64,000 nt of DNA, from positions 1,506,001-1,570,000 of the forward strand of contig NZ_CP141608.1 of NCBI RefSeq assembly GCF_035581345.1. Reading direction: 5' to 3'. The position numbers and the translations under genes were made by a program. The DNA comes from Pseudomonas sp. JQ170C. Its GTDB lineage: Bacteria; Pseudomonadota; Gammaproteobacteria; Pseudomonadales; Pseudomonadaceae. Positions 1-64,000 of the stretch are shown here, piece by piece. Positions within the stretch are counted from its first letter, which is position 1, and every line of letters begins with the position of its first letter. The notes beneath the pieces were generated by a model. That model ran no database searches, was not told the DNA's origin, and saw only the letters and a list, made by a program, of their open reading frames with translations.

Positions 1-62
1 ATCGCAGCCCTTCCTATGCCGATCATGAAAAAGCAGGCTCACCTGCACAACTAAAAGCCCCC

Positions 63-3000
63 ATGACTGACCACGCCATCGATCAACTGCTGAAAAACCT
101 CGACCACGCCATGATTGCCGAGCGCCACCGCCTGCGCCGCCAATTGCATGAATTGCGCAAACGCCCGGACGAGGCGAAGTTGGCCCAGTGGGTGGAGAAG
201 GTCCAGGCGTCCTGCGCCCAGGTCACCGCGCGCCAGGCCAGTGTGCCGCGCATCCGTTACGACGACAGCCTGCCGATTGCGGCCAAGCGGGACGAGATCA
301 AGAAGGTCCTGGCCGAGCATCAGGTGCTGATCATTGCCGGGGAAACCGGCTCGGGCAAAACCACCCAGCTGCCGAAAATCTGCCTGGAACTGGGCCGTGG
401 CCAGCATGGCCTGATCGCCCACACCCAGCCGCGGCGTATCGCGGCGCGCAGTGTTGCCACCCGGGTGGCCGAAGAGCTCGGCACGCCGCTGGGCGCATTG
501 GTGGGCTATCAGGTGCGCTTTGAAGACCAGAGCGATGCCAACACCCTGGTCAAGCTGATGACCGATGGCATCCTGCTGGCGGAAACCCAGCACGACCGTT
601 TTCTCGAGCGCTACGACACCATCATTGTCGACGAAGCCCACGAGCGCAGCCTGAACATCGACTTCCTGCTCGGCTACCTGAAAACCCTGCTGCCGCGTCG
701 CCCGGACCTGAAGGTGATCATCACCTCGGCCACCATTGACCTGGAGCGTTTTTCCAAGCACTTCAACGATGCTCCGATCATCGAAGTGTCCGGCCGCACC
801 TACCCGGTGGAAACCTGGTACCGGCCTCTGACCAGCGAGCAGGACGAGGAGGGCAACCGGGTCGAAGACGACCTCACGGTAGACCAGGCCATTCTCGCCA
901 CCCTCGACGAAATTGCCGCCTTCGAGCGCGGCCAGGGCAAAGGCCCGGGCGATGTGCTGGTGTTCTTGCCCGGCGAGCGCGAGATTCGCGACGCCGCCGA
1001 AATGCTGCGCAAGGCCCAGCTGCGCCACACCGAAATCCTGCCGTTGTACGCGCGCCTGTCGCCGGCCGAGCAGCAGAAGATCTTCCAGTCCCATCCGGGC
1101 CGCCGCGTGGTGCTGGCGACCAACGTTGCCGAAACCTCGCTGACGGTGCCGGGCATTCGCTACGTGATCGACAGCGGCACGGCGCGTATCAGCCGCTACA
1201 GCTACCGCGCCAAGGTTCAGCGCCTGCCGATCGAGGCGGTGTCCCAGGCCAGCGCCAACCAGCGTAAAGGCCGATGCGGGCGGGTCGAGCCGGGCATCTG
1301 CGTGCGCCTCTACAGCGAGGAAGACTTCAACGCCCGCCCGGCCTTTACCGACCCCGAGATCCTGCGTACCAACCTGGCGGCAGTTATCCTGCAGATGCTT
1401 CACCTGCGCCTGGGTGAGATCGACGCCTTCCCGTTCATCGAGCCGCCAGATGGCAAGGCCATCAGTGACGGTTTCAACCTCTTGCAGGAGCTCTCGGCGG
1501 TCAACCGCGAGAACCAGCTGACGCCGCTGGGCCGGCAACTGGCGCGCTTGCCCGTCGACCCGCGCCTGGGCCGCATGCTGCTCGAAGGCGCCAAGCAAGG
1601 CAGCCTGAACGAGCTGTTGATCGTCGCCAGTGCCCTGTCGGTGCAAGATCCGCGCGAGCGTCCGCCCGAGCGCCAGCAGGCTGCCGACCAGGCCCATGCA
1701 CAATGGAAGGATGTCGATTCGGACTTCGCCGCCCTGGTCAACGTGTGGCGTGGTTTTGAAGAGCAACGCCAGGCCCTGACCGCGAGCCCCTTGCGCAACT
1801 GGTGCCGCAAGAACTTCCTGAATTATCTGCGCCTGCGCGAATGGCGCGATGCCCACCGACAATTGAGCCTGATCTGCCGCGACTTGCAGTTGAGCATCAA
1901 CAAAGAGCCGGCCGACTACCCGAAACTGCACAAGGCCATCCTCTCGGGCCTGCTCAGCCAGATCGGCCAGAAGACTGAAGACGGTGACTACCTCGGTGCA
2001 CGCCAGCGTCGCTTCTGGGTGCATCCGTCGTCGGGGCTGGGGAAAAAACGCCCGCAGTGGATCATGACCGCGGAGCTGGTGGAAACCACCAAGCTGTACG
2101 CGCGCATGGTGGCCAAGATCGAGCCGGACTGGATCGAGCCACTGGCCGGCCACCTGATCAAGAAGAACCACTTCGAGCCGCACTGGGAGAAGAAGCGCGG
2201 CCAGGTGGTGGCCTTCGAGCAGGTCACGCTGTACGGCATGATCGTGGTCGGCCGGCGCCCGGTGCACTTCGGGCCGATTGACCCGGTGATGTCCCGCGAG
2301 CTGTTTATTCGTGAAGCGCTGGTGGGCGGCGAAATCCAGTCCAAGGCCAAGTGTCTGACGGCCAACCGCCAATTGCTGGAGCAGCTCGACGAGTTGGAAG
2401 CCAAGGCCCGTCGCCGCGACATTCTGGCCGACGAGGAAACCCTGTACGGCTTCTATGAGGCGCGTCTGCCGGCTGAAATCCACCAGACCGCCACCTTCGA
2501 CAGCTGGTACCGGGTCAACAGCCAGAAAGACCCGCAGTTGTTGATCATGCGCGAGGAAGACGTGCTGGCGCGCGAGGCCAGTGAAGTGACGGCGGCGCAG
2601 TACCCCGACACCTTGCGCCTGGGCGAACTGAGCCTGGCCTTGAGTTATCACTTCGAGCCCAACCATCCCCGTGACGGCGTCACGGTGCGGGTACCGGCGC
2701 CGCTGCTGCCGAGCCTGCCGGGTGAGCGCCTGGAATGGCTGGTGCCGGGCCTGCTCGAAGCCAAGTGCATTGCCCTGGTGCGCAACCTGCCCAAGGCCTT
2801 GCGCAAGAACTTCGTACCGGTGCCGGATTTCGTCAAGGCCGCACTGCAGCGCATGACCTTTGCCGAAGGCTCGCTGCCCCAGGCGCTGGGGCGTGAGCTG
2901 CTGCGCATGACCGGCGCGCGGGTCAGCGACGAGGCCTGGGCCGAAGCGGCCGGGCAGGTGGACGATCACCTGAAGATGAATCTGGAAGTGGTCGATGCCC

Positions 3001-3968
3001 GGGGCAAGTTTCTCGGCGAAGGCCGCGATCTGGCCGAGTTGACTGCACGCTTTGCCGCGGCAAGCCAGGCTGCGCTGGCGGTGCCGCAGACGGAAAAGAG
3101 CCAGCAACCGGTGCAGGCCAAGGCGTTTGCCCAGGTGGCCGAGACGGCGCAACAAAAGATCGCCGGCCTTTCGATGACGGTCTACCCCGCCTTGGTGGAG
3201 GAGAATGGCACGGTCAAGGAAGGGCGCTTCTCGACCCTGGCCGAGGCCGAGTTCCAGCACCGCCGCGCGTTGCAGCGGCTGTTGCTGCAGCAGTTGGCAG
3301 AGCCGGCCAAGTTTCTGCGCGGCAAGCTGCCGGGCCTTACTGAGCTTGGGCTGCTGTACCGTGAACTGGGGCGCATCGAGGCGCTGGTCGAGGACATCCT
3401 GCTGGCCAGCCTCGACAGTTGCATCCTCGAAGGTGAAAGCACCTTGCCCCGCGATGGCGCAGGCCTGGCGTCGCTGGCCGAGCGCAAGCGGGGCAGTTGG
3501 ACCGAGCACGCCGAGCGCCTGGCACGCCTGACGCTGGAGATCCTCAAGCTCTGGCACGGCCTGCAAAAGCGCTTCAAGGGCAAGATCGACCTGGCCCAGG
3601 CCGTAGCGCTCAACGATATCAAGCAGCAGCTGGGCAACCTGGTGTACCCGGGCTTTGTCCGCGAAACCCCGGGGGTGTGGCTCAAGGAGTTGCCGCGTTA
3701 CCTGAAGGCCATCGAACTGCGCCTTGAGAAACTCGGCAGCCAGGTCCAGAAGGATCGGGTGTGGAGCGGCGAACTGGGCAACTTATGGACCCAATACAAG
3801 GCCCGTGCCGACAAGCATGCCCAGGAAGGCAAGCGCGATGAACAGCTGACGTTGTATCGCTGGTGGCTTGAGGAATACCGGGTTTCACTGTTCGCCCAGC
3901 AGCTGGGTACCAAGGTGCCGGTTTCCGACAAACGACTGAGCAAGCAGTGGGGGCAGGTGGAAGCCTAA
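63..3968 (+). CDS. hrpA: ATP-dependent RNA helicase HrpA
   Basis: DEAH-box RNA helicase of 1301 residues, the usual length for HrpA, which acts on mRNA and on stalled ribosomes in E. coli. Walker A (GETGSGKT) is at residues 93-100 and the DEAH box at about 190-193, followed by the SATID motif. The motif VI region reads QRKGRCGRVEPG. After the helicase core come the HA2/OB-type regions and a long C-terminal extension typical of the family. The ATG at 63 follows a short A-rich stretch without a clear Shine-Dalgarno. It appears to be a single gene. A very long open frame on the opposite strand is a codon-bias shadow. Confidence 0.97.
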   Translation: MTDHAIDQLLKNLDHAMIAERHRLRRQLHELRKRPDEAKLAQWVEKVQASCAQVTARQASVPRIRYDDSLPIAAKRDEIKKVLAEHQVLIIAGETGSGKTTQLPKICLELGRGQHGLIAHTQPRRIAARSVATRVAEELGTPLGALVGYQVRFEDQSDANTLVKLMTDGILLAETQHDRFLERYDTIIVDEAHERSLNIDFLLGYLKTLLPRRPDLKVIITSATIDLERFSKHFNDAPIIEVSGRTYPVETWYRPLTSEQDEEGNRVEDDLTVDQAILATLDEIAAFERGQGKGPGDVLVFLPGEREIRDAAEMLRKAQLRHTEILPLYARLSPAEQQKIFQSHPGRRVVLATNVAETSLTVPGIRYVIDSGTARISRYSYRAKVQRLPIEAVSQASANQRKGRCGRVEPGICVRLYSEEDFNARPAFTDPEILRTNLAAVILQMLHLRLGEIDAFPFIEPPDGKAISDGFNLLQELSAVNRENQLTPLGRQLARLPVDPRLGRMLLEGAKQGSLNELLIVASALSVQDPRERPPERQQAADQAHAQWKDVDSDFAALVNVWRGFEEQRQALTASPLRNWCRKNFLNYLRLREWRDAHRQLSLICRDLQLSINKEPADYPKLHKAILSGLLSQIGQKTEDGDYLGARQRRFWVHPSSGLGKKRPQWIMTAELVETTKLYARMVAKIEPDWIEPLAGHLIKKNHFEPHWEKKRGQVVAFEQVTLYGMIVVGRRPVHFGPIDPVMSRELFIREALVGGEIQSKAKCLTANRQLLEQLDELEAKARRRDILADEETLYGFYEARLPAEIHQTATFDSWYRVNSQKDPQLLIMREEDVLAREASEVTAAQYPDTLRLGELSLALSYHFEPNHPRDGVTVRVPAPLLPSLPGERLEWLVPGLLEAKCIALVRNLPKALRKNFVPVPDFVKAALQRMTFAEGSLPQALGRELLRMTGARVSDEAWAEAAGQVDDHLKMNLEVVDARGKFLGEGRDLAELTARFAAASQAALAVPQTEKSQQPVQAKAFAQVAETAQQKIAGLSMTVYPALVEENGTVKEGRFSTLAEAEFQHRRALQRLLLQQLAEPAKFLRGKLPGLTELGLLYRELGRIEALVEDILLASLDSCILEGESTLPRDGAGLASLAERKRGSWTEHAERLARLTLEILKLWHGLQKRFKGKIDLAQAVALNDIKQQLGNLVYPGFVRETPGVWLKELPRYLKAIELRLEKLGSQVQKDRVWSGELGNLWTQYKARADKHAQEGKRDEQLTLYRWWLEEYRVSLFAQQLGTKVPVSDKRLSKQWGQVEA

Positions 3969-4090
3969 CCCCGGCAGTTGTGGCACACTTGGGCGATATC
4001 CGCTGCGTACCCCGGATTTATCAAGGGCTACGCGGCGCCAGAATCAAGTACAGCGCAGTGATCCTTCAACGGGGTCATTGCCAGATCAAC

Positions 4091-4108
4091 TTGGTACTTT
4101 GGTACCAA
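4091..4108. promoter_or_regulatory. Palindrome TTGGTACCAA with an adjacent half-site
   Basis: TTGGTACCAA (4099-4108) is a perfect 10-bp palindrome, preceded by a half-site TTGGTAC at 4091-4097. It lies about 30 bp before the GTG start of the KAS III gene, where an operator would be expected. No known regulator is assigned; it does not look like a PsrA site. Confidence 0.35.
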
Positions 4109-4136
4109 TAAAAAACGACCGAACAGAGGAACGACC

Positions 4137-5258
4137 GTGCATAACGTCGTCATCAGCGGCACCGGCCTGTACACCCCGGCCAACAGCATCTCCAACGAGG
4201 AGCTGGTGGAATCCTTCAACGCCTATGTGCAGCAGTTCAACGCTGACAACGCCCAGGCCATCGAGCGTGGCGAAGTGCAGGCCCTGGCCGAGTCCAGCGC
4301 CGGGTTCATCGAAAAGGCCTCCGGCATCAAGAGCCGCTTTGTCATGGACAAGGCCGGTATCCTCGACCCCCAGCGCATGGCCCCGCGCCTGCCCGAGCGT
4401 TCCAACGACGAACCCTCGATCCTTTGCCAGATGGCCGTGGCGGCTGCCGAACAGGCGCTGGAACGCGCCGGTCGCACCGCTGCCGATGTCGATGCGGTAA
4501 TCGTGGCCTGCTCCAACCTGCAACGGCCTTACCCGGCCATTGCCATCGAAGTGCAGCAGGCCCTGGGCATCAACGGCTTTGGCTTTGACATGAACGTGGC
4601 GTGCTCCTCGGCCACCTTCGGCATCCAGACTGCCTGCAACAGCGTGCAACTCGGCCAGGCCCGCGCCGTGCTGGTGATCAGCCCCGAGATCTGCACCGGC
4701 CACCTCAACTTCCGTGACCGCGACAGTCATTTCATCTTCGGTGATGCGGCCACTGCGGTGCTGGTCGAGCGTGCCGATCTTGCGACCTCGGCGCACCAGT
4801 TCGACATCGTCAGCACCAAGCTGCTGACCCAGTTCTCCAACAACATCCGCAACAACTTCGGCTTCCTCAACCGGGCGGCAGAAGAGGGTATCGGCGCGCC
4901 CGACAAACTCTTCGTCCAGGAAGGCCGCAAGGTGTTCCGCGAAGTCTGCCCGATGGTGGCCGAGCTGATCGGTCAGCACCTGGCCGAGAACAACCTCAAC
5001 GTCAGCGACGTCAAGCGCTTCTGGCTGCACCAGGCCAACCTGAGCATGAACCACCTGATCGTCAAGAAACTGCTCGGTCGGGACGCCCTGGAAGAAGAGG
5101 CCCCGGTGATTCTCGATACCTACGCCAACACCAGTTCGGCAGGTTCGGTGATTGCCCTGCACAAGCACCAGGACGACTTGCCCAAGGGCTCGCTGGGTGT
5201 GCTCAGCTCCTTCGGTGCCGGCTACTCGATCGGCAGTGTGATTCTGCGCAAGCGCTGA
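4137..5258 (+). CDS. Beta-ketoacyl-ACP synthase III family (FabH-like; octanoyl-CoA shunt type)
   Basis: Thiolase-fold condensing enzyme of 373 residues. The catalytic triad is visible: Cys156 in NVACSSATFG, His298 in WLHQAN and Asn331 in YANTSSAGS. It is longer than housekeeping FabH. It resembles from memory P. aeruginosa PA3286, which condenses octanoyl-CoA from beta-oxidation with malonyl-ACP and so feeds degradation intermediates back into fatty acid synthesis. The neighbours (hrpA upstream, ECF sigma factor downstream) match that locus. Start is GTG at 4137 after AGAGGA. Acyl-CoA specificity cannot be read from sequence alone. Confidence 0.88.
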   Translation: MHNVVISGTGLYTPANSISNEELVESFNAYVQQFNADNAQAIERGEVQALAESSAGFIEKASGIKSRFVMDKAGILDPQRMAPRLPERSNDEPSILCQMAVAAAEQALERAGRTAADVDAVIVACSNLQRPYPAIAIEVQQALGINGFGFDMNVACSSATFGIQTACNSVQLGQARAVLVISPEICTGHLNFRDRDSHFIFGDAATAVLVERADLATSAHQFDIVSTKLLTQFSNNIRNNFGFLNRAAEEGIGAPDKLFVQEGRKVFREVCPMVAELIGQHLAENNLNVSDVKRFWLHQANLSMNHLIVKKLLGRDALEEEAPVILDTYANTSSAGSVIALHKHQDDLPKGSLGVLSSFGAGYSIGSVILRKR

Positions 5259-5264
5259 GTCCGC

Positions 5265-5290
5265 TGTAACAAACCGCCCGACTCACCGTC
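5265..5290 (+). promoter_or_regulatory. Candidate ECF-type promoter TGTAAC-N16-CGTC
   Basis: TGTAAC at 5265-5270 and CGTC at 5287-5290 are separated by 16 nt. This matches the AAC / CGTC pattern used by many ECF sigma factors. It begins 6 nt after the KAS III stop and 29 nt before the sigma factor ATG, so it may be an autoregulated promoter. Confidence 0.45.
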
Positions 5291-5318
5291 CATTGGGCTC
5301 GTTCAGGAAGAGGTGACG

Positions 5319-5930
5319 ATGACGGTCGAGTCCGATGCACGTTTCCTTGAACGCCTGTTGCGCGGTGAGCAACAGGCGTTCAAGGAACTGGTGACCACCT
5401 ACCAGGGCGCCATGCGCGCCGTGGCCTATGCCATCCTTGGCAGCCGCCAGGCCGATGAAGCCGTGCAGGATGCCTGGCTGGCGGTGGTGCGCGGCTTGCC
5501 GGGTTTCCAGGGGCGCTCAAGCCTCAAGACCTGGCTGCTGACCATCACCGCCAACGCGGCCAAGAACCGCTACAAGCAGAACCGCCGCGAAGTCCTGCTT
5601 GATGATCTGCCGTCCCCCCATGGCACCGTCGGCGATGACCGATTCGCCAGTGACGGCCATTGGCTGTTGGCGCCTCACGCCTGGCACCAGGACTCCCCCG
5701 AAGCGCTGCTGAGTCAGGACGAGCTGCGCGAATGCCTGGAGCACACCTTGCTCAGTCTGTCGCAGCTGCAAAGCAGCGTGCTGATACTGCGCGAGCGCCA
5801 GGGGCTGGAACTGGAGGAGATCTGTAATCTTCTCGACATCTCGCTCTCCAATGTCCGCGTGCTGTTGCACCGGGCGAGGCTGAAAGTCTTCGCCACCCTG
5901 GAGCACTTCGAGGAAACCGGCCAATGCTGA
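5319..5930 (+). CDS. RNA polymerase sigma factor, ECF subfamily
   Basis: ECF sigma factor of 203 residues. Region 2 runs from about residue 10 to 80 (LLRGEQQAFKELVTTYQ, then RQADEAVQDAWLAVVRGL). Region 4 is at about 135-195 and contains LELEEICNLLDISLSNVRVLLHRAR, quoted here only in outline, a typical helix-turn-helix. The ATG at 5319 is preferred because AGGAAGAGG lies just upstream; a GTG two codons earlier is possible. The next gene overlaps its stop by 7 nt and encodes a zinc-type anti-sigma candidate. From memory this pair corresponds to PA3285/PA3284. The regulon is unknown. Confidence 0.9.
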   Translation: MTVESDARFLERLLRGEQQAFKELVTTYQGAMRAVAYAILGSRQADEAVQDAWLAVVRGLPGFQGRSSLKTWLLTITANAAKNRYKQNRREVLLDDLPSPHGTVGDDRFASDGHWLLAPHAWHQDSPEALLSQDELRECLEHTLLSLSQLQSSVLILRERQGLELEEICNLLDISLSNVRVLLHRARLKVFATLEHFEETGQC

Positions 5931-6163
5931 GCTGCAAAGACTTGGTCGCTCGCTCAAGCGATTACCTGGATGGACAACTGGCCCTGGGCGAAACCCTGTT
6001 GGCGCACCAGCACCTGTTGTTCTGCAAAAACTGTCGACGGTTCATCAAACAGATGCGCCTGGCACAGGCGACAGTCAAGGCGCTGCCCGAGGCGCCGGTA
6101 GACGATGCCGACGAAATCGTCCAGCGCCTGACCGACGCCCACCGGGACCAGAATCCCCGCTGA
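5924..6163 (+). CDS. Small zinc-binding anti-sigma factor candidate
   Basis: Protein of 79 residues whose reading frame overlaps the sigma factor stop by 7 nt, which suggests translational coupling. It carries His-x3-Cys-x2-Cys (HLLFCKNC) at about residues 30-37, the core of the ZAS/zf-HC2 fold that binds ECF sigma factors. There is no membrane segment, so any sensing would be cytoplasmic, or the protein may simply be a soluble inhibitor. The length is that of a bare ZAS domain with a short acidic tail. Function is inferred from the motif and the gene order. Confidence 0.75.
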   Translation: MLSCKDLVARSSDYLDGQLALGETLLAHQHLLFCKNCRRFIKQMRLAQATVKALPEAPVDDADEIVQRLTDAHRDQNPR

Positions 6164-6174
6164 AAACCCACCGG

Positions 6175-6212
6175 AAGGCCCTGCAACGGGGCTTTCAGGC
6201 TTATTTCCTTTT
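6175..6212 (+). terminator. Rho-independent terminator after the sigma/anti-sigma pair
   Basis: Stem AAGGCCC (6175-6181) pairs with GGGCTTT (6189-6195), with one G-U pair, and is followed by T-rich sequence. It lies 11 nt after the anti-sigma stop and separates the pair from the porin gene. Confidence 0.6.
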
Positions 6213-6228
6213 GAAGTAAAAAGTTCCG

Positions 6229-6246
6229 TTGTCATAAAACATTTAT
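6229..6246 (+). promoter_or_regulatory. Possible Pho box upstream of the porin gene
   Basis: TTGTCAT-AAAA-CATTTAT resembles the PhoB direct repeat (CTGTCAT, 4 nt, CTGTCAT). The first half matches 6 of 7 positions, the second only 4 of 7. Phosphate-regulated control is expected for OprO/OprP porins, which adds weight. The site is 115 bp before the start codon. Confidence 0.4.
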
Positions 6247-6360
6247 ATAAAAGCCACTGATCTGACATAAGCCCCCGCCAAGATTCCTCCCCAGCACAAG
6301 TGGCCCAAGCCGCGTGTTTTTCCAACATTATCAAGACCATAAAGTAGGGGAGCTTCTTCG

Positions 6361-7674
6361 ATGATCCGTAAGCACTTCGCAGGTTTCGCAGCCAGCGCCT
6401 TGGCAATGGCCGTTACCGCCCAGGCTTTCGCGGGTACCGTGACCACCGACGGCGCCGATATCGTAGTCAAGACCAAGGGTGGCCTCGAGGTCGCTACCAC
6501 CGACAAGGAATTCAGCTTCAAGCTGGGTGGTCGTATTCAGGCTGACTACAGCCGTTTTGACGGTTTCTACACCAACAACGGCAACACCGCGGACGCCGGC
6601 TACTTCCGCCGCGCCTACCTGGAACTGGGCGGCGTGATGTACACCGACTGGGCCTACGCGATCGCTTACGACTTCTCGCATAACTCCGGCGGTGACAACC
6701 GTTCTGAAGATGGTTACTTCGACGAAGCGTCGCTGGCCTACAACGGCTTCAAGCCGGTCTCGATCAAGGTGGGTCGTTTCGACCCTGAGTTCGGCCTGGA
6801 AAAAGCCACCAGCTCCAAGTGGGTCACCGCTCAAGAGCGTACCGCCGCGTACGACCTGGTCGACTGGACCAACTCGCACAACGGCGGCATGGGCCTGCAG
6901 GCCTCCGGCAACGCCGGTGACTCGCTGTACGGTTCGGTCGGTGTGTTCGCCAAGGACGCCACCAACCAGGACAAGGACGGCGACAGCACCAAGCAGTTCA
7001 ACCTGCGTGGCGTCTTCGCCCCGATGCACGAAGCTGGCAACGTTCTGCACTTCGGCATCAACTACGCCCAGCGTGACCTTTCCGACACCGCTTTCGACGG
7101 CCGTATCCGCAGCCGCCTGGGCATGCGTGGCGTGAGCACCGACGGTGGCCAGGATGCTGGCAGCAACGGCAACCGCCTGACCCTGGGTGGCGCCAACAAC
7201 TCCCCGGTCGGTTCCTACGACACCGACAAGGCCTGGAACCTGGAAGCCGCCTGGGCCATGGGCCCGTTCTCGGTACAGGGTGAATACATCAAGCGTGACG
7301 TCGAAGCCGACAGCGCTGCCTTCTCCGACATCAAGGCCGACGGCTATTACGGTCAACTGGCCTACACCATCACCGGTGAAGCCCGTGGCTACAAGCTGGG
7401 CAAATTCGACGCGATCAAGCCGTCGAACAAGCAGATCGGTGCCTGGGAAGTCTTCTACCGCTACGACCACCTGAGCGTCGATGACGACAACGGTGCGTTC
7501 GCCAACATCGACGATGTCGAAGCCAAGGTCCACAACGTGGGTGTGAACTGGTACGCCAACGAGTCGATCAAGCTCAGCGGTGTGTACGTCAAGGCTAATG
7601 TCGACAACGCCGAGAACGCTGTGGGCGACGACAGCGGCGACGGTTTTGTAATGCGCGCGCAGTACGTGTTCTAA
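6361..7674 (+). CDS. OprO/OprP-family porin (phosphate-selective porin type)
   Basis: Outer-membrane beta-barrel porin of 437 residues. A signal peptide of about 24 residues ends in AQAFA before GTVTTDG. The mature protein alternates aromatic and polar residues and ends with a terminal Phe (RAQYVF), the usual outer-membrane insertion signal. [16 protein letters not shown] and the [11 protein letters not shown] stretch are typical of phosphate-selective porins O/P. In P. aeruginosa OprP and OprO carry phosphate and polyphosphate and are PhoB-dependent; specificity here is inferred. The ATG at 6361 follows GGGGAG with good spacing. A strong terminator follows. A Pho-box-like sequence lies upstream. 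Confidence 0.9.
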
Positions 7675-7704
7675 GCAATACCGCTCCTCATCCGTTAGAT
7701 CTTC

Positions 7705-7731
7705 AGCCCCGCCTTGGCGGGGCTTTTTTTT
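7705..7731 (+). terminator. Rho-independent terminator of the porin gene
   Basis: Perfect 9-bp stem AGCCCCGCC / GGCGGGGCT around a 2-nt loop, followed by a run of T residues ending at 7731. It lies 30 nt after the porin stop. Confidence 0.93.
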
Positions 7732-7765
7732 GGGTCTTTACGGCGTTCCTGGGGTGGTGATCCTT

Positions 7766-7783
7766 GGGTTGGGTTGGGTTGGG
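7766..7783 (+). other. Telomere-like (GGGTT)n G-quadruplex motif
   Basis: Four GGG tracts at 7766, 7771, 7776 and 7781, each separated by TT, form a textbook three-layer G-quadruplex motif on the + strand. It sits between the porin terminator and the dispersed repeat. Confidence 0.6.
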
Positions 7784-7791
7784 TCGGTGTC

Positions 7792-8437
7792 GTGAGCTTA
7801 TCCATTTCATGCGGCGAGGCTGGCGGCCCCTTCCGCCCTTACGGCGGCCTACTTTTCTCCTGGGAAAAGTAGGCAAAACCGCTCGCTCCTGCATACGGCC
7901 CTACGCTGCGCTCCGGGTTCCCTCGCTCCGGCACCTTTCGGGGCCACGCGGCCTACGACTTGCTTCGCCAAGTCTACGTCTCGCGTCTTCGGCTACGCCG
8001 AAGGTGCTGCGCACTGCCCCTACAGGCACCTCCACTCGGCCTCCTGAAGTCGCACTCCGCGGCGCCTGAACGTTCGTGCATGAAAATCAAGATCAAGAGC
8101 GGGCTCCCGCCTGTGGGAACGGGCCCAATCTGTGGGAGCGGGCTTGTCCCGCGATGGATCTTCAGTCTTGCCGACAGATCCATGCCTGCCGGTGATCACG
8201 CTTCGCCGTTGCGCCTGGATGTGCATGACGCTGGGGCCTGATCGCGGGGCAAGCCCGCTCCCACCGAGCCCGCTCCTACCTGGCTGTTGGCAGTGGGCTT
8301 TGATCTCGAAGATGCGCCAGTACAGGCGCCGCCCGTAACTTCGCGACTTCCGGAGGGAGGGAACCCGGAGCGCAGCGTAGGGCCGCCGTAAGGGCGGAAG
8401 GGGCCGGCAGCCTCGCCGCATGAAATGGATAAGCTCA
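7792..8437. repeat. Inverted pair of dispersed intergenic repeats
   Basis: The stretch from 7675 to 8529 contains no convincing gene. Its ends, 7792-7848 and 8381-8437, are 57-bp inverted repeats with a single mismatch; both begin GTGAGCTTATCCATTTCATG when read inward. The left copy then carries about 50 extra bases, including a hairpin CTACTTTTC / GAAAAGTAG (7849-7872). It resumes homology with the right copy at CTACGCTGCGCTCCGGG. REP elements lie between the arms. The architecture resembles a decayed non-autonomous mobile element, but no transposase or clear target duplication is visible. Confidence 0.6.
8132..8264. repeat. REP pair (inverted)
   Basis: Two 24-nt REP elements in opposite orientation (8132-8155 and 8241-8264), one mismatch apart, with core GGGCTTGTCCCGCG / CGCGGGGCAAGCCC. 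A half copy, CCCGCTCCTACC, follows at about 8269. Confidence 0.8.
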
Positions 8438-8529
8438 CAGCATCAGCACCAGCACCAACACAAAAATCACAACCCCCAAGATCCAGCAAAGCGCTTTTTT
8501 TCGCCAGCGTGAAGAGGCAGACTGCGCCC

Positions 8530-9654
8530 ATGCCCAACCTGATCCTGCCTCGCCTCGCCGACCTCACACCTGCCACCTGGGATGCCCTGGTGCCGGGGGA
8601 ACAGCCGTTTTTGCGCCATGCCTTCCTGAGCAGCCTGGAAGACAGCGGCAGCGTCAGCCGCCATACCGGCTGGACGCCGGCCCACCGCCTGCTCACCGAT
8701 GCGGCCGGGCAGGTGCAGGCGGCCTTGCCGGCTTATGTGAAAACCCACTCCTTCGGCGAATACGTCTTCGACCACGGCTGGGCCGATGCCTGTGAACGCG
8801 CCGGGATTGCCTACTACCCCAAGCTGCTGTGCGCCGTGCCGTTTTCACCGGTCAGCGGCTCTCGCCTGTTGGGGGATGCCCAGGCGTGTGGGGCCCTGAT
8901 CGATCAGCTCAGCGAGGAACTGTTTGCACAGGGCCTGTCAGGGGCGCATGTCAACTTCACCGATGAGCAGGCTGACGCCGTGATGCGAGGTCGCGAAGGC
9001 TGGATGGAGCGCCTGGGTTGCCAGTTTCATTGGCGCAACCAGGGCTATCGGGATTTCCAGGACTTTCTCGACAGCCTCGCTTCGCGCAAGCGCAAGCAGA
9101 TGCGCAAGGAGCGCGAGCAGGTGGCGGGGCAGGGGATCGAGTTTCGCTGGATGCGAGGTGATGAACTCAGCGAGGCACAGTGGGATTTCGTCTTTGCCTG
9201 TTATGCCAACACCTATGCGGTGCGGCGGCGGGCGCCGTACCTGACCCGCTCGTTCTTCAGCTTGCTGGCCGAGCGGATGCCCGGCGCGATTCGTGTGGTC
9301 ATGGCGCGCCAGGGCGGCCGTGATGTGGCCATGGCGTTCAGCCTGGTGGGCGGGGACAGTTTGTACGGTCGCTACTGGGGCTGCCTGGATGCGTTCGATC
9401 GGCTGCATTTCGAGACCTGTTTCTACCAGGGCATGGACTTCGCCATTGCCGAGGGTCTTCAGCGCTTCGATGCCGGGGCCCAGGGCGAGCACAAGTTGAT
9501 TCGCGGGTTTGAGCCGGTGATTACCCGGTCCTGGCATTACCTGCTGCATCCCGGCTTGAGGCGGGCGGTGGAGGAATTTTTGCAGCAGGAGCGGGCGGGG
9601 GTGATGGCGTATGCCGAAGAGGCGGGTACGGCGTTGCCTTATCGGCGGGGCTGA
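8530..9654 (+). CDS. FemAB/GNAT-like N-acyltransferase (DUF482, COG3146)
   Basis: Protein of 374 residues of the family often called peptidogalycan biosynthesis protein. Landmarks are VFDHGWADACERAGIAYYPK near residue 80, HVNFTD near 140, SRKRKQMRKERE near 190 and the C-terminal FDAGAQGEHKLIRGFEP. The fold is a double GNAT like FemX, which transfers aminoacyl groups from charged tRNA, but the substrate of this family is not established. The ATG at 8530 is chosen because the homologous core begins directly after it. It appears monocistronic and is followed by a REP palindrome facing a convergent ABC gene. Confidence 0.8.
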   Translation: MPNLILPRLADLTPATWDALVPGEQPFLRHAFLSSLEDSGSVSRHTGWTPAHRLLTDAAGQVQAALPAYVKTHSFGEYVFDHGWADACERAGIAYYPKLLCAVPFSPVSGSRLLGDAQACGALIDQLSEELFAQGLSGAHVNFTDEQADAVMRGREGWMERLGCQFHWRNQGYRDFQDFLDSLASRKRKQMRKEREQVAGQGIEFRWMRGDELSEAQWDFVFACYANTYAVRRRAPYLTRSFFSLLAERMPGAIRVVMARQGGRDVAMAFSLVGGDSLYGRYWGCLDAFDRLHFETCFYQGMDFAIAEGLQRFDAGAQGEHKLIRGFEPVITRSWHYLLHPGLRRAVEEFLQQERAGVMAYAEEAGTALPYRRG

Positions 9655-9660
9655 AATCGT

Positions 9661-9707
9661 TCGCGGGGCAAGCCCGCTCCTACTGTAGGAGCGGGCTTGC
9701 CCCGCGA
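9661..9707. repeat. REP palindrome with 23-bp perfect arms
   Basis: Left arm 9661-9683, right arm 9685-9707, one-base spacer. The arms are perfectly complementary. It lies between two convergent stop codons (9654 and 9712) and could end transcription from both sides. Confidence 0.92.
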
Positions 9708-9711
9708 TAAT

Positions 9712-11544
9712 TCAATCAATCCCCACGAACCCGCCGGTCTGGTGATGCCACAATCGCGCATACAAGCCCTGGTGAGCCAGCAGTTCGGCATGGCTGCCCA
9801 TCTCGGCAATCCGGCCCTTTTCCAGCACCACCAGGCGATCCATGCGCGCGATGGTCGACAGGCGATGGGCGATGGCGATCACGGTCTTGCCTTGCATCAA
9901 GGTCTCAAGGCTTTCCTGGATCGCCGCCTCGACCTCCGAGTCCAGCGCCGAGGTTGCTTCATCCATGATCAGGATCGGCGCATTCTTCAGCAGGACCCGG
10001 GCAATGGCGATGCGCTGACGCTGTCCTCCCGACAACTTCACCCCGCGCTCACCCACATGGGCATCGAAGCCGGTACGCCCCTGGGCGTCGGACAGCTGCG
10101 GGATGAACTCGTCGGCGCGGGCCCGGCGCACGGCTTCCCAGAGGTCGTCTTCGCTGGCGTCCGGGCGACCGTACAGCAAGTTGTCGCGGATCGAGCGGTG
10201 CAGCAGGGAGGTGTCCTGGGTGATCATGCCGATCTGTGCGCGCAGGCTGGCCTGGGTCACCTGGGCGATGTCCTGGCCGTCGATCAGGATGCGACCGCTC
10301 TCCAGGTCGTACAGGCGCAGTAGCAGGTTGACCAGGGTCGATTTGCCCGCACCCGACGGGCCGATCAGGCCGATCTTCTCGCCGGGACGGATCTCCAGGT
10401 TCAGGCCGTCGATGATCCGGCTGCCCTTGCCGTAGTGAAAGCCCACGTTCTCGAACTTCACCCCGCCGCGGTCGACCTTGAGGGTCGGGGCGTTGGGCGG
10501 GTCGGTCACGGTGACCGGCTGGGCAATGGTCTGCAGGCCGTCCTGGACCATGCCGATGTTCTCGAAGATGCCGTTGACCACCCACATGATCCAGCCGGAC
10601 ATGTTGACGATGCGGATCACCAGGCCGGTGGCCAGGGCGATGGCGCCGACACTGATCAGTGACTGGGTCCACAGCCACAGGGCAAGGCCGGTGGTGCCGA
10701 CGATCAGCAGGCCGTTGAGACTGGTGATGACCACGTCCATGCTGGTGACCACGCGGGCGGCCAGCTGGGTTTTTTCGGTCTGTTCGCGGATGGCTTCGCG
10801 GGCGTATTGCTGTTCGTAGTCGGTGTGGGCAAAGAGCTTGAGGGTGGCAATGTTGGTGTAGCCATCGACGATCCGGCCCATGAGCTTGGAGCGGGCATCG
10901 GAGGAGACCACGGCCCGCTCCTTGACCCGTGGCACGAAGTAATAGAGCGCGCCGATGTAGCAGAGGATCCAGGTGATCAGCGGCAGCATCAGGCGCCAGT
11001 CGGCCTCGGCAAACAGCACCAGCGAGCTGATGGCATAGATCAGTACATGCCACAGGGCATCCACCGCCTGCACCGCCGAGTCGCGTAGCGAGTTGCCCGT
11101 CTGCATGATGCGTTGGGCGATACGCCCGGCAAAGTCGCTCTGGAAGAAGTTCAGGCTCTGCTTGAGCACATAGGTGTGGTTTTGCCAGCGAATCATGCTG
11201 GTCATGCCGGGGCTGATGGTCTGGTGTACCAGTAAGTCGTGCAGGCCGACGAACACCGGCCGCAGGATCAGCGCCACCACCAGCATCCACAGCAGTTCAC
11301 CGGCATGCTCGCTGAAGAAGTTGATGTTCGGGGTGCCCTGGGCCAGGTCGATGATCCGGCTCAGGTAGCTGAACAGCGCCACTTCGATCAGTGCGCCGAT
11401 AAGGCCGACTACCAGCAGGGCGGCAAAGCTTGGCCACACCTGGCGCAGGTAGTAGAGGTAGAACGGCAGCACGGTACTGGGCGGTGCTGCACTGGGCGCT
11501 TCTCGGAAGATATCGATCAGCTTTTCGAAGCGGCGGAACAACAT
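9712..11544 (-). CDS. ABC transporter, fused permease and ATPase (exporter type)
   Basis: Half-transporter of 610 residues: a six-helix membrane domain (about residues 25-330) followed by an ATPase. Walker A is GPSGAGKST at about 400, the signature is LSGGQRQR, Walker B is ILIMDEATS and the H-loop IAHRLST. This is the MsbA/multidrug exporter layout, which works as a dimer in the inner membrane. From memory it corresponds to PA3228. The substrate cannot be deduced. The ATG at 11544 has GGAG upstream. The stop is five bases from the REP palindrome. Confidence 0.92.
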   Translation of the reverse strand: MLFRRFEKLIDIFREAPSAAPPSTVLPFYLYYLRQVWPSFAALLVVGLIGALIEVALFSYLSRIIDLAQGTPNINFFSEHAGELLWMLVVALILRPVFVGLHDLLVHQTISPGMTSMIRWQNHTYVLKQSLNFFQSDFAGRIAQRIMQTGNSLRDSAVQAVDALWHVLIYAISSLVLFAEADWRLMLPLITWILCYIGALYYFVPRVKERAVVSSDARSKLMGRIVDGYTNIATLKLFAHTDYEQQYAREAIREQTEKTQLAARVVTSMDVVITSLNGLLIVGTTGLALWLWTQSLISVGAIALATGLVIRIVNMSGWIMWVVNGIFENIGMVQDGLQTIAQPVTVTDPPNAPTLKVDRGGVKFENVGFHYGKGSRIIDGLNLEIRPGEKIGLIGPSGAGKSTLVNLLLRLYDLESGRILIDGQDIAQVTQASLRAQIGMITQDTSLLHRSIRDNLLYGRPDASEDDLWEAVRRARADEFIPQLSDAQGRTGFDAHVGERGVKLSGGQRQRIAIARVLLKNAPILIMDEATSALDSEVEAAIQESLETLMQGKTVIAIAHRLSTIARMDRLVVLEKGRIAEMGSHAELLAHQGLYARLWHHQTGGFVGID

Positions 11545-11610
11545 GAAAAGGGTAACTCCTGTCTGGTGCGACCCAAAGGTCCTGGTTCACGTCCTTGTGA
11601 AACCTCGGGA

Positions 11611-12168
11611 TCAGTCGATGCGTTTGGCCGACTTGATGAACACCGGGTCGACCGGCACATCGCGCATGCCTTTCTTGACGGTGGTTGGGGAGTTGACGAT
11701 CTGGTCCACCACATCCATGCCCTTGACCACTTTGGCGAACACGGCATAACCGGCATCGCGGCCCGGGTCGAGGAAGGCGTTGTCGGCAACGTTGATAAAG
11801 AACTGGCTGGTGGCCGAATTCGGGTTGGAGGTACGGGCCATCGACAGCGTGCCGCGGGTGTTGTGCAGGCCATTGCTGGCTTCATTGCGGATCGGGTCCT
11901 TGGTGGGCTTTTGCACCATTTGTTCGGTAAAGCCGCCGCCCTGGGCCATGAAGCCTGGAATCACCCGGTGGAAGATGGTGTTGTTGTAGAAGCCGCTGTC
12001 CACGTATTCGAGGAAGTTCTTGCTGCTGATCGGGGCCTTGACCGGGTCCAGTTCCACTTCGATCTGGCCGAAGCTGGTGTCCAAGAGCACGTGAGGCGCC
12101 TTGTCGGCAGCCATCAGGCTGGTGGCGAAGACGACCGAGCAGGTGGCGAGCAGGAGTTTTTTCAGCAT
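11611..12168 (-). CDS. ppiA: Peptidyl-prolyl cis-trans isomerase A, cyclophilin type, periplasmic
   Basis: Cyclophilin of 185 residues with an N-terminal signal peptide (MKKLL-type start here [13 protein letters not shown], cleavage after LMAA). Catalytic landmarks are [13 protein letters not shown] (active Arg in FHRV), the [10 protein letters not shown] stretch and [14 protein letters not shown]. It catalyses proline isomerisation during folding in the periplasm. Its start overlaps the end of the upstream hydrolase gene by 7 nt, so the two are probably co-transcribed, with the hydrolase first. Confidence 0.95.
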
Positions 12169-12974
12169 GGGCTCAATGTTCCTTGAGGGGTGGTGGACGC
12201 TGCCAGAAACTGCAGCAGCGTCTGATTGAAAACCTGGGGTTGGTCCAGCGGCGTAGCGTGCCGCGAATCCTCGATGACCGCCAGTCGTGCCTGGGGAATC
12301 AGGCTGACATAGCGCTCCTTCAGTTGTATCGGGGTGTAATCCTGGTCGGCGCTGATGACCAGCGTAGGACAGCGAATCTGCCCGATGCGTTCGCTGACGC
12401 CCCAACCGACAATGGCATCGAAGCTGGAAAGATAAGCACGTTTGTCATTCTTCGCCCAACGCTCGGCCATCGTGTGCCGAAGGTTTGCCTGGTCGGGCCT
12501 GGGAAACAGGCGGGCGGCCAGGGCCTTGCCGATGGTGTCAAGGCTCAGGGCCCGGGCCATGGCCCAGCGCTTGGCCCACCAGATCCAGTCGCTGCGGGTG
12601 CGGCGCTTGACCTCCGGTGCGCTATTGACGATGCACAGGCTGCGCAGCATTTCAGGGTAATCGACGGCGAACTGGAACCCCACCATGCCGCCCATGGACA
12701 GCCCCACCAGATGCACCGGGCCGGTTTGCAGGTGTTCCAGCAGGGCCAGCAGGTCGGCGCTGAAACTTGCGATGCTGTAGCGCTCACGAGGCTTGTCGGA
12801 GCGGCCGTGGCCGCGGATGTCCATCAGGATCACCCGGTAGTGGCGGGCAAGGGTTGGCACCTGCATTTCCCAATCCTGGCAACTGGAGCCCAGGCCGTGC
12901 AGCAGCACCAGCGGATCGCCCTGGCCATATTCCTCGTAGTGCAGCGAGCAACCTTCGTGTTCGAAATAAGCCAT
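12162..12974 (-). CDS. Alpha/beta-fold hydrolase
   Basis: Hydrolase of 270 residues. The oxyanion region is LLHGLGSS, the nucleophile is Ser93 in GLSMGG, the acid is probably Asp211 in SADQDYTP and the base His238 in [20 protein letters not shown] is typical of the family. No signal peptide is seen, so it is cytoplasmic. The substrate is unknown; sequence style resembles 3-oxoadipate enol-lactonase-like esterases. It overlaps ppiA by 7 nt and lies 14 nt after the LysR gene on the same strand, giving a LysR-hydrolase-ppiA order known from P. aeruginosa. Confidence 0.9.
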
Positions 12975-12988
12975 GGGCGCAATTCCTG

Positions 12989-13912
12989 TCAGGCTTGGGC
13001 GGGGGCGGCGAAGGGCACATCCAGCGGCGCGGTATCGAAGTTGCGCAGCAACTCGATGAGAATCTGCGTAGCCGGGCCCAGGGGCTTGTCCTTGTTGGAG
13101 TAAAGGTAGAACAGTGGATGGCGACTGCCACCCTGATCCAGTGGCAAGGGCTTGAGAATGCCTTCGCGCAGCTCGCGCTCGATCAGGTGGCGCGGCAGCC
13201 AGGCAAAGCCCAGGCCGCTGCTGACGAAGGTGGCGGCGGTGGCCAGGCTGCCGACCGTCCAGCGTTGTTCGGCGCCCAGCCAGCCCACGTCACGGGGCTG
13301 CGCTCGGCCCGAGTCGCGGATCACCACTTGCAGCTGGCTCTCCAGGTCCTGGAAGCTCAGCTCCCGGCCCAGGCGATGCAGGCTGTGGTCGGGGTGGGCG
13401 ACGGCGACGAACTCCACCGAGCTCAGTTCGGTGCCCAGGTAGCCGGAGATATTGAAGCCGCTGATGGCCAGGTCGGCGATGCCTTCATGCAGCACCTCTT
13501 CGACCCCGGACAGTACCTCTTCGCGCAGGCGCACCCGGCAACCGCGGCTTTGCGGCATGAACGCACTCAAGGCGCGGACCAGGCGGGCATTAGGGTAGGC
13601 GGCGTCGACCACCAGACGCACTTCGGCTTCCCAGCCCTGTTCCATGTGATGGGCCAGGTCTTCGAGCTGGCTGGCCTGCTTGACCAGTTGCCGGGAGCGG
13701 CGCAGCAACACATTGCCGGCCTCGGTCAGCACCGCCTTGCGTCCGTCGATGCGCAGCAATGGCACGCCCAGCTGATCCTGCATGCGGGCTACGGTGTAGC
13801 TCACCGAGGATTGCGAGCGGTGCAGGGCTTCGGCCGCCTGGGCAAAACCTCCGTGGTCGACCACCGCCTGCAGGGTCCGCCACTGATCCAGGGTAACGCG
13901 CGGCGCTTTCAT
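12989..13912 (-). CDS. LysR-family transcriptional regulator
   Basis: Regulator of 307 residues with an N-terminal winged helix (ALHRSQSSVSYTVARMQ, recognition helix at about 30-50) and a C-terminal LysR substrate domain. It is divergent, with only 49 bp between, from a small exported-protein gene. It also heads the hydrolase-ppiA set on its own strand. From memory it corresponds to PA3225. AGGAG precedes the ATG. Its ligand and targets are unknown; the adjacent intergenic gap is a plausible binding site. Confidence 0.92.
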   Translation of the reverse strand: MKAPRVTLDQWRTLQAVVDHGGFAQAAEALHRSQSSVSYTVARMQDQLGVPLLRIDGRKAVLTEAGNVLLRRSRQLVKQASQLEDLAHHMEQGWEAEVRLVVDAAYPNARLVRALSAFMPQSRGCRVRLREEVLSGVEEVLHEGIADLAISGFNISGYLGTELSSVEFVAVAHPDHSLHRLGRELSFQDLESQLQVVIRDSGRAQPRDVGWLGAEQRWTVGSLATAATFVSSGLGFAWLPRHLIERELREGILKPLPLDQGGSRHPLFYLYSNKDKPLGPATQILIELLRNFDTAPLDVPFAAPAQA

Positions 13913-13938
13913 CTTCGGCTCCTGTTGTCCTAAGCTGG

Positions 13939-13957
13939 CGCTCTTTCATGGAGAGCG
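13939..13957 (+). promoter_or_regulatory. Small inverted repeat overlapping a ribosome binding site
   Basis: CGCTCT (13939-13944) pairs with AGAGCG (13952-13957). The GGAGAG Shine-Dalgarno of the following gene lies in the right arm. The arms are only 6 bp, so it may be chance, or a LysR site in the 49-bp divergent gap. Confidence 0.25.
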
Positions 13958-13961
13958 TCGT

Positions 13962-14279
13962 ATGAAGAAATGTTGTGCTGTATTGCTGGCCCTGCTTCCG
14001 CTCACGGCGCTGGCTTACCCCATTGATGTGGACAAGCAGCTGGATGGCGTCAAGGTCGACTACACCACCTATGACACCGACTACGACATGGGCTCGATCA
14101 CCCTGAGCAACTACGGTGACGTGCCGGCCCAGTGCAAGGTGCGGTTCCAGAACGGCCCGGAAGCGCCTCGGGTGCGTCGGGTCCAGGTGCCGGCCAAGCA
14201 AAGCAAGGATGTCACCGCCAAATTCAACCGCAAGATCATCAAGCTGCGCATCAGCCTGGACTGCAAACCGCAAGAATGA
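13962..14279 (+). CDS. Small exported protein of unknown function
   Basis: Protein of 105 residues with a signal peptide (MKKCCAVLLALLPLTALA, cleavage before YPIDVD). The mature part of about 87 residues has two cysteines (in AQCKVRF and LDCKPQE) that could form a disulfide. It has a beta-rich composition resembling an immunoglobulin-like or carbohydrate-binding fold. Homologues in Pseudomonas have been labelled 3-phosphoglycerate kinase, which the sequence does not support. It is divergent from the LysR gene. No function can be assigned. Confidence 0.8.
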   Translation: MKKCCAVLLALLPLTALAYPIDVDKQLDGVKVDYTTYDTDYDMGSITLSNYGDVPAQCKVRFQNGPEAPRVRRVQVPAKQSKDVTAKFNRKIIKLRISLDCKPQE

Positions 14280-14364
14280 TCGGCGTCGTGCGCCGTTCTT
14301 GAGGGTAGAGCACTGGGTGAATAAAACAAATTAACTGATAGATTGCACCCAGATTTTACGCTTT

Positions 14365-14387
14365 TTAATCAATCGGTCACTGATTAA
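14365..14387. promoter_or_regulatory. Inverted repeat TTAATCA-N9-TGATTAA upstream of azoR
   Basis: Perfect 7-bp arms at 14365-14371 and 14381-14387, within an AT-rich stretch 47 bp before the azoreductase start. It has the look of an operator for a LysR- or TetR-type regulator responding to quinones or azo compounds. Confidence 0.5.
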
Positions 14388-14433
14388 TCTTACCTCCATC
14401 GACTTACCGCATTCGCCGATGGAGGCAAACCCA

Positions 14434-15033
14434 ATGTCCCGTGTACTTGTTATCGAAAGCAGCGCCCGCCAGCAGGATTCGATCTCCCGGCAACTGACCC
14501 GCGACTTCGTCAGCCAATGGCAGGCGGCGAACCCGAGCGACCAGATCACCCAGCGCGACCTGGCTGTGAACCCGGTGCCGCACCTGGATGCCAATCTGCT
14601 CGGTGGCTGGATGAAGCCTGAAGACCAGCGCAATGGCGATGAGCTGCAGGCCCTGGCCCGCTCCAACGAACTGACCGATGAAGTGCTGGCTGCTGATGTG
14701 CTGGTGCTGGCCGCGCCGATGTACAACTTCACCATTCCAAGCACCTTGAAAGCCTGGCTGGACCACGTACTGCGTGCCGGTATCACCTTCAAGTACACCG
14801 AAACCGGCCCACAGGGGCTGCTGACCGGCAAGAAGGCCTACATCCTCACGGCCCGCGGCGGCATCCATGCCGGCGCTTCCAGCGATCACCAGGAACCCTA
14901 CCTGCGTCAGGTGATGGCGTTCATCGGTATCCACGACGTGACCTTCATCCACGCCGAAGGCCTGAACCTGGGGGGCGACTTCCACGAGAAAGGCTTGAAC
15001 CAGGCCAAGGCCCAGCTGGCTGCGGTGGCTTGA
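14434..15033 (+). CDS. azoR: FMN-dependent NADH:quinone/azo reductase
   Basis: Flavodoxin-fold reductase of 199 residues, the normal AzoR/AcpD length. Phosphate-binding loop at SSARQQDSISRQL near residue 9, AAPMYNFTIPSTLKAWLDH near 90-110 and TARGGIH near 140 are the FMN-binding landmarks. These enzymes reduce azo dyes and quinones with NAD(P)H by a ping-pong mechanism. From memory it corresponds to P. aeruginosa azoR3 (PA3223). The ATG at 14434 is chosen over an ATG 15 nt earlier because GGAGG lies 8 nt before it. A terminator follows. Confidence 0.93.
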   Translation: MSRVLVIESSARQQDSISRQLTRDFVSQWQAANPSDQITQRDLAVNPVPHLDANLLGGWMKPEDQRNGDELQALARSNELTDEVLAADVLVLAAPMYNFTIPSTLKAWLDHVLRAGITFKYTETGPQGLLTGKKAYILTARGGIHAGASSDHQEPYLRQVMAFIGIHDVTFIHAEGLNLGGDFHEKGLNQAKAQLAAVA

Positions 15034-15081
15034 GCAGACTGAATTTTCCCGCCTGACACCTTTGCTCCTTTGGGTGTACCT

Positions 15082-15106
15082 GCCCGGTCCTTGACCGGGC
15101 TTTTTT
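15082..15106 (+). terminator. Rho-independent terminator of azoR
   Basis: Perfect 8-bp stem GCCCGGTC / GACCGGGC with a CTT loop, followed by six T residues. It lies 48 nt after the azoR stop. Confidence 0.92.
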
Positions 15107-15170
15107 GTGCGTGTGGGAGCAACTGTCTTCACCATGCCATTCATCACCGCATTGGCGACTGCTACGCAGT

Positions 15171-15236
15171 CGATCGCAGCCTGTCGGCAGCGGCTACGGG
15201 CGGTGTAGCCGCTGCCGAGGTACGAGGCTGCGATCG
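15171..15236. repeat. Two-stage cruciform repeat
   Basis: Outer arms CGATCGCAGCCT (15171-15182) and AGGCTGCGATCG (15225-15236) enclose inner arms of 14 bp (15184-15197 and 15205-15218) around a 7-nt loop. It is a second repeat family distinct from the REPs. The 15034-15436 gap holds only this, the azoR terminator and a REP pair. Confidence 0.75.
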
Positions 15237-15281
15237 GCCGCGCAGCGGACGTATAGCGTTTCCCGGACTGATCGCAGTGCA

Positions 15282-15342
15282 AGCGGGCTTGCCCCGCGAC
15301 AGCGATCCACCTGAGACACCGCCATCGCGGGGCAAGCCCGCT
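15282..15342. repeat. REP pair (inverted)
   Basis: AGCGGGCTTGCCCCGCG at 15282-15298 is the reverse complement of the element at 15326-15342. Degenerate tails (CCTGCTCCTAC) continue to about 15380. Confidence 0.85.
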
Positions 15343-15436
15343 CCCACAGCAGCCTGCTCCTACAACAAGCCTGCTCCTACCTTGCCCTGCGACAGGCGAC
15401 CGGCTAAGGTCGCCGCCTCCACAGCAAGGGGCAACC

Positions 15437-16315
15437 ATGGGCTATTTATTGATCGTCGCGCTGATCCAGGCGTTTTCCTTCAGCTTGATCGGCGAGTACC
15501 TGGCCGGTCACGTCGACAGCTATTTCGCCGTGCTGGCGCGGGTGGTGCTGGCCGGGCTGGTGTTCCTGCCCCTGACCCGCTGGCGTCAGGTCGAGCCGCG
15601 CTTCATGCGCTCGATGCTGCTGATCGGCGCGCTGCAATATGGCATCACCTATGTCTGCTTGTACTTGAGCTTCAGGGTGCTGACGGTGCCGGAGGTGCTG
15701 CTGTTCACCATTCTTACGCCCTTGCACGTGACCCTGATCGAAGACGCCCTGAACCGACGCTTCAACCCCTGGGCGCTGGTCGCAGCGCTGGTCGCCGTGG
15801 GCGGTGCGGCGGTGATTCGCTTCGACAGCATTAGCCCGGACTTCTTCATCGGTTTCCTGCTGCTGCAACTGGCCAACTTCACCTACGCCGCAGGGCAGGT
15901 GCTGTACCGCCACCTGGTTGCGCGCAACCCCAGTGACCTGCCGCATTACCGGCGCTTTGGCTACTTCTACCTGGGGGCGTTGATGGTGGTGTTGCCCGCG
16001 TTCCTGGCCTTCGGCAACAGCCAGCACCTGCCAAGCACCGATGTGCAGTGGCTGGTGCTGTTGTTCCTGGGGCTGTGCCCAACGGCGCTGGGGCTGTACT
16101 GGTGGAACAAGGGGGCGTGCCTGGTCTCGGGCGCGACCCTTGCGGTGATGAACAACCTGCACGTGCCGGTAGGGCTGTTGCTCAACTTGCTGATCTGGAA
16201 CCAGCACGAGCCCCTGGGCAGGTTGTTCATCGGCGGGGCGGTGATCCTGGCGTCACTGTGGATCGGCCGTCTCGGCAGTCAGGGTGCGTTGCGCGCGGGG
16301 CAGGCTGGCCGGTAG
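15437..16315 (+). CDS. EamA/DMT-family permease
   Basis: Membrane protein of 292 residues with about ten predicted helices and two EamA halves, from LIVALIQAFSFSLIGEYLAG at the start to a final helix near 270. Family members export amino acids or other small metabolites; the substrate here is unknown. ATG at 15437 gives a hydrophobic first helix directly. The last 63 nt overlap the end of the convergent MscS gene, so the two transcripts are complementary at their 3' ends. Confidence 0.87.
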   Translation: MGYLLIVALIQAFSFSLIGEYLAGHVDSYFAVLARVVLAGLVFLPLTRWRQVEPRFMRSMLLIGALQYGITYVCLYLSFRVLTVPEVLLFTILTPLHVTLIEDALNRRFNPWALVAALVAVGGAAVIRFDSISPDFFIGFLLLQLANFTYAAGQVLYRHLVARNPSDLPHYRRFGYFYLGALMVVLPAFLAFGNSQHLPSTDVQWLVLLFLGLCPTALGLYWWNKGACLVSGATLAVMNNLHVPVGLLLNLLIWNQHEPLGRLFIGGAVILASLWIGRLGSQGALRAGQAGR

Positions 16316-17557
16316 CAGGCTTGCGCGCAGGTCGTTGCCGCTCGGCTGCTGGTACAGGCTCAGGCCGAATTCCGGCATGACCGACAAGAGGTAATCGAAG
16401 ATGTCACCCTGGATGCGCTCGTAGTCGGCCCACACCGTGGTGCGGGTAAAGCAGTAGATTTCCAGCGGCACGCCCTGGGCGGTGGTCTGCATTTGGCGGA
16501 CCATGCAGGTCATGTTCGGCTGGATCTCGGGGTGGCTTTTCAGGTAGGCCAGGGCATAGGCGCGGAAGGTGCCGATGTTGGTCATGCGCCGGCGGTTGGC
16601 CGACATTTCGGCGACATTGCCCTGGGCTTCGTTCCAGGCCTTGAGCTCACTGCGCTTGCGGGTGATGTAGTCGGTCAGCAGGTGCACCTGGCTCAGACGA
16701 TGTTCTTCGTCATCGGTCAAAAAACGTACGCCCCCGGCATCGATGAACAGGCTGCGCTTGATCCGCCGTCCGCCTGACTGCTGCATGCCGCGCCAGTTCT
16801 TGAACGACTCGGACATCAGGCGCCAGGTCGGAATGGAGACGATGGTCTTGTCGAAGTTCTGCACCTTGACCGTGTGCAGGGTGATGTCGACCACATCGCC
16901 GTCGGCACCCACCTGGGGCATCTCGATCCAGTCGCCGACCCGCAGCATGTCGTTGCTGGTCAACTGCACGCTGGCCACGAACGACAGCAGGGTGTCCTTG
17001 TACACCAACAGAATCACCGCCGACATGGCACCCAGGCCCGAGAGCAGCAACAGCGGCGAACGGTCGATCAGGGTGGCGACGATGACAATGGCGCTGAACA
17101 CGAACAGGACCATCTTCGCCAGTTGCACATAGCCCTTGATCGAGCGGGTGCGGGCGTGTTCGGTGCGGGCGTAGATGTCCAGCAGGGCATCGAGCAGGGC
17201 CGAAATGGCCAGGGTCAGGAACAGGATGGTGAAGGCCAGCGCCACGTTGCCGAGAAAGTGCTGGCTGGTGGCATTGAGCTCGGGCACCAGTTTCAGGCCG
17301 AACTGCACCACCAGTGACGGGGTGGTCTGGGCCAGGCGGTGGAAGACCTTGTTCTGGCGCAGGTCGTTGAGCCAGTGCAGGGCTGGTTGGCGGCCGAGCA
17401 GACGGGCGGCGTGCAGAATCAGAAAGCGCGCCACCCGGCCGAGTACCAGTGCAATGACCAACAGCACGGCCAGGCCGAGGCCCGCGTGCAAGACAGGGTG
17501 TTGGTCGAGGGTGCCCCACAGGTCCAGGGCGTTTTGCCACATCTGTTGAATATCCAT
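16253..17557 (-). CDS. MscS-family mechanosensitive channel (YbdG/MscM-like)
   Basis: Protein of 434 residues. An N-terminal membrane region of about five helices (residues 20-190) leads into the MscS pore helix and beta domain (DTLLSFVASVQLTSNDMLRVGDWIEMP at about 210-235, given in part). The motif GDVVDITLHTVKVQNFDKT follows. A cytoplasmic insertion and long C-terminus resemble E. coli YbdG. It would open under membrane tension to release solutes. The start is taken as ATG 17557; a TTG at 17581 is the only longer option. No clear Shine-Dalgarno precedes either. Its 3' end overlaps the EamA gene. Confidence 0.88.
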   Translation of the reverse strand: MDIQQMWQNALDLWGTLDQHPVLHAGLGLAVLLVIALVLGRVARFLILHAARLLGRQPALHWLNDLRQNKVFHRLAQTTPSLVVQFGLKLVPELNATSQHFLGNVALAFTILFLTLAISALLDALLDIYARTEHARTRSIKGYVQLAKMVLFVFSAIVIVATLIDRSPLLLLSGLGAMSAVILLVYKDTLLSFVASVQLTSNDMLRVGDWIEMPQVGADGDVVDITLHTVKVQNFDKTIVSIPTWRLMSESFKNWRGMQQSGGRRIKRSLFIDAGGVRFLTDDEEHRLSQVHLLTDYITRKRSELKAWNEAQGNVAEMSANRRRMTNIGTFRAYALAYLKSHPEIQPNMTCMVRQMQTTAQGVPLEIYCFTRTTVWADYERIQGDIFDYLLSVMPEFGLSLYQQPSGNDLRASLLPASLPRAQRTLTAETADPQ

Positions 17558-17702
17558 TGCCGTAGTGAAATTTGTCCGCAAACGTGAAAAGGAGGGTCAT
17601 TAGAGCGCGGATTGGCGACAAGTTGCCAAAAGAATTCGGCGGCGACGCCGGAAAACGTTACCCTATGCAACTGAATTTTTTGCACATGCCCGAGGTACAC
17701 CC

Positions 17703-19028
17703 GTGTTTTCCCAATTCGCCCTGCACGAACGCCTGCTCAAAGCCGTGGACGAGCTGAAATTTGTCGAGCCGACGCCGGTGCAGGCAGCGGCCATTCCGCT
17801 GGCGTTGCAGGGGCGGGACCTGCGGGTGACGGCGCAAACCGGTAGCGGCAAGACCGCAGCCTTCGTCCTGCCGATGCTCAATCGCCTGGTCGACCTCAAG
17901 CAGAAGCGCGTCGAGATCCGCGCCCTGGTGCTGCTGCCAACCCGCGAGCTGGCCCAGCAGACTCTCAAGGAAGTCGAGCGTTTCTCCCAGTTCACCTTCA
18001 TCAAGGCCGGCCTGATCACCGGTGGCGAAGACTTCAAGGAACAGGCGGCGATGCTGCGCAAGGTGCCGGACGTGCTGATCGGCACCCCGGGCCGCCTGCT
18101 TGAGCAGCTCAATGCCGGCAACCTGCACCTGGAGCATGTTCAGGTCATCGTCCTCGACGAAGCCGACCGCATGCTCGACATGGGCTTCTCCGAAGACGTC
18201 GAGCGCCTGTGCAACGAGTGCCCGAACCGTGAGCAGACCATGCTCTTCTCCGCCACCACCGGCGGCGCCGGCCTGCGCGACATGATCGGCAAGGTACTGA
18301 AAGACCCTGAGCACCTGATGCTCAACAGCGTCAGCCAGCTGGCCGAAGGCACCCGCCAGCAGATCATCACGGCCGACCACAACCAGCACAAAGAGCAGAT
18401 CGTTCAGTGGTTGCTGCAGAACGAAACCTACGAAAAGGCGATCATCTTCACCAACACCCGGGTCATGGCCGACCGTATCTACGGTCACCTGGTGGCCAAG
18501 GACTACAAAGCCTTCGTACTGCACGGCGACAAGGACCAGAAAGACCGCAAGCTGGCCATCGAGCGCCTGAAGCAGGGCGGGGCGAAGATTCTGGTCGCCA
18601 CCGATGTTGCTGCCCGCGGCCTGGACGTTGACGGCCTGGACCTGGTGATCAACTTCGACATGCCTCGCAGCGGCGACGAATACGTACACCGTATCGGCCG
18701 TACCGGCCGCGCCGGTAATGAAGGCCTGGCCGTATCGTTGATCTGCCATGGCGACTGGAACCTGATGTCGAGCATCGAGCGCTACCTCAAGCAGAGCTTC
18801 GAGCGCCGGGTCATCAAGGAAGTCAAAGGCACCTACACCGGGCCGAAGAAGGTCAAGGCCTCGGGCAAGGCGGCTGGGGTCAAGAAGAAAAAGACCGACA
18901 AGAAGGGCGACAAGAAAGTCGTGGCCAAGCGAAAGCCGACGGCCAAGCCCAAGCCTAATGCACCGCTGGCCAGTGCCGATGGCCTGGCGCCGTTGAAGCG
19001 TCGCAAGCCGGCACCGGCTGCCGAGTGA
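17703..19028 (+). CDS. DEAD-box ATP-dependent RNA helicase (SrmB-like)
   Basis: Helicase of 441 residues with all classic motifs: AQTGSGKT (Walker A, about residue 44), PTRELAQQ, TPGRLLE, VLDEADRMLDMGF, SATT, ATDVAARGLDVDG and HRIGRTGRAG. A strongly basic tail (KKKKTDKKGDKK region, about 385-441) probably binds RNA. The core with NFDMPRSGDEY is close to SrmB, which acts in 50S ribosome assembly, but RhlE-type naming is also possible. Start is GTG at 17703, with GAGGT upstream. Transcription converges with a small exported protein across a REP palindrome. Confidence 0.93.
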   Translation: MFSQFALHERLLKAVDELKFVEPTPVQAAAIPLALQGRDLRVTAQTGSGKTAAFVLPMLNRLVDLKQKRVEIRALVLLPTRELAQQTLKEVERFSQFTFIKAGLITGGEDFKEQAAMLRKVPDVLIGTPGRLLEQLNAGNLHLEHVQVIVLDEADRMLDMGFSEDVERLCNECPNREQTMLFSATTGGAGLRDMIGKVLKDPEHLMLNSVSQLAEGTRQQIITADHNQHKEQIVQWLLQNETYEKAIIFTNTRVMADRIYGHLVAKDYKAFVLHGDKDQKDRKLAIERLKQGGAKILVATDVAARGLDVDGLDLVINFDMPRSGDEYVHRIGRTGRAGNEGLAVSLICHGDWNLMSSIERYLKQSFERRVIKEVKGTYTGPKKVKASGKAAGVKKKKTDKKGDKKVVAKRKPTAKPKPNAPLASADGLAPLKRRKPAPAAE

Positions 19029-19037
19029 TGCAATGAT

Positions 19038-19082
19038 CGCGGGGCACGCCCGCTCCTACCGTAGGAGCGGGCGTGCCCCGCG
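19038..19082. repeat. REP palindrome, CACGCCC variant, 22-bp perfect arms
   Basis: Arms 19038-19059 and 19061-19082 with a one-base spacer. Both arms carry the same departure from the common core (CACGCCC and GGGCGTG instead of CAAGCCC and GGGCTTG), so pairing is preserved. It sits between convergent stops at 19028 and 19089. Confidence 0.9.
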
Positions 19083-19088
19083 CTCGCT

Positions 19089-19358
19089 TCAGACCTGCTT
19101 CTCTGCCGTCTTCAACTCCTGCAACCGCTTGTCGATCAGCTGGCATTTGTCCGGCAGGTCCTTGCTGGCGCTCTCCAGCTTCATGCCTTTCAACTCGTCA
19201 TTGATCTCCTTGGCCTTCTGCGGATTCTGCTCCGTCAGTCGCGTGACCTCCTTGGCCAGTTCCTCGCGTTTTTCTGTAGCTTCCTCAAGCGTGCAGGCCC
19301 AACTGGGCAGGGCCAGCAGCAGGCTGGCAGCGGCAGCGATGTTCAACAGGGTCTTCAT
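19089..19358 (-). CDS. Small periplasmic coiled-coil protein, unknown function
   Basis: Protein of 89 residues. A signal peptide (MKTLLNIAAAASLLLALPSWA) is followed by a highly charged helical region of about 65 residues (EEATEKREELAKEVTRLTEQ) likely to form a coiled coil. Two cysteines (WACTLE and DKCQLID) could pair in the periplasm; SWAC is not a proper lipobox. ATG 19358 is chosen as the start of the signal peptide. No family name is recognised beyond a Pseudomonas hypothetical protein. Confidence 0.75.
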   Translation of the reverse strand: MKTLLNIAAAASLLLALPSWACTLEEATEKREELAKEVTRLTEQNPQKAKEINDELKGMKLESASKDLPDKCQLIDKRLQELKTAEKQV

Positions 19359-19478
19359 GGGCTGGGCTCTCTTGGCGTGCGTTATCCGGTTGAGCCACTG
19401 CAAGCGGGCAAAGTTCAGTCGAACCGCTGCCACCCACATCGGTCACAACCTTACACACCCTTGAGTGAGGCCACGCCG

Positions 19479-19871
19479 ATGATCACCTACGACTGGGACC
19501 TGATCGAACGCCTGCTGCATGAAGTGCAGAACAGCGCCGGTCACAGTTTCACCCCACGCCCTTATGCCGAACAGCATGCCGCCGCGCTCGCCGCCAAGGG
19601 CGAGCCTGTACCGGAGCTGGACCACCTCAAGACCCGTGCCTGCGAGTATGAAAAGCTGCTGTTCGATCGCGGCTTCATTGAAAGCCGGCCTGAGGATCAG
19701 GGCGGTAACGGCGAGAATTTTGTGCTCACTGAACGTGGCTCGCGCTTGCTCAGCCTGATCGACAGCAGCATCCCGGGTAATGACCATCCGCGTCAGGTGC
19801 TCGATGAACAGGAAGATGCACTGGACCCCGCCCTGTTCGACCAGGTGGCGTCGCGGCCCCAAATTGCCTGA
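19479..19871 (+). CDS. DUF2513-like protein
   Basis: Protein of 130 residues beginning MITYDWDLIERLLHEVQ, the pattern of DUF2513 proteins, which have a small winged-helix-like fold and are sometimes annotated as transcriptional regulators. The middle part (LLFDRGFIESRPED, then NFVLTERGSRLLSLID) fits a wing with a final helix. No signal peptide. Isolated between a divergent small exported-protein gene and a permease gene. Function unknown. Confidence 0.7.
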   Translation: MITYDWDLIERLLHEVQNSAGHSFTPRPYAEQHAAALAAKGEPVPELDHLKTRACEYEKLLFDRGFIESRPEDQGGNGENFVLTERGSRLLSLIDSSIPGNDHPRQVLDEQEDALDPALFDQVASRPQIA

Positions 19872-19978
19872 GTACGACACAACGCTGGCATTGAGCGTGT
19901 ACCGGCGCGGATAATCGGCAACTGGATCCACAGCTGCCGAGACTCTGCCATGCCGTTCACCAACAGCGGGTGCCCGCA

Positions 19979-20905
19979 ATGAGCACCACCCGCCGCAACA
20001 CCGATGCCTTCGCCCTGCAAATCATGCTGGTGCTGTGCCTGATCTGGGGTATCCAGCAAGTGATGATCAAACTGGCGGCCCCCGATATCGCCCCGGTCAT
20101 GCAGCAAGCCCTGCGTTCGGGTATGGCGGCGGTGCTGGTGGGGCTGCTGATGTGTTTTCGCGGGGGCTGGGACCAGGTGTCCCATACCTGGCGCGGCGGC
20201 CTGCTGGCCGGGGCGCTGTTCGGGCTGGAGTTTCTGTTCATTGCCGAAGGCCTGAAGCTGACGTCGGCGGCGCATATGTCGGTGTTCCTCTACACCGCCC
20301 CGGTGTTCACGGCCCTGGGCTTGCACTTTTTGCTGCCGAGCGAGCGCCTGAGGCCCCTGCAATGGCTGGGTATCGTGCTGGCCTTTGGCGGCATCGCCTA
20401 TGCCTTTGCCGGTGGTGTGTCATTCGCCGACATGGACAGCCGCGTGCTCCTGGGCGATGCCTTCGGCGTCCTGGCAGGCCTGGCCTGGGGCGCGACCACC
20501 GTGGTGGTGCGTGGCTCACGGTTGTCCGAGGCGCCTGCGACCCTGACACTGTTCTATCAACTGGCGGTCGGTTTCGTCGGCTTGCTGTTGATTGCCGCGC
20601 TCAGCGGCCAGGTCACCCAGGTGCACTTCACCCCGCTGTCGATTGGCAGCCTGCTGTTCCAGGGGCTGATCGTATCGTTCTTCAGCTACCTGACCTGGTT
20701 CTGGCTGCTGCGCCGCTACCTGGCCTCGAACCTGGCGGTGTTCTCCTTTATCACCCCGTTGTTCGGCGTGACCTTTGGTGTGCTGTTGCTGGGCGAGCCC
20801 TTGAGCCTGAACTTCGTGCTCGGGGCGGTCATGGTGCTGCTCGGCGTGACCCTGGTCAGCGCTGAGCAGTGGGTGCGCCGGCGCTTGCGCAGCCTGCTCG
20901 GCTAG
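19979..20905 (+). CDS. EamA/DMT-family permease
   Basis: Integral membrane protein of 308 residues with about ten helices in two EamA repeats (LVLCLIWGIQQVMIKLA near residue 20; PLFGVTFGVLLLGEPLS near 265). Probable exporter of a small metabolite; substrate unknown. The ATG at 19979 is used; a GTG three codons upstream is in frame. Its final 50 nt overlap the end of the convergent MFS gene. Confidence 0.87.
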   Translation: MSTTRRNTDAFALQIMLVLCLIWGIQQVMIKLAAPDIAPVMQQALRSGMAAVLVGLLMCFRGGWDQVSHTWRGGLLAGALFGLEFLFIAEGLKLTSAAHMSVFLYTAPVFTALGLHFLLPSERLRPLQWLGIVLAFGGIAYAFAGGVSFADMDSRVLLGDAFGVLAGLAWGATTVVVRGSRLSEAPATLTLFYQLAVGFVGLLLIAALSGQVTQVHFTPLSIGSLLFQGLIVSFFSYLTWFWLLRRYLASNLAVFSFITPLFGVTFGVLLLGEPLSLNFVLGAVMVLLGVTLVSAEQWVRRRLRSLLG

Positions 20906-22037
20906 GGGCCGGACGCAGCAGCAAGGCGCCAGCCAGCAACAAGCCGCAGCCGGCCACCACCAGCGCCGGTTGCAGGCTGGCAGCGAAGTGATTGCTCAAG
21001 GCGGCCAGCAACGGGCCGCTGAGCTGGCCAAGGGCGAAGCAGGCGGTCAGCAAGCCGGTATTGCGCTGGCTGGCGTGCGGCGATAGCTCCCGCAGCCGTT
21101 GCATCATCAACTGCATGCAGGCCAGAAACGGCATGCCACACAGGATCACCCCCAGGGCCAGCCCCGGCCCGTTACCCAACAGGCACGCGAACACGCCCGC
21201 AGCCTGTAGCCAGAGCGTCGCCATCAGCCAATGCGCCGTGCTGCCCCAGTGCGGGCGACGAAAGCTGACCATCACCACGCCCAGTGCTGCGGCCAGGCCG
21301 AAGCCCGGCCAGAACAGGTCTGCCAGCCAGTGGCCATGAAAGCGCGCACTGGCCATTTGCGACATGAACGTGGCGGGGATGATGTAGCCGATGCCATACA
21401 GTGCATAAATCAGCCCAAGGCGAGCGATGCCCCGGGTTGGGCCTGGCGCGGTCGTGCGCGTGCGGGTGGGGGCCGCGATCTGCGGGCGGGGCAAGAAGGG
21501 CAGCACCGCCAGCAACATCATCAGCGCAGTCCCGGCATAGATCAGCCACAACGGGGCTGAACCCAGGCCGTAAAGATTGGAAAACAGCGCCAACACGCCC
21601 GTCAGCATGATCCCCACCCCGGGCCCGGCAAATACCAGGGCGCCCAGCCGTGGCAGGTGGCTGGCGGCCGCCAGTTGCTGGGTCAGGCTGGTGAGCATCA
21701 CCAGTACCCAGGCGCTGGCGACCCCGGTGCCGAAGCGCAATAGCAGGTGGCTCCAGAAACCCTGGGCCCAGAACGAGGCCAGGGTGAGCGCCACGCAGAG
21801 CCATAGACCACCGTGCAAGCGAGCGCTGACCTGGCCGGGGCGGCGAGCGCACATGGCGTCCAGGGCCCCCAGCAGGTAGCCCAGGTAGTTGGCCGCGGCG
21901 ATCAGGCCCGCGGCCGTCAGGCCGATCTGGCCTTCATTGATCAAGTGCGGCAGTTGCGCAGTGAGTGCGAAGCGGCCGATACCCATGGCCATCATCAAGG
22001 CGACGGCGCTGGCAAGTAGCTGAATGAGCGGGGACAT
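20856..22037 (-). CDS. YbfB/YjiJ-family MFS transporter
   Basis: Major facilitator of 393 residues with 12 predicted helices. MGIGRFALTAQLPHL at residues 18-32 and AANYLGYLLGA are the hallmarks of the YbfB/YjiJ group. The substrate is unknown. It is divergent from a LysR regulator 105 bp away, with an inverted repeat in the gap, so that regulator probably controls it. The 3' end overlaps an EamA gene by 50 nt. Confidence 0.87.
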   Translation of the reverse strand: MSPLIQLLASAVALMMAMGIGRFALTAQLPHLINEGQIGLTAAGLIAAANYLGYLLGALDAMCARRPGQVSARLHGGLWLCVALTLASFWAQGFWSHLLLRFGTGVASAWVLVMLTSLTQQLAAASHLPRLGALVFAGPGVGIMLTGVLALFSNLYGLGSAPLWLIYAGTALMMLLAVLPFLPRPQIAAPTRTRTTAPGPTRGIARLGLIYALYGIGYIIPATFMSQMASARFHGHWLADLFWPGFGLAAALGVVMVSFRRPHWGSTAHWLMATLWLQAAGVFACLLGNGPGLALGVILCGMPFLACMQLMMQRLRELSPHASQRNTGLLTACFALGQLSGPLLAALSNHFAASLQPALVVAGCGLLLAGALLLRPAPSRAGCASAGAPTAQR

Positions 22038-22101
22038 GGTCGGGTTCCTGAAGCGGGATCAATGACCATCAGGCTAAGGGCGATTGACTTTCAGCAAAAT
22101 T

Positions 22102-22124
22102 GAATAATCATGAGCAACTTATTC
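22102..22124. promoter_or_regulatory. LysR-type operator candidate GAATAA-N11-TTATTC
   Basis: Perfect 6-bp arms at 22102-22107 and 22119-22124 around 11 nt, the spacing of T-N11-A LysR boxes. It lies in the gap between the divergent MFS and LysR genes, 18 nt before the LysR ATG. Confidence 0.5.
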
Positions 22125-22142
22125 TGTTCTAGAGAATGTCTG

Positions 22143-23036
22143 ATGGACTTCAGCCAACTGCGGATATTTCAGGCGGTCGCCGAGGAGGGGTCGATTACCC
22201 GCGCTGCCGAGCGTTTGCACCGGGTGCCGTCGAACCTGTCTACGCGTCTGCGCCAACTTGAGGAGCAGCTAGGGGTCGAGCTGTTTCGTCGCGAACGCCA
22301 GCGCCTGCAGTTGTCACCGGCGGGCAAGGTGCTGCTCGACTATGCCGGGCGCATGCTGGCGCTGCGCGATGAAGCCTGTGCGGCGGTGCAGGGCGGGCAG
22401 CCGGCCGGGGATTTCGCCCTGGGCACCATGTACAGCACCGCCGCGATTCACCTGCCGGCACTGCTGGCGCGCTATCACAAGGCGTATCCGGCGGTGAACC
22501 TGCAGGTGCAGGCAGCGCCCAGTGGCGAGTTGCTCGAAGGCCTGATCAGTGGTCGCCTGGATGCGGCGCTGGTGGATGGCCCGCTGGCACTGGCCGGGCT
22601 CGACGGTGTGCCGCTGTGCGATGAGACCCTGGTACTGATCACTGAGCCGGATCATCCGCCGGTGCGCAGTGCGCAGGATGTCACCGGGCGGGCGGTGTTC
22701 ACCTTTCGCCAGGGCTGCTCGTACCGCATGCGCCTGGAGGCCTGGTATGCACACGATCACGCGGCCATGGGCCGGGTGATGGAGATCGAGTCGTACCCGA
22801 GTATGTTGGCGTGCGTGATTGCGGGGGCGGGGGTGGCACTGATGGCGCAGTCGATGCTCGACAGCTTGCCCGGACGCGAGCGTGTTGCAGCGCACCGCTT
22901 GCAGGCGCCTTTTGATCAGGCCACCACCTGGCTGATGTGGCGCAAGGGGATGCGCGGGGCGAACTTGAGTGCCTGGATAGATCTGCAACAAGGGGAAACA
23001 GTTGCAGGGGCGGGCGAAGTGGCGGTCAGTGCTTGA
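22143..23036 (+). CDS. LysR-family transcriptional regulator
   Basis: Regulator of 297 residues. The N-terminal helix-turn-helix is MDFSQLRIFQAVAEEGSITR onward with AAERLHRVPSNLSTRLRQLE as recognition region; a LysR effector-binding domain follows (residues 88-290). The ATG at 22143 is chosen because LysR proteins start at MDF-type sequence; an ATG 33 nt earlier is in frame. It is divergent from an MFS transporter, its likely target. From memory it is the counterpart of PA1413. Its stop codon lies inside the Anr box of the next gene. Confidence 0.92.
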   Translation: MDFSQLRIFQAVAEEGSITRAAERLHRVPSNLSTRLRQLEEQLGVELFRRERQRLQLSPAGKVLLDYAGRMLALRDEACAAVQGGQPAGDFALGTMYSTAAIHLPALLARYHKAYPAVNLQVQAAPSGELLEGLISGRLDAALVDGPLALAGLDGVPLCDETLVLITEPDHPPVRSAQDVTGRAVFTFRQGCSYRMRLEAWYAHDHAAMGRVMEIESYPSMLACVIAGAGVALMAQSMLDSLPGRERVAAHRLQAPFDQATTWLMWRKGMRGANLSAWIDLQQGETVAGAGEVAVSA

Positions 23037-23046
23037 TCAAGATCAA
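23033..23046. promoter_or_regulatory. Anr/FNR box TTGAT-CAAG-ATCAA
   Basis: Perfect match to the Anr/FNR/Dnr consensus TTGAT-N4-ATCAA. The centre is at 23039.5, which would place a class II transcription start near 23081. It overlaps the LysR stop codon (23034-23036). It indicates induction of the following small gene under oxygen limitation. Confidence 0.88.
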
Positions 23047-23080
23047 ACTAGCCCCAACTTGTAGACCATGAGCATGCGTA

Positions 23081-23159
23081 AAGTACGACATAGGACTATG
23101 ATCTGTATGAAGCATCGCAGGATTGAATCGCCGTGCAGGCTGACCCGTAAGGGGGAGTT
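23081..23159 (+). ncRNA. Candidate SicX-like leader sRNA
   Basis: From memory, in P. aeruginosa the low-oxygen sRNA SicX derives from the 5' leader of PA1414, the apparent homologue of the next gene. Here the leader predicted from the Anr box is about 79 nt (23081-23159). No intrinsic terminator is visible inside it, so an sRNA would have to arise by processing. The boundaries are predictions from the Anr-box geometry. Confidence 0.3.
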
Positions 23160-23285
23160 ATGAGAAATAATCTGTTCAATTGGCTTCATGACCTGGCTGC
23201 GGCCCTGGGCTTGATTCCACCGCCGTTGCAGCCGGTGCCGATCCCCACCGATGAGGAGCAGCGCAAGCGCCAGCCTCGTCGCTAG
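23160..23285 (+). CDS. PA1414-like small protein, Anr-controlled
   Basis: Small protein of 41 residues, MRNNLFNWLHDLAAALGLIP followed by a proline-rich stretch and an Arg/Lys-rich end. The start follows GGGGGAG. An amphipathic N-terminal helix (residues 3-18) is likely; no full membrane helix. The order LysR, small gene, then symporter and guanidinobutyrase matches the region around PA1414 in P. aeruginosa as I recall it. A perfect Anr box upstream implies expression at low oxygen. A 21-codon upstream ORF overlaps its start. Whether the peptide itself has a function is unknown. Confidence 0.8.
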   Translation: MRNNLFNWLHDLAAALGLIPPPLQPVPIPTDEEQRKRQPRR

Positions 23286-23290
23286 CGCCT

Positions 23291-23335
23291 GGCCAGGGCC
23301 GCCGCATCAGTATGATGCGACGGCCACCGCTGGCC
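23291..23335. terminator. Long hairpin between convergent genes
   Basis: GGCCG-C-CGCATC (23297-23308) pairs with GATGCG-A-CGGCC (23314-23325), extended by outer arms GGCCAG / CTGGCC. It lies between the stops at 23285 and 23339. There is no T tract on the + strand, so it may be an mRNA-protecting or Rho-assisted end rather than a classical terminator. Confidence 0.4.
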
Positions 23336-23338
23336 TGA

Positions 23339-24718
23339 TCAGGCCAGATTCATCGCACCCGCTGTCCGGCGGGACATCAGGCTTACCACCACAAAGCTCA
23401 CCAGCGCGATCGACAGGCTGTAGTAGATTGGCGTGTTGGCATCCATCCCATCCTTGATCATGAACACCAGGGCGGTGACAAAGCCCAGGGTCATGCTGGT
23501 GATGGCGCCAGCGGTGGTTGCACGTTTCCAGTAGATCGCACCGATCAGTGGCACCAGCATCCCGCCTACCAGCAGGTTGTAGGCCAGGGTCAAGGCGCTG
23601 ATCACGTCCTCAACCACCAGGGCGATACCCAGCACGGCAATACCGGTCAGCAGGGTGAACAGGCGGTTGATCGCCAGGCTCGATTGCTTGCCGCCGCGCA
23701 GTCTTGGCAGCAGGTCTTCGGTGAGCACGGTCGAGGCTGCCAGCAGGCCGGCACTGGCCGTGGACATCATGGCCGCCAGGGCTGCAGCGATCACCAGGCC
23801 GCGGATGCCGTCAGGCAGGGCGGATTTGACGATGGCGGCAAAGGCGTTGTTGGCGTTGGCAAGGTCCGGCAGCAGCACATGGGCGGCCATACCGATCACC
23901 GCACACACCAGGCCGTAGATCACGCAGTAGATACCGGCGGTGGTACCGGCGCGCTTGGCGACTTTTTCGTCACGGGCAGTGAACACACGCTGCCAGATGT
24001 CCTGACCGATCAGGATGCCGAAGAAGTAGATCAGGAAGTAGGTGATGATGGTGTCCCAGCCGATGGTGGTCAGGCTGAAGCTCGACGCCGGCAGCTTGGC
24101 CACCAGCTCATCCCAGCCGCCCACGCGGTACAGGCAGATCGGCAGCAGGACGAACATCAGGCCTACGGTCTTGATCACGAACTGGACGATGTCGGTCAGA
24201 GTCAGCGACCACATGCCGCCGATGGTCGAGTACACCACCACCACGCCACCACCGAGCAGGATTGCAGCCCAGAACGGCATTTCAAACAGCACCTGCAGCA
24301 CGGTACCGATGGCCAGGGTCGAAGTCACGGCGATCATCAGCGCGTAAGCGAGCATGATCACGGCGCTGGCCTGACGGGCCATGGGGTTGTAGCGCTGCTC
24401 CAGCACCTGGGTCACGGTGAAGATCTTCAGGCGCAGCAGGGGTTTGGCCAGGAACAGGTTCAGGGCAATGATGCCCAGGCCCAGGGCTGCGCACAGCCAG
24501 AAGCCGGAAATGCCATGTACGTAACCCAGGCGTACGGTGCCCACGGTGGAGGCGCCGCCCAGTACCGTTGCCGCCATGGTGCCCATGTACAGGCTTGGGC
24601 CCAGGTTGCGTCCGGCCACCAGGTAATCTTCATGGGTTTTTGCCCGGCGCATGCCGTAATAGCCCAGCGCGAGCATGCCGGCCGCATAGATCAGAACAAC
24701 GAATAAGTCCAAGGCCAT
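23339..24718 (-). CDS. Sodium:solute symporter (SSS family)
   Basis: Transporter of 459 residues with about 13 helices. ATVLGGASTVG near residue 50 and the GGMWSLTLTDIVQF segment near 165 are SSS-family features (PutP/PanF fold). Sodium-driven uptake is expected. It lies 146 bp downstream of the guanidinobutyrase/agmatinase gene on the same strand, so a guanidino compound or polyamine-related substrate is plausible but unproven. Start ATG 24718 follows GGAG; the in-frame extension upstream is not conserved-looking. Confidence 0.9.
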   Translation of the reverse strand: MALDLFVVLIYAAGMLALGYYGMRRAKTHEDYLVAGRNLGPSLYMGTMAATVLGGASTVGTVRLGYVHGISGFWLCAALGLGIIALNLFLAKPLLRLKIFTVTQVLEQRYNPMARQASAVIMLAYALMIAVTSTLAIGTVLQVLFEMPFWAAILLGGGVVVVYSTIGGMWSLTLTDIVQFVIKTVGLMFVLLPICLYRVGGWDELVAKLPASSFSLTTIGWDTIITYFLIYFFGILIGQDIWQRVFTARDEKVAKRAGTTAGIYCVIYGLVCAVIGMAAHVLLPDLANANNAFAAIVKSALPDGIRGLVIAAALAAMMSTASAGLLAASTVLTEDLLPRLRGGKQSSLAINRLFTLLTGIAVLGIALVVEDVISALTLAYNLLVGGMLVPLIGAIYWKRATTAGAITSMTLGFVTALVFMIKDGMDANTPIYYSLSIALVSFVVVSLMSRRTAGAMNLA

Positions 24719-24864
24719 GGGGGTGTCTCCGATTATCTTTATTATGGTGAGATCGATCCTGACGCCAGGCATGCCCGGCGCCGGTCATTCGTCTACTGCG
24801 CAGGCCGCGTGTGCGGCCCGGCTTTCATGGCTCCTGCCCTTGTAACTTCCCTGGTGCCTGTCGG

Positions 24865-25815
24865 TCAGCGGCGAGCGACGCCCGGCAAGACACAGAGCAT
24901 TTCGTACAGCAGGTTGGCACCCAGCAACGAGGTGTTGCCGGTGGTGTCGTAAGGGGGCGAGACTTCTACCAGATCGCAGCCGATCAGGTCCAGGCCCTGG
25001 CAGCCACGGATGATTTCCATGGCCTGGATGGTGGTCAGACCGCCGATTTCCGGGGTCCCGGTGCCCGGTGCCCAGGCAGGATCGATACCGTCGATGTCGA
25101 AGCTGAGGTACACCGGACCACCGCCGACCTTCTCACGCACTTCGGCCATCAGCGGCGCAAGGGATTTGTGCCAGCACTCTTCGGCCTGGACCACACGGAA
25201 GCCTTGCTTGCGGCTCCAGTTGAAGTCTTCGGCGGTGTAGCCCTGGGCGCGCAGGCCGATCTGCACCACGCGGTCGCAGTCCAGCAGGCCTTCTTCCACT
25301 GCGCGGCGGAAGGTGGTGCCGTGGGCGATTTTCTCGCCGAACATGTGGTCGTTGACGTCGGCATGGGCATCGATATGCACCAGGCCCACCTTGCCGTGCT
25401 TTTTGTGGATGGCACGCAGGATCGGCAGGGTAATGGTGTGGTCGCCACCCATGGTCATTGGGATGACGTTGTGCTCGAGGATTTCGTCGTAGGCTTCTTC
25501 GATGATGCGCACGGCTTCAAGCAGGTTGAAGGTGTTGATCGCAACGTCGCCGATATCGGCAACCGACATCGAATCGAAGGGGGCAGCGCCGGTCGCCATG
25601 TTGTAGGGGCGGATCATCACCGACTCGGCACGGATCTGCCGTGGACCAAAGCGGGTGCCGGAACGCAGCGAGGTACCGATATCCAGCGGGATACCGATGA
25701 AGGCCGCGTCCAGGCCCTCGGCGCTTTGCAGGTGAGGAAGGCGGAGCATGGTGGCGATGCCGCCGAAACGCGGCATTTCGTTGCCGCCCAGTGGTTGGTG
25801 CAGAATCTTGTCCAC
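24865..25815 (-). CDS. gbuA: Guanidinobutyrase/agmatinase, ureohydrolase family
   Basis: Ureohydrolase of 316 residues. The binuclear manganese ligands are in GGDHT (about residue 130), DAHAD (about 152) and SFDIDGIDP (about 230), all intact. It cleaves urea from a guanidino amine; in P. aeruginosa GbuA acts on 4-guanidinobutyrate in arginine breakdown, while P. putida homologues are often called agmatinase SpeB. The divergent LysR gene matches gbuR, favouring the gbuA identity. Start is GTG at 25815 with GAGG upstream. A symporter gene follows on the same strand. Confidence 0.87.
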   Translation of the reverse strand: MDKILHQPLGGNEMPRFGGIATMLRLPHLQSAEGLDAAFIGIPLDIGTSLRSGTRFGPRQIRAESVMIRPYNMATGAAPFDSMSVADIGDVAINTFNLLEAVRIIEEAYDEILEHNVIPMTMGGDHTITLPILRAIHKKHGKVGLVHIDAHADVNDHMFGEKIAHGTTFRRAVEEGLLDCDRVVQIGLRAQGYTAEDFNWSRKQGFRVVQAEECWHKSLAPLMAEVREKVGGGPVYLSFDIDGIDPAWAPGTGTPEIGGLTTIQAMEIIRGCQGLDLIGCDLVEVSPPYDTTGNTSLLGANLLYEMLCVLPGVARR

Positions 25816-25959
25816 GGTCGGGCCTCATCGATTCGATTGTTCTAGTTGTTGGAACCTGTCTGCCTGGGTCGGCTAAAACCCTGAAGCGCTGGCGGGCAGG
25901 TGCATTGCGGCAGAGTCTGCAAAATGTAGTGCTCGAGAAGAATCGCTACAGGCAAATAC

Positions 25960-25983
25960 TTAGTTCAGGTTTTTCTAAACTAA
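25960..25983. promoter_or_regulatory. Inverted repeat TTAGTT-N12-AACTAA in the gbuA-gbuR gap
   Basis: Perfect 6-bp arms at 25960-25965 and 25978-25983 lie in the AT-rich part of the 223-bp divergent gap. It is a plausible GbuR operator. Confidence 0.45.
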
Positions 25984-26038
25984 TGCGTGGAATCTGGTTA
26001 GACTTTTGCCACTTGCCGCCTTTCGGACCCCGCTTTCC

Positions 26039-26932
26039 ATGGCCTCTGCACTGCCTGACCTGAAACTCCTGCGCATCTTCGTCAGCGTGGTACGCCACCA
26101 GGGGTTCGCCAATGCCCAGCGCGAACTGAACCTCTCGACCTCGGCCATCAGCACTTACATGAGCCAGCTGGAAGCTGCGCTGGGTATCGTGCTGTGCCAC
26201 CGTGGGCGGGGCGGTTTCAGCCTGACCAGCAAGGGCGAGCTGTTTCACCAGGAGACCTTGCGCCTGCTGGCGGAAATGGACGGCTTCGAGCAGTACGCCG
26301 CCGCCCTCAAGGGTGAACTGCGCGGAACGCTGAACCTGGGGGTGATCGACTCCACCGTCGGCGACCGGGCCTTGCCCCTGGCCGAGGCCATTGGCGCCTA
26401 CAGCCAGGAGCACCCGGCCGTGCACCTGCACCTGTCGGTGTCCAGCCCCTACGAGTTGCAACTGGGCGTGCAGGACAACCGCCTGGACCTGGCCATCGGT
26501 GCCTTTTCAACCCGCATGAGCGGGCTGGTCTATCAGCCGCTGTACCGCGAACAGCACTGGCTGTACTGCAGCAACCGTCATCCGCTGTTCAACGAACGGC
26601 GCATTCCCGAGCAGGTCATCACCCAGCAGCGCATGGTCGGACGCGGCTACTGGAGCCAGGCCGAGCTTGCCCGCCACGGCTTCAAACACAGTGCGGCCAC
26701 GGTAGAGAGCATGGAAGCGCAGCTGATTCTGGTGCTGTCGGGCGCCTACATCGGCTATCTGCCCGAGCACTACGCCCAGGCCTGGGCCGACAAGGGTGAT
26801 TTGCGCGTGCTGTCGCCGGCGACTTTCGGCTATCAGGCGCCCTTTTCCATGATCATCCGTCGTGGCCGCAGTCGCGAACCCTTGATCCAGACCTTCCGCG
26901 ACTTGCTCAAGGCGCAGCTCACACCCGCTTGA
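26039..26932 (+). CDS. gbuR: LysR-family regulator of the guanidinobutyrase gene
   Basis: LysR protein of 297 residues; helix-turn-helix around NAQRELNLSTSAISTYMSQL (residues 22-41) and an effector domain starting near residue 90 (GTLNLGVIDSTVGDRALPLA). Divergent from the ureohydrolase gene, the arrangement of gbuR and gbuA in P. aeruginosa, where the regulator activates gbuA in response to 4-guanidinobutyrate. The ATG at 26039 is preferred to one 33 nt upstream, since family proteins begin a few residues before LPDLKLLRIF. Confidence 0.87.
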   Translation: MASALPDLKLLRIFVSVVRHQGFANAQRELNLSTSAISTYMSQLEAALGIVLCHRGRGGFSLTSKGELFHQETLRLLAEMDGFEQYAAALKGELRGTLNLGVIDSTVGDRALPLAEAIGAYSQEHPAVHLHLSVSSPYELQLGVQDNRLDLAIGAFSTRMSGLVYQPLYREQHWLYCSNRHPLFNERRIPEQVITQQRMVGRGYWSQAELARHGFKHSAATVESMEAQLILVLSGAYIGYLPEHYAQAWADKGDLRVLSPATFGYQAPFSMIIRRGRSREPLIQTFRDLLKAQLTPA

Positions 26933-27068
26933 GTGCATTGGCTCCTGAAAAATGTCCGAATGGCCATAGGAATTCCCGAAATAATTGGCAACACCGGCAT
27001 AAAGGCTCTGCTACACCTGTATCTGCTTTGATGAATTTCCCCTTCGTATTTCAAGCAGAGACCGCCCG

Positions 27069-28634
27069 ATGCGCATGAATTTGCCCGTCACAGAGCACGA
27101 AAGAACCTTCCCCGCCGACCAGCGGCTTATTTCCACCACCGACCTCAACAGCCGCATCACCTATTGCAACGACGCCTTTGTCGCCATCAGTGGTTTTACC
27201 TACGACGAATTGCTTGGTCAGCCGCACAACCTGGTGCGACACCCGGACATGCCGCCCGCGGTGTTCGGCCATATGTGGGAAACGATCAAACAGGGCAAGC
27301 CGTGGATGGGCGTGGTGAAGAACCGGGCCAAGAACGGTGACTGCTACTGGGTCAGCGCCTATGTGACGGCGATCTACGAGAATGGCCGGATCAGTGGCTA
27401 CGAGTCGGTGCGCTCGGTGCCGACGCGCGATCAGATCCGCCGCGCCACGGCCCTGTATGCACGGCTACGCCAGGGACGCTCGGCAGTGTCCTGGGCCGCG
27501 CGCGTGGGTGAGGTGCTCGAGCATGGCTGGCCACTGATTGGCGCCGGGCTGTTGTCGGCGGCCGGGTACCTGTGGCTGGCGCCTTATGCGGCCCTCGGCG
27601 TGTTGATGACCAGCCTGCTCAGTGCCTGGTACCTGATCGAGTCGCGCCAGAACCGGGTGATCAAGCGCACCCTGGCCGAACACCCCAAGGCATTCACCAG
27701 CCCGTTGGTGGCCTTGACCTACAGCAGTAACAGCGGTTTGCAGGGGCAACTGGACCTGGCCATCCTGAGCGAGGAGGCGCGTTTGCAAACAGCCCTTACT
27801 CGCCTGGTGGATGCGGGGGTCGGGGTCAAGTCGCGTGCGGCGCAATCTTCGGACCTTTCTGGCGCCCAGGCGCAGATGCTGGACCGCCAGCGCAGCGAAA
27901 CCGATCAGTCGGCCACCGCCATTGCGCAGATGGCCGCGACCATCCAGGAAGTCACCCACAACGTCCAGAGCACCGCCACGGCGGCGGCTGATGCCGATCA
28001 ACTGGCCCAGCAGGGCAGTGACCTTGCCCAGCAGAGCCTGCGGGCCATGGGCAGCATGAGCGAGGCGGTCAGTGATATCGGTCAGGCGGTCAATGAACTG
28101 GCCGGCCAGACCCAGTCGATCGGCAGCGTGGTGGATGTGATTACGTCGATTGCCGAGCAGACCAACCTGCTGGCACTCAATGCCGCCATCGAAGCGGCGC
28201 GTGCAGGGGAGCAGGGTCGCGGCTTTGCGGTGGTGGCCGATGAAGTTCGTTCCCTGGCCCAGCGCACCCGGGCGTCCACGGAAGAAATCCACCAGATCAT
28301 CGCCTCGCTGCGTTCCGGCGCGGATCGCGCGGTGTCGACGGCCAGCCGCGGCGAGCAGATATCCCGCGATAGCGTGCAGCGAGTCGAAGCGGTGCAGTCG
28401 GCACTGGTGGGCATCACCCAGGCGGTGAGTCGCATCACCGGCATGAGCCAGCAGATGGCCACGGCCTCTGAGCAGCAGAGCCATGTGGCCGAGGATATCA
28501 ACCAACAGATCACCCGCATTGCCCAGCTGTGCGACCACAGCGCAGGCCAGGCCAAGCAGGGGGCTGAAATCAGCCAGGACCTGGAACGCATGGCCGACTA
28601 CCTGTACAGCCTGGCCGAACGCTTCAACCGCTGA
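27069..28634 (+). CDS. Aer-type energy-taxis receptor (PAS-MCP)
   Basis: Receptor of 521 residues, the normal Aer length. The PAS domain (about 10-120, [20 protein letters not shown] and NLVRHPDMP) binds FAD in Aer. A hydrophobic hairpin at about 160-200 anchors it without a periplasmic domain. The signalling tip [20 protein letters not shown] is at about 363-382. It reports redox state to the CheA/CheW array. The position next to gbuR is where P. aeruginosa has bdlA; this protein has one PAS and a membrane anchor, so it is Aer-like. It may be the aer3 type of P. putida. Confidence 0.9.
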
Positions 28635-28646
28635 CCCTTTCCCTCT

Positions 28647-28669
28647 CCCACAGGGAAGTGGGCTTTTTT
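28647..28669 (+). terminator. Rho-independent terminator of the Aer gene
   Basis: CCCAC (28647-28651) pairs with GTGGG (28658-28662), followed by C and six T residues. The stem is short but the T tract is good. Confidence 0.65.
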
Positions 28670-28710
28670 CGGGACTGCTGTGGCACACTTTGCCCGCCCA
28701 GGAGAACCCG

Positions 28711-29331
28711 ATGTCCAGAATCCAGTGCGAGCGCTGCCTGCGCCCACAATCCCATTGCCTTTGTCCGCTGATCCCGTCCCTCGACAGTCGCACCCGCGTG
28801 CTGGTGTTGCAGCACCCCAGCGAAGTGCGTCACGCCCTCAATACCGCAAAACTGGCCGCGCTGGGTTTGCGCAATGCCCAGTTGCAGGTGGGCGAGGTGT
28901 TCGAGGATCTGGCCGGATTGATCGAAGTGCCGGGGTATCGCAGCGCGTTGCTGTTCCCGGGTGACGATGCACAGCCGCTGGTGAGCTATGCCGGCGGGGA
29001 TGAGCGTCCGTGGTTGCTGGTGGTGCCCGACGGCACCTGGCGCAAGGCAAGCAAATTACTGCACCTGAACCCGTTGCTGGCGGCCTTGCCGCGGGTGACC
29101 CTGGCCCAGGTTTTGCCGACCCGCTATCGCTTGCGCAAGGCCCCGGCCGAAGGGGCCTTGTCGACCCTGGAGGCGGTCGTGCAGGCGTTGAATGTGCTGG
29201 AGGCGCCCGAGAATTTCGATGCCTTGCTCAAGCCGTTCGAGGCGTTGATCGAAGGGCAGATCGAGGCGATGGGCCAGCACACCTATGAACGCAACCATGC
29301 AGGAGCGGGCGTGCCCCGTGATACGAACTGA
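28711..29331 (+). CDS. DTW-domain tRNA-uridine aminocarboxypropyltransferase
   Basis: Protein of 206 residues of the TapT/YfiP family, which transfers the aminocarboxypropyl group of SAM to a tRNA uridine (acp3U). Zinc-type cysteines are in CERCLRPQSHCLC (residues 6-18), the DGTW form of the DTW motif is at about 111-114 and the lower helix TLEAVVQAL at about 152-160. ATG 28711 follows GGAG. Its last eleven residues (HAGAGVPRDTN) are encoded by an inserted REP element rather than family sequence. Confidence 0.88.
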   Translation: MSRIQCERCLRPQSHCLCPLIPSLDSRTRVLVLQHPSEVRHALNTAKLAALGLRNAQLQVGEVFEDLAGLIEVPGYRSALLFPGDDAQPLVSYAGGDERPWLLVVPDGTWRKASKLLHLNPLLAALPRVTLAQVLPTRYRLRKAPAEGALSTLEAVVQALNVLEAPENFDALLKPFEALIEGQIEAMGQHTYERNHAGAGVPRDTN

Positions 29332-29367
29332 CTGGCAGAACATGATCGCGGGGCAAGCCCGCTCCTA
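29301..29367. repeat. REP pair overlapping the end of a coding region
   Basis: AGGAGCGGGCGTGCCCCG (29301-29318) and an inverted copy with core CGCGGGGCAAGCCCGCTCCT (29348-29367). The first lies inside the DTW-domain gene and provides its last codons; the second ends 9 nt before the stop of the convergent HlyD gene. Confidence 0.85.
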
Positions 29368-29375
29368 CAGGTCTT

Positions 29376-30731
29376 TCAGCGTTCGCGCATGGCCTCGGTG
29401 CGGGCCTTGAGCACGGGTTTTAACAGGTAATCGAGGACGCTTTTCTGTCCGGTGATGATGTCTACCGTGGCGGTCATGCCGGGGATGATCAGCAGGGGCT
29501 TGTTGTCGCCGCCGAGGTGATTCTTGTCGGTGCGCACCTGGATCAGGTAGAAGGAATTGCCCTTGTCGTCGGTCACGGTGTCGGCACTGATCAGTTCGAG
29601 CTTGGCCTTCAGCCCGCCATAGATGGTGTAGTCATAGGCACTGAACTTGACCATCGCTGCCTGCCCCGGATGCAGGAACGCCACGTCCTGGGGCCGAACC
29701 TTGGCCTCGATCAGCAAATTGTCCTCCAGGGGTACGATCTCCAGCAGGTCACTGCCCGGCTGTACCACGCCGCCGATGGTGTTGACCTTGAGCAGCTTGA
29801 TGATTCCATGCACCGGTGAGACCACCGTGGTGCGGGTGACACGGTCATCAATGGCGATGCTCGAGGCGGTGATCTTCGACAGGTCGGTGCGTTTCTCGTT
29901 GAGCTCCTTGGCCGCCTCCGAGCGAAAGCCGGCTTCCGATTCTTCGATCTTGCTTTTGATCTCGGCCACCGCCGCCTCGGCCCGGGGGATCGCCAGGGTG
30001 GTGGCGTTCAGCGAGCCGCGGGCTTCCACGGTGCTGCGCTTGAGCCGCAGGATCTCCACCGGTGAGATCGCCCCGGTGCCCACCAGCGGCGTCGACATGT
30101 TCAGCTCTTGCTGCAACAGGGCCAGGGCCGAGCGGTACTGCTCGGCCTTGGAGCGAAACTCGGCCAGTTCCTGGGTCTTCTGCCGCAGTTGTTCATTGAG
30201 GGTCTGCTTTTCGCTGGTCAGGCGACGCTGGCGGGACTGGTACAGCGACAACTCGTCCTCGGCCACTTGCGGTGCCTTGCTGCGCACTTCCTCGGAGACC
30301 TGGAAAGGCCGGCCTTCGGCTTCGGCCGACAGGCGCTCGACCTGGGCGGTGAGGGCATAGCGGTCGGCCTCGCTCTCACCCTTGTTGGATAAAAAGCGGG
30401 TGTCGTCCAGGCGCAGCAGGGTATCGCCCTTGTTCACCATCTGGCCTTCGCGCACGAAGATCTCGGTGACGATGCCGCCTTCCAGGTTCTGGATCACTTG
30501 CACCTTGCTGGAGGGGATCGCCTTGCCTTCACCCATGGTCACCTCGTCGAGCACCGCGAACCACGACCAGGCCAGGGCGACCAGCAACAGCGCCGCCGCC
30601 AGCCATACGGTGATGCGCGACAGGCGCGGGGAGTCCTGCAAGGTGGCGCCGGCCACATCGGGCATGTAGTCGTGTTCGGCGGTCTTGCCGAAGCTTTGCA
30701 GGTAGCTGCGCAGGCCGTGGCTGTTGGACAT
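29376..30731 (-). CDS. HlyD-family type I secretion periplasmic adaptor (LapC/BapD-like)
   Basis: Membrane fusion protein of 451 residues. A cytoplasmic N-terminus (about 40 residues) and one helix at about 40-57 (ITVWLAAALLLVALAWSWFA) lead to a lipoyl/barrel-sandwich half, a long coiled coil (about 120-290, QTLNEQLRQKTQELAEFRSK) and a beta-barrel with the HlyD C-terminal motif. It links the inner-membrane ABC protein to the TolC-type channel. The order TolC-ABC-HlyD on one strand, divergent from a giant adhesin, marks a dedicated exporter. ATG 30731 has GAGGGG upstream. Confidence 0.93.
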   Translation of the reverse strand: MSNSHGLRSYLQSFGKTAEHDYMPDVAGATLQDSPRLSRITVWLAAALLLVALAWSWFAVLDEVTMGEGKAIPSSKVQVIQNLEGGIVTEIFVREGQMVNKGDTLLRLDDTRFLSNKGESEADRYALTAQVERLSAEAEGRPFQVSEEVRSKAPQVAEDELSLYQSRQRRLTSEKQTLNEQLRQKTQELAEFRSKAEQYRSALALLQQELNMSTPLVGTGAISPVEILRLKRSTVEARGSLNATTLAIPRAEAAVAEIKSKIEESEAGFRSEAAKELNEKRTDLSKITASSIAIDDRVTRTTVVSPVHGIIKLLKVNTIGGVVQPGSDLLEIVPLEDNLLIEAKVRPQDVAFLHPGQAAMVKFSAYDYTIYGGLKAKLELISADTVTDDKGNSFYLIQVRTDKNHLGGDNKPLLIIPGMTATVDIITGQKSVLDYLLKPVLKARTEAMRER

Positions 30732-30742
30732 GAGTGGCCCCT

Positions 30743-32899
30743 CTAGATGGCTGTACCGACACGACCTTTTCGCAGTGCATCGATGACCGCTTCCTTCGGC
30801 CCGTCGGCGACCACCTTGCCGTTGTCCAGCACCAACAGGCGGTCGACCAGGCTGAGCATCGAGGTGCGGTGGGTGACCAGCAGCAGGGTCTTGCCCTGGA
30901 CCCAGTCGTGCAAGCGATGACGCAACTGGTCTTCGCTGGCGTTATCCATGTGGCTGGTGGGTTCGTCGAGGATCATGATCGGCGGCTCCAGCAGCATCGA
31001 CCGGGCCATCAGCACGGCCTGGCGTTGGCCACCGGACAGCAACTGGCCACGCTCGCCCACCGGGCGGTCGAAGCCTTGCGGGTGCTGGCGGGCCAGTTCG
31101 CTGACACCGGTGAGCTCGGCCACCTCGAGCATGCGGGCATCGCTGACGTAGCGCGCGCCGAGGGTGAGGTTGTCGCGCAGGCTGCCGGCCAGCAAGGGCA
31201 GGTCGTGGGCCACGTAGCCGATCTGGTTGCGCAAGTCGGCGATGTCGAGTTGGCGCAGGTCGAGGTTGTCGAGCAGGATCTGGCCTTCGTCGGGGGCGTA
31301 GAACCCCATCATCAGGCGGGCCAGTGTGCTTTTGCCGGAACCGCTGCGACCGATGATGCCGATACGCTCGCCCGGCTTGACGCTGAAGCTCACGCTATTG
31401 AGCGCGGCGGCGTTCTGCCCGCCATAGCGAAAGGTGACGTGGCTGACCTCAAGGGCTCCGTGCAGTTGTGTGCGCTCCAGCGGCTGTTGGTCGGGCTGGC
31501 GCTCCTGGGGCAGGGCCATGAGGGCGTCGGTGCTGCGCATGGTCAACTGCGCCTGTTGGTAGCGGGTGATCAATCCGGCGATCTGTCCCAAAGGCGCCAA
31601 CACCCGGCTGCCGAGCATGTAGCTGGCCACCAGGGCGCCCACGCTGAGGTTGCCGGCAATGATGCTGTAGACCCCGGCAACAATGGTTGCCATGCCGCAG
31701 AACTGCTGTATGAACAGCGTGCCATTGGTCGCCAGGGCCGAGAGGTTGCGGGCGTGGGCGTCCAGGCGGGTGAGGGCGCCGTGGGTGCTTTCCCACTGGT
31801 ACTGGCGCTCGCTTTCGGCGCTGCAGGCCTTGAGGGTTTCAAGGCCACCCAGGGTTTCGATCAACAGGGCCTGGCGCACGGCACCCAGGGCCAGGCTTTT
31901 TTGTACGGTGTCGCGCAGGCGCACCTGGATGAACAGCGCAAAGAGAATGGTCACCGGAAAGGCGATCAACGGGATCACCACCAGCCAGCCACCGAGCAGG
32001 CCGATGACCAGGAGCATCAGCACCACGAAGGGCAGGTCGATGATGCTGGTCAGGGTCACGGCGGTGAGAAATTCGCGCAGTCCTTGAAAGTCATGGATGC
32101 TCTGGGCAAACCCGCCGATGGTGGCCGGGCGGGCCTTCATCGACATGCCGGTGATGCGTTCAAACAAGGTGGCGGAAAGAATCAGATCGGTCTTTTTGCC
32201 GGCCTGATCGAGTAGGTGGGCGCGTACCACGCGCAAGATCAGTTCAAAGAGGGTGCCGATCAACAGGCCGGCGACCAGGACCCACAAGGTCGAGAGGGCC
32301 TGGTTGGGCACCACCCGGTCGTAGGTCTGCATGACGAACAACGGCACCATCAGGCCGAGCAGGTTGATTAGCAGGCTGGCAAGAATGGCATCGCTGTACA
32401 GCCAGCGGGACAGCTTGAGCGTATCGCGAAACCAGGCGTTGACCCGTGGCATCAGCGGTGCGCGCAAGTCTTCGAGTTCATGCCGGGGGCGGGCGAACAG
32501 GGCCTCGCCACTGTAGGCCTGGTTCAGTTCCTCGCGGCTGACCCATTGCTCGCCGCCTTCGGCTTCGCTGGGCAGGATCAGCAGTCGGCCATCATCGCCA
32601 AAGCGCCGCAACACGGCGCAACGGCCTTCCTTGAGCAGCAACAGCACCGGCAAGTTGAGCGCCGAGATGGCGCTCAAGTCCCGGCGCAGCACCCGTGCCT
32701 GCAAGCCTGCACGGGCGGCGGCCCGGGGCAGCAGGTCCAAGCCCAGGCGCTGCTGCGCCAAGGGCAGGCCAGCGCTGAGGCCTGCGCGCGTGACCGTGCA
32801 ACCATGCAGCTTGCAGAGAATCAGCAGTCCATCGAGTAACGGGTCATCGAAACTCTGGCGCGGATCCGCCGCCGGGCTTGCAGGTTGCATGCTGGTCAC
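30743..32899 (-). CDS. Type I secretion ABC transporter (LapB-like)
   Basis: Exporter of 718 residues: an N-terminal C39-like domain without the catalytic Cys of true bacteriocin peptidases (residues 1-150), a six-helix membrane domain (about 165-445) and an ATPase with GRSGSGKST, LSGGQRQAV and ILDEPTSHMD. The degenerate peptidase domain is typical of RTX-adhesin exporters, where it recognises the substrate without cleaving it. Start GTG 32899 after AGGAG; an ATG three codons later is possible. It is 29 nt downstream of the TolC gene and 11 nt upstream of the HlyD gene. Confidence 0.95.
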   Translation of the reverse strand: MTSMQPASPAADPRQSFDDPLLDGLLILCKLHGCTVTRAGLSAGLPLAQQRLGLDLLPRAAARAGLQARVLRRDLSAISALNLPVLLLLKEGRCAVLRRFGDDGRLLILPSEAEGGEQWVSREELNQAYSGEALFARPRHELEDLRAPLMPRVNAWFRDTLKLSRWLYSDAILASLLINLLGLMVPLFVMQTYDRVVPNQALSTLWVLVAGLLIGTLFELILRVVRAHLLDQAGKKTDLILSATLFERITGMSMKARPATIGGFAQSIHDFQGLREFLTAVTLTSIIDLPFVVLMLLVIGLLGGWLVVIPLIAFPVTILFALFIQVRLRDTVQKSLALGAVRQALLIETLGGLETLKACSAESERQYQWESTHGALTRLDAHARNLSALATNGTLFIQQFCGMATIVAGVYSIIAGNLSVGALVASYMLGSRVLAPLGQIAGLITRYQQAQLTMRSTDALMALPQERQPDQQPLERTQLHGALEVSHVTFRYGGQNAAALNSVSFSVKPGERIGIIGRSGSGKSTLARLMMGFYAPDEGQILLDNLDLRQLDIADLRNQIGYVAHDLPLLAGSLRDNLTLGARYVSDARMLEVAELTGVSELARQHPQGFDRPVGERGQLLSGGQRQAVLMARSMLLEPPIMILDEPTSHMDNASEDQLRHRLHDWVQGKTLLLVTHRTSMLSLVDRLLVLDNGKVVADGPKEAVIDALRKGRVGTAI

Positions 32900-32928
32900 A
32901 GTGGCCTACTCCTGCTGCATGTCGGGAA

Positions 32929-34302
32929 TCAGCGCATATCGGGCAAGCGCGCCTCGCTCTTCACTTCGCTCTTGGCGATGGCCTCGGGCGGCAGCGAGAT
33001 ACGTTGCTTGCTCAGCAGTTCGCCCATGTTGGCCAGGACCCGATACATCGAGAACTCCTCGGTGTAGCGCACTTCGGTGTAGCGGCGGTTGGCGTTGTAC
33101 AGCTCGTTTTCACTGTCGAGCAGGTCGAGCAGGGTCCGTTGTCCCAGGCCGAACTGATCCTGGTAGGCCGCGCGCACCCGGGTGGTGGTGTCGGCGTATT
33201 CACGGGCGGTCGGGGTTTGCAGGCGGGCGTTGGTCATGGCGTTCCACGACAGCGCCAGGTTCTCGTTGAGCGTGCGCAGGGCGTTGTTGCGGATGTCCAT
33301 GGCCTGGTTGATCTTGTGCGCATCGGACTGCAGGCGTGCCTTGTCGCTACCGCCGCGGAACAGGTTGTAGCTCAGCTCGACGCCGGCTTGCCAGTCGTTG
33401 TTGTCGTGGCCGACCTGGCCTGCGGTGTTGTTGTTGGCACCGGTGGCCAGCACTGCGTCAAGGCGCGGGTAGAACGGCGACTTGGCCACTTCGTACTGCT
33501 GCTCGGCAGCTTGCACGTCGGCCTGGGCCGATTTCAGGTAGGGGTTGTTGTCGAGCATGCCCTGGCGAGCGTCGGGCAGGGTGGCGGGCAGTTCGCCCTT
33601 GATGGTGACCGGTGTTTCCAGCTCGTCGGCCTGACGGCCGATGACGCTGTAGAAGTTGGCTTCGGCGTCGGCCAGGTCCACTTCAGCGGTGTACAGGTTG
33701 TTCTCTGCCAGTGCCCGACGGGCGGTGGACTGGTCACGGTCGGCGTTGCTGCCTACGCCACGTTCGCTGCGCAGGCCGATCTGGTCATTGACGCGCAGGT
33801 GAGCTTGCAGGTTGTTCTTGGCCAGGGTGACCAGTTCGCGGCGCTTGAGCACCTCCAGGTACACCTCAATGGCGCGCAGGGCAATGCTTTCGGCAGTGGC
33901 CTGGGTGTAGTAGGCGCGGGAGTTGACCACCGCTTCGGTACGGCCCACCTCGTTGGGGGTGTTGAAGCCGTCGAACAGCATCTGCCGCAGGCGCAGGTCA
34001 GACTGGGTGTAGGTCAAGGTTTCCTTGTTGTGATTACGTGTGTTGTCGGCGTTGAAGCCACGGGTGTTGGTGTTGTCTGAACGCTGCCGGCCGTAACCGC
34101 CAACCAGGTCGACACTTGGAAAATAGCCCCCTCTGGCTACCTTCACGTCTTCGTCTGCCGAGAGCCGGCTGTTGCGGCTGGCGTTGATTTCCGGATGTTG
34201 GTCCACGGCGCTTTGCACAGCTTCCGTAATCGACATCGCCTGAGCATTGGCACATGCCATGGCCAAAAGGATTGCGCTGGTGATGGGGGTCAAAACGCGC
34301 AT
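32929..34302 (-). CDS. TolC-family type I secretion outer-membrane channel (LapE-like)
   Basis: Outer-membrane protein of 457 residues. Signal peptide MRVLTPITSAILLAMACANAQA with cleavage before MSITEAVQS. Two TolC repeats of helical hairpins and strands follow; landmark segments are VDQHPEINASRNSRLSADED near the start and YQDQFGLGQRTLLDLLDSEN near residue 380. It would form the exit duct for the adhesin. It is the first gene of the exporter operon and is divergent from the adhesin, with 497 bp between. GGGAGAAG precedes the ATG. Confidence 0.94.
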   Translation of the reverse strand: MRVLTPITSAILLAMACANAQAMSITEAVQSAVDQHPEINASRNSRLSADEDVKVARGGYFPSVDLVGGYGRQRSDNTNTRGFNADNTRNHNKETLTYTQSDLRLRQMLFDGFNTPNEVGRTEAVVNSRAYYTQATAESIALRAIEVYLEVLKRRELVTLAKNNLQAHLRVNDQIGLRSERGVGSNADRDQSTARRALAENNLYTAEVDLADAEANFYSVIGRQADELETPVTIKGELPATLPDARQGMLDNNPYLKSAQADVQAAEQQYEVAKSPFYPRLDAVLATGANNNTAGQVGHDNNDWQAGVELSYNLFRGGSDKARLQSDAHKINQAMDIRNNALRTLNENLALSWNAMTNARLQTPTAREYADTTTRVRAAYQDQFGLGQRTLLDLLDSENELYNANRRYTEVRYTEEFSMYRVLANMGELLSKQRISLPPEAIAKSEVKSEARLPDMR

Positions 34303-34799
34303 GGGGTACTTCTCCCTGAATTCTAATATTGGGTGTTGCTGTCGCCAAAAAATTGACGAATTTCTAAGGTCAAACCGTTTCAGGCTTGTAACAAGTTAGC
34401 TAAGAACATTTATAAGCCCAGCTAAGAAGATTTTTTCATAAGGGTTATGCGAAAAAAAACTTATGCGTTCTAAGGAAACGGAGACATTGTTGATATCAGG
34501 CGGTCCCGTTGAGTCAACGCCAGTGGGTATTTTCGGGCGCCCAAGAAAGTTCAAAAATCTTTGCAGCAAAGGGCACGGATGTAGCGGTGGGGAGGGAGGA
34601 AAGGCGACAATATTTTGGCAGGTGCCAAATGGCCAGTCGACTTTTCCGCTGATCGGAACACAGCCAGCGAAGTGTAGATTGCAGCGCAATCCACTTCGCT
34701 CCGCGTATTCCGGATGTTGACCCAAGGCACTCCTGATGGGTCTTCCACGCGCTCCAAGCACTTTCCTGTGAAACCGTTGTGCATCCCAGGAGAGCGCCC
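34303..34799. promoter_or_regulatory. Divergent regulatory region of the adhesin and its exporter
   Basis: No gene is seen in these 497 bp. They contain a direct repeat AGCTAAGAA at 34398-34406 and 34420-34428 (22-bp period, two helical turns). A palindrome CATAA-GGG-TTATG (34437-34449) is flanked by T6 and A8. The remainder is AT-rich relative to the window. FleQ or c-di-GMP control would be expected for such adhesins, but I see no clear FleQ consensus. Confidence 0.55.
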
Positions 34800-37700
34800 A
34801 TGGCCAAGTTAATCGGTGTCGTCAGCAAAATTGTCGGAGAAGTCTTCGCTGTGGCCAGTGACGGGACACGTCGGGCGCTGGCTGAAGGTGACCGGCTGTT
34901 TGTAGGCGAGCAGCTGGATACAGGCGTTGCGGGCGCCGTGGCCGTCCATCTGCAAAATGGCAGCGAGTTGACCCTGGGGCGTGGCAGCAGCCTGCAACTG
35001 TCGGACGCGCTGCTGGCCAACCGCGCACCGCACGTGGACACCCCTGAGGCGTCGACGCCGAGCCAGGCGCAACTCACCGATGTAGAGAAGCTCCAGCAAG
35101 CGATTGCTTCCGGTGTCGACCCGAGCCAGGAAGCCGATCCGACCGCCGCTGGCCCAGGCAGTGGCGGGGCGTCGGGAGCAGCGGGTGGCGGTCACTCCTT
35201 TGTACTGCTCAGTGAAGTGGCCGGACGGGTCGATCCGGTCATCGGCTTTCCGACGGCGGGCTTCAACGGATTTCCAGAGCTGGCCGACCTGGATGTCGGT
35301 TTGTTCAATAACAATGAAGCGCCTCCAGTGCTGGTGGCGCCCCCTGAGCCGGCTGCAGACAACCCGGTCAGCCTCGAAGGGCTGGCGGTGGACGGTGGCG
35401 AGTTGAGCTTGAACGAGGCCAACCTGGCGCAGGGCTCGGCCAGTAACCCGGCCGCCCTGACCCAGGCCGGCAGCTTCACCGTGGTAGCGCCAGACGGGGT
35501 GTTCAACCTTAATGTCGGTGGTATCAATGTGGTGACTGCGGGCGCGGTGACCGGCGTGGGGCAGTCCATCACCACCGGGCTCGGCAATGTCCTGACCATC
35601 ACCGGCTACGATGCTGCCACTGGCGTCGTCAGCTACAGCTACACCCTCACCGGTGCCGAGGCCCATGCCGCTGGCAACGGTGCCAATGGGCTGGGCGAAA
35701 GCTTCACGGTACTGGTCAGCGACACCGATGGTGATGTGGCCAGCGGCTCGCTGGATGTCACCGTCATAGACGATGTGCCCCGGGCTGAAGGCGACACCAA
35801 CTCGGTGACTGCCACCGAGAACCAGTTGACCCTAACGGGCAATGTGCTGACCAACGATGTGCAGGGCGCCGACCGGATAGCCACCGGCCCGATCACCCCC
35901 GGCACCTTCACCGGCAAGTACGGCACCCTGGTGCTGGCCGCCGACGGAACCTACACCTACACCCTGAACACCGCCGACCCGGACTTCATCAATCTGCACG
36001 GTGGCGGTACGGGCGTCGAGACCTTCACCTACACCCTCAACGATGCCGATGGCGATACCAGCACTGCCAACCTGGTACTCAACGTCAGCAACCTCAACGA
36101 CTCGGTCACCCTCAACGGGCTGAACGTCAACGGCGGCGAACTGACCGTTTTCGAGAAGAACCTCGGTGACGGTAGCGCGCCGAATGCCTCGGCACTGACC
36201 CAGTCCGGCAGCTTCACCATCAGCGCCCCGGACGGTGTGCAGAGCATGACCGTGCATGGCGTCAGCGTGATCACCGGCGGGGTGGCCAGCACTTTCCCGC
36301 AGGTCATCAACACCCCGCTGGGCAACACCCTGACCATCACCGGTTTTGATCCGGCTACGGGGGTGGTCAGCTACAGCTACACCCTGGGCGACAACGAAGC
36401 CCATGCCACTGGCGCGGGGGCCAACAGCCTCGGTGAAAGTTTCCAGGTGGTGGTCACCGACACCGACGGCAGCACTGCCAGCGGCAACATCGACGTGAAC
36501 ATCGTCGACGACATGCCGACCGCGAATCCCGATAGCAATGACCTGATTGCCAGCGAAACCCGACTGACCCTGAGCGGCAATGTGCTGACCAATGACGTGC
36601 AGGGCGCCGACCGAGTGACTGCCGGCCCGATCACCCCCGGTACCTTCACTGGCAAGTACGGCACCCTGGTGCTGGCCGCCGACGGAACCTACACCTACAC
36701 CCTGAACACCACCGACCCGGACTTCATCAATCTGCACGGCGGCGGTACGGGCGTCGAGACCTTCACCTACACCCTCAACGATGCCGATGGCGATACCAGC
36801 ACCGCCAACCTGGTACTCAACGTCAGCAACCTCAACGACCCGGTCACCCTCAATGGGCTGAACGTCAACGGTGGCGAACTGACCGTTTTCGAGAAGAACC
36901 TCGGTGACGGCAGTGCGCCGAATACCTCGGCACTGACCAAGACGGGCAGCTTCACCATCACCGCTCCGGATGGTGTGCAGAGCATGACCGTGCATGGCGT
37001 CAGTGTGATCACCGGCGGGGTGGCCAACACCTTCCCGCAGGTCATCAACACCCCGCTGGGCAACACCCTGACCATCACCGGTTTTGATCCGGCTACGGGG
37101 GTGGTCACCTACAGCTACACCCTGGGCGACAACGAAACCCATGCGACCGGCGCAGGGGCCAACAGCCTCGGTGAAAGCTTCCAGGTGGTGGTCACCGACA
37201 CCGACGGCAGCACTGCCAGCGGCAACATCGACGTGAACATCGTTGACGATGTGCCGACCGCGAACCCCGACAGCAATGACCTGATTGCCAGCGAAACCCG
37301 ACTGACCCTGAGCGGCAATGTGCTGACCAACGACGTGCAGGGCGCCGATCGAGTGACTGCCGGTCCGATCACTCCCGGTACCTTCACCGGCAAGTACGGC
37401 ACCCTGGTGTTGAACGCCGACGGCACCTACACCTACACCCTCAACACCAGCGATGCGGATTTCATCAACCTGCACGGTGGTGGAACGGGGGTAGAAACCT
37501 TCACCTACACCCTGACCGACGCCGATGGCGATGTCAGCTCGGCCAACCTGGAGCTGAAAGTCAGCAACCTGGACAACCCGGTCGTGATCAACGGCCTGGA
37601 CATTACCGGTGGCGAGCAAACGGTCTTTGAGAAAAACCTCAGCGATGGCAGCAGCCCGGATGCTTCGGCATTGACCAAGACGGGCACCTTCACCGTGACC

Positions 37701-40466
37701 GCGCCCGATGGTCTGCAGAGCCTGATCGTCGGCGGTATCACGGTGGTCAGTGGTGGCGTGGTCAGCGGCTTCCCGCAAACGGGCACCACGCCGCTGGGCA
37801 ACTCGCTGACCATTACCGGCTACAACCCGAGCACGGGGGTAGTCAGCTACACCTACACCTTGCTGGACAACGAGAGCCATCCGAATGCCGGCGGCATCAA
37901 CAACCTGTCTGACAGCATCACGGTTACGGCAACCGACAGCGACGGCAGCTCGGCCACCGCTCACCTGGATGTGACCATCGTCGATGATGTGCCGGGGGTG
38001 GTGGGCGCCGAGCGCTCGGTCACGCCGGGGCAGGTGGACTCCAACTTGCTGCTGATCATTGATGTGTCCAGCAGTATGACCTCCGGTTCAGGGGTTAACG
38101 GGTTGAGTCGCCTGGAACTGTCCAAGCAGGCGATCAATGCCTTGCTCGACAAGTACGACGAGATGGGCGACGTCAAGGTACAGATCGTCATCTTCGGCAG
38201 CGACGCCTCGGCCCCGTCGACGGTCTGGCTCTCGGTCGCCGATGCCAAGCTCTATGTCGCAGGGCTTCATGCCGGCGGCACGACTAACTACGACGCGGCG
38301 GTTGCCGCAGCGCAGCAGGCATTTGTCACCAACGGCAAGATCGATGGTGCGCAGAATGTGGGCTACTTCTTCTCCGATGGTGCGCCTGTCCCCAGCTCCA
38401 GCGGCCTGAACGCACAGGAGGAGGCTGCCTGGAAGGCGTTTCTGGATCAGAACGGGATCAAGACCTACGCCATCGGCCTTGGCAATGGCGTCAATACCGA
38501 TAACCTCAACCCATTGGCCTACGATGGCAGCACCCACACCGACACCAATTCGGTGGTGGTCACCGACCTGAGCATGCTGAACCAGGTGCTGTCCGGCACG
38601 GTTCAGGGTGCACCGATTACCGGCAGCCTGATGACGGATGGGCACTTCGGCGCCGATGGCGGCTTTATCAAGTCGTTGCTGATCGATGGCACCACCTACA
38701 CCTACGACCCCAAGGCCAACAACGGGCAAGGCAGCTACACCGCCACGGGGACCGACCGGGGCAGCTTCGATACGACCACCAACAGCTTCAACATCAAGAC
38801 AGTGCTGGGCGGTACCTTTGTGGTGGACATGGACACTGGCGAGTTCACCTACACGCCACCCAAAGACAACGGCACGACGCGGGTTGAAACTATCGGCTTC
38901 ACCGCCAGCGACAACGATGGTGACGTGAGCAGCGCTACTCTCACGGTGAATGTCCACGGCAATACCGCGCCGGTGGTGGGGGCCGACCACATCATCACCA
39001 ACATTCTCTCCAGCACTATCGTGGTGCCGGCGGAAGCTTTGCTGGCCAACGACAGCGACGCCGACAATGATCGGCTGAGCACCGGCCCGACGTCCTTCAA
39101 CACCGGTTGGGAGGCCAAGGGCGCGGGGTTCACCGTGACCAACGCTTCACTGCAGCAGATCGACTTCGACGGCACCGGCAGCAGTTCCGGCAACCGGGAG
39201 AAAGCCCTGGATCGCAGCGCCTTCAGGGGCGCGGCCAACGTCACGACGGCAGCCTTGATCGTCAACGGCTACCTGGGCGCCGTCTCCACAACCAGCGCCA
39301 ACGATGAAGACGTGTTGACCGTGACCCTGAAGAAGGGCGAGAAACTCACCCTCAACCATGACGTTGCAGACGGGCACATCCTGATGCAGTGGAAGGATGC
39401 GACGGGCAGCTATGAGAACATCGTCAACGGTGACTCGTTCACGGCCAGCCATGACGGGGTCTACAGCATTCATGTGGTCAACCTGACCAACACGTCCGGC
39501 TCCAGTGCCAACGCGGCGGAGTACTACAACCTGACCATGACGGTCGACTACGCCGGGGCACAGCCGGAGACCTACAACGGGACCTACGCCGTCAGCGACG
39601 GGCACGGTGGCAGCGTAACCGGCAACGTCGATATCACCTACCACGCAGGCAGCACCCTCACCGGTACCGACGGCAGTGACACCTTGCTGGCGGGGGCCGG
39701 CAACGACACGCTCACTGCCGGGGCGGGCAACGATGTGCTGATCGGTGGTGATGGCGACGACACACTGCAGGGGGGCGACGGTAATGATTTGCTGATCGGC
39801 GGCGCCGGAAACGACGTGCTCGATGGCGGCGCGGGGATCGACACGGCCAGCTACGCGGGGGCGGGCAGTGGCGTTACGGTCAGCCTTAATGCCAACGGCT
39901 CGCAGAATACTTTGGGGGCGGGTACCGATACCCTGACCGGTATCGAGAACCTGGTCGGCTCCGACTACAACGACACCCTGACCGGCAACGACATGGCCAA
40001 CCTGCTCAGAGGGGGGCTGGGCAACGATACCCTGGTGGGAGGTGGTGGTGACGATGTGCTGATCGGTGGGCGAGGCAACAACACCCTCACCGGCGGTGCC
40101 GGCAGCGACACCTTCCAATGGCAACAAGGCAATAGCGGTCATGACGTGGTCACCGATTTCACCCCCGGGAGTGACCGGCTCGACCTTTCACAACTGCTGC
40201 AGGGCGAGAATGCGACCTCGACATCGCTGGATGATTACCTGCACTTCAAGGTCACCGGCAGCGGGGCGGGCGTTGTGTCGACCATCGAGGTAAGTGCGGT
40301 AGCGGGGGCGGCACCTGTGCAGACGATTGATCTGGCGGGCGTCAACCTGGCCCAGCATTACGGTGTCACGGCGGGAGCTGGCGGGGTGATTGCCGCAGGG
40401 CAGGATACCGCGACCATCATCAACGGGATGCTCAATGATCACTCGTTGAAGGTGGATACGGTGTAG
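34800..40466 (+). CDS. LapA/BapA-like RTX adhesin with retention module and vWA domain
   Basis: Secreted adhesin of 1888 residues. The N-terminal retention module is residues 1-110 (MAKLIGVVSKIVGEVFAVAS). A TAAG tetrapeptide at 115-118 in DPTAAGPGSG matches the site cut by the periplasmic protease LapG in LapA. Three 246-residue composite repeats (T1SS-143 and VCBS-like halves) fill 187-924, and a fourth half continues to about 1070. A vWA domain (about 1081-1260) has an intact MIDAS (DVSSS at 1088-1092, GGTTNY, FSDGAP). About ten RTX nonapeptides (GAGNDTLTA type) lie between about 1620 and 1780 before a type I secretion end. The three exporter genes are divergent. It probably anchors cells during biofilm formation, held in the TolC channel until LapG acts. 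No lapD or lapG is in the window. Confidence 0.92.
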   Translation: MAKLIGVVSKIVGEVFAVASDGTRRALAEGDRLFVGEQLDTGVAGAVAVHLQNGSELTLGRGSSLQLSDALLANRAPHVDTPEASTPSQAQLTDVEKLQQAIASGVDPSQEADPTAAGPGSGGASGAAGGGHSFVLLSEVAGRVDPVIGFPTAGFNGFPELADLDVGLFNNNEAPPVLVAPPEPAADNPVSLEGLAVDGGELSLNEANLAQGSASNPAALTQAGSFTVVAPDGVFNLNVGGINVVTAGAVTGVGQSITTGLGNVLTITGYDAATGVVSYSYTLTGAEAHAAGNGANGLGESFTVLVSDTDGDVASGSLDVTVIDDVPRAEGDTNSVTATENQLTLTGNVLTNDVQGADRIATGPITPGTFTGKYGTLVLAADGTYTYTLNTADPDFINLHGGGTGVETFTYTLNDADGDTSTANLVLNVSNLNDSVTLNGLNVNGGELTVFEKNLGDGSAPNASALTQSGSFTISAPDGVQSMTVHGVSVITGGVASTFPQVINTPLGNTLTITGFDPATGVVSYSYTLGDNEAHATGAGANSLGESFQVVVTDTDGSTASGNIDVNIVDDMPTANPDSNDLIASETRLTLSGNVLTNDVQGADRVTAGPITPGTFTGKYGTLVLAADGTYTYTLNTTDPDFINLHGGGTGVETFTYTLNDADGDTSTANLVLNVSNLNDPVTLNGLNVNGGELTVFEKNLGDGSAPNTSALTKTGSFTITAPDGVQSMTVHGVSVITGGVANTFPQVINTPLGNTLTITGFDPATGVVTYSYTLGDNETHATGAGANSLGESFQVVVTDTDGSTASGNIDVNIVDDVPTANPDSNDLIASETRLTLSGNVLTNDVQGADRVTAGPITPGTFTGKYGTLVLNADGTYTYTLNTSDADFINLHGGGTGVETFTYTLTDADGDVSSANLELKVSNLDNPVVINGLDITGGEQTVFEKNLSDGSSPDASALTKTGTFTVTAPDGLQSLIVGGITVVSGGVVSGFPQTGTTPLGNSLTITGYNPSTGVVSYTYTLLDNESHPNAGGINNLSDSITVTATDSDGSSATAHLDVTIVDDVPGVVGAERSVTPGQVDSNLLLIIDVSSSMTSGSGVNGLSRLELSKQAINALLDKYDEMGDVKVQIVIFGSDASAPSTVWLSVADAKLYVAGLHAGGTTNYDAAVAAAQQAFVTNGKIDGAQNVGYFFSDGAPVPSSSGLNAQEEAAWKAFLDQNGIKTYAIGLGNGVNTDNLNPLAYDGSTHTDTNSVVVTDLSMLNQVLSGTVQGAPITGSLMTDGHFGADGGFIKSLLIDGTTYTYDPKANNGQGSYTATGTDRGSFDTTTNSFNIKTVLGGTFVVDMDTGEFTYTPPKDNGTTRVETIGFTASDNDGDVSSATLTVNVHGNTAPVVGADHIITNILSSTIVVPAEALLANDSDADNDRLSTGPTSFNTGWEAKGAGFTVTNASLQQIDFDGTGSSSGNREKALDRSAFRGAANVTTAALIVNGYLGAVSTTSANDEDVLTVTLKKGEKLTLNHDVADGHILMQWKDATGSYENIVNGDSFTASHDGVYSIHVVNLTNTSGSSANAAEYYNLTMTVDYAGAQPETYNGTYAVSDGHGGSVTGNVDITYHAGSTLTGTDGSDTLLAGAGNDTLTAGAGNDVLIGGDGDDTLQGGDGNDLLIGGAGNDVLDGGAGIDTASYAGAGSGVTVSLNANGSQNTLGAGTDTLTGIENLVGSDYNDTLTGNDMANLLRGGLGNDTLVGGGGDDVLIGGRGNNTLTGGAGSDTFQWQQGNSGHDVVTDFTPGSDRLDLSQLLQGENATSTSLDDYLHFKVTGSGAGVVSTIEVSAVAGAAPVQTIDLAGVNLAQHYGVTAGAGGVIAAGQDTATIINGMLNDHSLKVDTV
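35358..37571 (+). repeat. Three exact-period 738-bp tandem repeats in the adhesin gene
   Basis: Units start at 35358, 36096 and 36834, each exactly 738 bp (246 codons); a partial fourth starts at 37572. By eye the second and third differ at about 17 of 246 residues, the first being more divergent. Such repeats vary in number by recombination and are easily collapsed in assemblies. Confidence 0.9.
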
Positions 40467-40487
40467 GAGCGGGCTTGCGCGGCGATG
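40463..40487. repeat. Single REP element spanning the adhesin stop codon
   Basis: A REP with core GTAGGAGCGGGCTTG begins at 40463; its TAG at 40464-40466 is the adhesin stop codon. It fills the 22-bp gap before the convergent YbaN stop at 40489. Confidence 0.8.
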
Positions 40488-40488
40488 C

Positions 40489-40854
40489 TTACGACGGCCG
40501 TCGTAGCGTCTTCTGCCGCAAGATGTAAATGCTGACCAGTACCGCACTGGTCAGCATGAACCCCCGTGCCCACACCAGCGGCACCAGGTAGCACGACAAA
40601 CCAATGCTCAACCACATCAGCACAATGGCGTAGACCTTGCCTTTGAGCGGTATGCCTTCGCCGCTCAGGTAGTCACGAATCCATGGACCCAGTTGCGGGT
40701 GGTTGATCAGCCAGTCATGAAAGCGCGGAGAGCTGCGGGCAAAGCACGCCGCAGCCAGAAGCAGGAAAGGGGTGGTCGGCAGCACCGGCAGGAAAATGCC
40801 GATCACCCCCAGCGCGACGCTGAGCCAGCCGGCGGCCAGCAGCAGGTAGCGCAC
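40489..40854 (-). CDS. YbaN-family inner-membrane protein (DUF454)
   Basis: Small membrane protein of 121 residues with the family hallmark GVIGIFLPVLPTTPFLLLAA (residues 16-35) and CFARSSPRFHDWL next to it. It has about three or four helices. Function is unknown; E. coli YbaN lies near priC. The start is uncertain: GTG 40854 gives VRYLLLAAGW, as in homologues, while a TTG at 40863 lies one base after the upstream stop. It follows the YecA-family gene on the same strand. Confidence 0.85.
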   Translation of the reverse strand: MRYLLLAAGWLSVALGVIGIFLPVLPTTPFLLLAAACFARSSPRFHDWLINHPQLGPWIRDYLSGEGIPLKGKVYAIVLMWLSIGLSCYLVPLVWARGFMLTSAVLVSIYILRQKTLRRPS

Positions 40855-40864
40855 AGACGCCAAC

Positions 40865-41452
40865 TCAGTGGTGGCGTGGTTTGAGCAGTGCTGGTTTTTC
40901 GTCCGGCGCGTGCAGCAGCAGATACAGCGCGGTCAGCGCTTCGGGGATCTGCACGATCATGTCGTCCATCAGGTTGGCATCGCTGGCGATGTCGGCGAAC
41001 TCGGGTTGTTCATCGAACAGACCGGAGCCGACCATGATCGGCAGGAGCATTTCGCTGACTTCTTCCTCGGCCGACTCGAACCAGGCTTCTTCGCGCAGGA
41101 ACACACCTTCCATGAAGCCGATGCACCAGCCGCGCAGGTCGGAGTCATCCGGCTCTTCGCCCAGGTCCAGGTCGCATGGCAGCTCGAACTCTTCGTCGCT
41201 GGCCAACTGGCGGGCGATGTGTGCCTTGAGGGCGAGCAGGGTGGTTTCGATTTCTTCGCGCTGGGCGTCGTCCTTGTAATGCGGCTCTTCAGCGAACAGG
41301 GCGTCGATCCATTCGCGGTCCGGGACCTGCTCGGAGCAGATCGACAGCGCGGTCATGTAGCCGTGGGCGGCAACGTAGTCCAGCGCCTCTTCGTGCAGCT
41401 CGTCGGCGTCGAGGAAGGCTTGCAGGCGGGTCAATTGCTCGGCGAAGGACAT
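40865..41452 (-). CDS. YecA/YgfB-family protein (UPF0149)
   Basis: Acidic protein of 195 residues of the UPF0149 family: an all-helical fold with LHEEALDYVAAHGYMTAL near residue 20 and LRGWCIGFMEGVF near 105. It lacks the C-terminal SEC-C zinc motif seen in YecA proper. Function unknown, although YgfB in P. aeruginosa affects AmpDh3-dependent beta-lactam resistance; whether this is that orthologue is not certain. It is followed within a few bases by YbaN. Confidence 0.85.
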   Translation of the reverse strand: MSFAEQLTRLQAFLDADELHEEALDYVAAHGYMTALSICSEQVPDREWIDALFAEEPHYKDDAQREEIETTLLALKAHIARQLASDEEFELPCDLDLGEEPDDSDLRGWCIGFMEGVFLREEAWFESAEEEVSEMLLPIMVGSGLFDEQPEFADIASDANLMDDMIVQIPEALTALYLLLHAPDEKPALLKPRHH

Positions 41453-41561
41453 TACGGGGCTACCTTGGGAATAAACGATACTGAATTCTAGCACCTTGCA
41501 GCGCAATCAAGGCAAAGGAAGACGTCTATCGCTGAGCATCCTGTGAAGCCGCAGGCTCCGG

Positions 41562-41616
41562 TATAATGCCCCGCTTTTACCCCAGGCCGCCCGTGCGACA
41601 AGGTCCGGGTAAAAGC
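41562..41616 (+). promoter_or_regulatory. recQ promoter -10 box and 5'-leader stem
   Basis: A consensus TATAAT is at 41562-41567, with only a weak -35. A perfect 10-bp stem GCTTTTACCC (41573-41582) / GGGTAAAAGC (41607-41616) begins at about the predicted transcription start, leaving a leader of about 125 nt before recQ. Confidence 0.55.
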
Positions 41617-41697
41617 CGCTTACGCAATTTCGGGTGTAGCGGGGAAGGTTTTCATCCAGCCTGTGCCCAGGATGGTTTTGCGATTTTTGGAGTTTTT

Positions 41698-43833
41698 ATG
41701 CTCGAACAGGCTCAGCGCGTCCTCAAGGACATCTTCGGCTATGACAGTTTTCGGGGGCGCCAGGGTGCGATCATCGAACGCGTGGCCAAGGGTGGCGATG
41801 CGCTGGTGCTGATGCCCACCGGCGGCGGCAAGTCCCTGTGCTTCCAGGTGCCGGCGCTGTTGCGCCCAGGCCTGGCGGTGGTGGTATCGCCCCTGATCGC
41901 GTTGATGGAAGACCAGGTGGCGACCCTCGACGAACTGGGCGTGGCTGCGGCTTCGCTGAACTCCACCTTGAGCGCCGAGCAGCAACGCGAGCTTGCCGGG
42001 CGCATCCGCCGGGGTGAAGTGAAGATGCTGTACCTGGCGCCGGAGCGCCTGGTGCAGCCACGCATGCTGGACTTTTTGCGCACCCTGGATATCGCCCTGT
42101 TCGCCATCGACGAAGCCCACTGCGTATCGCAATGGGGTCACGACTTCCGTCCTGAATACCTGCAACTGGGGCAACTGGCCGAGCTGTTCCCCGATGTGCC
42201 GCGCATCGCCCTGACCGCCACGGCAGACATGCGCACCCGCGAAGAAATCGTCACGCGCCTGCACTTGCAGAATGCCGAGCGCTTTCTCTCCAGTTTCGAC
42301 CGCCCGAACATTTTCTACCGCATCGTGCCCAAGGAGCAGCCACGCAAGCAGTTGCTGGCGTTCCTCGGTGAGCGACGCGGCAACGCCGGTATCGTCTATT
42401 GCCTGTCGCGCAAGAAGGTCGACGACGTGGCCGCCTACCTGTGCGACCAGGGCTTTCCGGCACTGCCTTACCATGCCGGCCTGCCTGCCGAGACCCGTGC
42501 CGCCAACCAGCGCCGCTTCCTCAACGAGGAAGGTCTGATCATGGTTGCCACCATTGCGTTCGGCATGGGCATCGACAAACCCAACGTGCGCTTCGTTGCC
42601 CACCTGGACCTGCCCAAGTCGCTGGAAGCCTACTATCAGGAAACCGGCCGGGCTGGTCGTGATGGTCTGCCGGCGGATGCCTGGATGGCCTACGGCCTGC
42701 AGGACATGGTGATGCTCAAGCAGATGCTGCAGAACTCCGAAGGGGACGAGCGCCACAAGCGGATCGAACAACACAAGCTCGATGCGATGCTCGCCCTGTG
42801 TGAAGAAACCCGCTGCCGCCGACAGACCCTGCTCAACTACTTTGATGAAGAGTTGCTGCAACCGTGCGGGCACTGCGACAACTGCATCGATGGCGTGCAG
42901 ACCTGGGACGCCACCGAGCCTGCACGCCAGGCATTGTCAGCGGTGTACCGCACCGGTCAGCGCTATGGCGTGGGCCATCTGGTGGATGTGCTGCTGGGCC
43001 GCGACAACGAGAAAGTGCGCAACTTCGGTCATGAAAAGCTGGCGGTATACGGCGTCGGCAAGGACCGCTCCGAAGGCGAGTGGCGTACATTGTTCCGTCA
43101 GCTGGTTGCCCGCGGCCTGGCCGATATCGACCTTGAAGGCTACGGCGGCTTGCGCCTGTCCGACACCTGCCGGCCATTGCTGCGCGGTGAGGTCAGCCTG
43201 GAGCTGCGCCGCGACCTCAAGCCGCAGGCCACCAGCAAGGGCAGCAGCAGTGGCGGCAGCCCGGCCAGCCAGTTGGTGCGCGGCGAGGAGCGCGAGCAGT
43301 GGGAAGCCTTGCGCGCCTTGCGCCGCAAGCTGGCCGAAGAGCATGGCGTGCCGCCCTACGTCATCTTCCCGGATTCGACCTTGCTGGAAATGCTGCGCAG
43401 CCAGCCCTCCAGCCTCAGTGAAATGGCCCGGGTCAGTGGTGTGGGGGCGCGCAAGCTGGAGCGCTACGGCGAGGCCTTCCTCGAAGTGTTGGGCGGTGCG
43501 GCCGAGACGCCGCCGGTGGTGGCCGACCTGCGTCACGAGCTGACCAGCCTTGCCCGTGCCGGGATGACGCCGGCGCAGATCGCCGGTCAGCTCAACTGCA
43601 GCGAAAAGAACGTCTACAGCATGCTGGCCGAAGCCATTGGCCGCCAGCAGTTGTCGTTGGAGCAGGCCCTGGACCTGCCCGAAGACCTGCTGGCCGAAGT
43701 CCAGGATGCGTTCCTCGACGGCGAGGGCGAACTACCGCCGGTATCGGCCATCGCCGAGCAGTTTGGTGCGCGGGTGCCGGAGGGCGTGTTGTATTGCGTG
43801 CGCGCAGCGTTGGCTGCTGAATTCGAAATGTAA
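41698..43833 (+). CDS. recQ: ATP-dependent DNA helicase RecQ
   Basis: Helicase of 711 residues, longer than E. coli RecQ. Motif I is MPTGGGKS (about residue 38), the DEAH box [13 protein letters not shown] (about 137), followed by the zinc-binding cysteines (CEETRCRR and CGHCDNC) and an HRDC domain (about 535-610). A C-terminal extension of about 100 residues has an additional helix-turn-helix-like segment ([20 protein letters not shown]). It unwinds DNA in recombination and fork repair. The ATG at 41698 follows GGAG; an in-frame ATG 132 nt upstream overlaps the predicted transcription start. Confidence 0.95.
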
Positions 43834-43920
43834 TACAGGATTTGTCATTATTTCTAACGATTACCGGGTAGCTGGCGGCTTTATGAGCCTTGCCTGTTAC
43901 GCGGGGTCATGGTTAGCTGG

Positions 43921-43931
43921 CTAATAATTAG
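43921..43931. promoter_or_regulatory. Palindrome CTAAT-A-ATTAG before the MarR gene
   Basis: Perfect 5-bp arms 19 nt upstream of the MarR start. Nearby TTAGCTGG and TTCTAAT sequences may be half-sites. A place for MarR autoregulation. Confidence 0.4.
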
Positions 43932-43950
43932 TTCTAATGATGAGTTTTTT

Positions 43951-44385
43951 ATGCCGTTGACTGACCACCACCGCTTCGGAATGCAGATAGCCCAGATGTC
44001 CCGAGGCTGGCGTGCCGAGCTGGACCGTCGCCTAGCCGGGTTGAATCTGTCCCAGGCCCGCTGGCTGGTGTTGTTGCACCTGGCGCGTTTCGACGAGGCC
44101 CCTACCCAGCGCGAACTGGCCCAGAGCGTGGGTGTTGAAGGTCCGACCCTCGCGCGTCTGCTCGACAGCCTTGAATCCCAGGGGCTGGTGCGTCGCCAGG
44201 CTGTGCTTGAAGACCGCCGCGCCAAGAAAATCCATTTGTGCCCGCCGGCCAAGCCGCTGATCGAGCAGATCGAAACCATCGCCAACGCCTTGCGCGCCGA
44301 GCTCTTCACCGGGGTCGACGAGGAAGAGTTGCGCGTGTGCATGAAGGTCCACGCGCGAATTCTCGCCAACCTCGAAAAGTCCTGA
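43951..44385 (+). CDS. MarR-family transcriptional regulator
   Basis: Protein of 144 residues, full MarR length, with winged helix at about 40-100 (TQRELAQSVGVEGPTLARLL as recognition region, then VLEDRRAKKIHLCP for the wing). The ATG at 43951 is chosen because MarR homology starts shortly after it. It has an SlyA-like look. It ends 6 bp from the stop of convergent plpD. Targets and ligand unknown. Confidence 0.9.
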   Translation: MPLTDHHRFGMQIAQMSRGWRAELDRRLAGLNLSQARWLVLLHLARFDEAPTQRELAQSVGVEGPTLARLLDSLESQGLVRRQAVLEDRRAKKIHLCPPAKPLIEQIETIANALRAELFTGVDEEELRVCMKVHARILANLEKS

Positions 44386-44391
44386 CGGCTC

Positions 44392-46584
44392 TCAGAAGGT
44401 GTGGCCCAGGTTCAGGTACAGCGCCTTCTGATTCTCACTGTTTGCCCCGTAGCTGAAGTTCAGCGGCCCCAGGGGCGTCTCAAACCCGACGAAGATACTG
44501 GCTGCATTGATGTAGCCACTGTCGAACTCGTTGTCATTGTTCCAGGCCCTGCCTCGCTCAAGTGAACCCCCCAGGTACAGCGGAAAGTCCAGCGGCAGGT
44601 AGGCGCGCGGGGTCAGCCTGCGGTAGTAGACCACGCGCATCAGGCTCATGTTCTGCCCGGATACCGAGTCCTGGCGAAAGCCTGAAAGCTGCCTGGCGCC
44701 GCCGAACACGAAACTGGAAGTGATCACGTCGGCGTCATCCAGCGTGCGACCGTACTGGGTGCCCAGCACCCAGGTGTTGGGCCCGCTGCTCAAGGCTTTG
44801 TCCAGTTTGAAGTTCCACTGCCGGTAACGCTGGTCGGAGCCAAGGTCCGGCTCGAACTGGCGCAGGGTCAGGCTGATGTCTTCACCTTCGTGAGGGAAGT
44901 AGACGTTGTCGAGGGTGTCGAAGGAGTACTTGAGCTCGTAGAAACCTTCGTTGAAGCTGAAGTGCGGCAGGTCCTGGTCGCCGATGCGCACATCCGCCTT
45001 GCCCCAGGCCTGGCCGACACCAAAGCGCACTTCACCGCTGTTGCCGATCTGGCGGCCCAGGTTCAGGCCGAAGCCGTAGCGCTGCAGGCGGTATTCGGCA
45101 ACAGGGTCGTCGTCCAGGGTAGCCTCGACATTCTGCGAGCCCAGGTCCAGGTAAGGGGCGACGAAGTAGCGCGAGCCGGCATCCAGCGGTTGATAGAACT
45201 CGCTGTACAGTTCCTGCTGATCACCAATCTGCGCCCGGGTCAGCCATTCGGCGCCCAGTTCGTTGATGCCGTTGACCCGGTAGCTCGCACCAATGTTGAA
45301 GGCGCTGTCGCCACGCATGTCATCCGACAGGTTCAGGCCCAGGCGCAGGTAGTCGGTACCGCCGCGTCGGCCGCGGGCGTTGATCACCAGTGTGTTGTCG
45401 CTGCCCTTGTGCACCACCCGGTACTGGACCCGATCGAAGTAGTCCAGGCCGTACAGGGTGCCCATGTCGGTCTGCAAGCGACCCAGTTCCAACGGCTCAC
45501 CGATTGGCTGGCGAATATAGAAGCGGATCACGTCATCGCTGACCTTGGAGTCGTTCTCGATCCTGATGGCGGTGATCACCGGGTTGCGCTGGCTTGGCGA
45601 GCGCGCGACATCCAGCTCGGCGTCGTTACTTTCCGGACGTTTGAGCACCGCCAGGCGTGCGTCCAGGGCACGGGCGGCACGGTAGCCGGCATCAATCATT
45701 TCCTGGGCCCGGCCAAAGTCGGTCACACCGAAGCTGGCCAGCGGCGGCTGGATCAGGATGTCGTCACGGTGCAGGGCAGCCAACTGCTCTTCGGAGTTGC
45801 GGCGGGTCATCAGGGTGATCGACTGATTGAGCACATCGACCACGGTTGCCAGTTCTTTGCGGCTGCGCAGCGGTGTGCCGATATCAACGACGATCGCCAT
45901 GTCGACGCCCATCTCGCGGGCGACGTCCAGGGGAATGTTATCGACCATGCCGCCATCCACCAGCAGGCGGCCATCCAGCTCCACCGGAGCAAACACCGCC
46001 GGGATCGACATGCTGGCGCGAATCACCTGGGGCAGGTGGCCACGGCGGAACACCACTTTCTCGCCACTGGCGATGTCGGTGGCCACGGCGCGGAACGGGA
46101 TCGGCAGTTTGTCGAAGTCACGGGTGTCACTGGTATGGGCAAGCATGCTTTCCAGCAGCAGGGCCAGGTTCTGCCCCTGGATCACCCCCAGCGGCAGGCC
46201 GAGGCTGCCATCGTCGCGAAAGCTCAGCTTCTGTTGGACCAGAAAATCACGATCATCCTGCTTGCGCCGGAACGGCACGTCCTTGCGGGGCGGGGCGTCA
46301 GACAGCGCCTCCTGCCAGTCGATGCCCAGGGCGAGCTTTTCCAGCTCTTCGACCTTGTAGCCGGAAGCGTACAGGCCGCCGACCACCGCGCCCATGCTGG
46401 TGCCGGCGATAGCATCGACCTGGATACCTTGCTCCTCCAGGGCCTTCAGCACACCGATATGGGCCAGGCCACGGGCGGCACCGCCCGACAGCACCAGGCC
46501 GACTTTCGGTCGTGGTGGTTCGGCGGCCAGGAGTGGGAAGGAAACGACGATCAGCAGCAGACTCAACAGCAGGCGGTGCATCAT
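44392..46584 (-). CDS. plpD: Patatin-like type Vd autotransporter phospholipase
   Basis: Protein of 730 residues. Signal peptide MMHRLLLSLLLIVVSFPLLA. The patatin domain (about 27-220) has the oxyanion loop SGGAARG, the nucleophile Ser63 in GTSMGA and the partner Asp210 in VDGG. A POTRA domain (about 330-400) and a 16-strand barrel ending in terminal Phe (LNLGHTF) complete the type Vd secretion design, as in P. aeruginosa PlpD (PA3339), a phospholipase A1. recQ and a MarR gene next to it match that locus. Confidence 0.93.
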   Translation of the reverse strand: MMHRLLLSLLLIVVSFPLLAAEPPRPKVGLVLSGGAARGLAHIGVLKALEEQGIQVDAIAGTSMGAVVGGLYASGYKVEELEKLALGIDWQEALSDAPPRKDVPFRRKQDDRDFLVQQKLSFRDDGSLGLPLGVIQGQNLALLLESMLAHTSDTRDFDKLPIPFRAVATDIASGEKVVFRRGHLPQVIRASMSIPAVFAPVELDGRLLVDGGMVDNIPLDVAREMGVDMAIVVDIGTPLRSRKELATVVDVLNQSITLMTRRNSEEQLAALHRDDILIQPPLASFGVTDFGRAQEMIDAGYRAARALDARLAVLKRPESNDAELDVARSPSQRNPVITAIRIENDSKVSDDVIRFYIRQPIGEPLELGRLQTDMGTLYGLDYFDRVQYRVVHKGSDNTLVINARGRRGGTDYLRLGLNLSDDMRGDSAFNIGASYRVNGINELGAEWLTRAQIGDQQELYSEFYQPLDAGSRYFVAPYLDLGSQNVEATLDDDPVAEYRLQRYGFGLNLGRQIGNSGEVRFGVGQAWGKADVRIGDQDLPHFSFNEGFYELKYSFDTLDNVYFPHEGEDISLTLRQFEPDLGSDQRYRQWNFKLDKALSSGPNTWVLGTQYGRTLDDADVITSSFVFGGARQLSGFRQDSVSGQNMSLMRVVYYRRLTPRAYLPLDFPLYLGGSLERGRAWNNDNEFDSGYINAASIFVGFETPLGPLNFSYGANSENQKALYLNLGHTF

Positions 46585-46651
46585 GGCTCTCGGAGCTAAG
46601 GCTAAAGACCGCTAGTATATGCGCGCCCGCCTGTCAGGAGTCTTTCGTCCC

Positions 46652-46936
46652 ATGAATGCGCACAAAGCTGAAATCGTCATCACCTATTGCACCCAGTGCC
46701 AGTGGCTGCTGCGTGCCGCCTGGCTCGCCCAGGAGCTGCTCAGTACCTTCAGCGATGATCTGGCCCGTGTTGCCCTCGAGCCTGCCACCGGTGGCGCCTT
46801 CCGGATCACCTGCGACGGTGTGCAGATCTGGGAGCGCAAGGCCGATGGCGGCTTTCCCGAGGCCAAGGTGCTCAAGCAGCGGGTGCGCGACCAGATCGAC
46901 CCGCAACGCGACCTGGGCCATAACGACCGTCCTTGA
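46652..46936 (+). CDS. SelW/Rdx-family thioredoxin-like protein
   Basis: Protein of 94 residues with the CxxC redox motif (CTQC, residues 13-16) after a first beta strand (AEIVITYC), then LRAAWLAQELLSTF and a GGAFRITCDGVQIWERK hairpin. It belongs to the SelT/SelW/SelH family, with Cys in place of selenocysteine. A thiol-redox role is presumed. It is transcribed away from plpD and ends 3 bp from the convergent EamA stop. Confidence 0.9.
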   Translation: MNAHKAEIVITYCTQCQWLLRAAWLAQELLSTFSDDLARVALEPATGGAFRITCDGVQIWERKADGGFPEAKVLKQRVRDQIDPQRDLGHNDRP

Positions 46937-46939
46937 GAT

Positions 46940-47824
46940 TCAACCTTGCACCGCAGCTGTCTTGGTGGTCGTGTTGCTGGCTGCCAGGCGGCTGGAGATG
47001 ACGATGGCCAGGATGATCAAGGCGCCGCCCAGCAGCATGCGCAGCGTCGGGGTTTCGGCGAAGATTAGCCAGGCCATGGCAATGCCATAGACCGGCTCCA
47101 GGGCGAACACCACCGCAGCGGTGCGCGCTTTGATCACCGCCAGGCTTGCGACGAACAGGCTGTGGGCAACACCGGTGCAGAACACCCCCAGCAACGCAAT
47201 CCACAACCAATCCATCGCCGATACCTCACCCAGCGCAGGCGCCGCAGCCGGCACTAGGCACAGGGCGACCACGGCGTTCTGGCACAGCGCCGCCTGCACG
47301 GCGGGGATACGTCCGTTGGACGCGCGGTTTGTCAGCGACAGCAATGAAAACAACAACCCCGACAACAAGGCCCAGAGCAGACCGCCGGTGGCCTGGCTGG
47401 CCAGGTCGAAATCCGGGGTAACCAGGACCAGGCCGATGCTCACCAGCAACACCAGGATGATTTCGTTGCTGCGAATCCGCTCGCGAAACAGCAACCCTTC
47501 AAGGATCACGGTAAAGGCCGGGAAGCTGGCAAAACCCAAGGTGGCAATGGCGACCCCGGCGACTTTGACGGCAATGAAGAAGCTCACCCAATGCCCGGCC
47601 AGCAAGATGCCGCCCAGTAGCAGGCGCCGCCAGTCCTGGCCTTGCAGCGGCTGCCAGCCCTTGCGCGCTACACCGGCGAAGATCGCCAGCGCCAGTACGG
47701 CGAAGGCGGCACGACCGAAGACGATGATCGAGGGCGCCGCCTGGGCAAGCTTGCCGAAGACGCCGGTCAGGCCGAAGAACAGCGCGCCGATGTGCAGGGC
47801 GCCGAGGGCAGTACGGTGGTTCAT
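46940..47824 (-). CDS. EamA/DMT-family permease
   Basis: Membrane protein of 294 residues with about ten helices in two EamA halves (GALFFGLTGVFGKLA near residue 15; ALEPVYGIAMAWLIFAE near 240). A probable exporter. The AraC-family gene lies 77 bp upstream on the same strand and may control it. ATG 47824 has AAGGAA upstream. Substrate unknown. Confidence 0.87.
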   Translation of the reverse strand: MNHRTALGALHIGALFFGLTGVFGKLAQAAPSIIVFGRAAFAVLALAIFAGVARKGWQPLQGQDWRRLLLGGILLAGHWVSFFIAVKVAGVAIATLGFASFPAFTVILEGLLFRERIRSNEIILVLLVSIGLVLVTPDFDLASQATGGLLWALLSGLLFSLLSLTNRASNGRIPAVQAALCQNAVVALCLVPAAAPALGEVSAMDWLWIALLGVFCTGVAHSLFVASLAVIKARTAAVVFALEPVYGIAMAWLIFAETPTLRMLLGGALIILAIVISSRLAASNTTTKTAAVQG

Positions 47825-47901
47825 GGTGTTCCTTGTAATAGGCAGGACAGCCCGGCCAGTCTACGAGGCCGTGGCGGCGGCTGTCTGTCGCGTTCCTCGC
47901 G

Positions 47902-48666
47902 TCAATTGTCGTCAGGCTCTCGTCGCAAGTCTCGCGGGGCGCGTCCGAAGGCCTTGAGCATGGCAGCAGAAAACGCGCTCTGTGAGCTGTAGCCGACCTG
48001 GCTGGCGATTTCGCCGATGGCCAGGGTGGTTTCGGCCAGCAGTTTGCGCGCCTGCAGCAACCGGCGCTGGCGAATGTAGTCCATGGGCGTGGTGGCCGAC
48101 TCAAGCATGAAGCGGGCATGCAGACGGGCGCTGGAGAGGCCGGCCAGGCGGGCCAGGTCGGCCACTTGCAGGGGGTGGGCGGCGTGACGGTCGATGTGGG
48201 CATCAAAGGCGGCGTAGGGCAACAACTGCTGTTCGGCGACCGGCGCCTGAGTGCTGCAGAGGCTGGCGAGCAGCAGCACGGCGCCTTGCTGGGCTATCAC
48301 CGGGTCGGCCACCGGGCTTGCCGCCAGCCAGTCGACCAACTGCTGCTGACGATTGTCCAGGCTCAACGGGCCACGGTGTTCGAGCAGGCGCTGGCTGGCC
48401 GAGGTGTGTTCGCCAAGGCTCCGGGAAAGCCACGCATCACCCGGCACATCGAGCACCAGGCAGTGGCTGCCGGCGGGGCTGCCGCAGGTATGGTGGGCGC
48501 CGGCCGGCACCACCATGAGGCCCTGGCGGTCAACGCGCGCGCCACGGCCTTCGAGCTCGAAGTCCAGTTGCCCACGCAGGCCGAACACCAATTGCGGGTG
48601 CTCGTGGCTGTGGGCGATCAGGTCGTGGCGATAATGGCGCAGGGAAAGTAGCGAGCTGCCACTCAT
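47902..48666 (-). CDS. AraC-family transcriptional regulator (cupin type)
   Basis: Regulator of 254 residues. An N-terminal cupin sensor (HSHEHPQLVFGLRGQLDFEL near residue 20) and a C-terminal pair of helix-turn-helix motifs (LQVADLARLAGLSSARLHAR and IGEIASQVGYSSQSAFSAAM) are present. The GGAGG before ATG 48666 fits. It probably regulates the EamA permease gene that follows on its strand. Confidence 0.9.
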   Translation of the reverse strand: MSGSSLLSLRHYRHDLIAHSHEHPQLVFGLRGQLDFELEGRGARVDRQGLMVVPAGAHHTCGSPAGSHCLVLDVPGDAWLSRSLGEHTSASQRLLEHRGPLSLDNRQQQLVDWLAASPVADPVIAQQGAVLLLASLCSTQAPVAEQQLLPYAAFDAHIDRHAAHPLQVADLARLAGLSSARLHARFMLESATTPMDYIRQRRLLQARKLLAETTLAIGEIASQVGYSSQSAFSAAMLKAFGRAPRDLRREPDDN

Positions 48667-48802
48667 TGCAGTGTCCTCCAGGCAGTGGCGGCAGTGTACA
48701 GGCTGGCGCGGGAAGCGGGTGTGTCATCAGATCGACGTGGTTCCGTCACGTTCGTTTCACTGCCCACTGGCACGCTCGACAAAACAGCCCCGGAGCCCGC
48801 TC

Positions 48803-49612
48803 ATGAGCCATGCCGAGCTTGTCAGACCTTCACGCAAGCAGCGTGTGCGCACGCTGTGGATTTCCGACGTGCACCTGGGGACCCGGGATTGTCAGGCCGA
48901 ACACCTGTCGCACTTTCTCAAGGGGTTCCAGGCCGATCGGATCTACCTGGTGGGCGACATTATCGACGGCTGGAAGCTGCGCGGCGGCATGTATTGGCCG
49001 CAGGCACACACCAACGTGATCCGGCGCCTGCTGACCATGAGCAAGCGCGGCACCGAGGTGATCTATGTCACCGGCAACCACGATGAATTCCTGCGGCGCT
49101 ACTCCAAGCTGGTGCTGGGCAATATCCAGCTGGTCGATGAGGCCGAACACCTGACTGTCGATGGGCGTCGGCTGCTGGTCATCCATGGTGACCAGTTCGA
49201 CGTCATCACTCGCTATCACCGCTGGCTGGCGTTCCTCGGGGACTCGGCCTACGAGTTCACGCTGACCTTGAACCGCTGGCTCAACCACTGGCGTGCCCGC
49301 TATGGCTACGGGTACTGGTCGTTGTCGGCGTACTTGAAGCACAAGGTCAAGTCGGCGGTCAGTTTCATCAGCGACTTTGAAGAGGCCATTGCCCATGAGT
49401 GCGTCAAGCGCGGATTTCACGGGGTGGTGTGCGGGCATATCCACCATGCCGAGATTCGCAAGGTGGGGGAGGTGGACTACCTCAACTGCGGCGATTGGGT
49501 CGAGTCGTGCACGGCGTTGATCGAGCACTGGGACGGCAGCATCGAGCTTTATCGCCTGGCCGATGCCCAGGCCCGCGAGGCTCGGCGCCTGGCGGGGCTT
49601 GAGCTGGTTTGA
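48803..49612 (+). CDS. LpxH-like UDP-2,3-diacylglucosamine diphosphatase family phosphoesterase
   Basis: Calcineurin-like metallophosphoesterase of 269 residues. Metal-binding motifs are all present: SDVHLGTRD (about residue 20), GDIIDGW (about 50), GNHDE (about 93), HGDQFD and GHIHHAE (about 210). It resembles the LpxH2-type branch rather than the housekeeping LpxH, so the substrate may be another phospholipid or nucleotide. The ATG at 48803 is used, since residues just after it begin the conserved core. It converges with an HD hydrolase one base away. Confidence 0.85.
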   Translation: MSHAELVRPSRKQRVRTLWISDVHLGTRDCQAEHLSHFLKGFQADRIYLVGDIIDGWKLRGGMYWPQAHTNVIRRLLTMSKRGTEVIYVTGNHDEFLRRYSKLVLGNIQLVDEAEHLTVDGRRLLVIHGDQFDVITRYHRWLAFLGDSAYEFTLTLNRWLNHWRARYGYGYWSLSAYLKHKVKSAVSFISDFEEAIAHECVKRGFHGVVCGHIHHAEIRKVGEVDYLNCGDWVESCTALIEHWDGSIELYRLADAQAREARRLAGLELV

Positions 49613-49613
49613 T

Positions 49614-50207
49614 TCAGGCGCTTTCAGTCATCTGCTGCAAGGCGGCCTTGTAGATCGACTGGCGCGGCTGGGCGAACAGGCGCTTGAGCATGGGCTCGAA
49701 GAAGCTCAGGGGCAGGTTGTCGTAGGCCGGGTCGAACGCGGCGGCATCGTAGCGGGCGCAGAACTCGATGGTTTGCTGATACTGCGGATGGTGCTGGAAT
49801 TGCTCGCGCAGGTGCCGGTCCATGCCCAGGTGGTGAAAAAAGTAGTAGCCCTGGAAGACCCCGTGCTTTTCGACCATCCACAGGTTCTCAGGGCTGACAA
49901 AGGGCTTGAGGATCGCGGCGGCAATGTCGGGGTGGTTGTAGCTGCCGAGGGTGTCGCCGATGTCGTGGAGCAGGGCGCAGATCACGTACTCCTCATCGCG
50001 CCCGTCACGCCAGGCGCGGGTGGCGGTCTGCAGGGAATGACTGAGACGGTCGATGGGAAAACCACCGAAGTCGCCATCGAGCAAGCGCAAGTGCGCGAGG
50101 ATTCGTTCGGCCAACTGGCTGGCATACGCCCTGAAGTCATTGGCGATGATCGCCCAGTCCTGCTGGGTGCCGTCCTGCATATGGGTGAAACGGGCCTGCT
50201 CAGTCAT
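49614..50207 (-). CDS. HD-domain phosphohydrolase-like protein
   Basis: Protein of 197 residues with an HD signature (ICALLHDIGDTLG, about 76-88), a preceding LSHSLQTATRA that supplies the first His, and HPDIAAAIL. These ligands bind a metal pair. The substrate is unknown; such proteins can hydrolyse nucleotides or act on inositol-like diols. ATG 50207 follows GGAG. Its stop lies one base from the convergent phosphoesterase stop, so both lack an intervening terminator. Confidence 0.8.
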   Translation of the reverse strand: MTEQARFTHMQDGTQQDWAIIANDFRAYASQLAERILAHLRLLDGDFGGFPIDRLSHSLQTATRAWRDGRDEEYVICALLHDIGDTLGSYNHPDIAAAILKPFVSPENLWMVEKHGVFQGYYFFHHLGMDRHLREQFQHHPQYQQTIEFCARYDAAAFDPAYDNLPLSFFEPMLKRLFAQPRQSIYKAALQQMTESA

Positions 50208-50303
50208 CGGCGCTCCAGGGGGGGGAGGGGCAACCCACTGTAGCGCGACCGCCTGTCGGGGCAGTGGCCAATGAAGACGGGTTTCTGACCTTGTGGGCCG
50301 AAA

Positions 50304-50615
50304 TCAGAACGATACTTTTCCACGCAGCATGTCGCGGTACATGGCGAAATCGCCGATCAGGCTGTAGAGCGGGTGTTTGAAGGTGGCCGGACGGTTCTTT
50401 TCATAAAAGAAGTGCCCGACCCAGGCGAAGCCATAACCGGCAACGGGCACGGCCAGGAGCAGTAGCCAGGCGCCGCTGGCCAGGGTGTAGGCGAGTAGGG
50501 CGATCACCAGCGTTGTGCCGATAAAGTGCAGGCGGCGACAGGTGGGGTTGCTGTGCTCCTCCAGGTAGAAAGGATAGAACTCGGCAAAGCTGCGAAATTG
50601 CTGGGGGCTGTTCAC
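50304..50615 (-). CDS. DUF962/Mpo1-like small membrane protein
   Basis: Membrane protein of 103 residues. FAEFYPFYLEEHSNPTCRRL with HFIG next to it is the DUF962 hallmark carrying conserved histidines, and VGHFFYEKNRPATFKHP supplies more. Two or three helices lie between. The yeast homologue Mpo1 is a fatty-acid dioxygenase; bacterial function is not known. GTG 50615 with GGGAG upstream is preferred; an ATG at 50654 gives a 116-residue form. Confidence 0.82.
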   Translation of the reverse strand: MNSPQQFRSFAEFYPFYLEEHSNPTCRRLHFIGTTLVIALLAYTLASGAWLLLLAVPVAGYGFAWVGHFFYEKNRPATFKHPLYSLIGDFAMYRDMLRGKVSF

Positions 50616-50774
50616 GGCACTGCTCCCGGGACTGTCGAACTGACGAAGATGCACGGCGTGGAGCCTGATCCGAGTCTAGAGTGACTAACACTACAGGGCA
50701 GTGACAATAGGCGCCAATTGAGTATCCTTTGAGTTCGCCGCAGGAGCGGTCAGTACGAACATAAGAAGCCAGCC

Positions 50775-51866
50775 ATGAGCGAGAGAACCACGTCAGCAAG
50801 CTGGGCATCAGGGATCGTCAAGGCACTCGAGCTCGAAGGGCTGGATTGTCGTGCCATGTTCAAACAACTCGGCCTGGATTTTGCCGCCCTGGATGACCCC
50901 GACGCCCGTTTTACCCAGGACTCCATGACCCGCCTCTGGCAACTGGCGGTCGATCTTTCCGGCAACCAGGCCATCGGGCTGAACATGGCCCGGGTGGTGC
51001 GCCCGGCGTCCTTCCATGTGGTCGGTTATGCGCTGATGTCGAGCCGGACCCTGGCCGAGGGGTTCGAGCGACTGGTGCGCTATCAGCGCATCATCGCCGA
51101 GAGTTCAGACCTGAGCTTCCGCCTGGAGCCGGACGGCTACGCCTTGATCCTCACCGTCCACGGCGATCACCTGCCACCCACCCGGCACAGTGCCGAAGCG
51201 TCGCTGGCTTGCGCGTTGTCGTTGTGCAGCTGGCTCAGTGGGCGAGTGATCCAGCCGCGCCGGGTGCTGATCCAGGGCCCGCAGCCCGTTGATGTCACGC
51301 CCTACAAAGTGGCCTTTCATTCACCGCTGGTGTTTGGCGCAGCCCATGATGCGCTGGTGTTCGAGCGTGCCGACATGGAGGCCCCACTGCCCACCGCCAA
51401 CGAGGCCATGGCCACGTTGCATGATCGCTTTGCCGGGGAATACCTGGCGCGCTTTTCCGAAAGTCGCGTCACTCACCGTGCCCGCCAGGTGCTGTGCCGG
51501 GTATTGCCCCAGGGCGAGCCCAAGCGCGAGACGATTGCCCGGGCCTTGCATCTGTCCCAGCGCACCCTGCAGCGGCGCTTGCAAGAGGAGGGCACCAGCT
51601 TCCAGACACTGCTCGACGATACCCGCCGCGAACTGGCGGAGCAGTACCTGGCGCAGCCAAACATGACCCTGCTGGAAACCGCCTATCTGTTGGGCTTTGC
51701 CGATCCGAGCAACTTCTTCCGGGCCTTTCGCCGCTGGTTTGATGCCACCCCGGGCGAGTACCGGGCGCGGATAGGTACCAGCACGCCGGTCCCTGCGCCG
51801 GAACCGGACGCCGAAGCATCGGTCAGTGACGCCAGAACGCCGGCATACACAGCACCAGTACCGTAA
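50775..51866 (+). CDS. AraC-family transcriptional regulator (Arabinose_bd type)
   Basis: Regulator of 363 residues. The N-terminal sensor of about 200 residues (GLDCRAMFKQLGLDFAALDD) is the Arabinose_bd type found in OruR-like regulators. The C-terminal helix-turn-helix pair starts near residue 255 (RALHLSQRTLQRRLQEEGTS and LLGFADPSNFFRAFRRWFD). A proline/alanine-rich tail of about 25 residues ends the protein; 44 nt of this tail overlap the end of convergent trkH. Ligand unknown. Confidence 0.88.
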   Translation: MSERTTSASWASGIVKALELEGLDCRAMFKQLGLDFAALDDPDARFTQDSMTRLWQLAVDLSGNQAIGLNMARVVRPASFHVVGYALMSSRTLAEGFERLVRYQRIIAESSDLSFRLEPDGYALILTVHGDHLPPTRHSAEASLACALSLCSWLSGRVIQPRRVLIQGPQPVDVTPYKVAFHSPLVFGAAHDALVFERADMEAPLPTANEAMATLHDRFAGEYLARFSESRVTHRARQVLCRVLPQGEPKRETIARALHLSQRTLQRRLQEEGTSFQTLLDDTRRELAEQYLAQPNMTLLETAYLLGFADPSNFFRAFRRWFDATPGEYRARIGTSTPVPAPEPDAEASVSDARTPAYTAPVP

Positions 51867-53277
51867 TGATCTCCAGGCGTCCGAGCAGCATGCCGAACGC
51901 CAGGATCCACTTCGCTGCATCCGGCAGGGTGGCGAAGTTGCCGGCCGGGCCAATGGTTTCACCAAGGCCTGGGCCGACACCCGACACGGTGCTGGCGGCG
52001 CCGGTCAGCGCCGTCATCCAGTCGACCCCCAGCAGCGACAGCAGCAGCGCGATCACGCAGATGGTGATGGCGAAGAAGAACGAGAAGGTCAGGATCGAAC
52101 GGACGATTTCTTCGTCCAGGCGGTGGCCGTTGTACTTCTGCTTGATCACCGCGCGTGGGTGGATCAGCTGATTGAGGTTGGCCTTGAGCAGGATATAGGC
52201 GACCTGAAAACGGAAGATCTTGATCCCACCGGCGGTCGAGCCGGAGCATCCCCCGATAAAGCCCAGGTAGAAGAACAGCATCAGCGAAAAGTTGCCCCAC
52301 AGGCTGTAGTCGCCCAGGGCGAAACCGGTGGTGGTGACCACTGATGTCACGTTCAGGGCCACGTGGCGCAAGGCGTCGAGCCAGTGCAGATTCGTGGTGG
52401 CCCAGTACCAGGTGCCGAGCACCAGCCAGGTGACTACCAACAGCGCCAGCAGGCCCTGGACCTGCTGGTCCTTGATCAGGGCCTTGCGATTGCCACGCAA
52501 CGTGGACACATACAGGGCAAACGGCAAGCTGCCGAAGATCATCACCACCACCGCCACCCAGTGCACTGCAGGCTGGGTCCATTTGGCCAGGGATTGGTCG
52601 GAGGTAGAGAACCCGCCGGTGGAGATCGCCGACATGGCATGGTTGATCGCATCGAACACGTTCATCCCTGCCAGCCAGAAGGCCAGGCCGCCCAGTGCGG
52701 TGATGCCGACGTACACGGCCACGATCGACTTGGCGACCATGTGTGAGCGTGGCATGACTTTTTCGGAGCGGTCCGAGGATTCGGTCTGGAACAGGCGCAT
52801 ACCACCGATGCGCAGCAATGGCAGGATCGCCACGGCCATGGCGATAAAACCGATACCGCCGAGCCAGTGCAGCAGCGAGCGCCACATGAGAATGCCTGGC
52901 GACATGGTGTCCAGGCCGCTGAGCACGGTGGCGCCGGTGGCCGTGATGCCGGACATGCTCTCGAAGAAGGCGTCGGTATAGCTGATGTGCTGGGTCAGCA
53001 GAAACGGCAGGGCGGCAAAGATGCACACCACCAGCCAACTGCTGACCGTCAGCAGGTACATGTCTCGCGGGCGCAGGTGCACATGCTCCGGGCGGCCGGG
53101 GATCACCAGGGCGAGCCCGCCGATGAAGGTGATCATGCTGGCCCACAGGAACGACGGCAGATCGCCCGTGCGATCGAAGATCACCAGGGTGGCCATGGGC
53201 ACGACCATGCTGATCGCGAGGGTGATCAGGAAGATGCCGATGATGAAACCAATGATCCTTAAGGTCGGCAACGCCAT
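51823..53277 (-). CDS. trkH: TrkH potassium uptake channel subunit
   Basis: Membrane protein of 484 residues with four P-loop/helix repeats; selectivity-filter-like sequences are GITATGATVL, AISTGGFSTSD, VVTTTGFALGD and TVSGVGPGLGE. It forms the potassium channel of the Trk system with cytoplasmic TrkA, which is not in the window. From memory it corresponds to PA3210. The ATG at 53277 has only a weak Shine-Dalgarno. The 3' 44 nt are antisense to the AraC gene. Confidence 0.93.
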   Translation of the reverse strand: MALPTLRIIGFIIGIFLITLAISMVVPMATLVIFDRTGDLPSFLWASMITFIGGLALVIPGRPEHVHLRPRDMYLLTVSSWLVVCIFAALPFLLTQHISYTDAFFESMSGITATGATVLSGLDTMSPGILMWRSLLHWLGGIGFIAMAVAILPLLRIGGMRLFQTESSDRSEKVMPRSHMVAKSIVAVYVGITALGGLAFWLAGMNVFDAINHAMSAISTGGFSTSDQSLAKWTQPAVHWVAVVVMIFGSLPFALYVSTLRGNRKALIKDQQVQGLLALLVVTWLVLGTWYWATTNLHWLDALRHVALNVTSVVTTTGFALGDYSLWGNFSLMLFFYLGFIGGCSGSTAGGIKIFRFQVAYILLKANLNQLIHPRAVIKQKYNGHRLDEEIVRSILTFSFFFAITICVIALLLSLLGVDWMTALTGAASTVSGVGPGLGETIGPAGNFATLPDAAKWILAFGMLLGRLEIITVLVLCMPAFWRH

Positions 53278-53377
53278 GTGATCTGCTCTGACTCGAAACG
53301 GAAGGGCGCCATTCTACCTATGGACCTTTTTAAGTAAACGCTAGAATAGCCGCACATTTCTCTTCAGGGGGTAGCCG

Positions 53378-53935
53378 ATGGAGGCTCTCGACGCATTGCT
53401 CAACCGTGTTTCCGTACCACGCCTGACGGAACCTGCGCCCAATGCTGCGCAACGCGAGGCCCTGTTCCAGGCCGCCTTGCGGGCGCCGGACCACGCCCAG
53501 CTGCGGCCTTGGCGCTTCTTGACGGTCGAGGGTGAGGGCCGCGAGAAACTCGGCGCCTTGCTGGCCGAGGCGGTGAAGCTCGAGGGCGACGCCACCGAGG
53601 CGGCCCTGGACAAGGCACGCGCCATGCCGTTGCGCGCGCCGTTGCTGGTGGTGGTGATTGCCCGTGTGCAGGACCACTTCAAGGTACCCGCCTCGGAGCA
53701 ACTGCTGGCGGCAGGCTGTGCGGCCCACGGCATTTTGCTGGCGGCCCATGCCCAGGGTATCGGCGCGGTATGGCGTACCGGCGACCTGGCCTACAGCAAG
53801 CATGTGGCCAAGGGCCTGGGGTTGGCGGACAAGGAAGAGATCGTTGCCTTCCTGTACCTGGGTACGCCGCTCAACGAGCCGCGCACGGCGCCGGTGTTGG
53901 CGACTGCCGATTTTGTGACCGCCTGGGGTCAGTAA
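53378..53935 (+). CDS. Nitroreductase-family protein (YdjA-like)
   Basis: FMN-dependent oxidoreductase of 185 residues, the small YdjA type. APDHAQLRPWRFLTVEGEGR (residues 34-53) and the segment AAHAQGIGAVWRTGD (about 125) are landmarks for FMN and subunit contacts. It would reduce nitro or quinone compounds with NAD(P)H; the physiological substrate is unknown. AGGGGG precedes ATG 53378. A REP palindrome separates it from cpxA. Confidence 0.9.
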   Translation: MEALDALLNRVSVPRLTEPAPNAAQREALFQAALRAPDHAQLRPWRFLTVEGEGREKLGALLAEAVKLEGDATEAALDKARAMPLRAPLLVVVIARVQDHFKVPASEQLLAAGCAAHGILLAAHAQGIGAVWRTGDLAYSKHVAKGLGLADKEEIVAFLYLGTPLNEPRTAPVLATADFVTAWGQ

Positions 53936-53940
53936 GCATT

Positions 53941-53989
53941 TCGCGGGGCAAGCCCGCTCCTACGGTGTAGGAGCGGGCTTGCCCCGCGA
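53941..53989. repeat. REP palindrome with 23-bp perfect arms
   Basis: Arms 53941-53963 and 53967-53989 with a GGT spacer, between convergent stops of the nitroreductase gene and cpxA (53935 and 53996). Confidence 0.92.
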
Positions 53990-53995
53990 TGCTGT

Positions 53996-55330
53996 TCAGG
54001 CGCTGCCAGGCCCCGCCAAAGGCAACTCAAGGCTGGCGACAAATCCGCCCTGAGGATGATTGCTCAGGCTCAGACTCCCCCCATGACGCTCCGCCGCCTT
54101 GCGCGCAATGGCCAGGCCCAGGCCATGTCCCGCCGCACTCTGTCCCGGTGCGCGAAAGAACGGCTCACCCAGTTGCGCCAGGTGCTCTTGAGCCACCCCC
54201 GGTCCATGATCACGCACGCTCAGCACGATGCGGTCGGTGTCGCGCACCCCGGTGATTTCGATGGGCTGGCCCGGCGGATTGAAGCGCAGGGCATTGCGCA
54301 GCAGGTTATCCAGCGCGCGTTCGATCAGGGTCGGCCAACCCTGCAGGCTCAAGCCGGTGTCATGCTGCAGCCGGATGTCCTGGTCCGGGGCGCTGTGTTG
54401 GGCATCCTTGTGGACGGTCTGCAACACGACGTCCAGGTCCATCGGCTCGGCCCGCGTCTGTTCGGCATCGACCCGGGCCAGCACCAGAATCTCACTGATC
54501 AACGCTTCCAGGCGGTCGCACTCACGGGTCAGGCGTGGCCACAACGCTTCGCGCTGTGCCGGTTCGGCGCGTTCGGCCAGGGCCAGGGCGATGCGCAGGC
54601 GGGCCAGGGGTGAGCGCAGTTCGTGGGACACGTCACGCAACAACTGGCGCTGGCTGCCGATCAGGCTTTGCAGGCGCGCGCCCATGCGGTTGAAATCGTT
54701 GGCCAGCACGCCGAACTCATCACGCCGGTTGGCCAGGCGCGCCAGGCTGTTCTGCTGATAGGTGGTTTGCCCAAGGTCATGCACGGCCCCGCGCAGGCGG
54801 CTCAGTGGCCGGGTGATGGACAGCGTCACCATGAGGCTGAACAAGGTCAGTACCACCAGGGCAATGCCCAGCGCGCTGAGTGGCCACAGCAGGCTCTCAC
54901 GATGCCAGGCATCCAGTTCGGGGTGCGGGATGCGGTAAATGAGCAGGTAGGTTTCGCCGCTGTCGGGGCTGGTGTACTCCGCGGTCAGGCGACGCCAGGG
55001 CAGGCGTCGATCATCGTTGTGGCGGCGGGCCTCGAACGCCGCGGCGCGACGGGGGAACGTGCCGGGGACCACGGCATCGCCGCTGTCGTTGAGCACCTGC
55101 ACATCAATGTTGAAGCGGTGCTTGCGCCGCTCCAGAAAGCGCTGGGCCGACTCCGGCCCTTGCTGCTCGTACAGCTGGGTCCATTTGGGCGCCAGCGTGT
55201 TGAGGCCCGGATGGCGACTGAGAATCCAGGCGTCCTGGTTGAGCATGTGCCCGAGCAGGATCGACAAGCCGGCGACCAGGGCGATGGCCAGCCAGAAACT
55301 GGCCAGGATGCGCCAGAACAATGAACGCAA
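53996..55330 (-). CDS. cpxA: Sensor histidine kinase CpxA-like
   Basis: Membrane kinase of 444 residues. TM1 at about 7-28, a periplasmic domain of about 115 residues, TM2 at about 148-171, HAMP to about 224, phospho-acceptor His236 in DVSHELRSP, and an ATPase with N-box DNLLRNALRF, DHGPGV and GHGLGLAIARK. It pairs with the response regulator upstream on the same strand. The start is taken as TTG 55330, because AAGGAG lies before it and no ATG or GTG fits the first helix. A strong terminator lies only 20 bases before that start. Confidence 0.9.
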   Translation of the reverse strand: MRSLFWRILASFWLAIALVAGLSILLGHMLNQDAWILSRHPGLNTLAPKWTQLYEQQGPESAQRFLERRKHRFNIDVQVLNDSGDAVVPGTFPRRAAAFEARRHNDDRRLPWRRLTAEYTSPDSGETYLLIYRIPHPELDAWHRESLLWPLSALGIALVVLTLFSLMVTLSITRPLSRLRGAVHDLGQTTYQQNSLARLANRRDEFGVLANDFNRMGARLQSLIGSQRQLLRDVSHELRSPLARLRIALALAERAEPAQREALWPRLTRECDRLEALISEILVLARVDAEQTRAEPMDLDVVLQTVHKDAQHSAPDQDIRLQHDTGLSLQGWPTLIERALDNLLRNALRFNPPGQPIEITGVRDTDRIVLSVRDHGPGVAQEHLAQLGEPFFRAPGQSAAGHGLGLAIARKAAERHGGSLSLSNHPQGGFVASLELPLAGPGSA

Positions 55331-55349
55331 GGGAGGCTCCTTCAACGGC

Positions 55350-55382
55350 AAAAAGCCCGGCCTGCACAAAGGCAGGCCGGGC
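55350..55382 (-). terminator. Rho-independent terminator between cpxP-like gene and cpxA
   Basis: Perfect 11-bp GC-rich stem (GCCCGGCCTGC at 55355-55365 with GCAGGCCGGGC at 55372-55382), six-base loop. Read on the minus strand it is followed by five T residues (55350-55354). It lies after the cpxP-like stop (55397) and 20 nt before the cpxA TTG. Confidence 0.9.
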
Positions 55383-55396
55383 GGGTGGTTTTCAGC

Positions 55397-55810
55397 TTAC
55401 TGGGCCTTGCTGGCTTTTTCAGCCTTCCAGGCCTTGAACTCGTTCCATTCGGCGCGGCGCTGGTCTTGCTCTTTCTTCAGCTCGTCGAACTTCTTCTGCT
55501 GGTCAGGCTTGAGCAGGGCGCGGATGTCGGCCTGGGTCTTGTCCTTCTTGGCTTGCAGTTCGTCTTTCAGGGCTTTCTGGTCGGCTGCCGGGAGTTTCTC
55601 CAGATAGCGCTTGGTGATTTCCTGGCGGCTTTTCATCTGCTCGCCCATCAGCTTGCCGATCTGCTGGCGCTGTTCGCGGCTCAGGTCCAGCTGGGCGAAA
55701 GGCGCTCCACCGCGGTGGTGATCGCCGTGGCGTGGGCCGCCTTCTGGCATGGCCATGGCAACGGTCGGCAGTGCTGCAGCGAACATCAGGGCGATAAGGG
55801 TCTTGCGCAT
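55397..55810 (-). CDS. Spy/CpxP-family periplasmic protein
   Basis: Protein of 137 residues. Signal peptide MRKTLIALMFAAALPTVAMA; a His/Gly-rich stretch (GGPRHGDHHRGG) may bind metal. Two CpxP/Spy motifs follow, LSREQRQQ and LKPDQQKKF, in a mainly helical, Lys/Gln-rich body. CpxP inhibits CpxA and delivers misfolded proteins; Spy is a chaperone, so either role is possible. It lies between cpxR and cpxA with a CpxR-type box upstream and a terminator downstream, which suggests induction by envelope stress. Confidence 0.9.
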   Translation of the reverse strand: MRKTLIALMFAAALPTVAMAMPEGGPRHGDHHRGGAPFAQLDLSREQRQQIGKLMGEQMKSRQEITKRYLEKLPAADQKALKDELQAKKDKTQADIRALLKPDQQKKFDELKKEQDQRRAEWNEFKAWKAEKASKAQ

Positions 55811-55890
55811 GGTGTCTCTCCTTTCAAGGGCCGGTGTTGACCGGATGTGCCCAGTTTAGGGAGATCAAGGTCAATGGCGGTCAGGCAAGG

Positions 55891-55906
55891 GTAAAGCTTG
55901 CGTAAA
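55891..55906. promoter_or_regulatory. CpxR box GTAAA-N6-GTAAA
   Basis: GTAAA at 55891-55895 and 55902-55906, six bases apart, matches the CpxR direct-repeat consensus (GTAAA with 4-6 nt). It is in the 119-bp gap between cpxR and the cpxP-like gene, about 80 nt upstream of the latter's start. Confidence 0.7.
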
Positions 55907-55929
55907 GATGACCCGCCGCGGTGCTGACA

Positions 55930-56607
55930 TTACAGGCTGTAGTAGTAGCCGCGGCTGCGCAGGGCGACGATGCGCGGGCGCCCGTCAGGGTGGGGGCCGA
56001 CCTTCTTGCGCAGGTTGCTGACATGCATGTCCAGGCTGCGATCGTACAGGGTGAGCTTGCGGCCCAGGGCGATCTGCGCCAGTTCCTGCTTGTCCAGTGG
56101 CTCGCCCGGTTGGCGCAGCAGCGCTTCGAGGATGCGGCTCTCGGACAGGGTCAGGGTCAGCTCCTGTTCGTCGATGCTGACCACGCCGCGGGCGGGGCTG
56201 AAGCACAGGTCGCCGACTTCGATCTGGCTGGGCGTTGCATTGGGGTGGCTGCGGCGCAGTACGGCGCGCAGGCGGGCGGTGAGCTCGCGTGGATCGCACG
56301 GCTTGGCCAGGTAGTCGTCGGCCCCCAGTTCAAGGCCAAGGATCCGGTCCAGTGGCTCGCCGCGGGCCGAGAGCATCAGCACCGGCAACTCGGCATGTTC
56401 GCTGCGCAGCTGCTTGAGCAACTCAAGGCCGCTGCCGTCGGGCAGCATCACATCCAGCACCACCGCAGCCGGTGCGTGCTCGGCCAGGGCCTTGCGGGCG
56501 CTCTGGCCGTCGTGGCAGGCCCGCACCACGAAGCCTTCCTGGGTCAGCCAGCTGCCGAGCAGCTCGCAGAGTTCCTGGTCATCATCAATCAGTAACAGCT
56601 CGCTCAT
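55930..56607 (-). CDS. cpxR: OmpR-family response regulator CpxR-like
   Basis: Response regulator of 225 residues: receiver domain with acidic pocket DDD (8-10), phospho-acceptor Asp52 in VLDVMLPD and Lys102 in LAKPCDPRE; C-terminal winged helix (about 130-225, LSESRILEALLRQPGE, then RSLDMHVSNLRKKVG). It lies upstream of the cpxP-like and cpxA genes. In P. aeruginosa CpxR activates MexAB-OprM. Seven bases separate it from the coiled-coil membrane protein gene upstream, so both may share a promoter. Confidence 0.92.
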   Translation of the reverse strand: MSELLLIDDDQELCELLGSWLTQEGFVVRACHDGQSARKALAEHAPAAVVLDVMLPDGSGLELLKQLRSEHAELPVLMLSARGEPLDRILGLELGADDYLAKPCDPRELTARLRAVLRRSHPNATPSQIEVGDLCFSPARGVVSIDEQELTLTLSESRILEALLRQPGEPLDKQELAQIALGRKLTLYDRSLDMHVSNLRKKVGPHPDGRPRIVALRSRGYYYSL

Positions 56608-56614
56608 GACTCAC

Positions 56615-57016
56615 TCAATTCAACCATTGCCGACGCTTTCTGTGTCCGCCGCTGGCAAAGATACCGCAGAGTGCAGCCAACAGGGCAACTGCACTGCCAA
56701 TCAGGAACCATTGTTGCTGGTCGGTGATCAGTCGCTCAGGCGGATTGGCCTGGAGTTCCTTGAGGGCCAGCTTCAAACGCTGGTTTTCCTGGCGCAGGCG
56801 GGTCAGTTGGGCGCTTTCGCGCTCGCTGTCGGCATTGTGCAGTTGCTGGGTCAGGGCCTCGCGCAGACGCTCACTTTCCTGCAGGCGCTGGGTAAGTTCG
56901 GTGATCTGGCTGCCGGCACTGAGCGACAGTGGGGTGGTGGCGACGGGTTCATCACCCTGGGCAAAGGGGCTCAGCAGCAACAGGCACAGCAACAGGGACA
57001 ACGGACCTTGACGCAT
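56615..57016 (-). CDS. Membrane-anchored coiled-coil protein of unknown function
   Basis: Protein of 133 residues. Signal peptide MRQGPLSLLLCLLLLSPFAQ (cleavage near GDEP). A periplasmic coiled coil of about 65 residues follows (ITELTQRLQESERLREALTQ onwards) and then a C-terminal membrane helix at about 105-124 (WFLIGSAVALLAALCGIFAS) with a basic end RKRRQ. This is the shape of the TIGR04211 group without its SH3 domain. It is 7 bp upstream of cpxR on the same strand, which suggests a link to envelope stress, but no function is known. Confidence 0.75.
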   Translation of the reverse strand: MRQGPLSLLLCLLLLSPFAQGDEPVATTPLSLSAGSQITELTQRLQESERLREALTQQLHNADSERESAQLTRLRQENQRLKLALKELQANPPERLITDQQQWFLIGSAVALLAALCGIFASGGHRKRRQWLN

Positions 57017-57100
57017 GGGAACTCCTGATTCTTGTCGGTTCAGCAGGTTGTCGGCTGTCAGACAAAAATGATGAGCAGTTGCGTCGGTAAAAGGCGGGAG

Positions 57101-57124
57101 GCGGTGCGCACAATGGCGCACCGC
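57101..57124 (-). terminator. Hairpin after yciI
   Basis: Perfect 9-bp arms GCGGTGCGC / GCGCACCGC around six bases, 11 nt downstream of the YciI stop when read on the minus strand. Only a weak T-rich stretch (CCTTTTACC) follows, so it may be a poor intrinsic terminator. Confidence 0.5.
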
Positions 57125-57134
57125 ATGCAGCAGA

Positions 57135-57434
57135 TTACGGCAGGACTTGCTTGAACGGCTTGACCACGACCTTGTCGTAGACGCCGGCGGCAATGTACGG
57201 ATCGGCATCGGCCCAGGCCTGGGCGGCCGCCAGGGAGTCGAACTCGGCGACGATCAGGCTGCCGCTGAAACCGGCAGCGCCCGGGTCGTTGCTGTCAATG
57301 GCCGGGTGCGGACCGGCCAGTACCACGCGGCCTTGTTCCTTGAGCTGCTGCAGGCGTTCGATGTGCGCAGGGCGAGCGGCCAGGCGTTTTTCCAGCGAAT
57401 CGGCAACGTCACTGGCGATGATGGCGTAGAGCAT
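57135..57434 (-). CDS. YciI-like protein
   Basis: Protein of 99 residues of the YciI fold (dimeric alpha-beta barrel). The usual His-Asp pair is suggested by [12 protein letters not shown] (His24) and the DNDPGAAG-like region [13 protein letters not shown]. coli and Pseudomonas homologues have no firm function. The gene starts one base after the YciB stop, and the pairing yciB-yciI is conserved across gammaproteobacteria. ATG 57434. Confidence 0.9.
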
Positions 57435-57435
57435 G

Positions 57436-58041
57436 TCAATCCTCGTGCTTCGGAGTGGAAGGCGGGGTGGTGGGATCGTCGTGCAGGTGGCGGGACAGGT
57501 ACACGCCCTGGGCTACCAGGAACAGTACGGTCATGCCGAGGCTGCCGAATACTTTGAAGTCGACCCAGATGTCCTGGAAGGTGAAGGCCACGAACAGGTT
57601 AGCCGCGCCGCAGAACAGGAAAAAGCCGATCCAGGCCAGGTTCAGGCGCGACCAGACAGCCTCCGGCAGGCTGATGGCATGGCCCATGATGCGCTTGATC
57701 AGCACCCGGTCGCCGATAAAGTGGCTACCGGCGAAGGCCACGGCGAACAACCAGTTCACCACCGGGGCCTTCCACTTGAGGAAGGTTTCGCTGTGGAAGG
57801 CCAGGGTCAGGCCACCGAACACCAGGCAGGCGATCAGGGTCAGCCATTGGCCCTTTTCCAGCTTGCGCTGGCGGATGAACAAGGCGCCGTAGACCACTAC
57901 GGAGCTCAGGATCAGCATCGCCGTGGCACTGAAGATGCCTCCGAGCTCGAAGCTGTGACCGGCGAATTCGACGGCACGAGGCTCAAGCTTGAAGACGATG
58001 AAGAACAGGAGCAGCGGGATGAAATCGATGAATTGTTTCAC
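57436..58041 (-). CDS. yciB: Inner-membrane septation protein YciB/IspZ
   Basis: Membrane protein of 201 residues with about five or six helices. It starts [20 protein letters not shown], the family signature, and has [20 protein letters not shown] near residue 90. YciB interacts with division and envelope-synthesis proteins in E. coli. The true start is the GTG at 58041, as in homologues; a longer in-frame ATG at 58080 would add 13 non-conserved residues. A Lys/Pro-rich tail ends the protein. It is divergent from the PHP gene. Confidence 0.92.
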
Positions 58042-58107
58042 AGTGGCAGCCAGAAGCAGGATGTGACGGCATAATAACAAACATCAATGACAGCGAAAGC
58101 GCCTCCT

Positions 58108-58971
58108 ATGAATGTTGATCTGCACTGCCACAGTACGGCCTCCGACGGCGCCCTGTCGCCAACGGCATTGGTCGCCCGGGCTCATGAGCACGGCGTGCGG
58201 ATGCTCTCGCTGACCGACCACGACACCCTCGAGGGCCAGGTAGAGGCTCGTACCGCCACCCAGGCCCTGGGCATGCAGTGGGTCAGCGGGGTGGAACTGT
58301 CCTGTACCTGGGGCGGCGCGACCATCCATGTGCTGGGCTACAACTTCGCCCTGGACGCCGAACCCCTGGTGGCGGCCATCGAGTCGTTGCACCGTGGGCG
58401 CTGGCTGCGCGCCGAAGAAATCGACCGACGGTTGGGCCTCAAGGGCATGCCCGGGGCGATGGACGGCGCACGGGCCATCCAGCAGGAGCTGGGCGACAGC
58501 GGCAATGCACCGGCACGGCCGCATTTTGCCGAGTACCTGGTGCGAGCAGGCCACGTAAAAGACCGCGCAGAGGCGTTTCGCAAGTGGCTGGGCGCCGGCA
58601 AGCTGGGCGACGTCAAACTGCACTGGCCAACCCTGGATGACACGGTCCAGACCCTGCGCCAGTCCGGCGCCTGGGTAAGCCTTGCGCATCCAATGCACTA
58701 TGAATTAACGCGCAGCAAGCGCCGCCGGCTGATTGCCGACTATATTCAAGCAGGCGGCCAGGCACTGGAAGTGGTTAACGGGATGATGCCGGCCGAGCAG
58801 GTGGGCACCATGTCCATCCTGACCCGTGAATTCGGCCTGCTGGCCAGTGCCGGCAGTGACTTCCATGGCCCTGGCACCTGGGGTGAGATTGGTGCTTACC
58901 GGCCATTGCCAGAGGACTTGCCGCCCTTGTGGCGTCGATTCAAACATGAGCAGCCTATCGCGGCCGTCTGA
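58108..58971 (+). CDS. RNase AM-type PHP-domain 5'-3' exonuclease (TrpH/YciV family)
   Basis: PHP-domain protein of 287 residues. Metal ligands are visible in DLHCHSTASDG (residues 4-14), LTDHDT (about 40), SLAHPMHY and SDFHGPGTWGE near the end. E. coli RNase AM trims the 5' ends of rRNA precursors and cleaves 3',5'-pAp. It is followed after 13 bp by yciO, and then by scpAB and rluB, an order conserved with enterics. The ATG at 58108 is preferred; an in-frame ATG at 58087 is the alternative. Confidence 0.88.
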   Translation: MNVDLHCHSTASDGALSPTALVARAHEHGVRMLSLTDHDTLEGQVEARTATQALGMQWVSGVELSCTWGGATIHVLGYNFALDAEPLVAAIESLHRGRWLRAEEIDRRLGLKGMPGAMDGARAIQQELGDSGNAPARPHFAEYLVRAGHVKDRAEAFRKWLGAGKLGDVKLHWPTLDDTVQTLRQSGAWVSLAHPMHYELTRSKRRRLIADYIQAGGQALEVVNGMMPAEQVGTMSILTREFGLLASAGSDFHGPGTWGEIGAYRPLPEDLPPLWRRFKHEQPIAAV

Positions 58972-58984
58972 ACAGGAAGAGAAT

Positions 58985-59614
58985 GTGAGTCAGTTTTTCC
59001 AGATTCATGCGGAGAATCCGCAACCGCGCCTGATCAAACAGGCCGTTGAAATCATTCGCAAGGGCGGTGTGGTCATCTACCCGACCGATTCGTCCTACGC
59101 CATGGGTTGCCAGATTGGCGACAAGAATGCCGTAGAGCGTGTTCGGCGCCTGCGTCAGCTGGACAAGAACCACAACTTCACCCTGATCTGCTGCGACCTC
59201 TCGCAAATGGGCCTGTTCGCCAAGATCGACACGGCCATCTTTCGTTTGCTCAAGGCGCATGTGCCGGGGCCTTACACCTTCATTCTCAACGCCACCCGCG
59301 AAGTTCCCCGCCTGTTGCTCCATGAAAAGCGCCGCACCATCGGCTTGCGCGTGCCATCCAACCCGATCGCCCTGGCCTTGCTCGAAGAGCTGGGCGAACC
59401 GCTGATGAGCGTCAGCCTGATCATGCCCGGCGAAACGGAGCCGATGACCGATCCCTACGAGATTCGCCAGGCCCTGGAGCACCATGTCGACCTGATCATT
59501 GATGGCGGTTTTGGCGACTTGAAGTCGTCCACTGTGATCAACCTGGCCGGCGACGAGCCGGAGGTGATCCGCGTCGGCTGTGGCGACCCGGCACCCTTCA
59601 TGGTCGAAGCGTGA
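58985..59614 (+). CDS. YciO-family protein (Sua5/YrdC superfamily)
   Basis: Protein of 209 residues, the length of E. coli YciO. The YrdC-like nucleotide-binding core is GGVVIYPTDSSYAMGCQIGD (residues 29-48), VPGPYTFILNATREVP and RRTIGLRVPSNPI. True Sua5/TsaC make threonylcarbamoyl-AMP; the activity of YciO proteins is weak or unproven. GTG 58985 follows AGGAAGAG. It is 13 bp after the PHP gene and overlaps the GTG of scpA by 4 nt. Confidence 0.9.
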   Translation: MSQFFQIHAENPQPRLIKQAVEIIRKGGVVIYPTDSSYAMGCQIGDKNAVERVRRLRQLDKNHNFTLICCDLSQMGLFAKIDTAIFRLLKAHVPGPYTFILNATREVPRLLLHEKRRTIGLRVPSNPIALALLEELGEPLMSVSLIMPGETEPMTDPYEIRQALEHHVDLIIDGGFGDLKSSTVINLAGDEPEVIRVGCGDPAPFMVEA

Positions 59615-60441
59615 GCCAGGCACCGTCCACCGAGTCGACCCTCGACTCACAAGCAGGCGCACAGCAGGAACTGCCACTGGTGCTGGTCTATGGCGAAGCC
59701 ATGACCGAAATGCCGGTGGACCTGTACATCCCGCCGGACGCCCTCGAGGTGTTTCTCGAAGCCTTCGAGGGCCCGCTGGACCTGCTGCTCTACCTGATCC
59801 GCAAGCAGAACGTCGACATCCTTGATATTCCCGTGGCGGAAATTACCCGTCAGTACATGGGCTATGTCGAGCTGATGAAAACCGTACGCCTGGAGTTGGC
59901 GGCCGAGTACCTGGTGATGGCCGCGATGCTGGCCGAGATCAAGTCACGCATGCTGCTGCCGCGTTCGGTCGAGATCGAGATCGAGGAGGGCGACCCACGC
60001 GCCGAGTTGATCCGTCGCCTGCAGGAGTACGAGCGCTTCAAGGCCGCGGCAGAAGGTATCGATGGGTTGAGCCGGGTGGGGCGCGAGATCATCGTGCCGC
60101 GCCTGGAGGCACCCCAGGCGAAGGTGCGCAAGCTGTTGCCGGATGTCAGCCTGGAGGAGTTGCTGGTGTCGATGGCCGAGGTGCTGCGCCGCGGCGACCT
60201 GTTCGAGAGCCATCAGGTCAGCCGTGAGGCATTGTCGACCCGCGAGCGCATGAGCGAAGTGCTCGAACGCCTCAAGGGCGGTGGTTTCGTGCCGTTCGTC
60301 GAGTTGTTCAGCGCCGAGGAAGGCAAGCTGGGGGTGGTGGTGACCTTCATGGCCATTCTTGAACTGGTGAAGGAATCCTTGATCGAACTGGTGCAAAATG
60401 AGCCCTTTGCGCCGATCCACGTCCGCGCCCGGGCCGAGTGA
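59611..60441 (+). CDS. scpA: Segregation and condensation protein A
   Basis: Kleisin of 276 residues. The N-terminal helical domain (FEGPLDLLLYLIRKQNVDIL at about 53-72) contacts Smc, and the C-terminal winged helix (about 225-276, FVPFVELFSAEEGKLGVVVT) the Smc head. It works with ScpB and Smc in chromosome condensation. Start is GTG 59611 overlapping the yciO stop; its own stop overlaps the GTG of scpB. An N-terminal extension of about 40 residues precedes the conserved core, as in other Pseudomonas. Confidence 0.95.
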   Translation: MSQAPSTESTLDSQAGAQQELPLVLVYGEAMTEMPVDLYIPPDALEVFLEAFEGPLDLLLYLIRKQNVDILDIPVAEITRQYMGYVELMKTVRLELAAEYLVMAAMLAEIKSRMLLPRSVEIEIEEGDPRAELIRRLQEYERFKAAAEGIDGLSRVGREIIVPRLEAPQAKVRKLLPDVSLEELLVSMAEVLRRGDLFESHQVSREALSTRERMSEVLERLKGGGFVPFVELFSAEEGKLGVVVTFMAILELVKESLIELVQNEPFAPIHVRARAE

Positions 60442-61223
60442 CCACGAGCAACGCCATGAACCTGAACGATCCGCGCGACCTGGCGCCCCTGCTTGAAGCC
60501 TTTTTGCTGGCCTCGGGAAAACCGCAATCGATGGAGCGCTTGTTCGAGCTGTTCGAGGAAGCCGAGCGCCCTGAGCCTGCGGTGTTCAAGAAGGCCCTGG
60601 AAGTACTGCGCAAGTCCTGCAATGGCCGCGCCTTCGAGCTGAAGGAAGTGGCGTCGGGGTATCGCCTGCAGATTCGCGAGGACTTCGCCCCCTGGGTGGG
60701 CCGCTTGTGGGAAGAGCGCCCGCAGCGATACTCCCGTGCATTGCTTGAGACCATGGCGCTGATTGCCTACCGCCAGCCCATCACCCGTGGCGAAATCGAA
60801 GACGTTCGGGGCGTGGCGGTCAACAGCAACATCATCAAGACCTTGCTTGAGCGCGAATGGATCCGCATCGTCGGTTACCGCGAAGTGCCGGGCAAACCTG
60901 CGATGTTCGCCACCACCAAGGCTTTCCTCGATCACTTCAACCTCAAGAACCTCGACGATCTGCCTGCCCTGGCCGAGCTGCGTGAAATGGAGCCTGAGCC
61001 GCTGCTGGAGGTGGATGACGCGCCAGTGCCCGCTCACCTGCAGGCCCTGGCCGACGAAAGTGCCGAGCCAGAAGACGCGAAAGAAGAAACCAGCTTTCGC
61101 AGCCTGCTGGTGGAGCTCGACTCGATGGAAGAAGGGCTCAAGACCGACTTTGACGACTTGGTCGATGATACGGTAGCGGCCGAAGACGCCGAGAACCTTG
61201 AGCCTGAGACGCCACGCGAGTGA
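60438..61223 (+). CDS. scpB: Segregation and condensation protein B
   Basis: Protein of 261 residues with two winged helices: LAPLLEAFLLASGKPQSMER at the start, and LLETMALIAYRQPITRGEIE in the middle with GVAVNSNIIKTLLEREWIRI following. An acidic tail of about 80 residues (EPEDAKEETSF and DDLVDDTVAAEDAENLEPE) ends it. It completes the Smc-ScpAB complex. GTG 60438 overlaps the scpA stop; ATG 60456 is an equally possible start giving MNLNDPRD. Confidence 0.93.
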   Translation: MTTSNAMNLNDPRDLAPLLEAFLLASGKPQSMERLFELFEEAERPEPAVFKKALEVLRKSCNGRAFELKEVASGYRLQIREDFAPWVGRLWEERPQRYSRALLETMALIAYRQPITRGEIEDVRGVAVNSNIIKTLLEREWIRIVGYREVPGKPAMFATTKAFLDHFNLKNLDDLPALAELREMEPEPLLEVDDAPVPAHLQALADESAEPEDAKEETSFRSLLVELDSMEEGLKTDFDDLVDDTVAAEDAENLEPETPRE

Positions 61224-61373
61224 CCGCCGGCCTTCGGGCGGAAACAGACGGTGGTGTGGATAATTTCAGCTAGTCTCAGGTGCGCTCAACGCGTGATCAG
61301 CGTATGATTCGCGACCTTTTTGGCGCATGTTCGCCTTAATCAGTTTTCAATACCTACACCGGGAGGTGCCCAG

Positions 61374-62540
61374 ATGAGTGATAAAGATCTGCAAGAAACC
61401 CAGCCGTTGCCGCCATCAGGCGAGAAGCTGCAAAAAGTGCTGGCGCGTATCGGCGTGGGCTCACGCCGCGATGTCGAGGCCTGGATCAGCCAGGGCCGGA
61501 TCAAGGTCAATGGCAAAGACGCCACCTTGGGCCAGCGCGTCGACTTGCATGACGCGATTTCCGTGGATGGCCGCGTGATCAAGCGCGAAGAGGCTGCCGA
61601 GACCGTGCGCCGGGTCATCATGTACAACAAGCCCGATGGCGAAATCTGCACCCGTGACGACCCGGAAGGCCGTCCGACCGTGTTCGACCGCCTGCCACGG
61701 CCGAAAGAAGGTCGCTGGATCAACATCGGCCGCCTGGACATCAACACCACCGGCCTGCTGATGTTCACCACCGACGGTGAGCTGGCCAACCGCCTGATGC
61801 ACCCGTCCTACGAGATGGACCGCGAGTACGCGGTACGTGTGCGGGGTGAGGTGGACGAAGACATGATTGCCCGCCTCAAGGCCGGTGTCGTGCTCGAAGA
61901 CGGTCCTGCGCGCTTTACCGATATCCAGGAAGCGCCAGGCGGTGAAGGCTTCAACCACTGGTACCACTGCGTGGTGATGGAAGGCCGCAACCGTGAAGTG
62001 CGTCGCCTGTGGGAATCCCAGGGCCTGGTGGTCAGCCGTCTGAAGCGCGTGCGTTTCGGTCCGGTGTTCCTCAATTCCGACCTGCCGATGGGCCGCTGGC
62101 GCGAAATGAGCCAACAGGAAGTCGACATCCTGGCGGCCGAAGTGGGCCTGACCCCGGTGGCCATGCCAACCTTGAACCACAAGTCCAAGGACAAGCTGGA
62201 GCGCCTGCAGCGTAAATCCACCCGTCCGCTGGGCCGTGGCGAGCGTGTGCGTACCCTGCGCCCTGCCCAGGATGCCGGTACTGCCGAACGTCCTGCGCGC
62301 CAACCGCGTGGTGGTGAGGCCGAGCGTCCTGCTCGCCAGCCGCGTGGTGGTGAGGCCGAGCGTCCTGCACGCCAGCCACGTGGTGAGGAGCGTCCGGCTC
62401 GTCAGCCTCGCGGCGATGCCCCTCGTAAGGGCACGGGCCGTGGCACCAGCACCGTGGCCGAGCGTCCGAGCGACATGAACAAGCGCGGCAAGCCTGCGCC
62501 GAAGCGCCCGGGCAGCACCCGCAACAAGCCCCGTCCGTAA
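61374..62540 (+). CDS. rluB: 23S rRNA pseudouridine(2605) synthase RluB
   Basis: Pseudouridine synthase of 388 residues. An S4 domain (about 17-75, VGSRRDVEAWISQGRIKVNG) precedes the RsuA-type catalytic domain with Asp122 in GRLDINTTGLL and NREVRRLWESQGL. It modifies U2605 of 23S rRNA. The last 120 residues are a basic, low-complexity tail with four copies of ERPARQPRG, probably an RNA-binding extension. GGGAGG precedes ATG 61374, and a TATGAT -10 box at 61303-61308 may be its promoter. A strong UUCG terminator follows. Confidence 0.95.
   Translation: MSDKDLQETQPLPPSGEKLQKVLARIGVGSRRDVEAWISQGRIKVNGKDATLGQRVDLHDAISVDGRVIKREEAAETVRRVIMYNKPDGEICTRDDPEGRPTVFDRLPRPKEGRWINIGRLDINTTGLLMFTTDGELANRLMHPSYEMDREYAVRVRGEVDEDMIARLKAGVVLEDGPARFTDIQEAPGGEGFNHWYHCVVMEGRNREVRRLWESQGLVVSRLKRVRFGPVFLNSDLPMGRWREMSQQEVDILAAEVGLTPVAMPTLNHKSKDKLERLQRKSTRPLGRGERVRTLRPAQDAGTAERPARQPRGGEAERPARQPRGGEAERPARQPRGEERPARQPRGDAPRKGTGRGTSTVAERPSDMNKRGKPAPKRPGSTRNKPRP
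62283..62417 (+). repeat. Tandem repeats in the rluB tail
   Basis: Four in-frame units encoding variants of AERPARQPRGGE: 62283-62318 and 62319-62354 (36 bp each), 62355-62387 (33 bp) and 62388-62417 (30 bp). Likely to vary between strains. Confidence 0.85.
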
Positions 62541-62556
62541 GAGCGGGCAAAAAAAT

Positions 62557-62583
62557 AGCCAACCTTCGGGTTGGCTTTTTTTT
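62557..62583 (+). terminator. Rho-independent terminator of rluB
   Basis: Perfect 8-bp stem AGCCAACC / GGTTGGCT with a TTCG tetraloop, followed by eight T residues; A-rich sequence in front makes it usable from both directions. Confidence 0.95.
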
Positions 62584-63168
62584 GCCTTGAAAATCCGTGT
62601 CTTACAGAATTTTCCGAAGGTGTGGAAAGTTTTTGAACCGCATTGTAAATAAATCGTTACAAAAGTGCTCACCTTTGCCGGGCCTTCCTGCCACCGCTCG
62701 CCGCTGTAAACAGAACTTGCCGAAAAGCCCGCGCTAAAGCGCTTTCCGTGGACGTCAACGGCTTGTTCCAAGGGCGCTGCGGCGGTGAGATGTGTGCCAT
62801 TGCCGTGTGCAAAGCCAGGGCCGGAGAGCCGGGCATTCAATAAGAACAAATGGAGGCGCCATGTACGCCGATTACCCCCAAAGGCTTGAACCTTTCCTCA
62901 GGACCGGTGCGTTTTGTCATCAGACAGTCACGCAACGTGTTGACCCCTGCGCGTCTGCAGGGGTATACAATGCGCCGCGTTTTAACTGTGACCCCAATGC
63001 GTACCGCGCACTCTTGCTGACACCCGGCTGATTCGACCACGGCGTTTGCCCTGGACGGGCAGCAGTTGGCCAAGACCCCTCAAGGTAACCACCTTGTTAA
63101 TTCCGCTGCGCCACGAGCGTGGTGGGTCCGATTCCGTCACAGATAAAAACAAGCAGGTGACTTCGTTC
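62584..63168. promoter_or_regulatory. Gene-free leader and promoter region of the permease gene
   Basis: Nearly 600 bp with no convincing gene. It contains the promoter at 62940-62969 and then a leader of about 190 nt. The leader has small hairpins TGCCC / GGGCA (near 63050) and CCACG / CGTGG (near 63115). A 56-codon open frame starting at 62861 overlaps the promoter and is probably spurious. The leader matches no riboswitch that I can name. Confidence 0.55.
62940..62969 (+). promoter_or_regulatory. Sigma-70 promoter with a palindromic spacer
   Basis: -35 TTGACC (62940-62945), 18-bp spacer, -10 TATACA (62964-62969; TACAAT two bases on is an alternative). The spacer carries a perfect 7-bp inverted repeat CCCCTGC / GCAGGGG (62944-62950 and 62957-62963), a natural repressor site. 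Confidence 0.65.
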
Positions 63169-64000
63169 ATGAGTGGACAAAACACGCATTCAGGCGAGCT
63201 GAAACGCGGCCTGAAAAATCGCCATATCCAATTGATCGCCCTGGGCGGCGCGATTGGTACCGGCCTGTTCCTGGGTTCGGCCGGGGTGATGAAGTCGGCG
63301 GGTCCGTCGATGATTCTCGGCTATGCGATCTGTGGCTTCATCGCCTTCATGATCATGCGCCAGCTCGGCGAGATGATCGTCGAAGAGCCGGTGGCCGGTT
63401 CTTTCAGTCACTTTGCCCACAAATACTGGGGCGGTTTCGCAGGTTTCCTGTCGGGCTGGAACTGCTGGGTGTTGTACATCCTGGTCGGCATGTCGGAGCT
63501 GACTGCGGTCGGCAAATACATCCACTACTGGTGGCCAGAAATCCCGACCTGGGCTTCGGCAGCAGCCTTTTTCATCCTGATCAACGCCATCAACCTGGCC
63601 AACGTCAAAGTCTTCGGCGAGGCCGAGTTCTGGTTTGCGATCATCAAGGTACTGGCCATTGTCGGCATGATCGCCCTGGGCAGCTGGATGCTGACCACCG
63701 GGAGCGGCGGCCCGCAAGCCTCGGTCAGCAACCTCTGGGAGCACGGCGGGTTCTTCCCCAATGGCGTGAGCGGCCTGGTGATGGCGCTGGCGATCATCAT
63801 GTTCTCCTTTGGCGGCCTGGAAATGCTCGGTTTCACCGCTGCTGAAGCCGACAAGCCGAAAACCGTGATTCCTAAAGCGATCAACCAGGTGATCTACCGC
63901 ATCCTGATTTTCTACATCGGGGCCCTGGTCGTGCTGCTGTCGCTGACCCCGTGGGACAGCCTGGTCACCAGCCTCGACGCCGCCGGTGGCACCTATGGCG
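63169..64000 (+). CDS. aroP: Aromatic amino acid permease (AroP-like), 3' end missing
   Basis: APC-superfamily permease; the first 277 residues are in the window and the frame is still open at its end. LKRGLKNRHIQLIALGGAIG (residues 11-30) is followed by TGLFLGSAG, and the segments EEPVAGSFSHFAHKYWGGFA and GLEMLGFTAAEADKP are very close to E. coli AroP and PheP. It should import Phe, Tyr and Trp with protons. ATG 63169 is preceded by CAGGTGA rather than a strong Shine-Dalgarno. Within the AroP/PheP/CycA group specificity is a judgement. Confidence 0.9.
   Translation, partial: MSGQNTHSGELKRGLKNRHIQLIALGGAIGTGLFLGSAGVMKSAGPSMILGYAICGFIAFMIMRQLGEMIVEEPVAGSFSHFAHKYWGGFAGFLSGWNCWVLYILVGMSELTAVGKYIHYWWPEIPTWASAAAFFILINAINLANVKVFGEAEFWFAIIKVLAIVGMIALGSWMLTTGSGGPQASVSNLWEHGGFFPNGVSGLVMALAIIMFSFGGLEMLGFTAAEADKPKTVIPKAINQVIYRILIFYIGALVVLLSLTPWDSLVTSLDAAGGTYG

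What the first reader, a model, noticed from the sequence alone, without database searches (positions are those of the whole stretch)
23033..23285. Perfect Anr box driving a PA1414-like small gene: a SicX-type low-oxygen locus outside P. aeruginosa
TTGAT-CAAG-ATCAA (23033-23046) lies about 120 bp before a 41-codon gene flanked as PA1414 is in P. aeruginosa (LysR before; gbuA region after). From memory, SicX is an sRNA cut from the PA1414 leader that is induced at low oxygen and represses translation of ubiquinone genes. The leader here, predicted at 23081-23159, could carry a homologous RNA whose targets may differ in this obligately respiring lineage.
Basis: partly seen in the sequence, partly recalled or inferred. 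Interest (0 to 1): 0.75.

Follow-up and report, generated by a model that had tools for sequence, protein, structure and literature searches.

The report
Low-oxygen microprotein gene behind SicX RNA
A Pseudomonas close to P. vranovensis carries, behind a perfect match to the binding site of the low-oxygen switch protein Anr, a tiny conserved protein gene whose relative in P. aeruginosa overlaps the infection-regulating RNA SicX; no SicX-like RNA was detected here, so this gene likely makes a small protein when oxygen is low and SicX was probably added later in another branch.

Summary
In detail: TTGATCAAGATCAA at 23033-23046 is the only perfect Anr box in the window (0.03 expected), and the 41-codon ORF at 23160-23285 scores 71 bits against NCBIfam PA1414_fam (cut-off 28). 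The box is conserved before this gene in putida-type loci (49 of 58 without mismatch), in the genus of a P. aeruginosa-type genome (16 of 18) and in two more genera, and it encloses the LysR stop codon here and in that P. aeruginosa-type locus. SicX activates ubiUVT translation; it does not repress it. A covariance model of the SicX-type leader recovers sister-genus leaders (11 of 12) but nothing in this leader, the 15-nt SicX loop is absent, and no ubiU/ubiV was found in this genome. The likely start site is near 23109, not 23081. The wider result: PA1414 is not restricted to P. aeruginosa. It is a strongly selected 41-44 aa microprotein gene of Pseudomonadaceae (295 of 398 genomes over cut-off), and the 77-codon P. 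aeruginosa record starts 33 codons before the conserved protein. SicX is best read as a derived 5'-UTR RNA of an older Anr-controlled microprotein gene, of which this window shows the form without SicX. Expression and Anr binding are untested.

The parts
22146..23036 (+). LysR regulator (PtrR equivalog); its TGA stop codon lies inside the Anr box
   Evidence: NF047711, 468 bits, cut-off 400; 72% identical to the LysR before PA1414_fam in G181
23033..23046 (.). Anr box TTGAT-CAAG-ATCAA, perfect palindromic half-sites
   Evidence: no mismatch to TTGATN4RTCAR in 49 of 58 putida-type loci
23097..23102 (+). conserved -10-like TATGAT; predicted +1 near 23109, Anr centre about 70 bp upstream (class I position)
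   Evidence: TATGAT in 58 of 58 putida-type loci; start inferred, no start-site data
23109..23159 (+). predicted 5' leader, about 51 nt; no SicX-type structure
23144..23153 (+). CCC-GTAA-GGG mini-hairpin that would pair away part of the ribosome-binding G run (23151-23155)
   Evidence: CCC-N3-6-GGG before the ATG in 109 of 110 putida-, fluorescens- and syringae-type loci, shuffled 3-8%
23160..23285 (+). PA1414-family microprotein, 41 aa (MRNNLFNWLHDLAAALGLIPPPLQPVPIPTDEEQRKRQPRR)
   Evidence: NF041729, 71.2 bits; pN/pS 0.016 among the 9 nearest loci and 0.21 over 110 loci
23297..23325 (.). inverted repeat after the ORF; possible shared terminator with the opposing symporter gene, no T run
   Evidence: not a terminator by the scan

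Best explanation
A perfect Anr box, conserved in place across putida-type Pseudomonas and in the genus of a P. aeruginosa-type genome, stands before a strongly conserved 41-codon PA1414-family gene that is likely switched on by Anr at low oxygen and translated into a microprotein, with no SicX-type RNA detected in its leader. Shown by sequence: the box, its conservation, the coding constraint, the conserved TATGAT downstream of the box, the CCC-N-GGG element at the ribosome site, the lack of a SicX model match and of the SicX loop, and no ubiU/ubiV found. Inferred: Anr, which this genome encodes, would bind when oxygen falls and act as a class I activator on the TATGAT promoter (start near 23109), giving a short mRNA with a leader of about 51 nt. 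The protein is predicted to have a short N-terminal helix, a proline-rich stretch and a basic tail; its target is unknown, and a peripheral membrane or protein-binding role is a guess. In the P. aeruginosa genus the same gene appears to have gained a longer leader behind a class II Anr site, and that leader became SicX. The 77-codon PA1414 record begins inside that leader; the conserved protein starts at its codon 34.
For: Family: 71.2 bits here; 295 of 398 Pseudomonadaceae genomes over cut-off, 12 of 19 genera with a match at E <= 0.01; order-wide 13 of 390 over cut-off, all Pseudomonadaceae. Selection: pN/pS 0.016, 0.152, 0.052, 0.328 and 0.270 in five clades. Box: no mismatch to TTGATN4RTCAR in 49 of 58 putida-type, 16 of 18 g30, 5 of 12 g33 and 4 of 4 g38 loci; shuffles 0-1%. 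Box centre to predicted +1: 69.5-71.5 in 50 and 60.5 in 5 of the 55 putida-type loci with a box of at most one mismatch, one helical turn apart. The LysR stop lies inside the box also in G181. Anr encoded: Fnr subfamily, 318 bits. No SicX. Over-extended record: P0002, a 77-aa protein named P. aeruginosa, matches the family only over residues 34-77; GTG at -99 in 3 of 18 g30 loci, an in-frame stop between -99 and the ATG in 9 of 18.
Against: No expression, start-site or Anr-binding data were available. A TATNAT-type -10 is also kept in the fluorescens- and syringae-type loci, of which 3 of 53 have a box with at most one mismatch, so the promoter may not need Anr, or Anr control was lost there. 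No consensus sigma-70 promoter was found. The 7 perfect boxes in the genome are near the chance number. Model R1 rests on closely related sequences (effective number 1.29), so its failure here could also mean divergence beyond recognition. The published P. aeruginosa work found the short 5' RNA sufficient for the phenotype tested there, so a protein role is not shown anywhere. Helix amphipathicity is weak (better than shuffles at 0.034 here, 0.10 and 0.43 in two relatives).
Confidence: 0.66

Rival explanations
1. One reading: the leader (23081-23159) is a SicX homologue that acts in trans at low oxygen, perhaps on other mRNAs.
For: Same gene family, same Anr box overlapping the LysR stop. In 3 of 18 g30 species with the SicX-type RNA (G064, G213, G155) only two U32 proteins were found, so SicX-type RNAs may have targets beyond ubiUVT.
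Against: Model R1 finds sister-genus leaders at E 1e-6 to 6e-3 but nothing here, and no leader in 140 other sources outside g30, g33 and L149 (one of them, L071, is a run of N); loop absent; fold no better than shuffles.
Confidence: 0.08
2. A lineage-specific, unrelated small RNA is cut from this leader.
For: The leader is well conserved inside the putida-type loci; 5'-UTR-derived RNAs are known in bacteria (general knowledge).
Against: No consensus structure over 49 leaders of the window's genus except two C-G pairs at the ribosome site; conservation sits mainly in the -10 and ribosome-site elements, which promoter and translation explain.
Confidence: 0.13
3. The Anr box is incidental and the gene is driven by the TATGAT promoter under other control.
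For: A TATNAT-type -10 is kept where the box is missing; perfect boxes are near chance genome-wide.
Against: A box with at most one mismatch in 55 of 58 putida-type loci; among the 49 of them at -127 to -130, chosen for a box, RTCA is nearly invariant while spacer positions vary; boxes also in three further genera; two subclades differ by 10 bp in spacing. The published P. aeruginosa lacZ fusion depends on Anr and its motif (PMC10247376 passage).
Confidence: 0.13

Closest known systems
PA1414 / sicX locus of P. aeruginosa (PMC10247376)
   Same: Orthologous microprotein frame (P0002 residues 34-77), LysR before it, Anr box enclosing the LysR stop in the P. aeruginosa-type locus L180
   Different: There: longer leader with two hairpins and an invariant loop, box at a class II distance, ubiU in the genome. 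Here: short leader, class I-like distance, no SicX structure found, no ubiU/ubiV found
NCBIfam NF041729 PA1414 family protein
   Same: Member, 71.2 bits over residues 1-41
   Different: The model names a protein family only; it says nothing on Anr control or on SicX
FNR/Anr class I and class II promoters
   Same: Box centre about 70 bp (here), 40.5 bp (g33) and 41.5 bp (g38) from the predicted start
   Different: Start sites are predicted, not mapped; class positions are from general knowledge of FNR

Membership tests
PA1414_fam (NF041729) | HMM score over the curated cut-off, full length | tested here: met
   71.2 vs 28 bits, model 1-42 of 43
PA1414_fam (NF041729) | orthologous position after EamA, MFS and PtrR-type LysR genes | tested here: met
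   same order in the window and in L180
SicX small RNA | Anr box upstream | tested here: met
SicX small RNA | two-hairpin leader RNA as in the P. aeruginosa genus | tested here: not met
   R1 no match in the window with default filters; filters off, five weak hits around it (best 8.2 bits), none in the leader
SicX small RNA | loop GGAGAGTGGGACGCC, invariant in 18 of 18 g30 loci | tested here: not met
   19 of 229 loci have it, all g30 (L180 repeats L134); no 11-mer core with up to 3 mismatches in 23000-23300
SicX small RNA | ubiUVT target present in the genome | tested here: not met
   only two U32 proteins found: TrhP (802 bits) and a 664-aa protein at 131 bits for UbiU, cut-off 440; UbiT itself not searched
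SicX small RNA | short RNA induced at low oxygen | not testable with these tools
   needs Northern blot or RNA-seq
Anr-dependent promoter | consensus box, Anr encoded | tested here: met
Anr-dependent promoter | spacing of box to -10 as in FNR class I or II | tested here: met
   69.5 bp to the predicted +1 here, 60.5 in a subclade; the start is inferred and the class positions are recalled
Anr-dependent promoter | binding and oxygen response | not testable with these tools
   needs reporter and anr mutant

The most novel reading that the evidence does not exclude
PA1414 is a dual-function gene with the history reversed from the published view: the ancestral product is a 41-44 aa low-oxygen microprotein found across Pseudomonadaceae, and SicX is a younger RNA that grew inside its Anr-driven 5' leader in the P. 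aeruginosa genus and partly in its sister genus. The annotated PA1414 start codon lies in the RNA, so the published start-codon test probably did not remove the real protein.
Probability: 0.55. Interest if true: 0.72.

Novelty: new variant of a known kind. Interest (0 to 1): 0.52.

Why it matters
SicX is described as restricted to P. aeruginosa and as the true product of a gene annotated as protein-coding. The comparison here says otherwise: a conserved microprotein gene, Anr-linked in several clades, is widespread in Pseudomonadaceae, and SicX looks like a regulatory RNA that arose inside the leader of an existing oxygen-controlled mRNA, with an intermediate (g33) and the form without SicX (this window) available for comparison. 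It also points to a safe place to study the microprotein, since putida-type relatives carry the gene without a detectable SicX RNA.

Tried and rejected
Pairing of the leader with ubiU mRNA: RNAduplex with shuffles gave no signal even for the P. aeruginosa-type pair that should work (z 1.04 for G181; 211 of 500 shuffled loops as strong), so the method has no power here and nothing is concluded from it; the complementarity of the SicX loop to the G181 ubiU leader (GCGG..AGUGGG with CCCACUGCCGC) is noted only. Rfam: no match in the window at gathering scores. Pfam: no match to the 41-aa protein in the held copy, though the protein search lists PF28105 for its relatives. AlphaFold2: helix 2-15, mean pLDDT 73.6, pTM 0.33; too little fold to search. 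P. aeruginosa itself was not found among the 25 held g30 genomes by one exact recalled ecfX primer pattern. P0002 carries the name in its record, and G181 is taken as P. aeruginosa-type because its 77-codon frame differs from P0002 in one residue besides the start codon; its length, 6,588,339, matches PA7 from memory.

Clade labels in the counts are mine: putida-, fluorescens- and syringae-type were assigned inside the window's genus by protein motif (script); g-numbers are the tool's. Rows dropped: L016 (second, frame-broken copy in G003), L014, L015, L017-L019 and L211 (no or weak family match), identical upstream stretches (164 of 173 loci counted). L071 (run of N) is one of the 46 fluorescens-type loci and of the 53 but was left out. 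L195 (genome G190, placed in g30) has the same upstream sequence as L026; it was dropped as a duplicate and may be contamination. Not in print: searches showed no paper on PA1414/sicX relatives outside P. aeruginosa; lists were capped (20 of 40 papers, 40 of 87, most of the latter on SiCx materials). Seen of papers: PMC10247376 outline, sections 7 and 8 and passages; PMC12300143 passages (its 'PA1414' hits are PA14_14340); PMC11705926 one passage; the rest listings only.

Full report
What is there. The window holds TTGATCAAGATCAA at 23033-23046, the only perfect Anr box in 64 kb (0.03 expected) and one of 7 in the 5.94-Mb genome. The TGA stop of a PtrR-type LysR gene lies inside it. The ORF 23160-23285 encodes MRNNLFNWLHDLAAALGLIPPPLQPVPIPTDEEQRKRQPRR and is a PA1414 family protein by NCBIfam (71.2 bits, cut-off 28). 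The genome is close to P. vranovensis (98% identity in the LysR) and encodes an Fnr-subfamily Anr-type regulator (244 aa, 318 bits).

Distribution. PA1414_fam exceeds its cut-off in 295 of 398 Pseudomonadaceae genomes; 12 of 19 genera have a match at E <= 0.01. Of 390 genomes drawn from the order, 13 exceed it, all in this family. The SicX paper reports orthologues only in P. aeruginosa, from blastn with over 90% identity and coverage (PMC10247376, passages). The protein record for P. aeruginosa, P0002, is 77 aa, which fits the 234 bp of PA1414, and only its residues 34-77 match the family. In the genus of the P. aeruginosa-type genome G181 (g30), 3 of 18 loci have the GTG at -99 that this longer frame needs, and 9 of 18 have an in-frame stop between -99 and the conserved ATG. 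The conserved frame itself is under strong purifying selection (pN/pS 0.016 to 0.33 by clade). I infer that the annotated start is 33 codons too early and that the published start-codon mutation, if made at the annotated codon, left the conserved protein in place. The paper's result that the short 5' RNA suffices for the anaerobic phenotype (section 7) is not in conflict with this, but it gives no support for a protein role either.

Promoter. Over 164 distinct upstream stretches, a box without mismatch to TTGATN4RTCAR is present in 49 of 58 putida-type, 16 of 18 g30, 5 of 12 g33 and 4 of 4 g38 loci, but in 1 of 46 fluorescens-type (one of the 46 is a run of N), 0 of 7 syringae-type and 0 of 15 loci of seven other genera; 1 of 4 unassigned loci has it. 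Shuffled controls give 0-1%. With one mismatch allowed the counts are 55 of 58, 18 of 18, 8 of 12, 4 of 4, 3 of 46 and 0 of 7. In the 8 g33 loci with a box the centre lies 40.5 bp, and in the 4 g38 loci 41.5 bp, from the start predicted by a TATTTT, TATTCT or TATCCT (class II). In g30 a weaker hexamer stands at that place (TAGTCT, TAGGCT or TAAGCT in 17 of 18; L134, the P. aeruginosa-type locus, has TAAAGT one base further), and a second one lies 93.5-94.5 bp from the box. In the putida type there is no -10 at the class II place; a TATGAT found in 58 of 58 loci lies so that the box centre is 69.5-71.5 bp (50 loci) or 60.5 bp (5 loci) from +1, one turn apart. For the window this predicts +1 near 23109. 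Class labels rest on general knowledge of FNR promoters. A TATNAT-type hexamer is kept also in clades without the box, so part of the expression may be independent of Anr.

RNA. Sixteen of the 18 g30 leaders were aligned and fold into two hairpins with 24 consensus pairs, 5 of them with changes on both sides, and an invariant loop. The 15-mer GGAGAGTGGGACGCC occurs in 19 of 229 loci, all g30 (18 loci plus L180, which repeats L134). A covariance model of these leaders (R1, effective number 1.29) matches 11 of 12 g33 leaders and that of L149 (E 1e-6 to 6e-3), but neither the window nor the leaders in 140 other sources (the four weak hits are elsewhere in their loci). With filters off, 22900-23400 gives five hits: 8.2 and 4.8 bits on the hairpin after the ORF and three of 0.2 bits or less, none in the leader. 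The own genome has no hit at the locus; the best of three elsewhere is E 0.06. The window leader folds no better than shuffles (z 0.45 for 23081-23159, -0.06 for 23109-23159). What is conserved in the window's genus is CCC-N3-6-GGG at the ribosome site (109 of 110 loci in four groups), of which RNAalifold keeps only two pairs.

Target. Two U32 proteins were found in the own genome: TrhP (802 bits) and a 664-aa protein that scores 131 bits for UbiU (cut-off 440) and 36 for UbiV (cut-off 275); so no UbiU/UbiV pair was found. Relatives G015 and G007 have four U32 proteins. Three of 18 g30 species with the SicX-type RNA (G064, G213, G155) show only two, so ubiUVT may not be the only target of that RNA. 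In G181 ubiU has its own Anr box and leader; the nine other g30 ubiU genes examined have no such box within 200 nt, while eight of eight from outside g30 have one.

Neighbourhood. In G181 the order EamA, MFS (opposite strand), LysR, PA1414_fam is the same as in the window; the LysR is 72% identical and its TGA lies in the Anr box TTGATTCAGGTCAG. The genes after it differ. The box-to-ATG distance is 158 in G181 (L134) and 127 here; the extra length is in the leader, where the first SicX hairpin lies. I read this as growth of the leader in the P. aeruginosa branch, though loss in the putida branch is not excluded. The partial R1 match in g33 fits stepwise change.

Verdict. An existing protein family explains the ORF, but the comparison changes the picture of SicX: the gene is an old, in several clades Anr-linked microprotein gene, the RNA is most likely the derived part, and this window shows the version without it.

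Noticed in passing
G000:C1:2020887-2020900 (outside the window): One of the 7 perfect Anr boxes of the genome lies about 54 bp upstream of the ATG of trhP (prephenate-dependent tRNA hydroxylase, 802 bits), suggesting Anr control of tRNA hydroxylation.
   Followed up: partly
23226-23270 (protein core LQPVPIPTDEEQRKR): The family core PRLQPIPVRSDEQRR resembles the DNA polymerase I segment PNLQNIPIRSDEGRR; the weak matches (E 0.003-0.01) fall at or next to it in the seven loci read, one of which was confirmed as DNA polymerase I. May be chance.
   Followed up: partly
23297-23325: Near-perfect inverted repeat GGCCG(C/T)CGCATCA..TGATGCG(A/G)CGGCC between the microprotein gene and the opposing symporter gene; no T run.
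   Followed up: no
L195 (genome G190): A genome placed with the P. aeruginosa genus carries the vranovensis-type locus with the same upstream sequence as L026; possible contamination.
   Followed up: no
L006 and L016 (genome G003): Two near-identical copies of the locus near the two ends of one contig, the second with a broken frame; probably an unmerged contig end.
   Followed up: no
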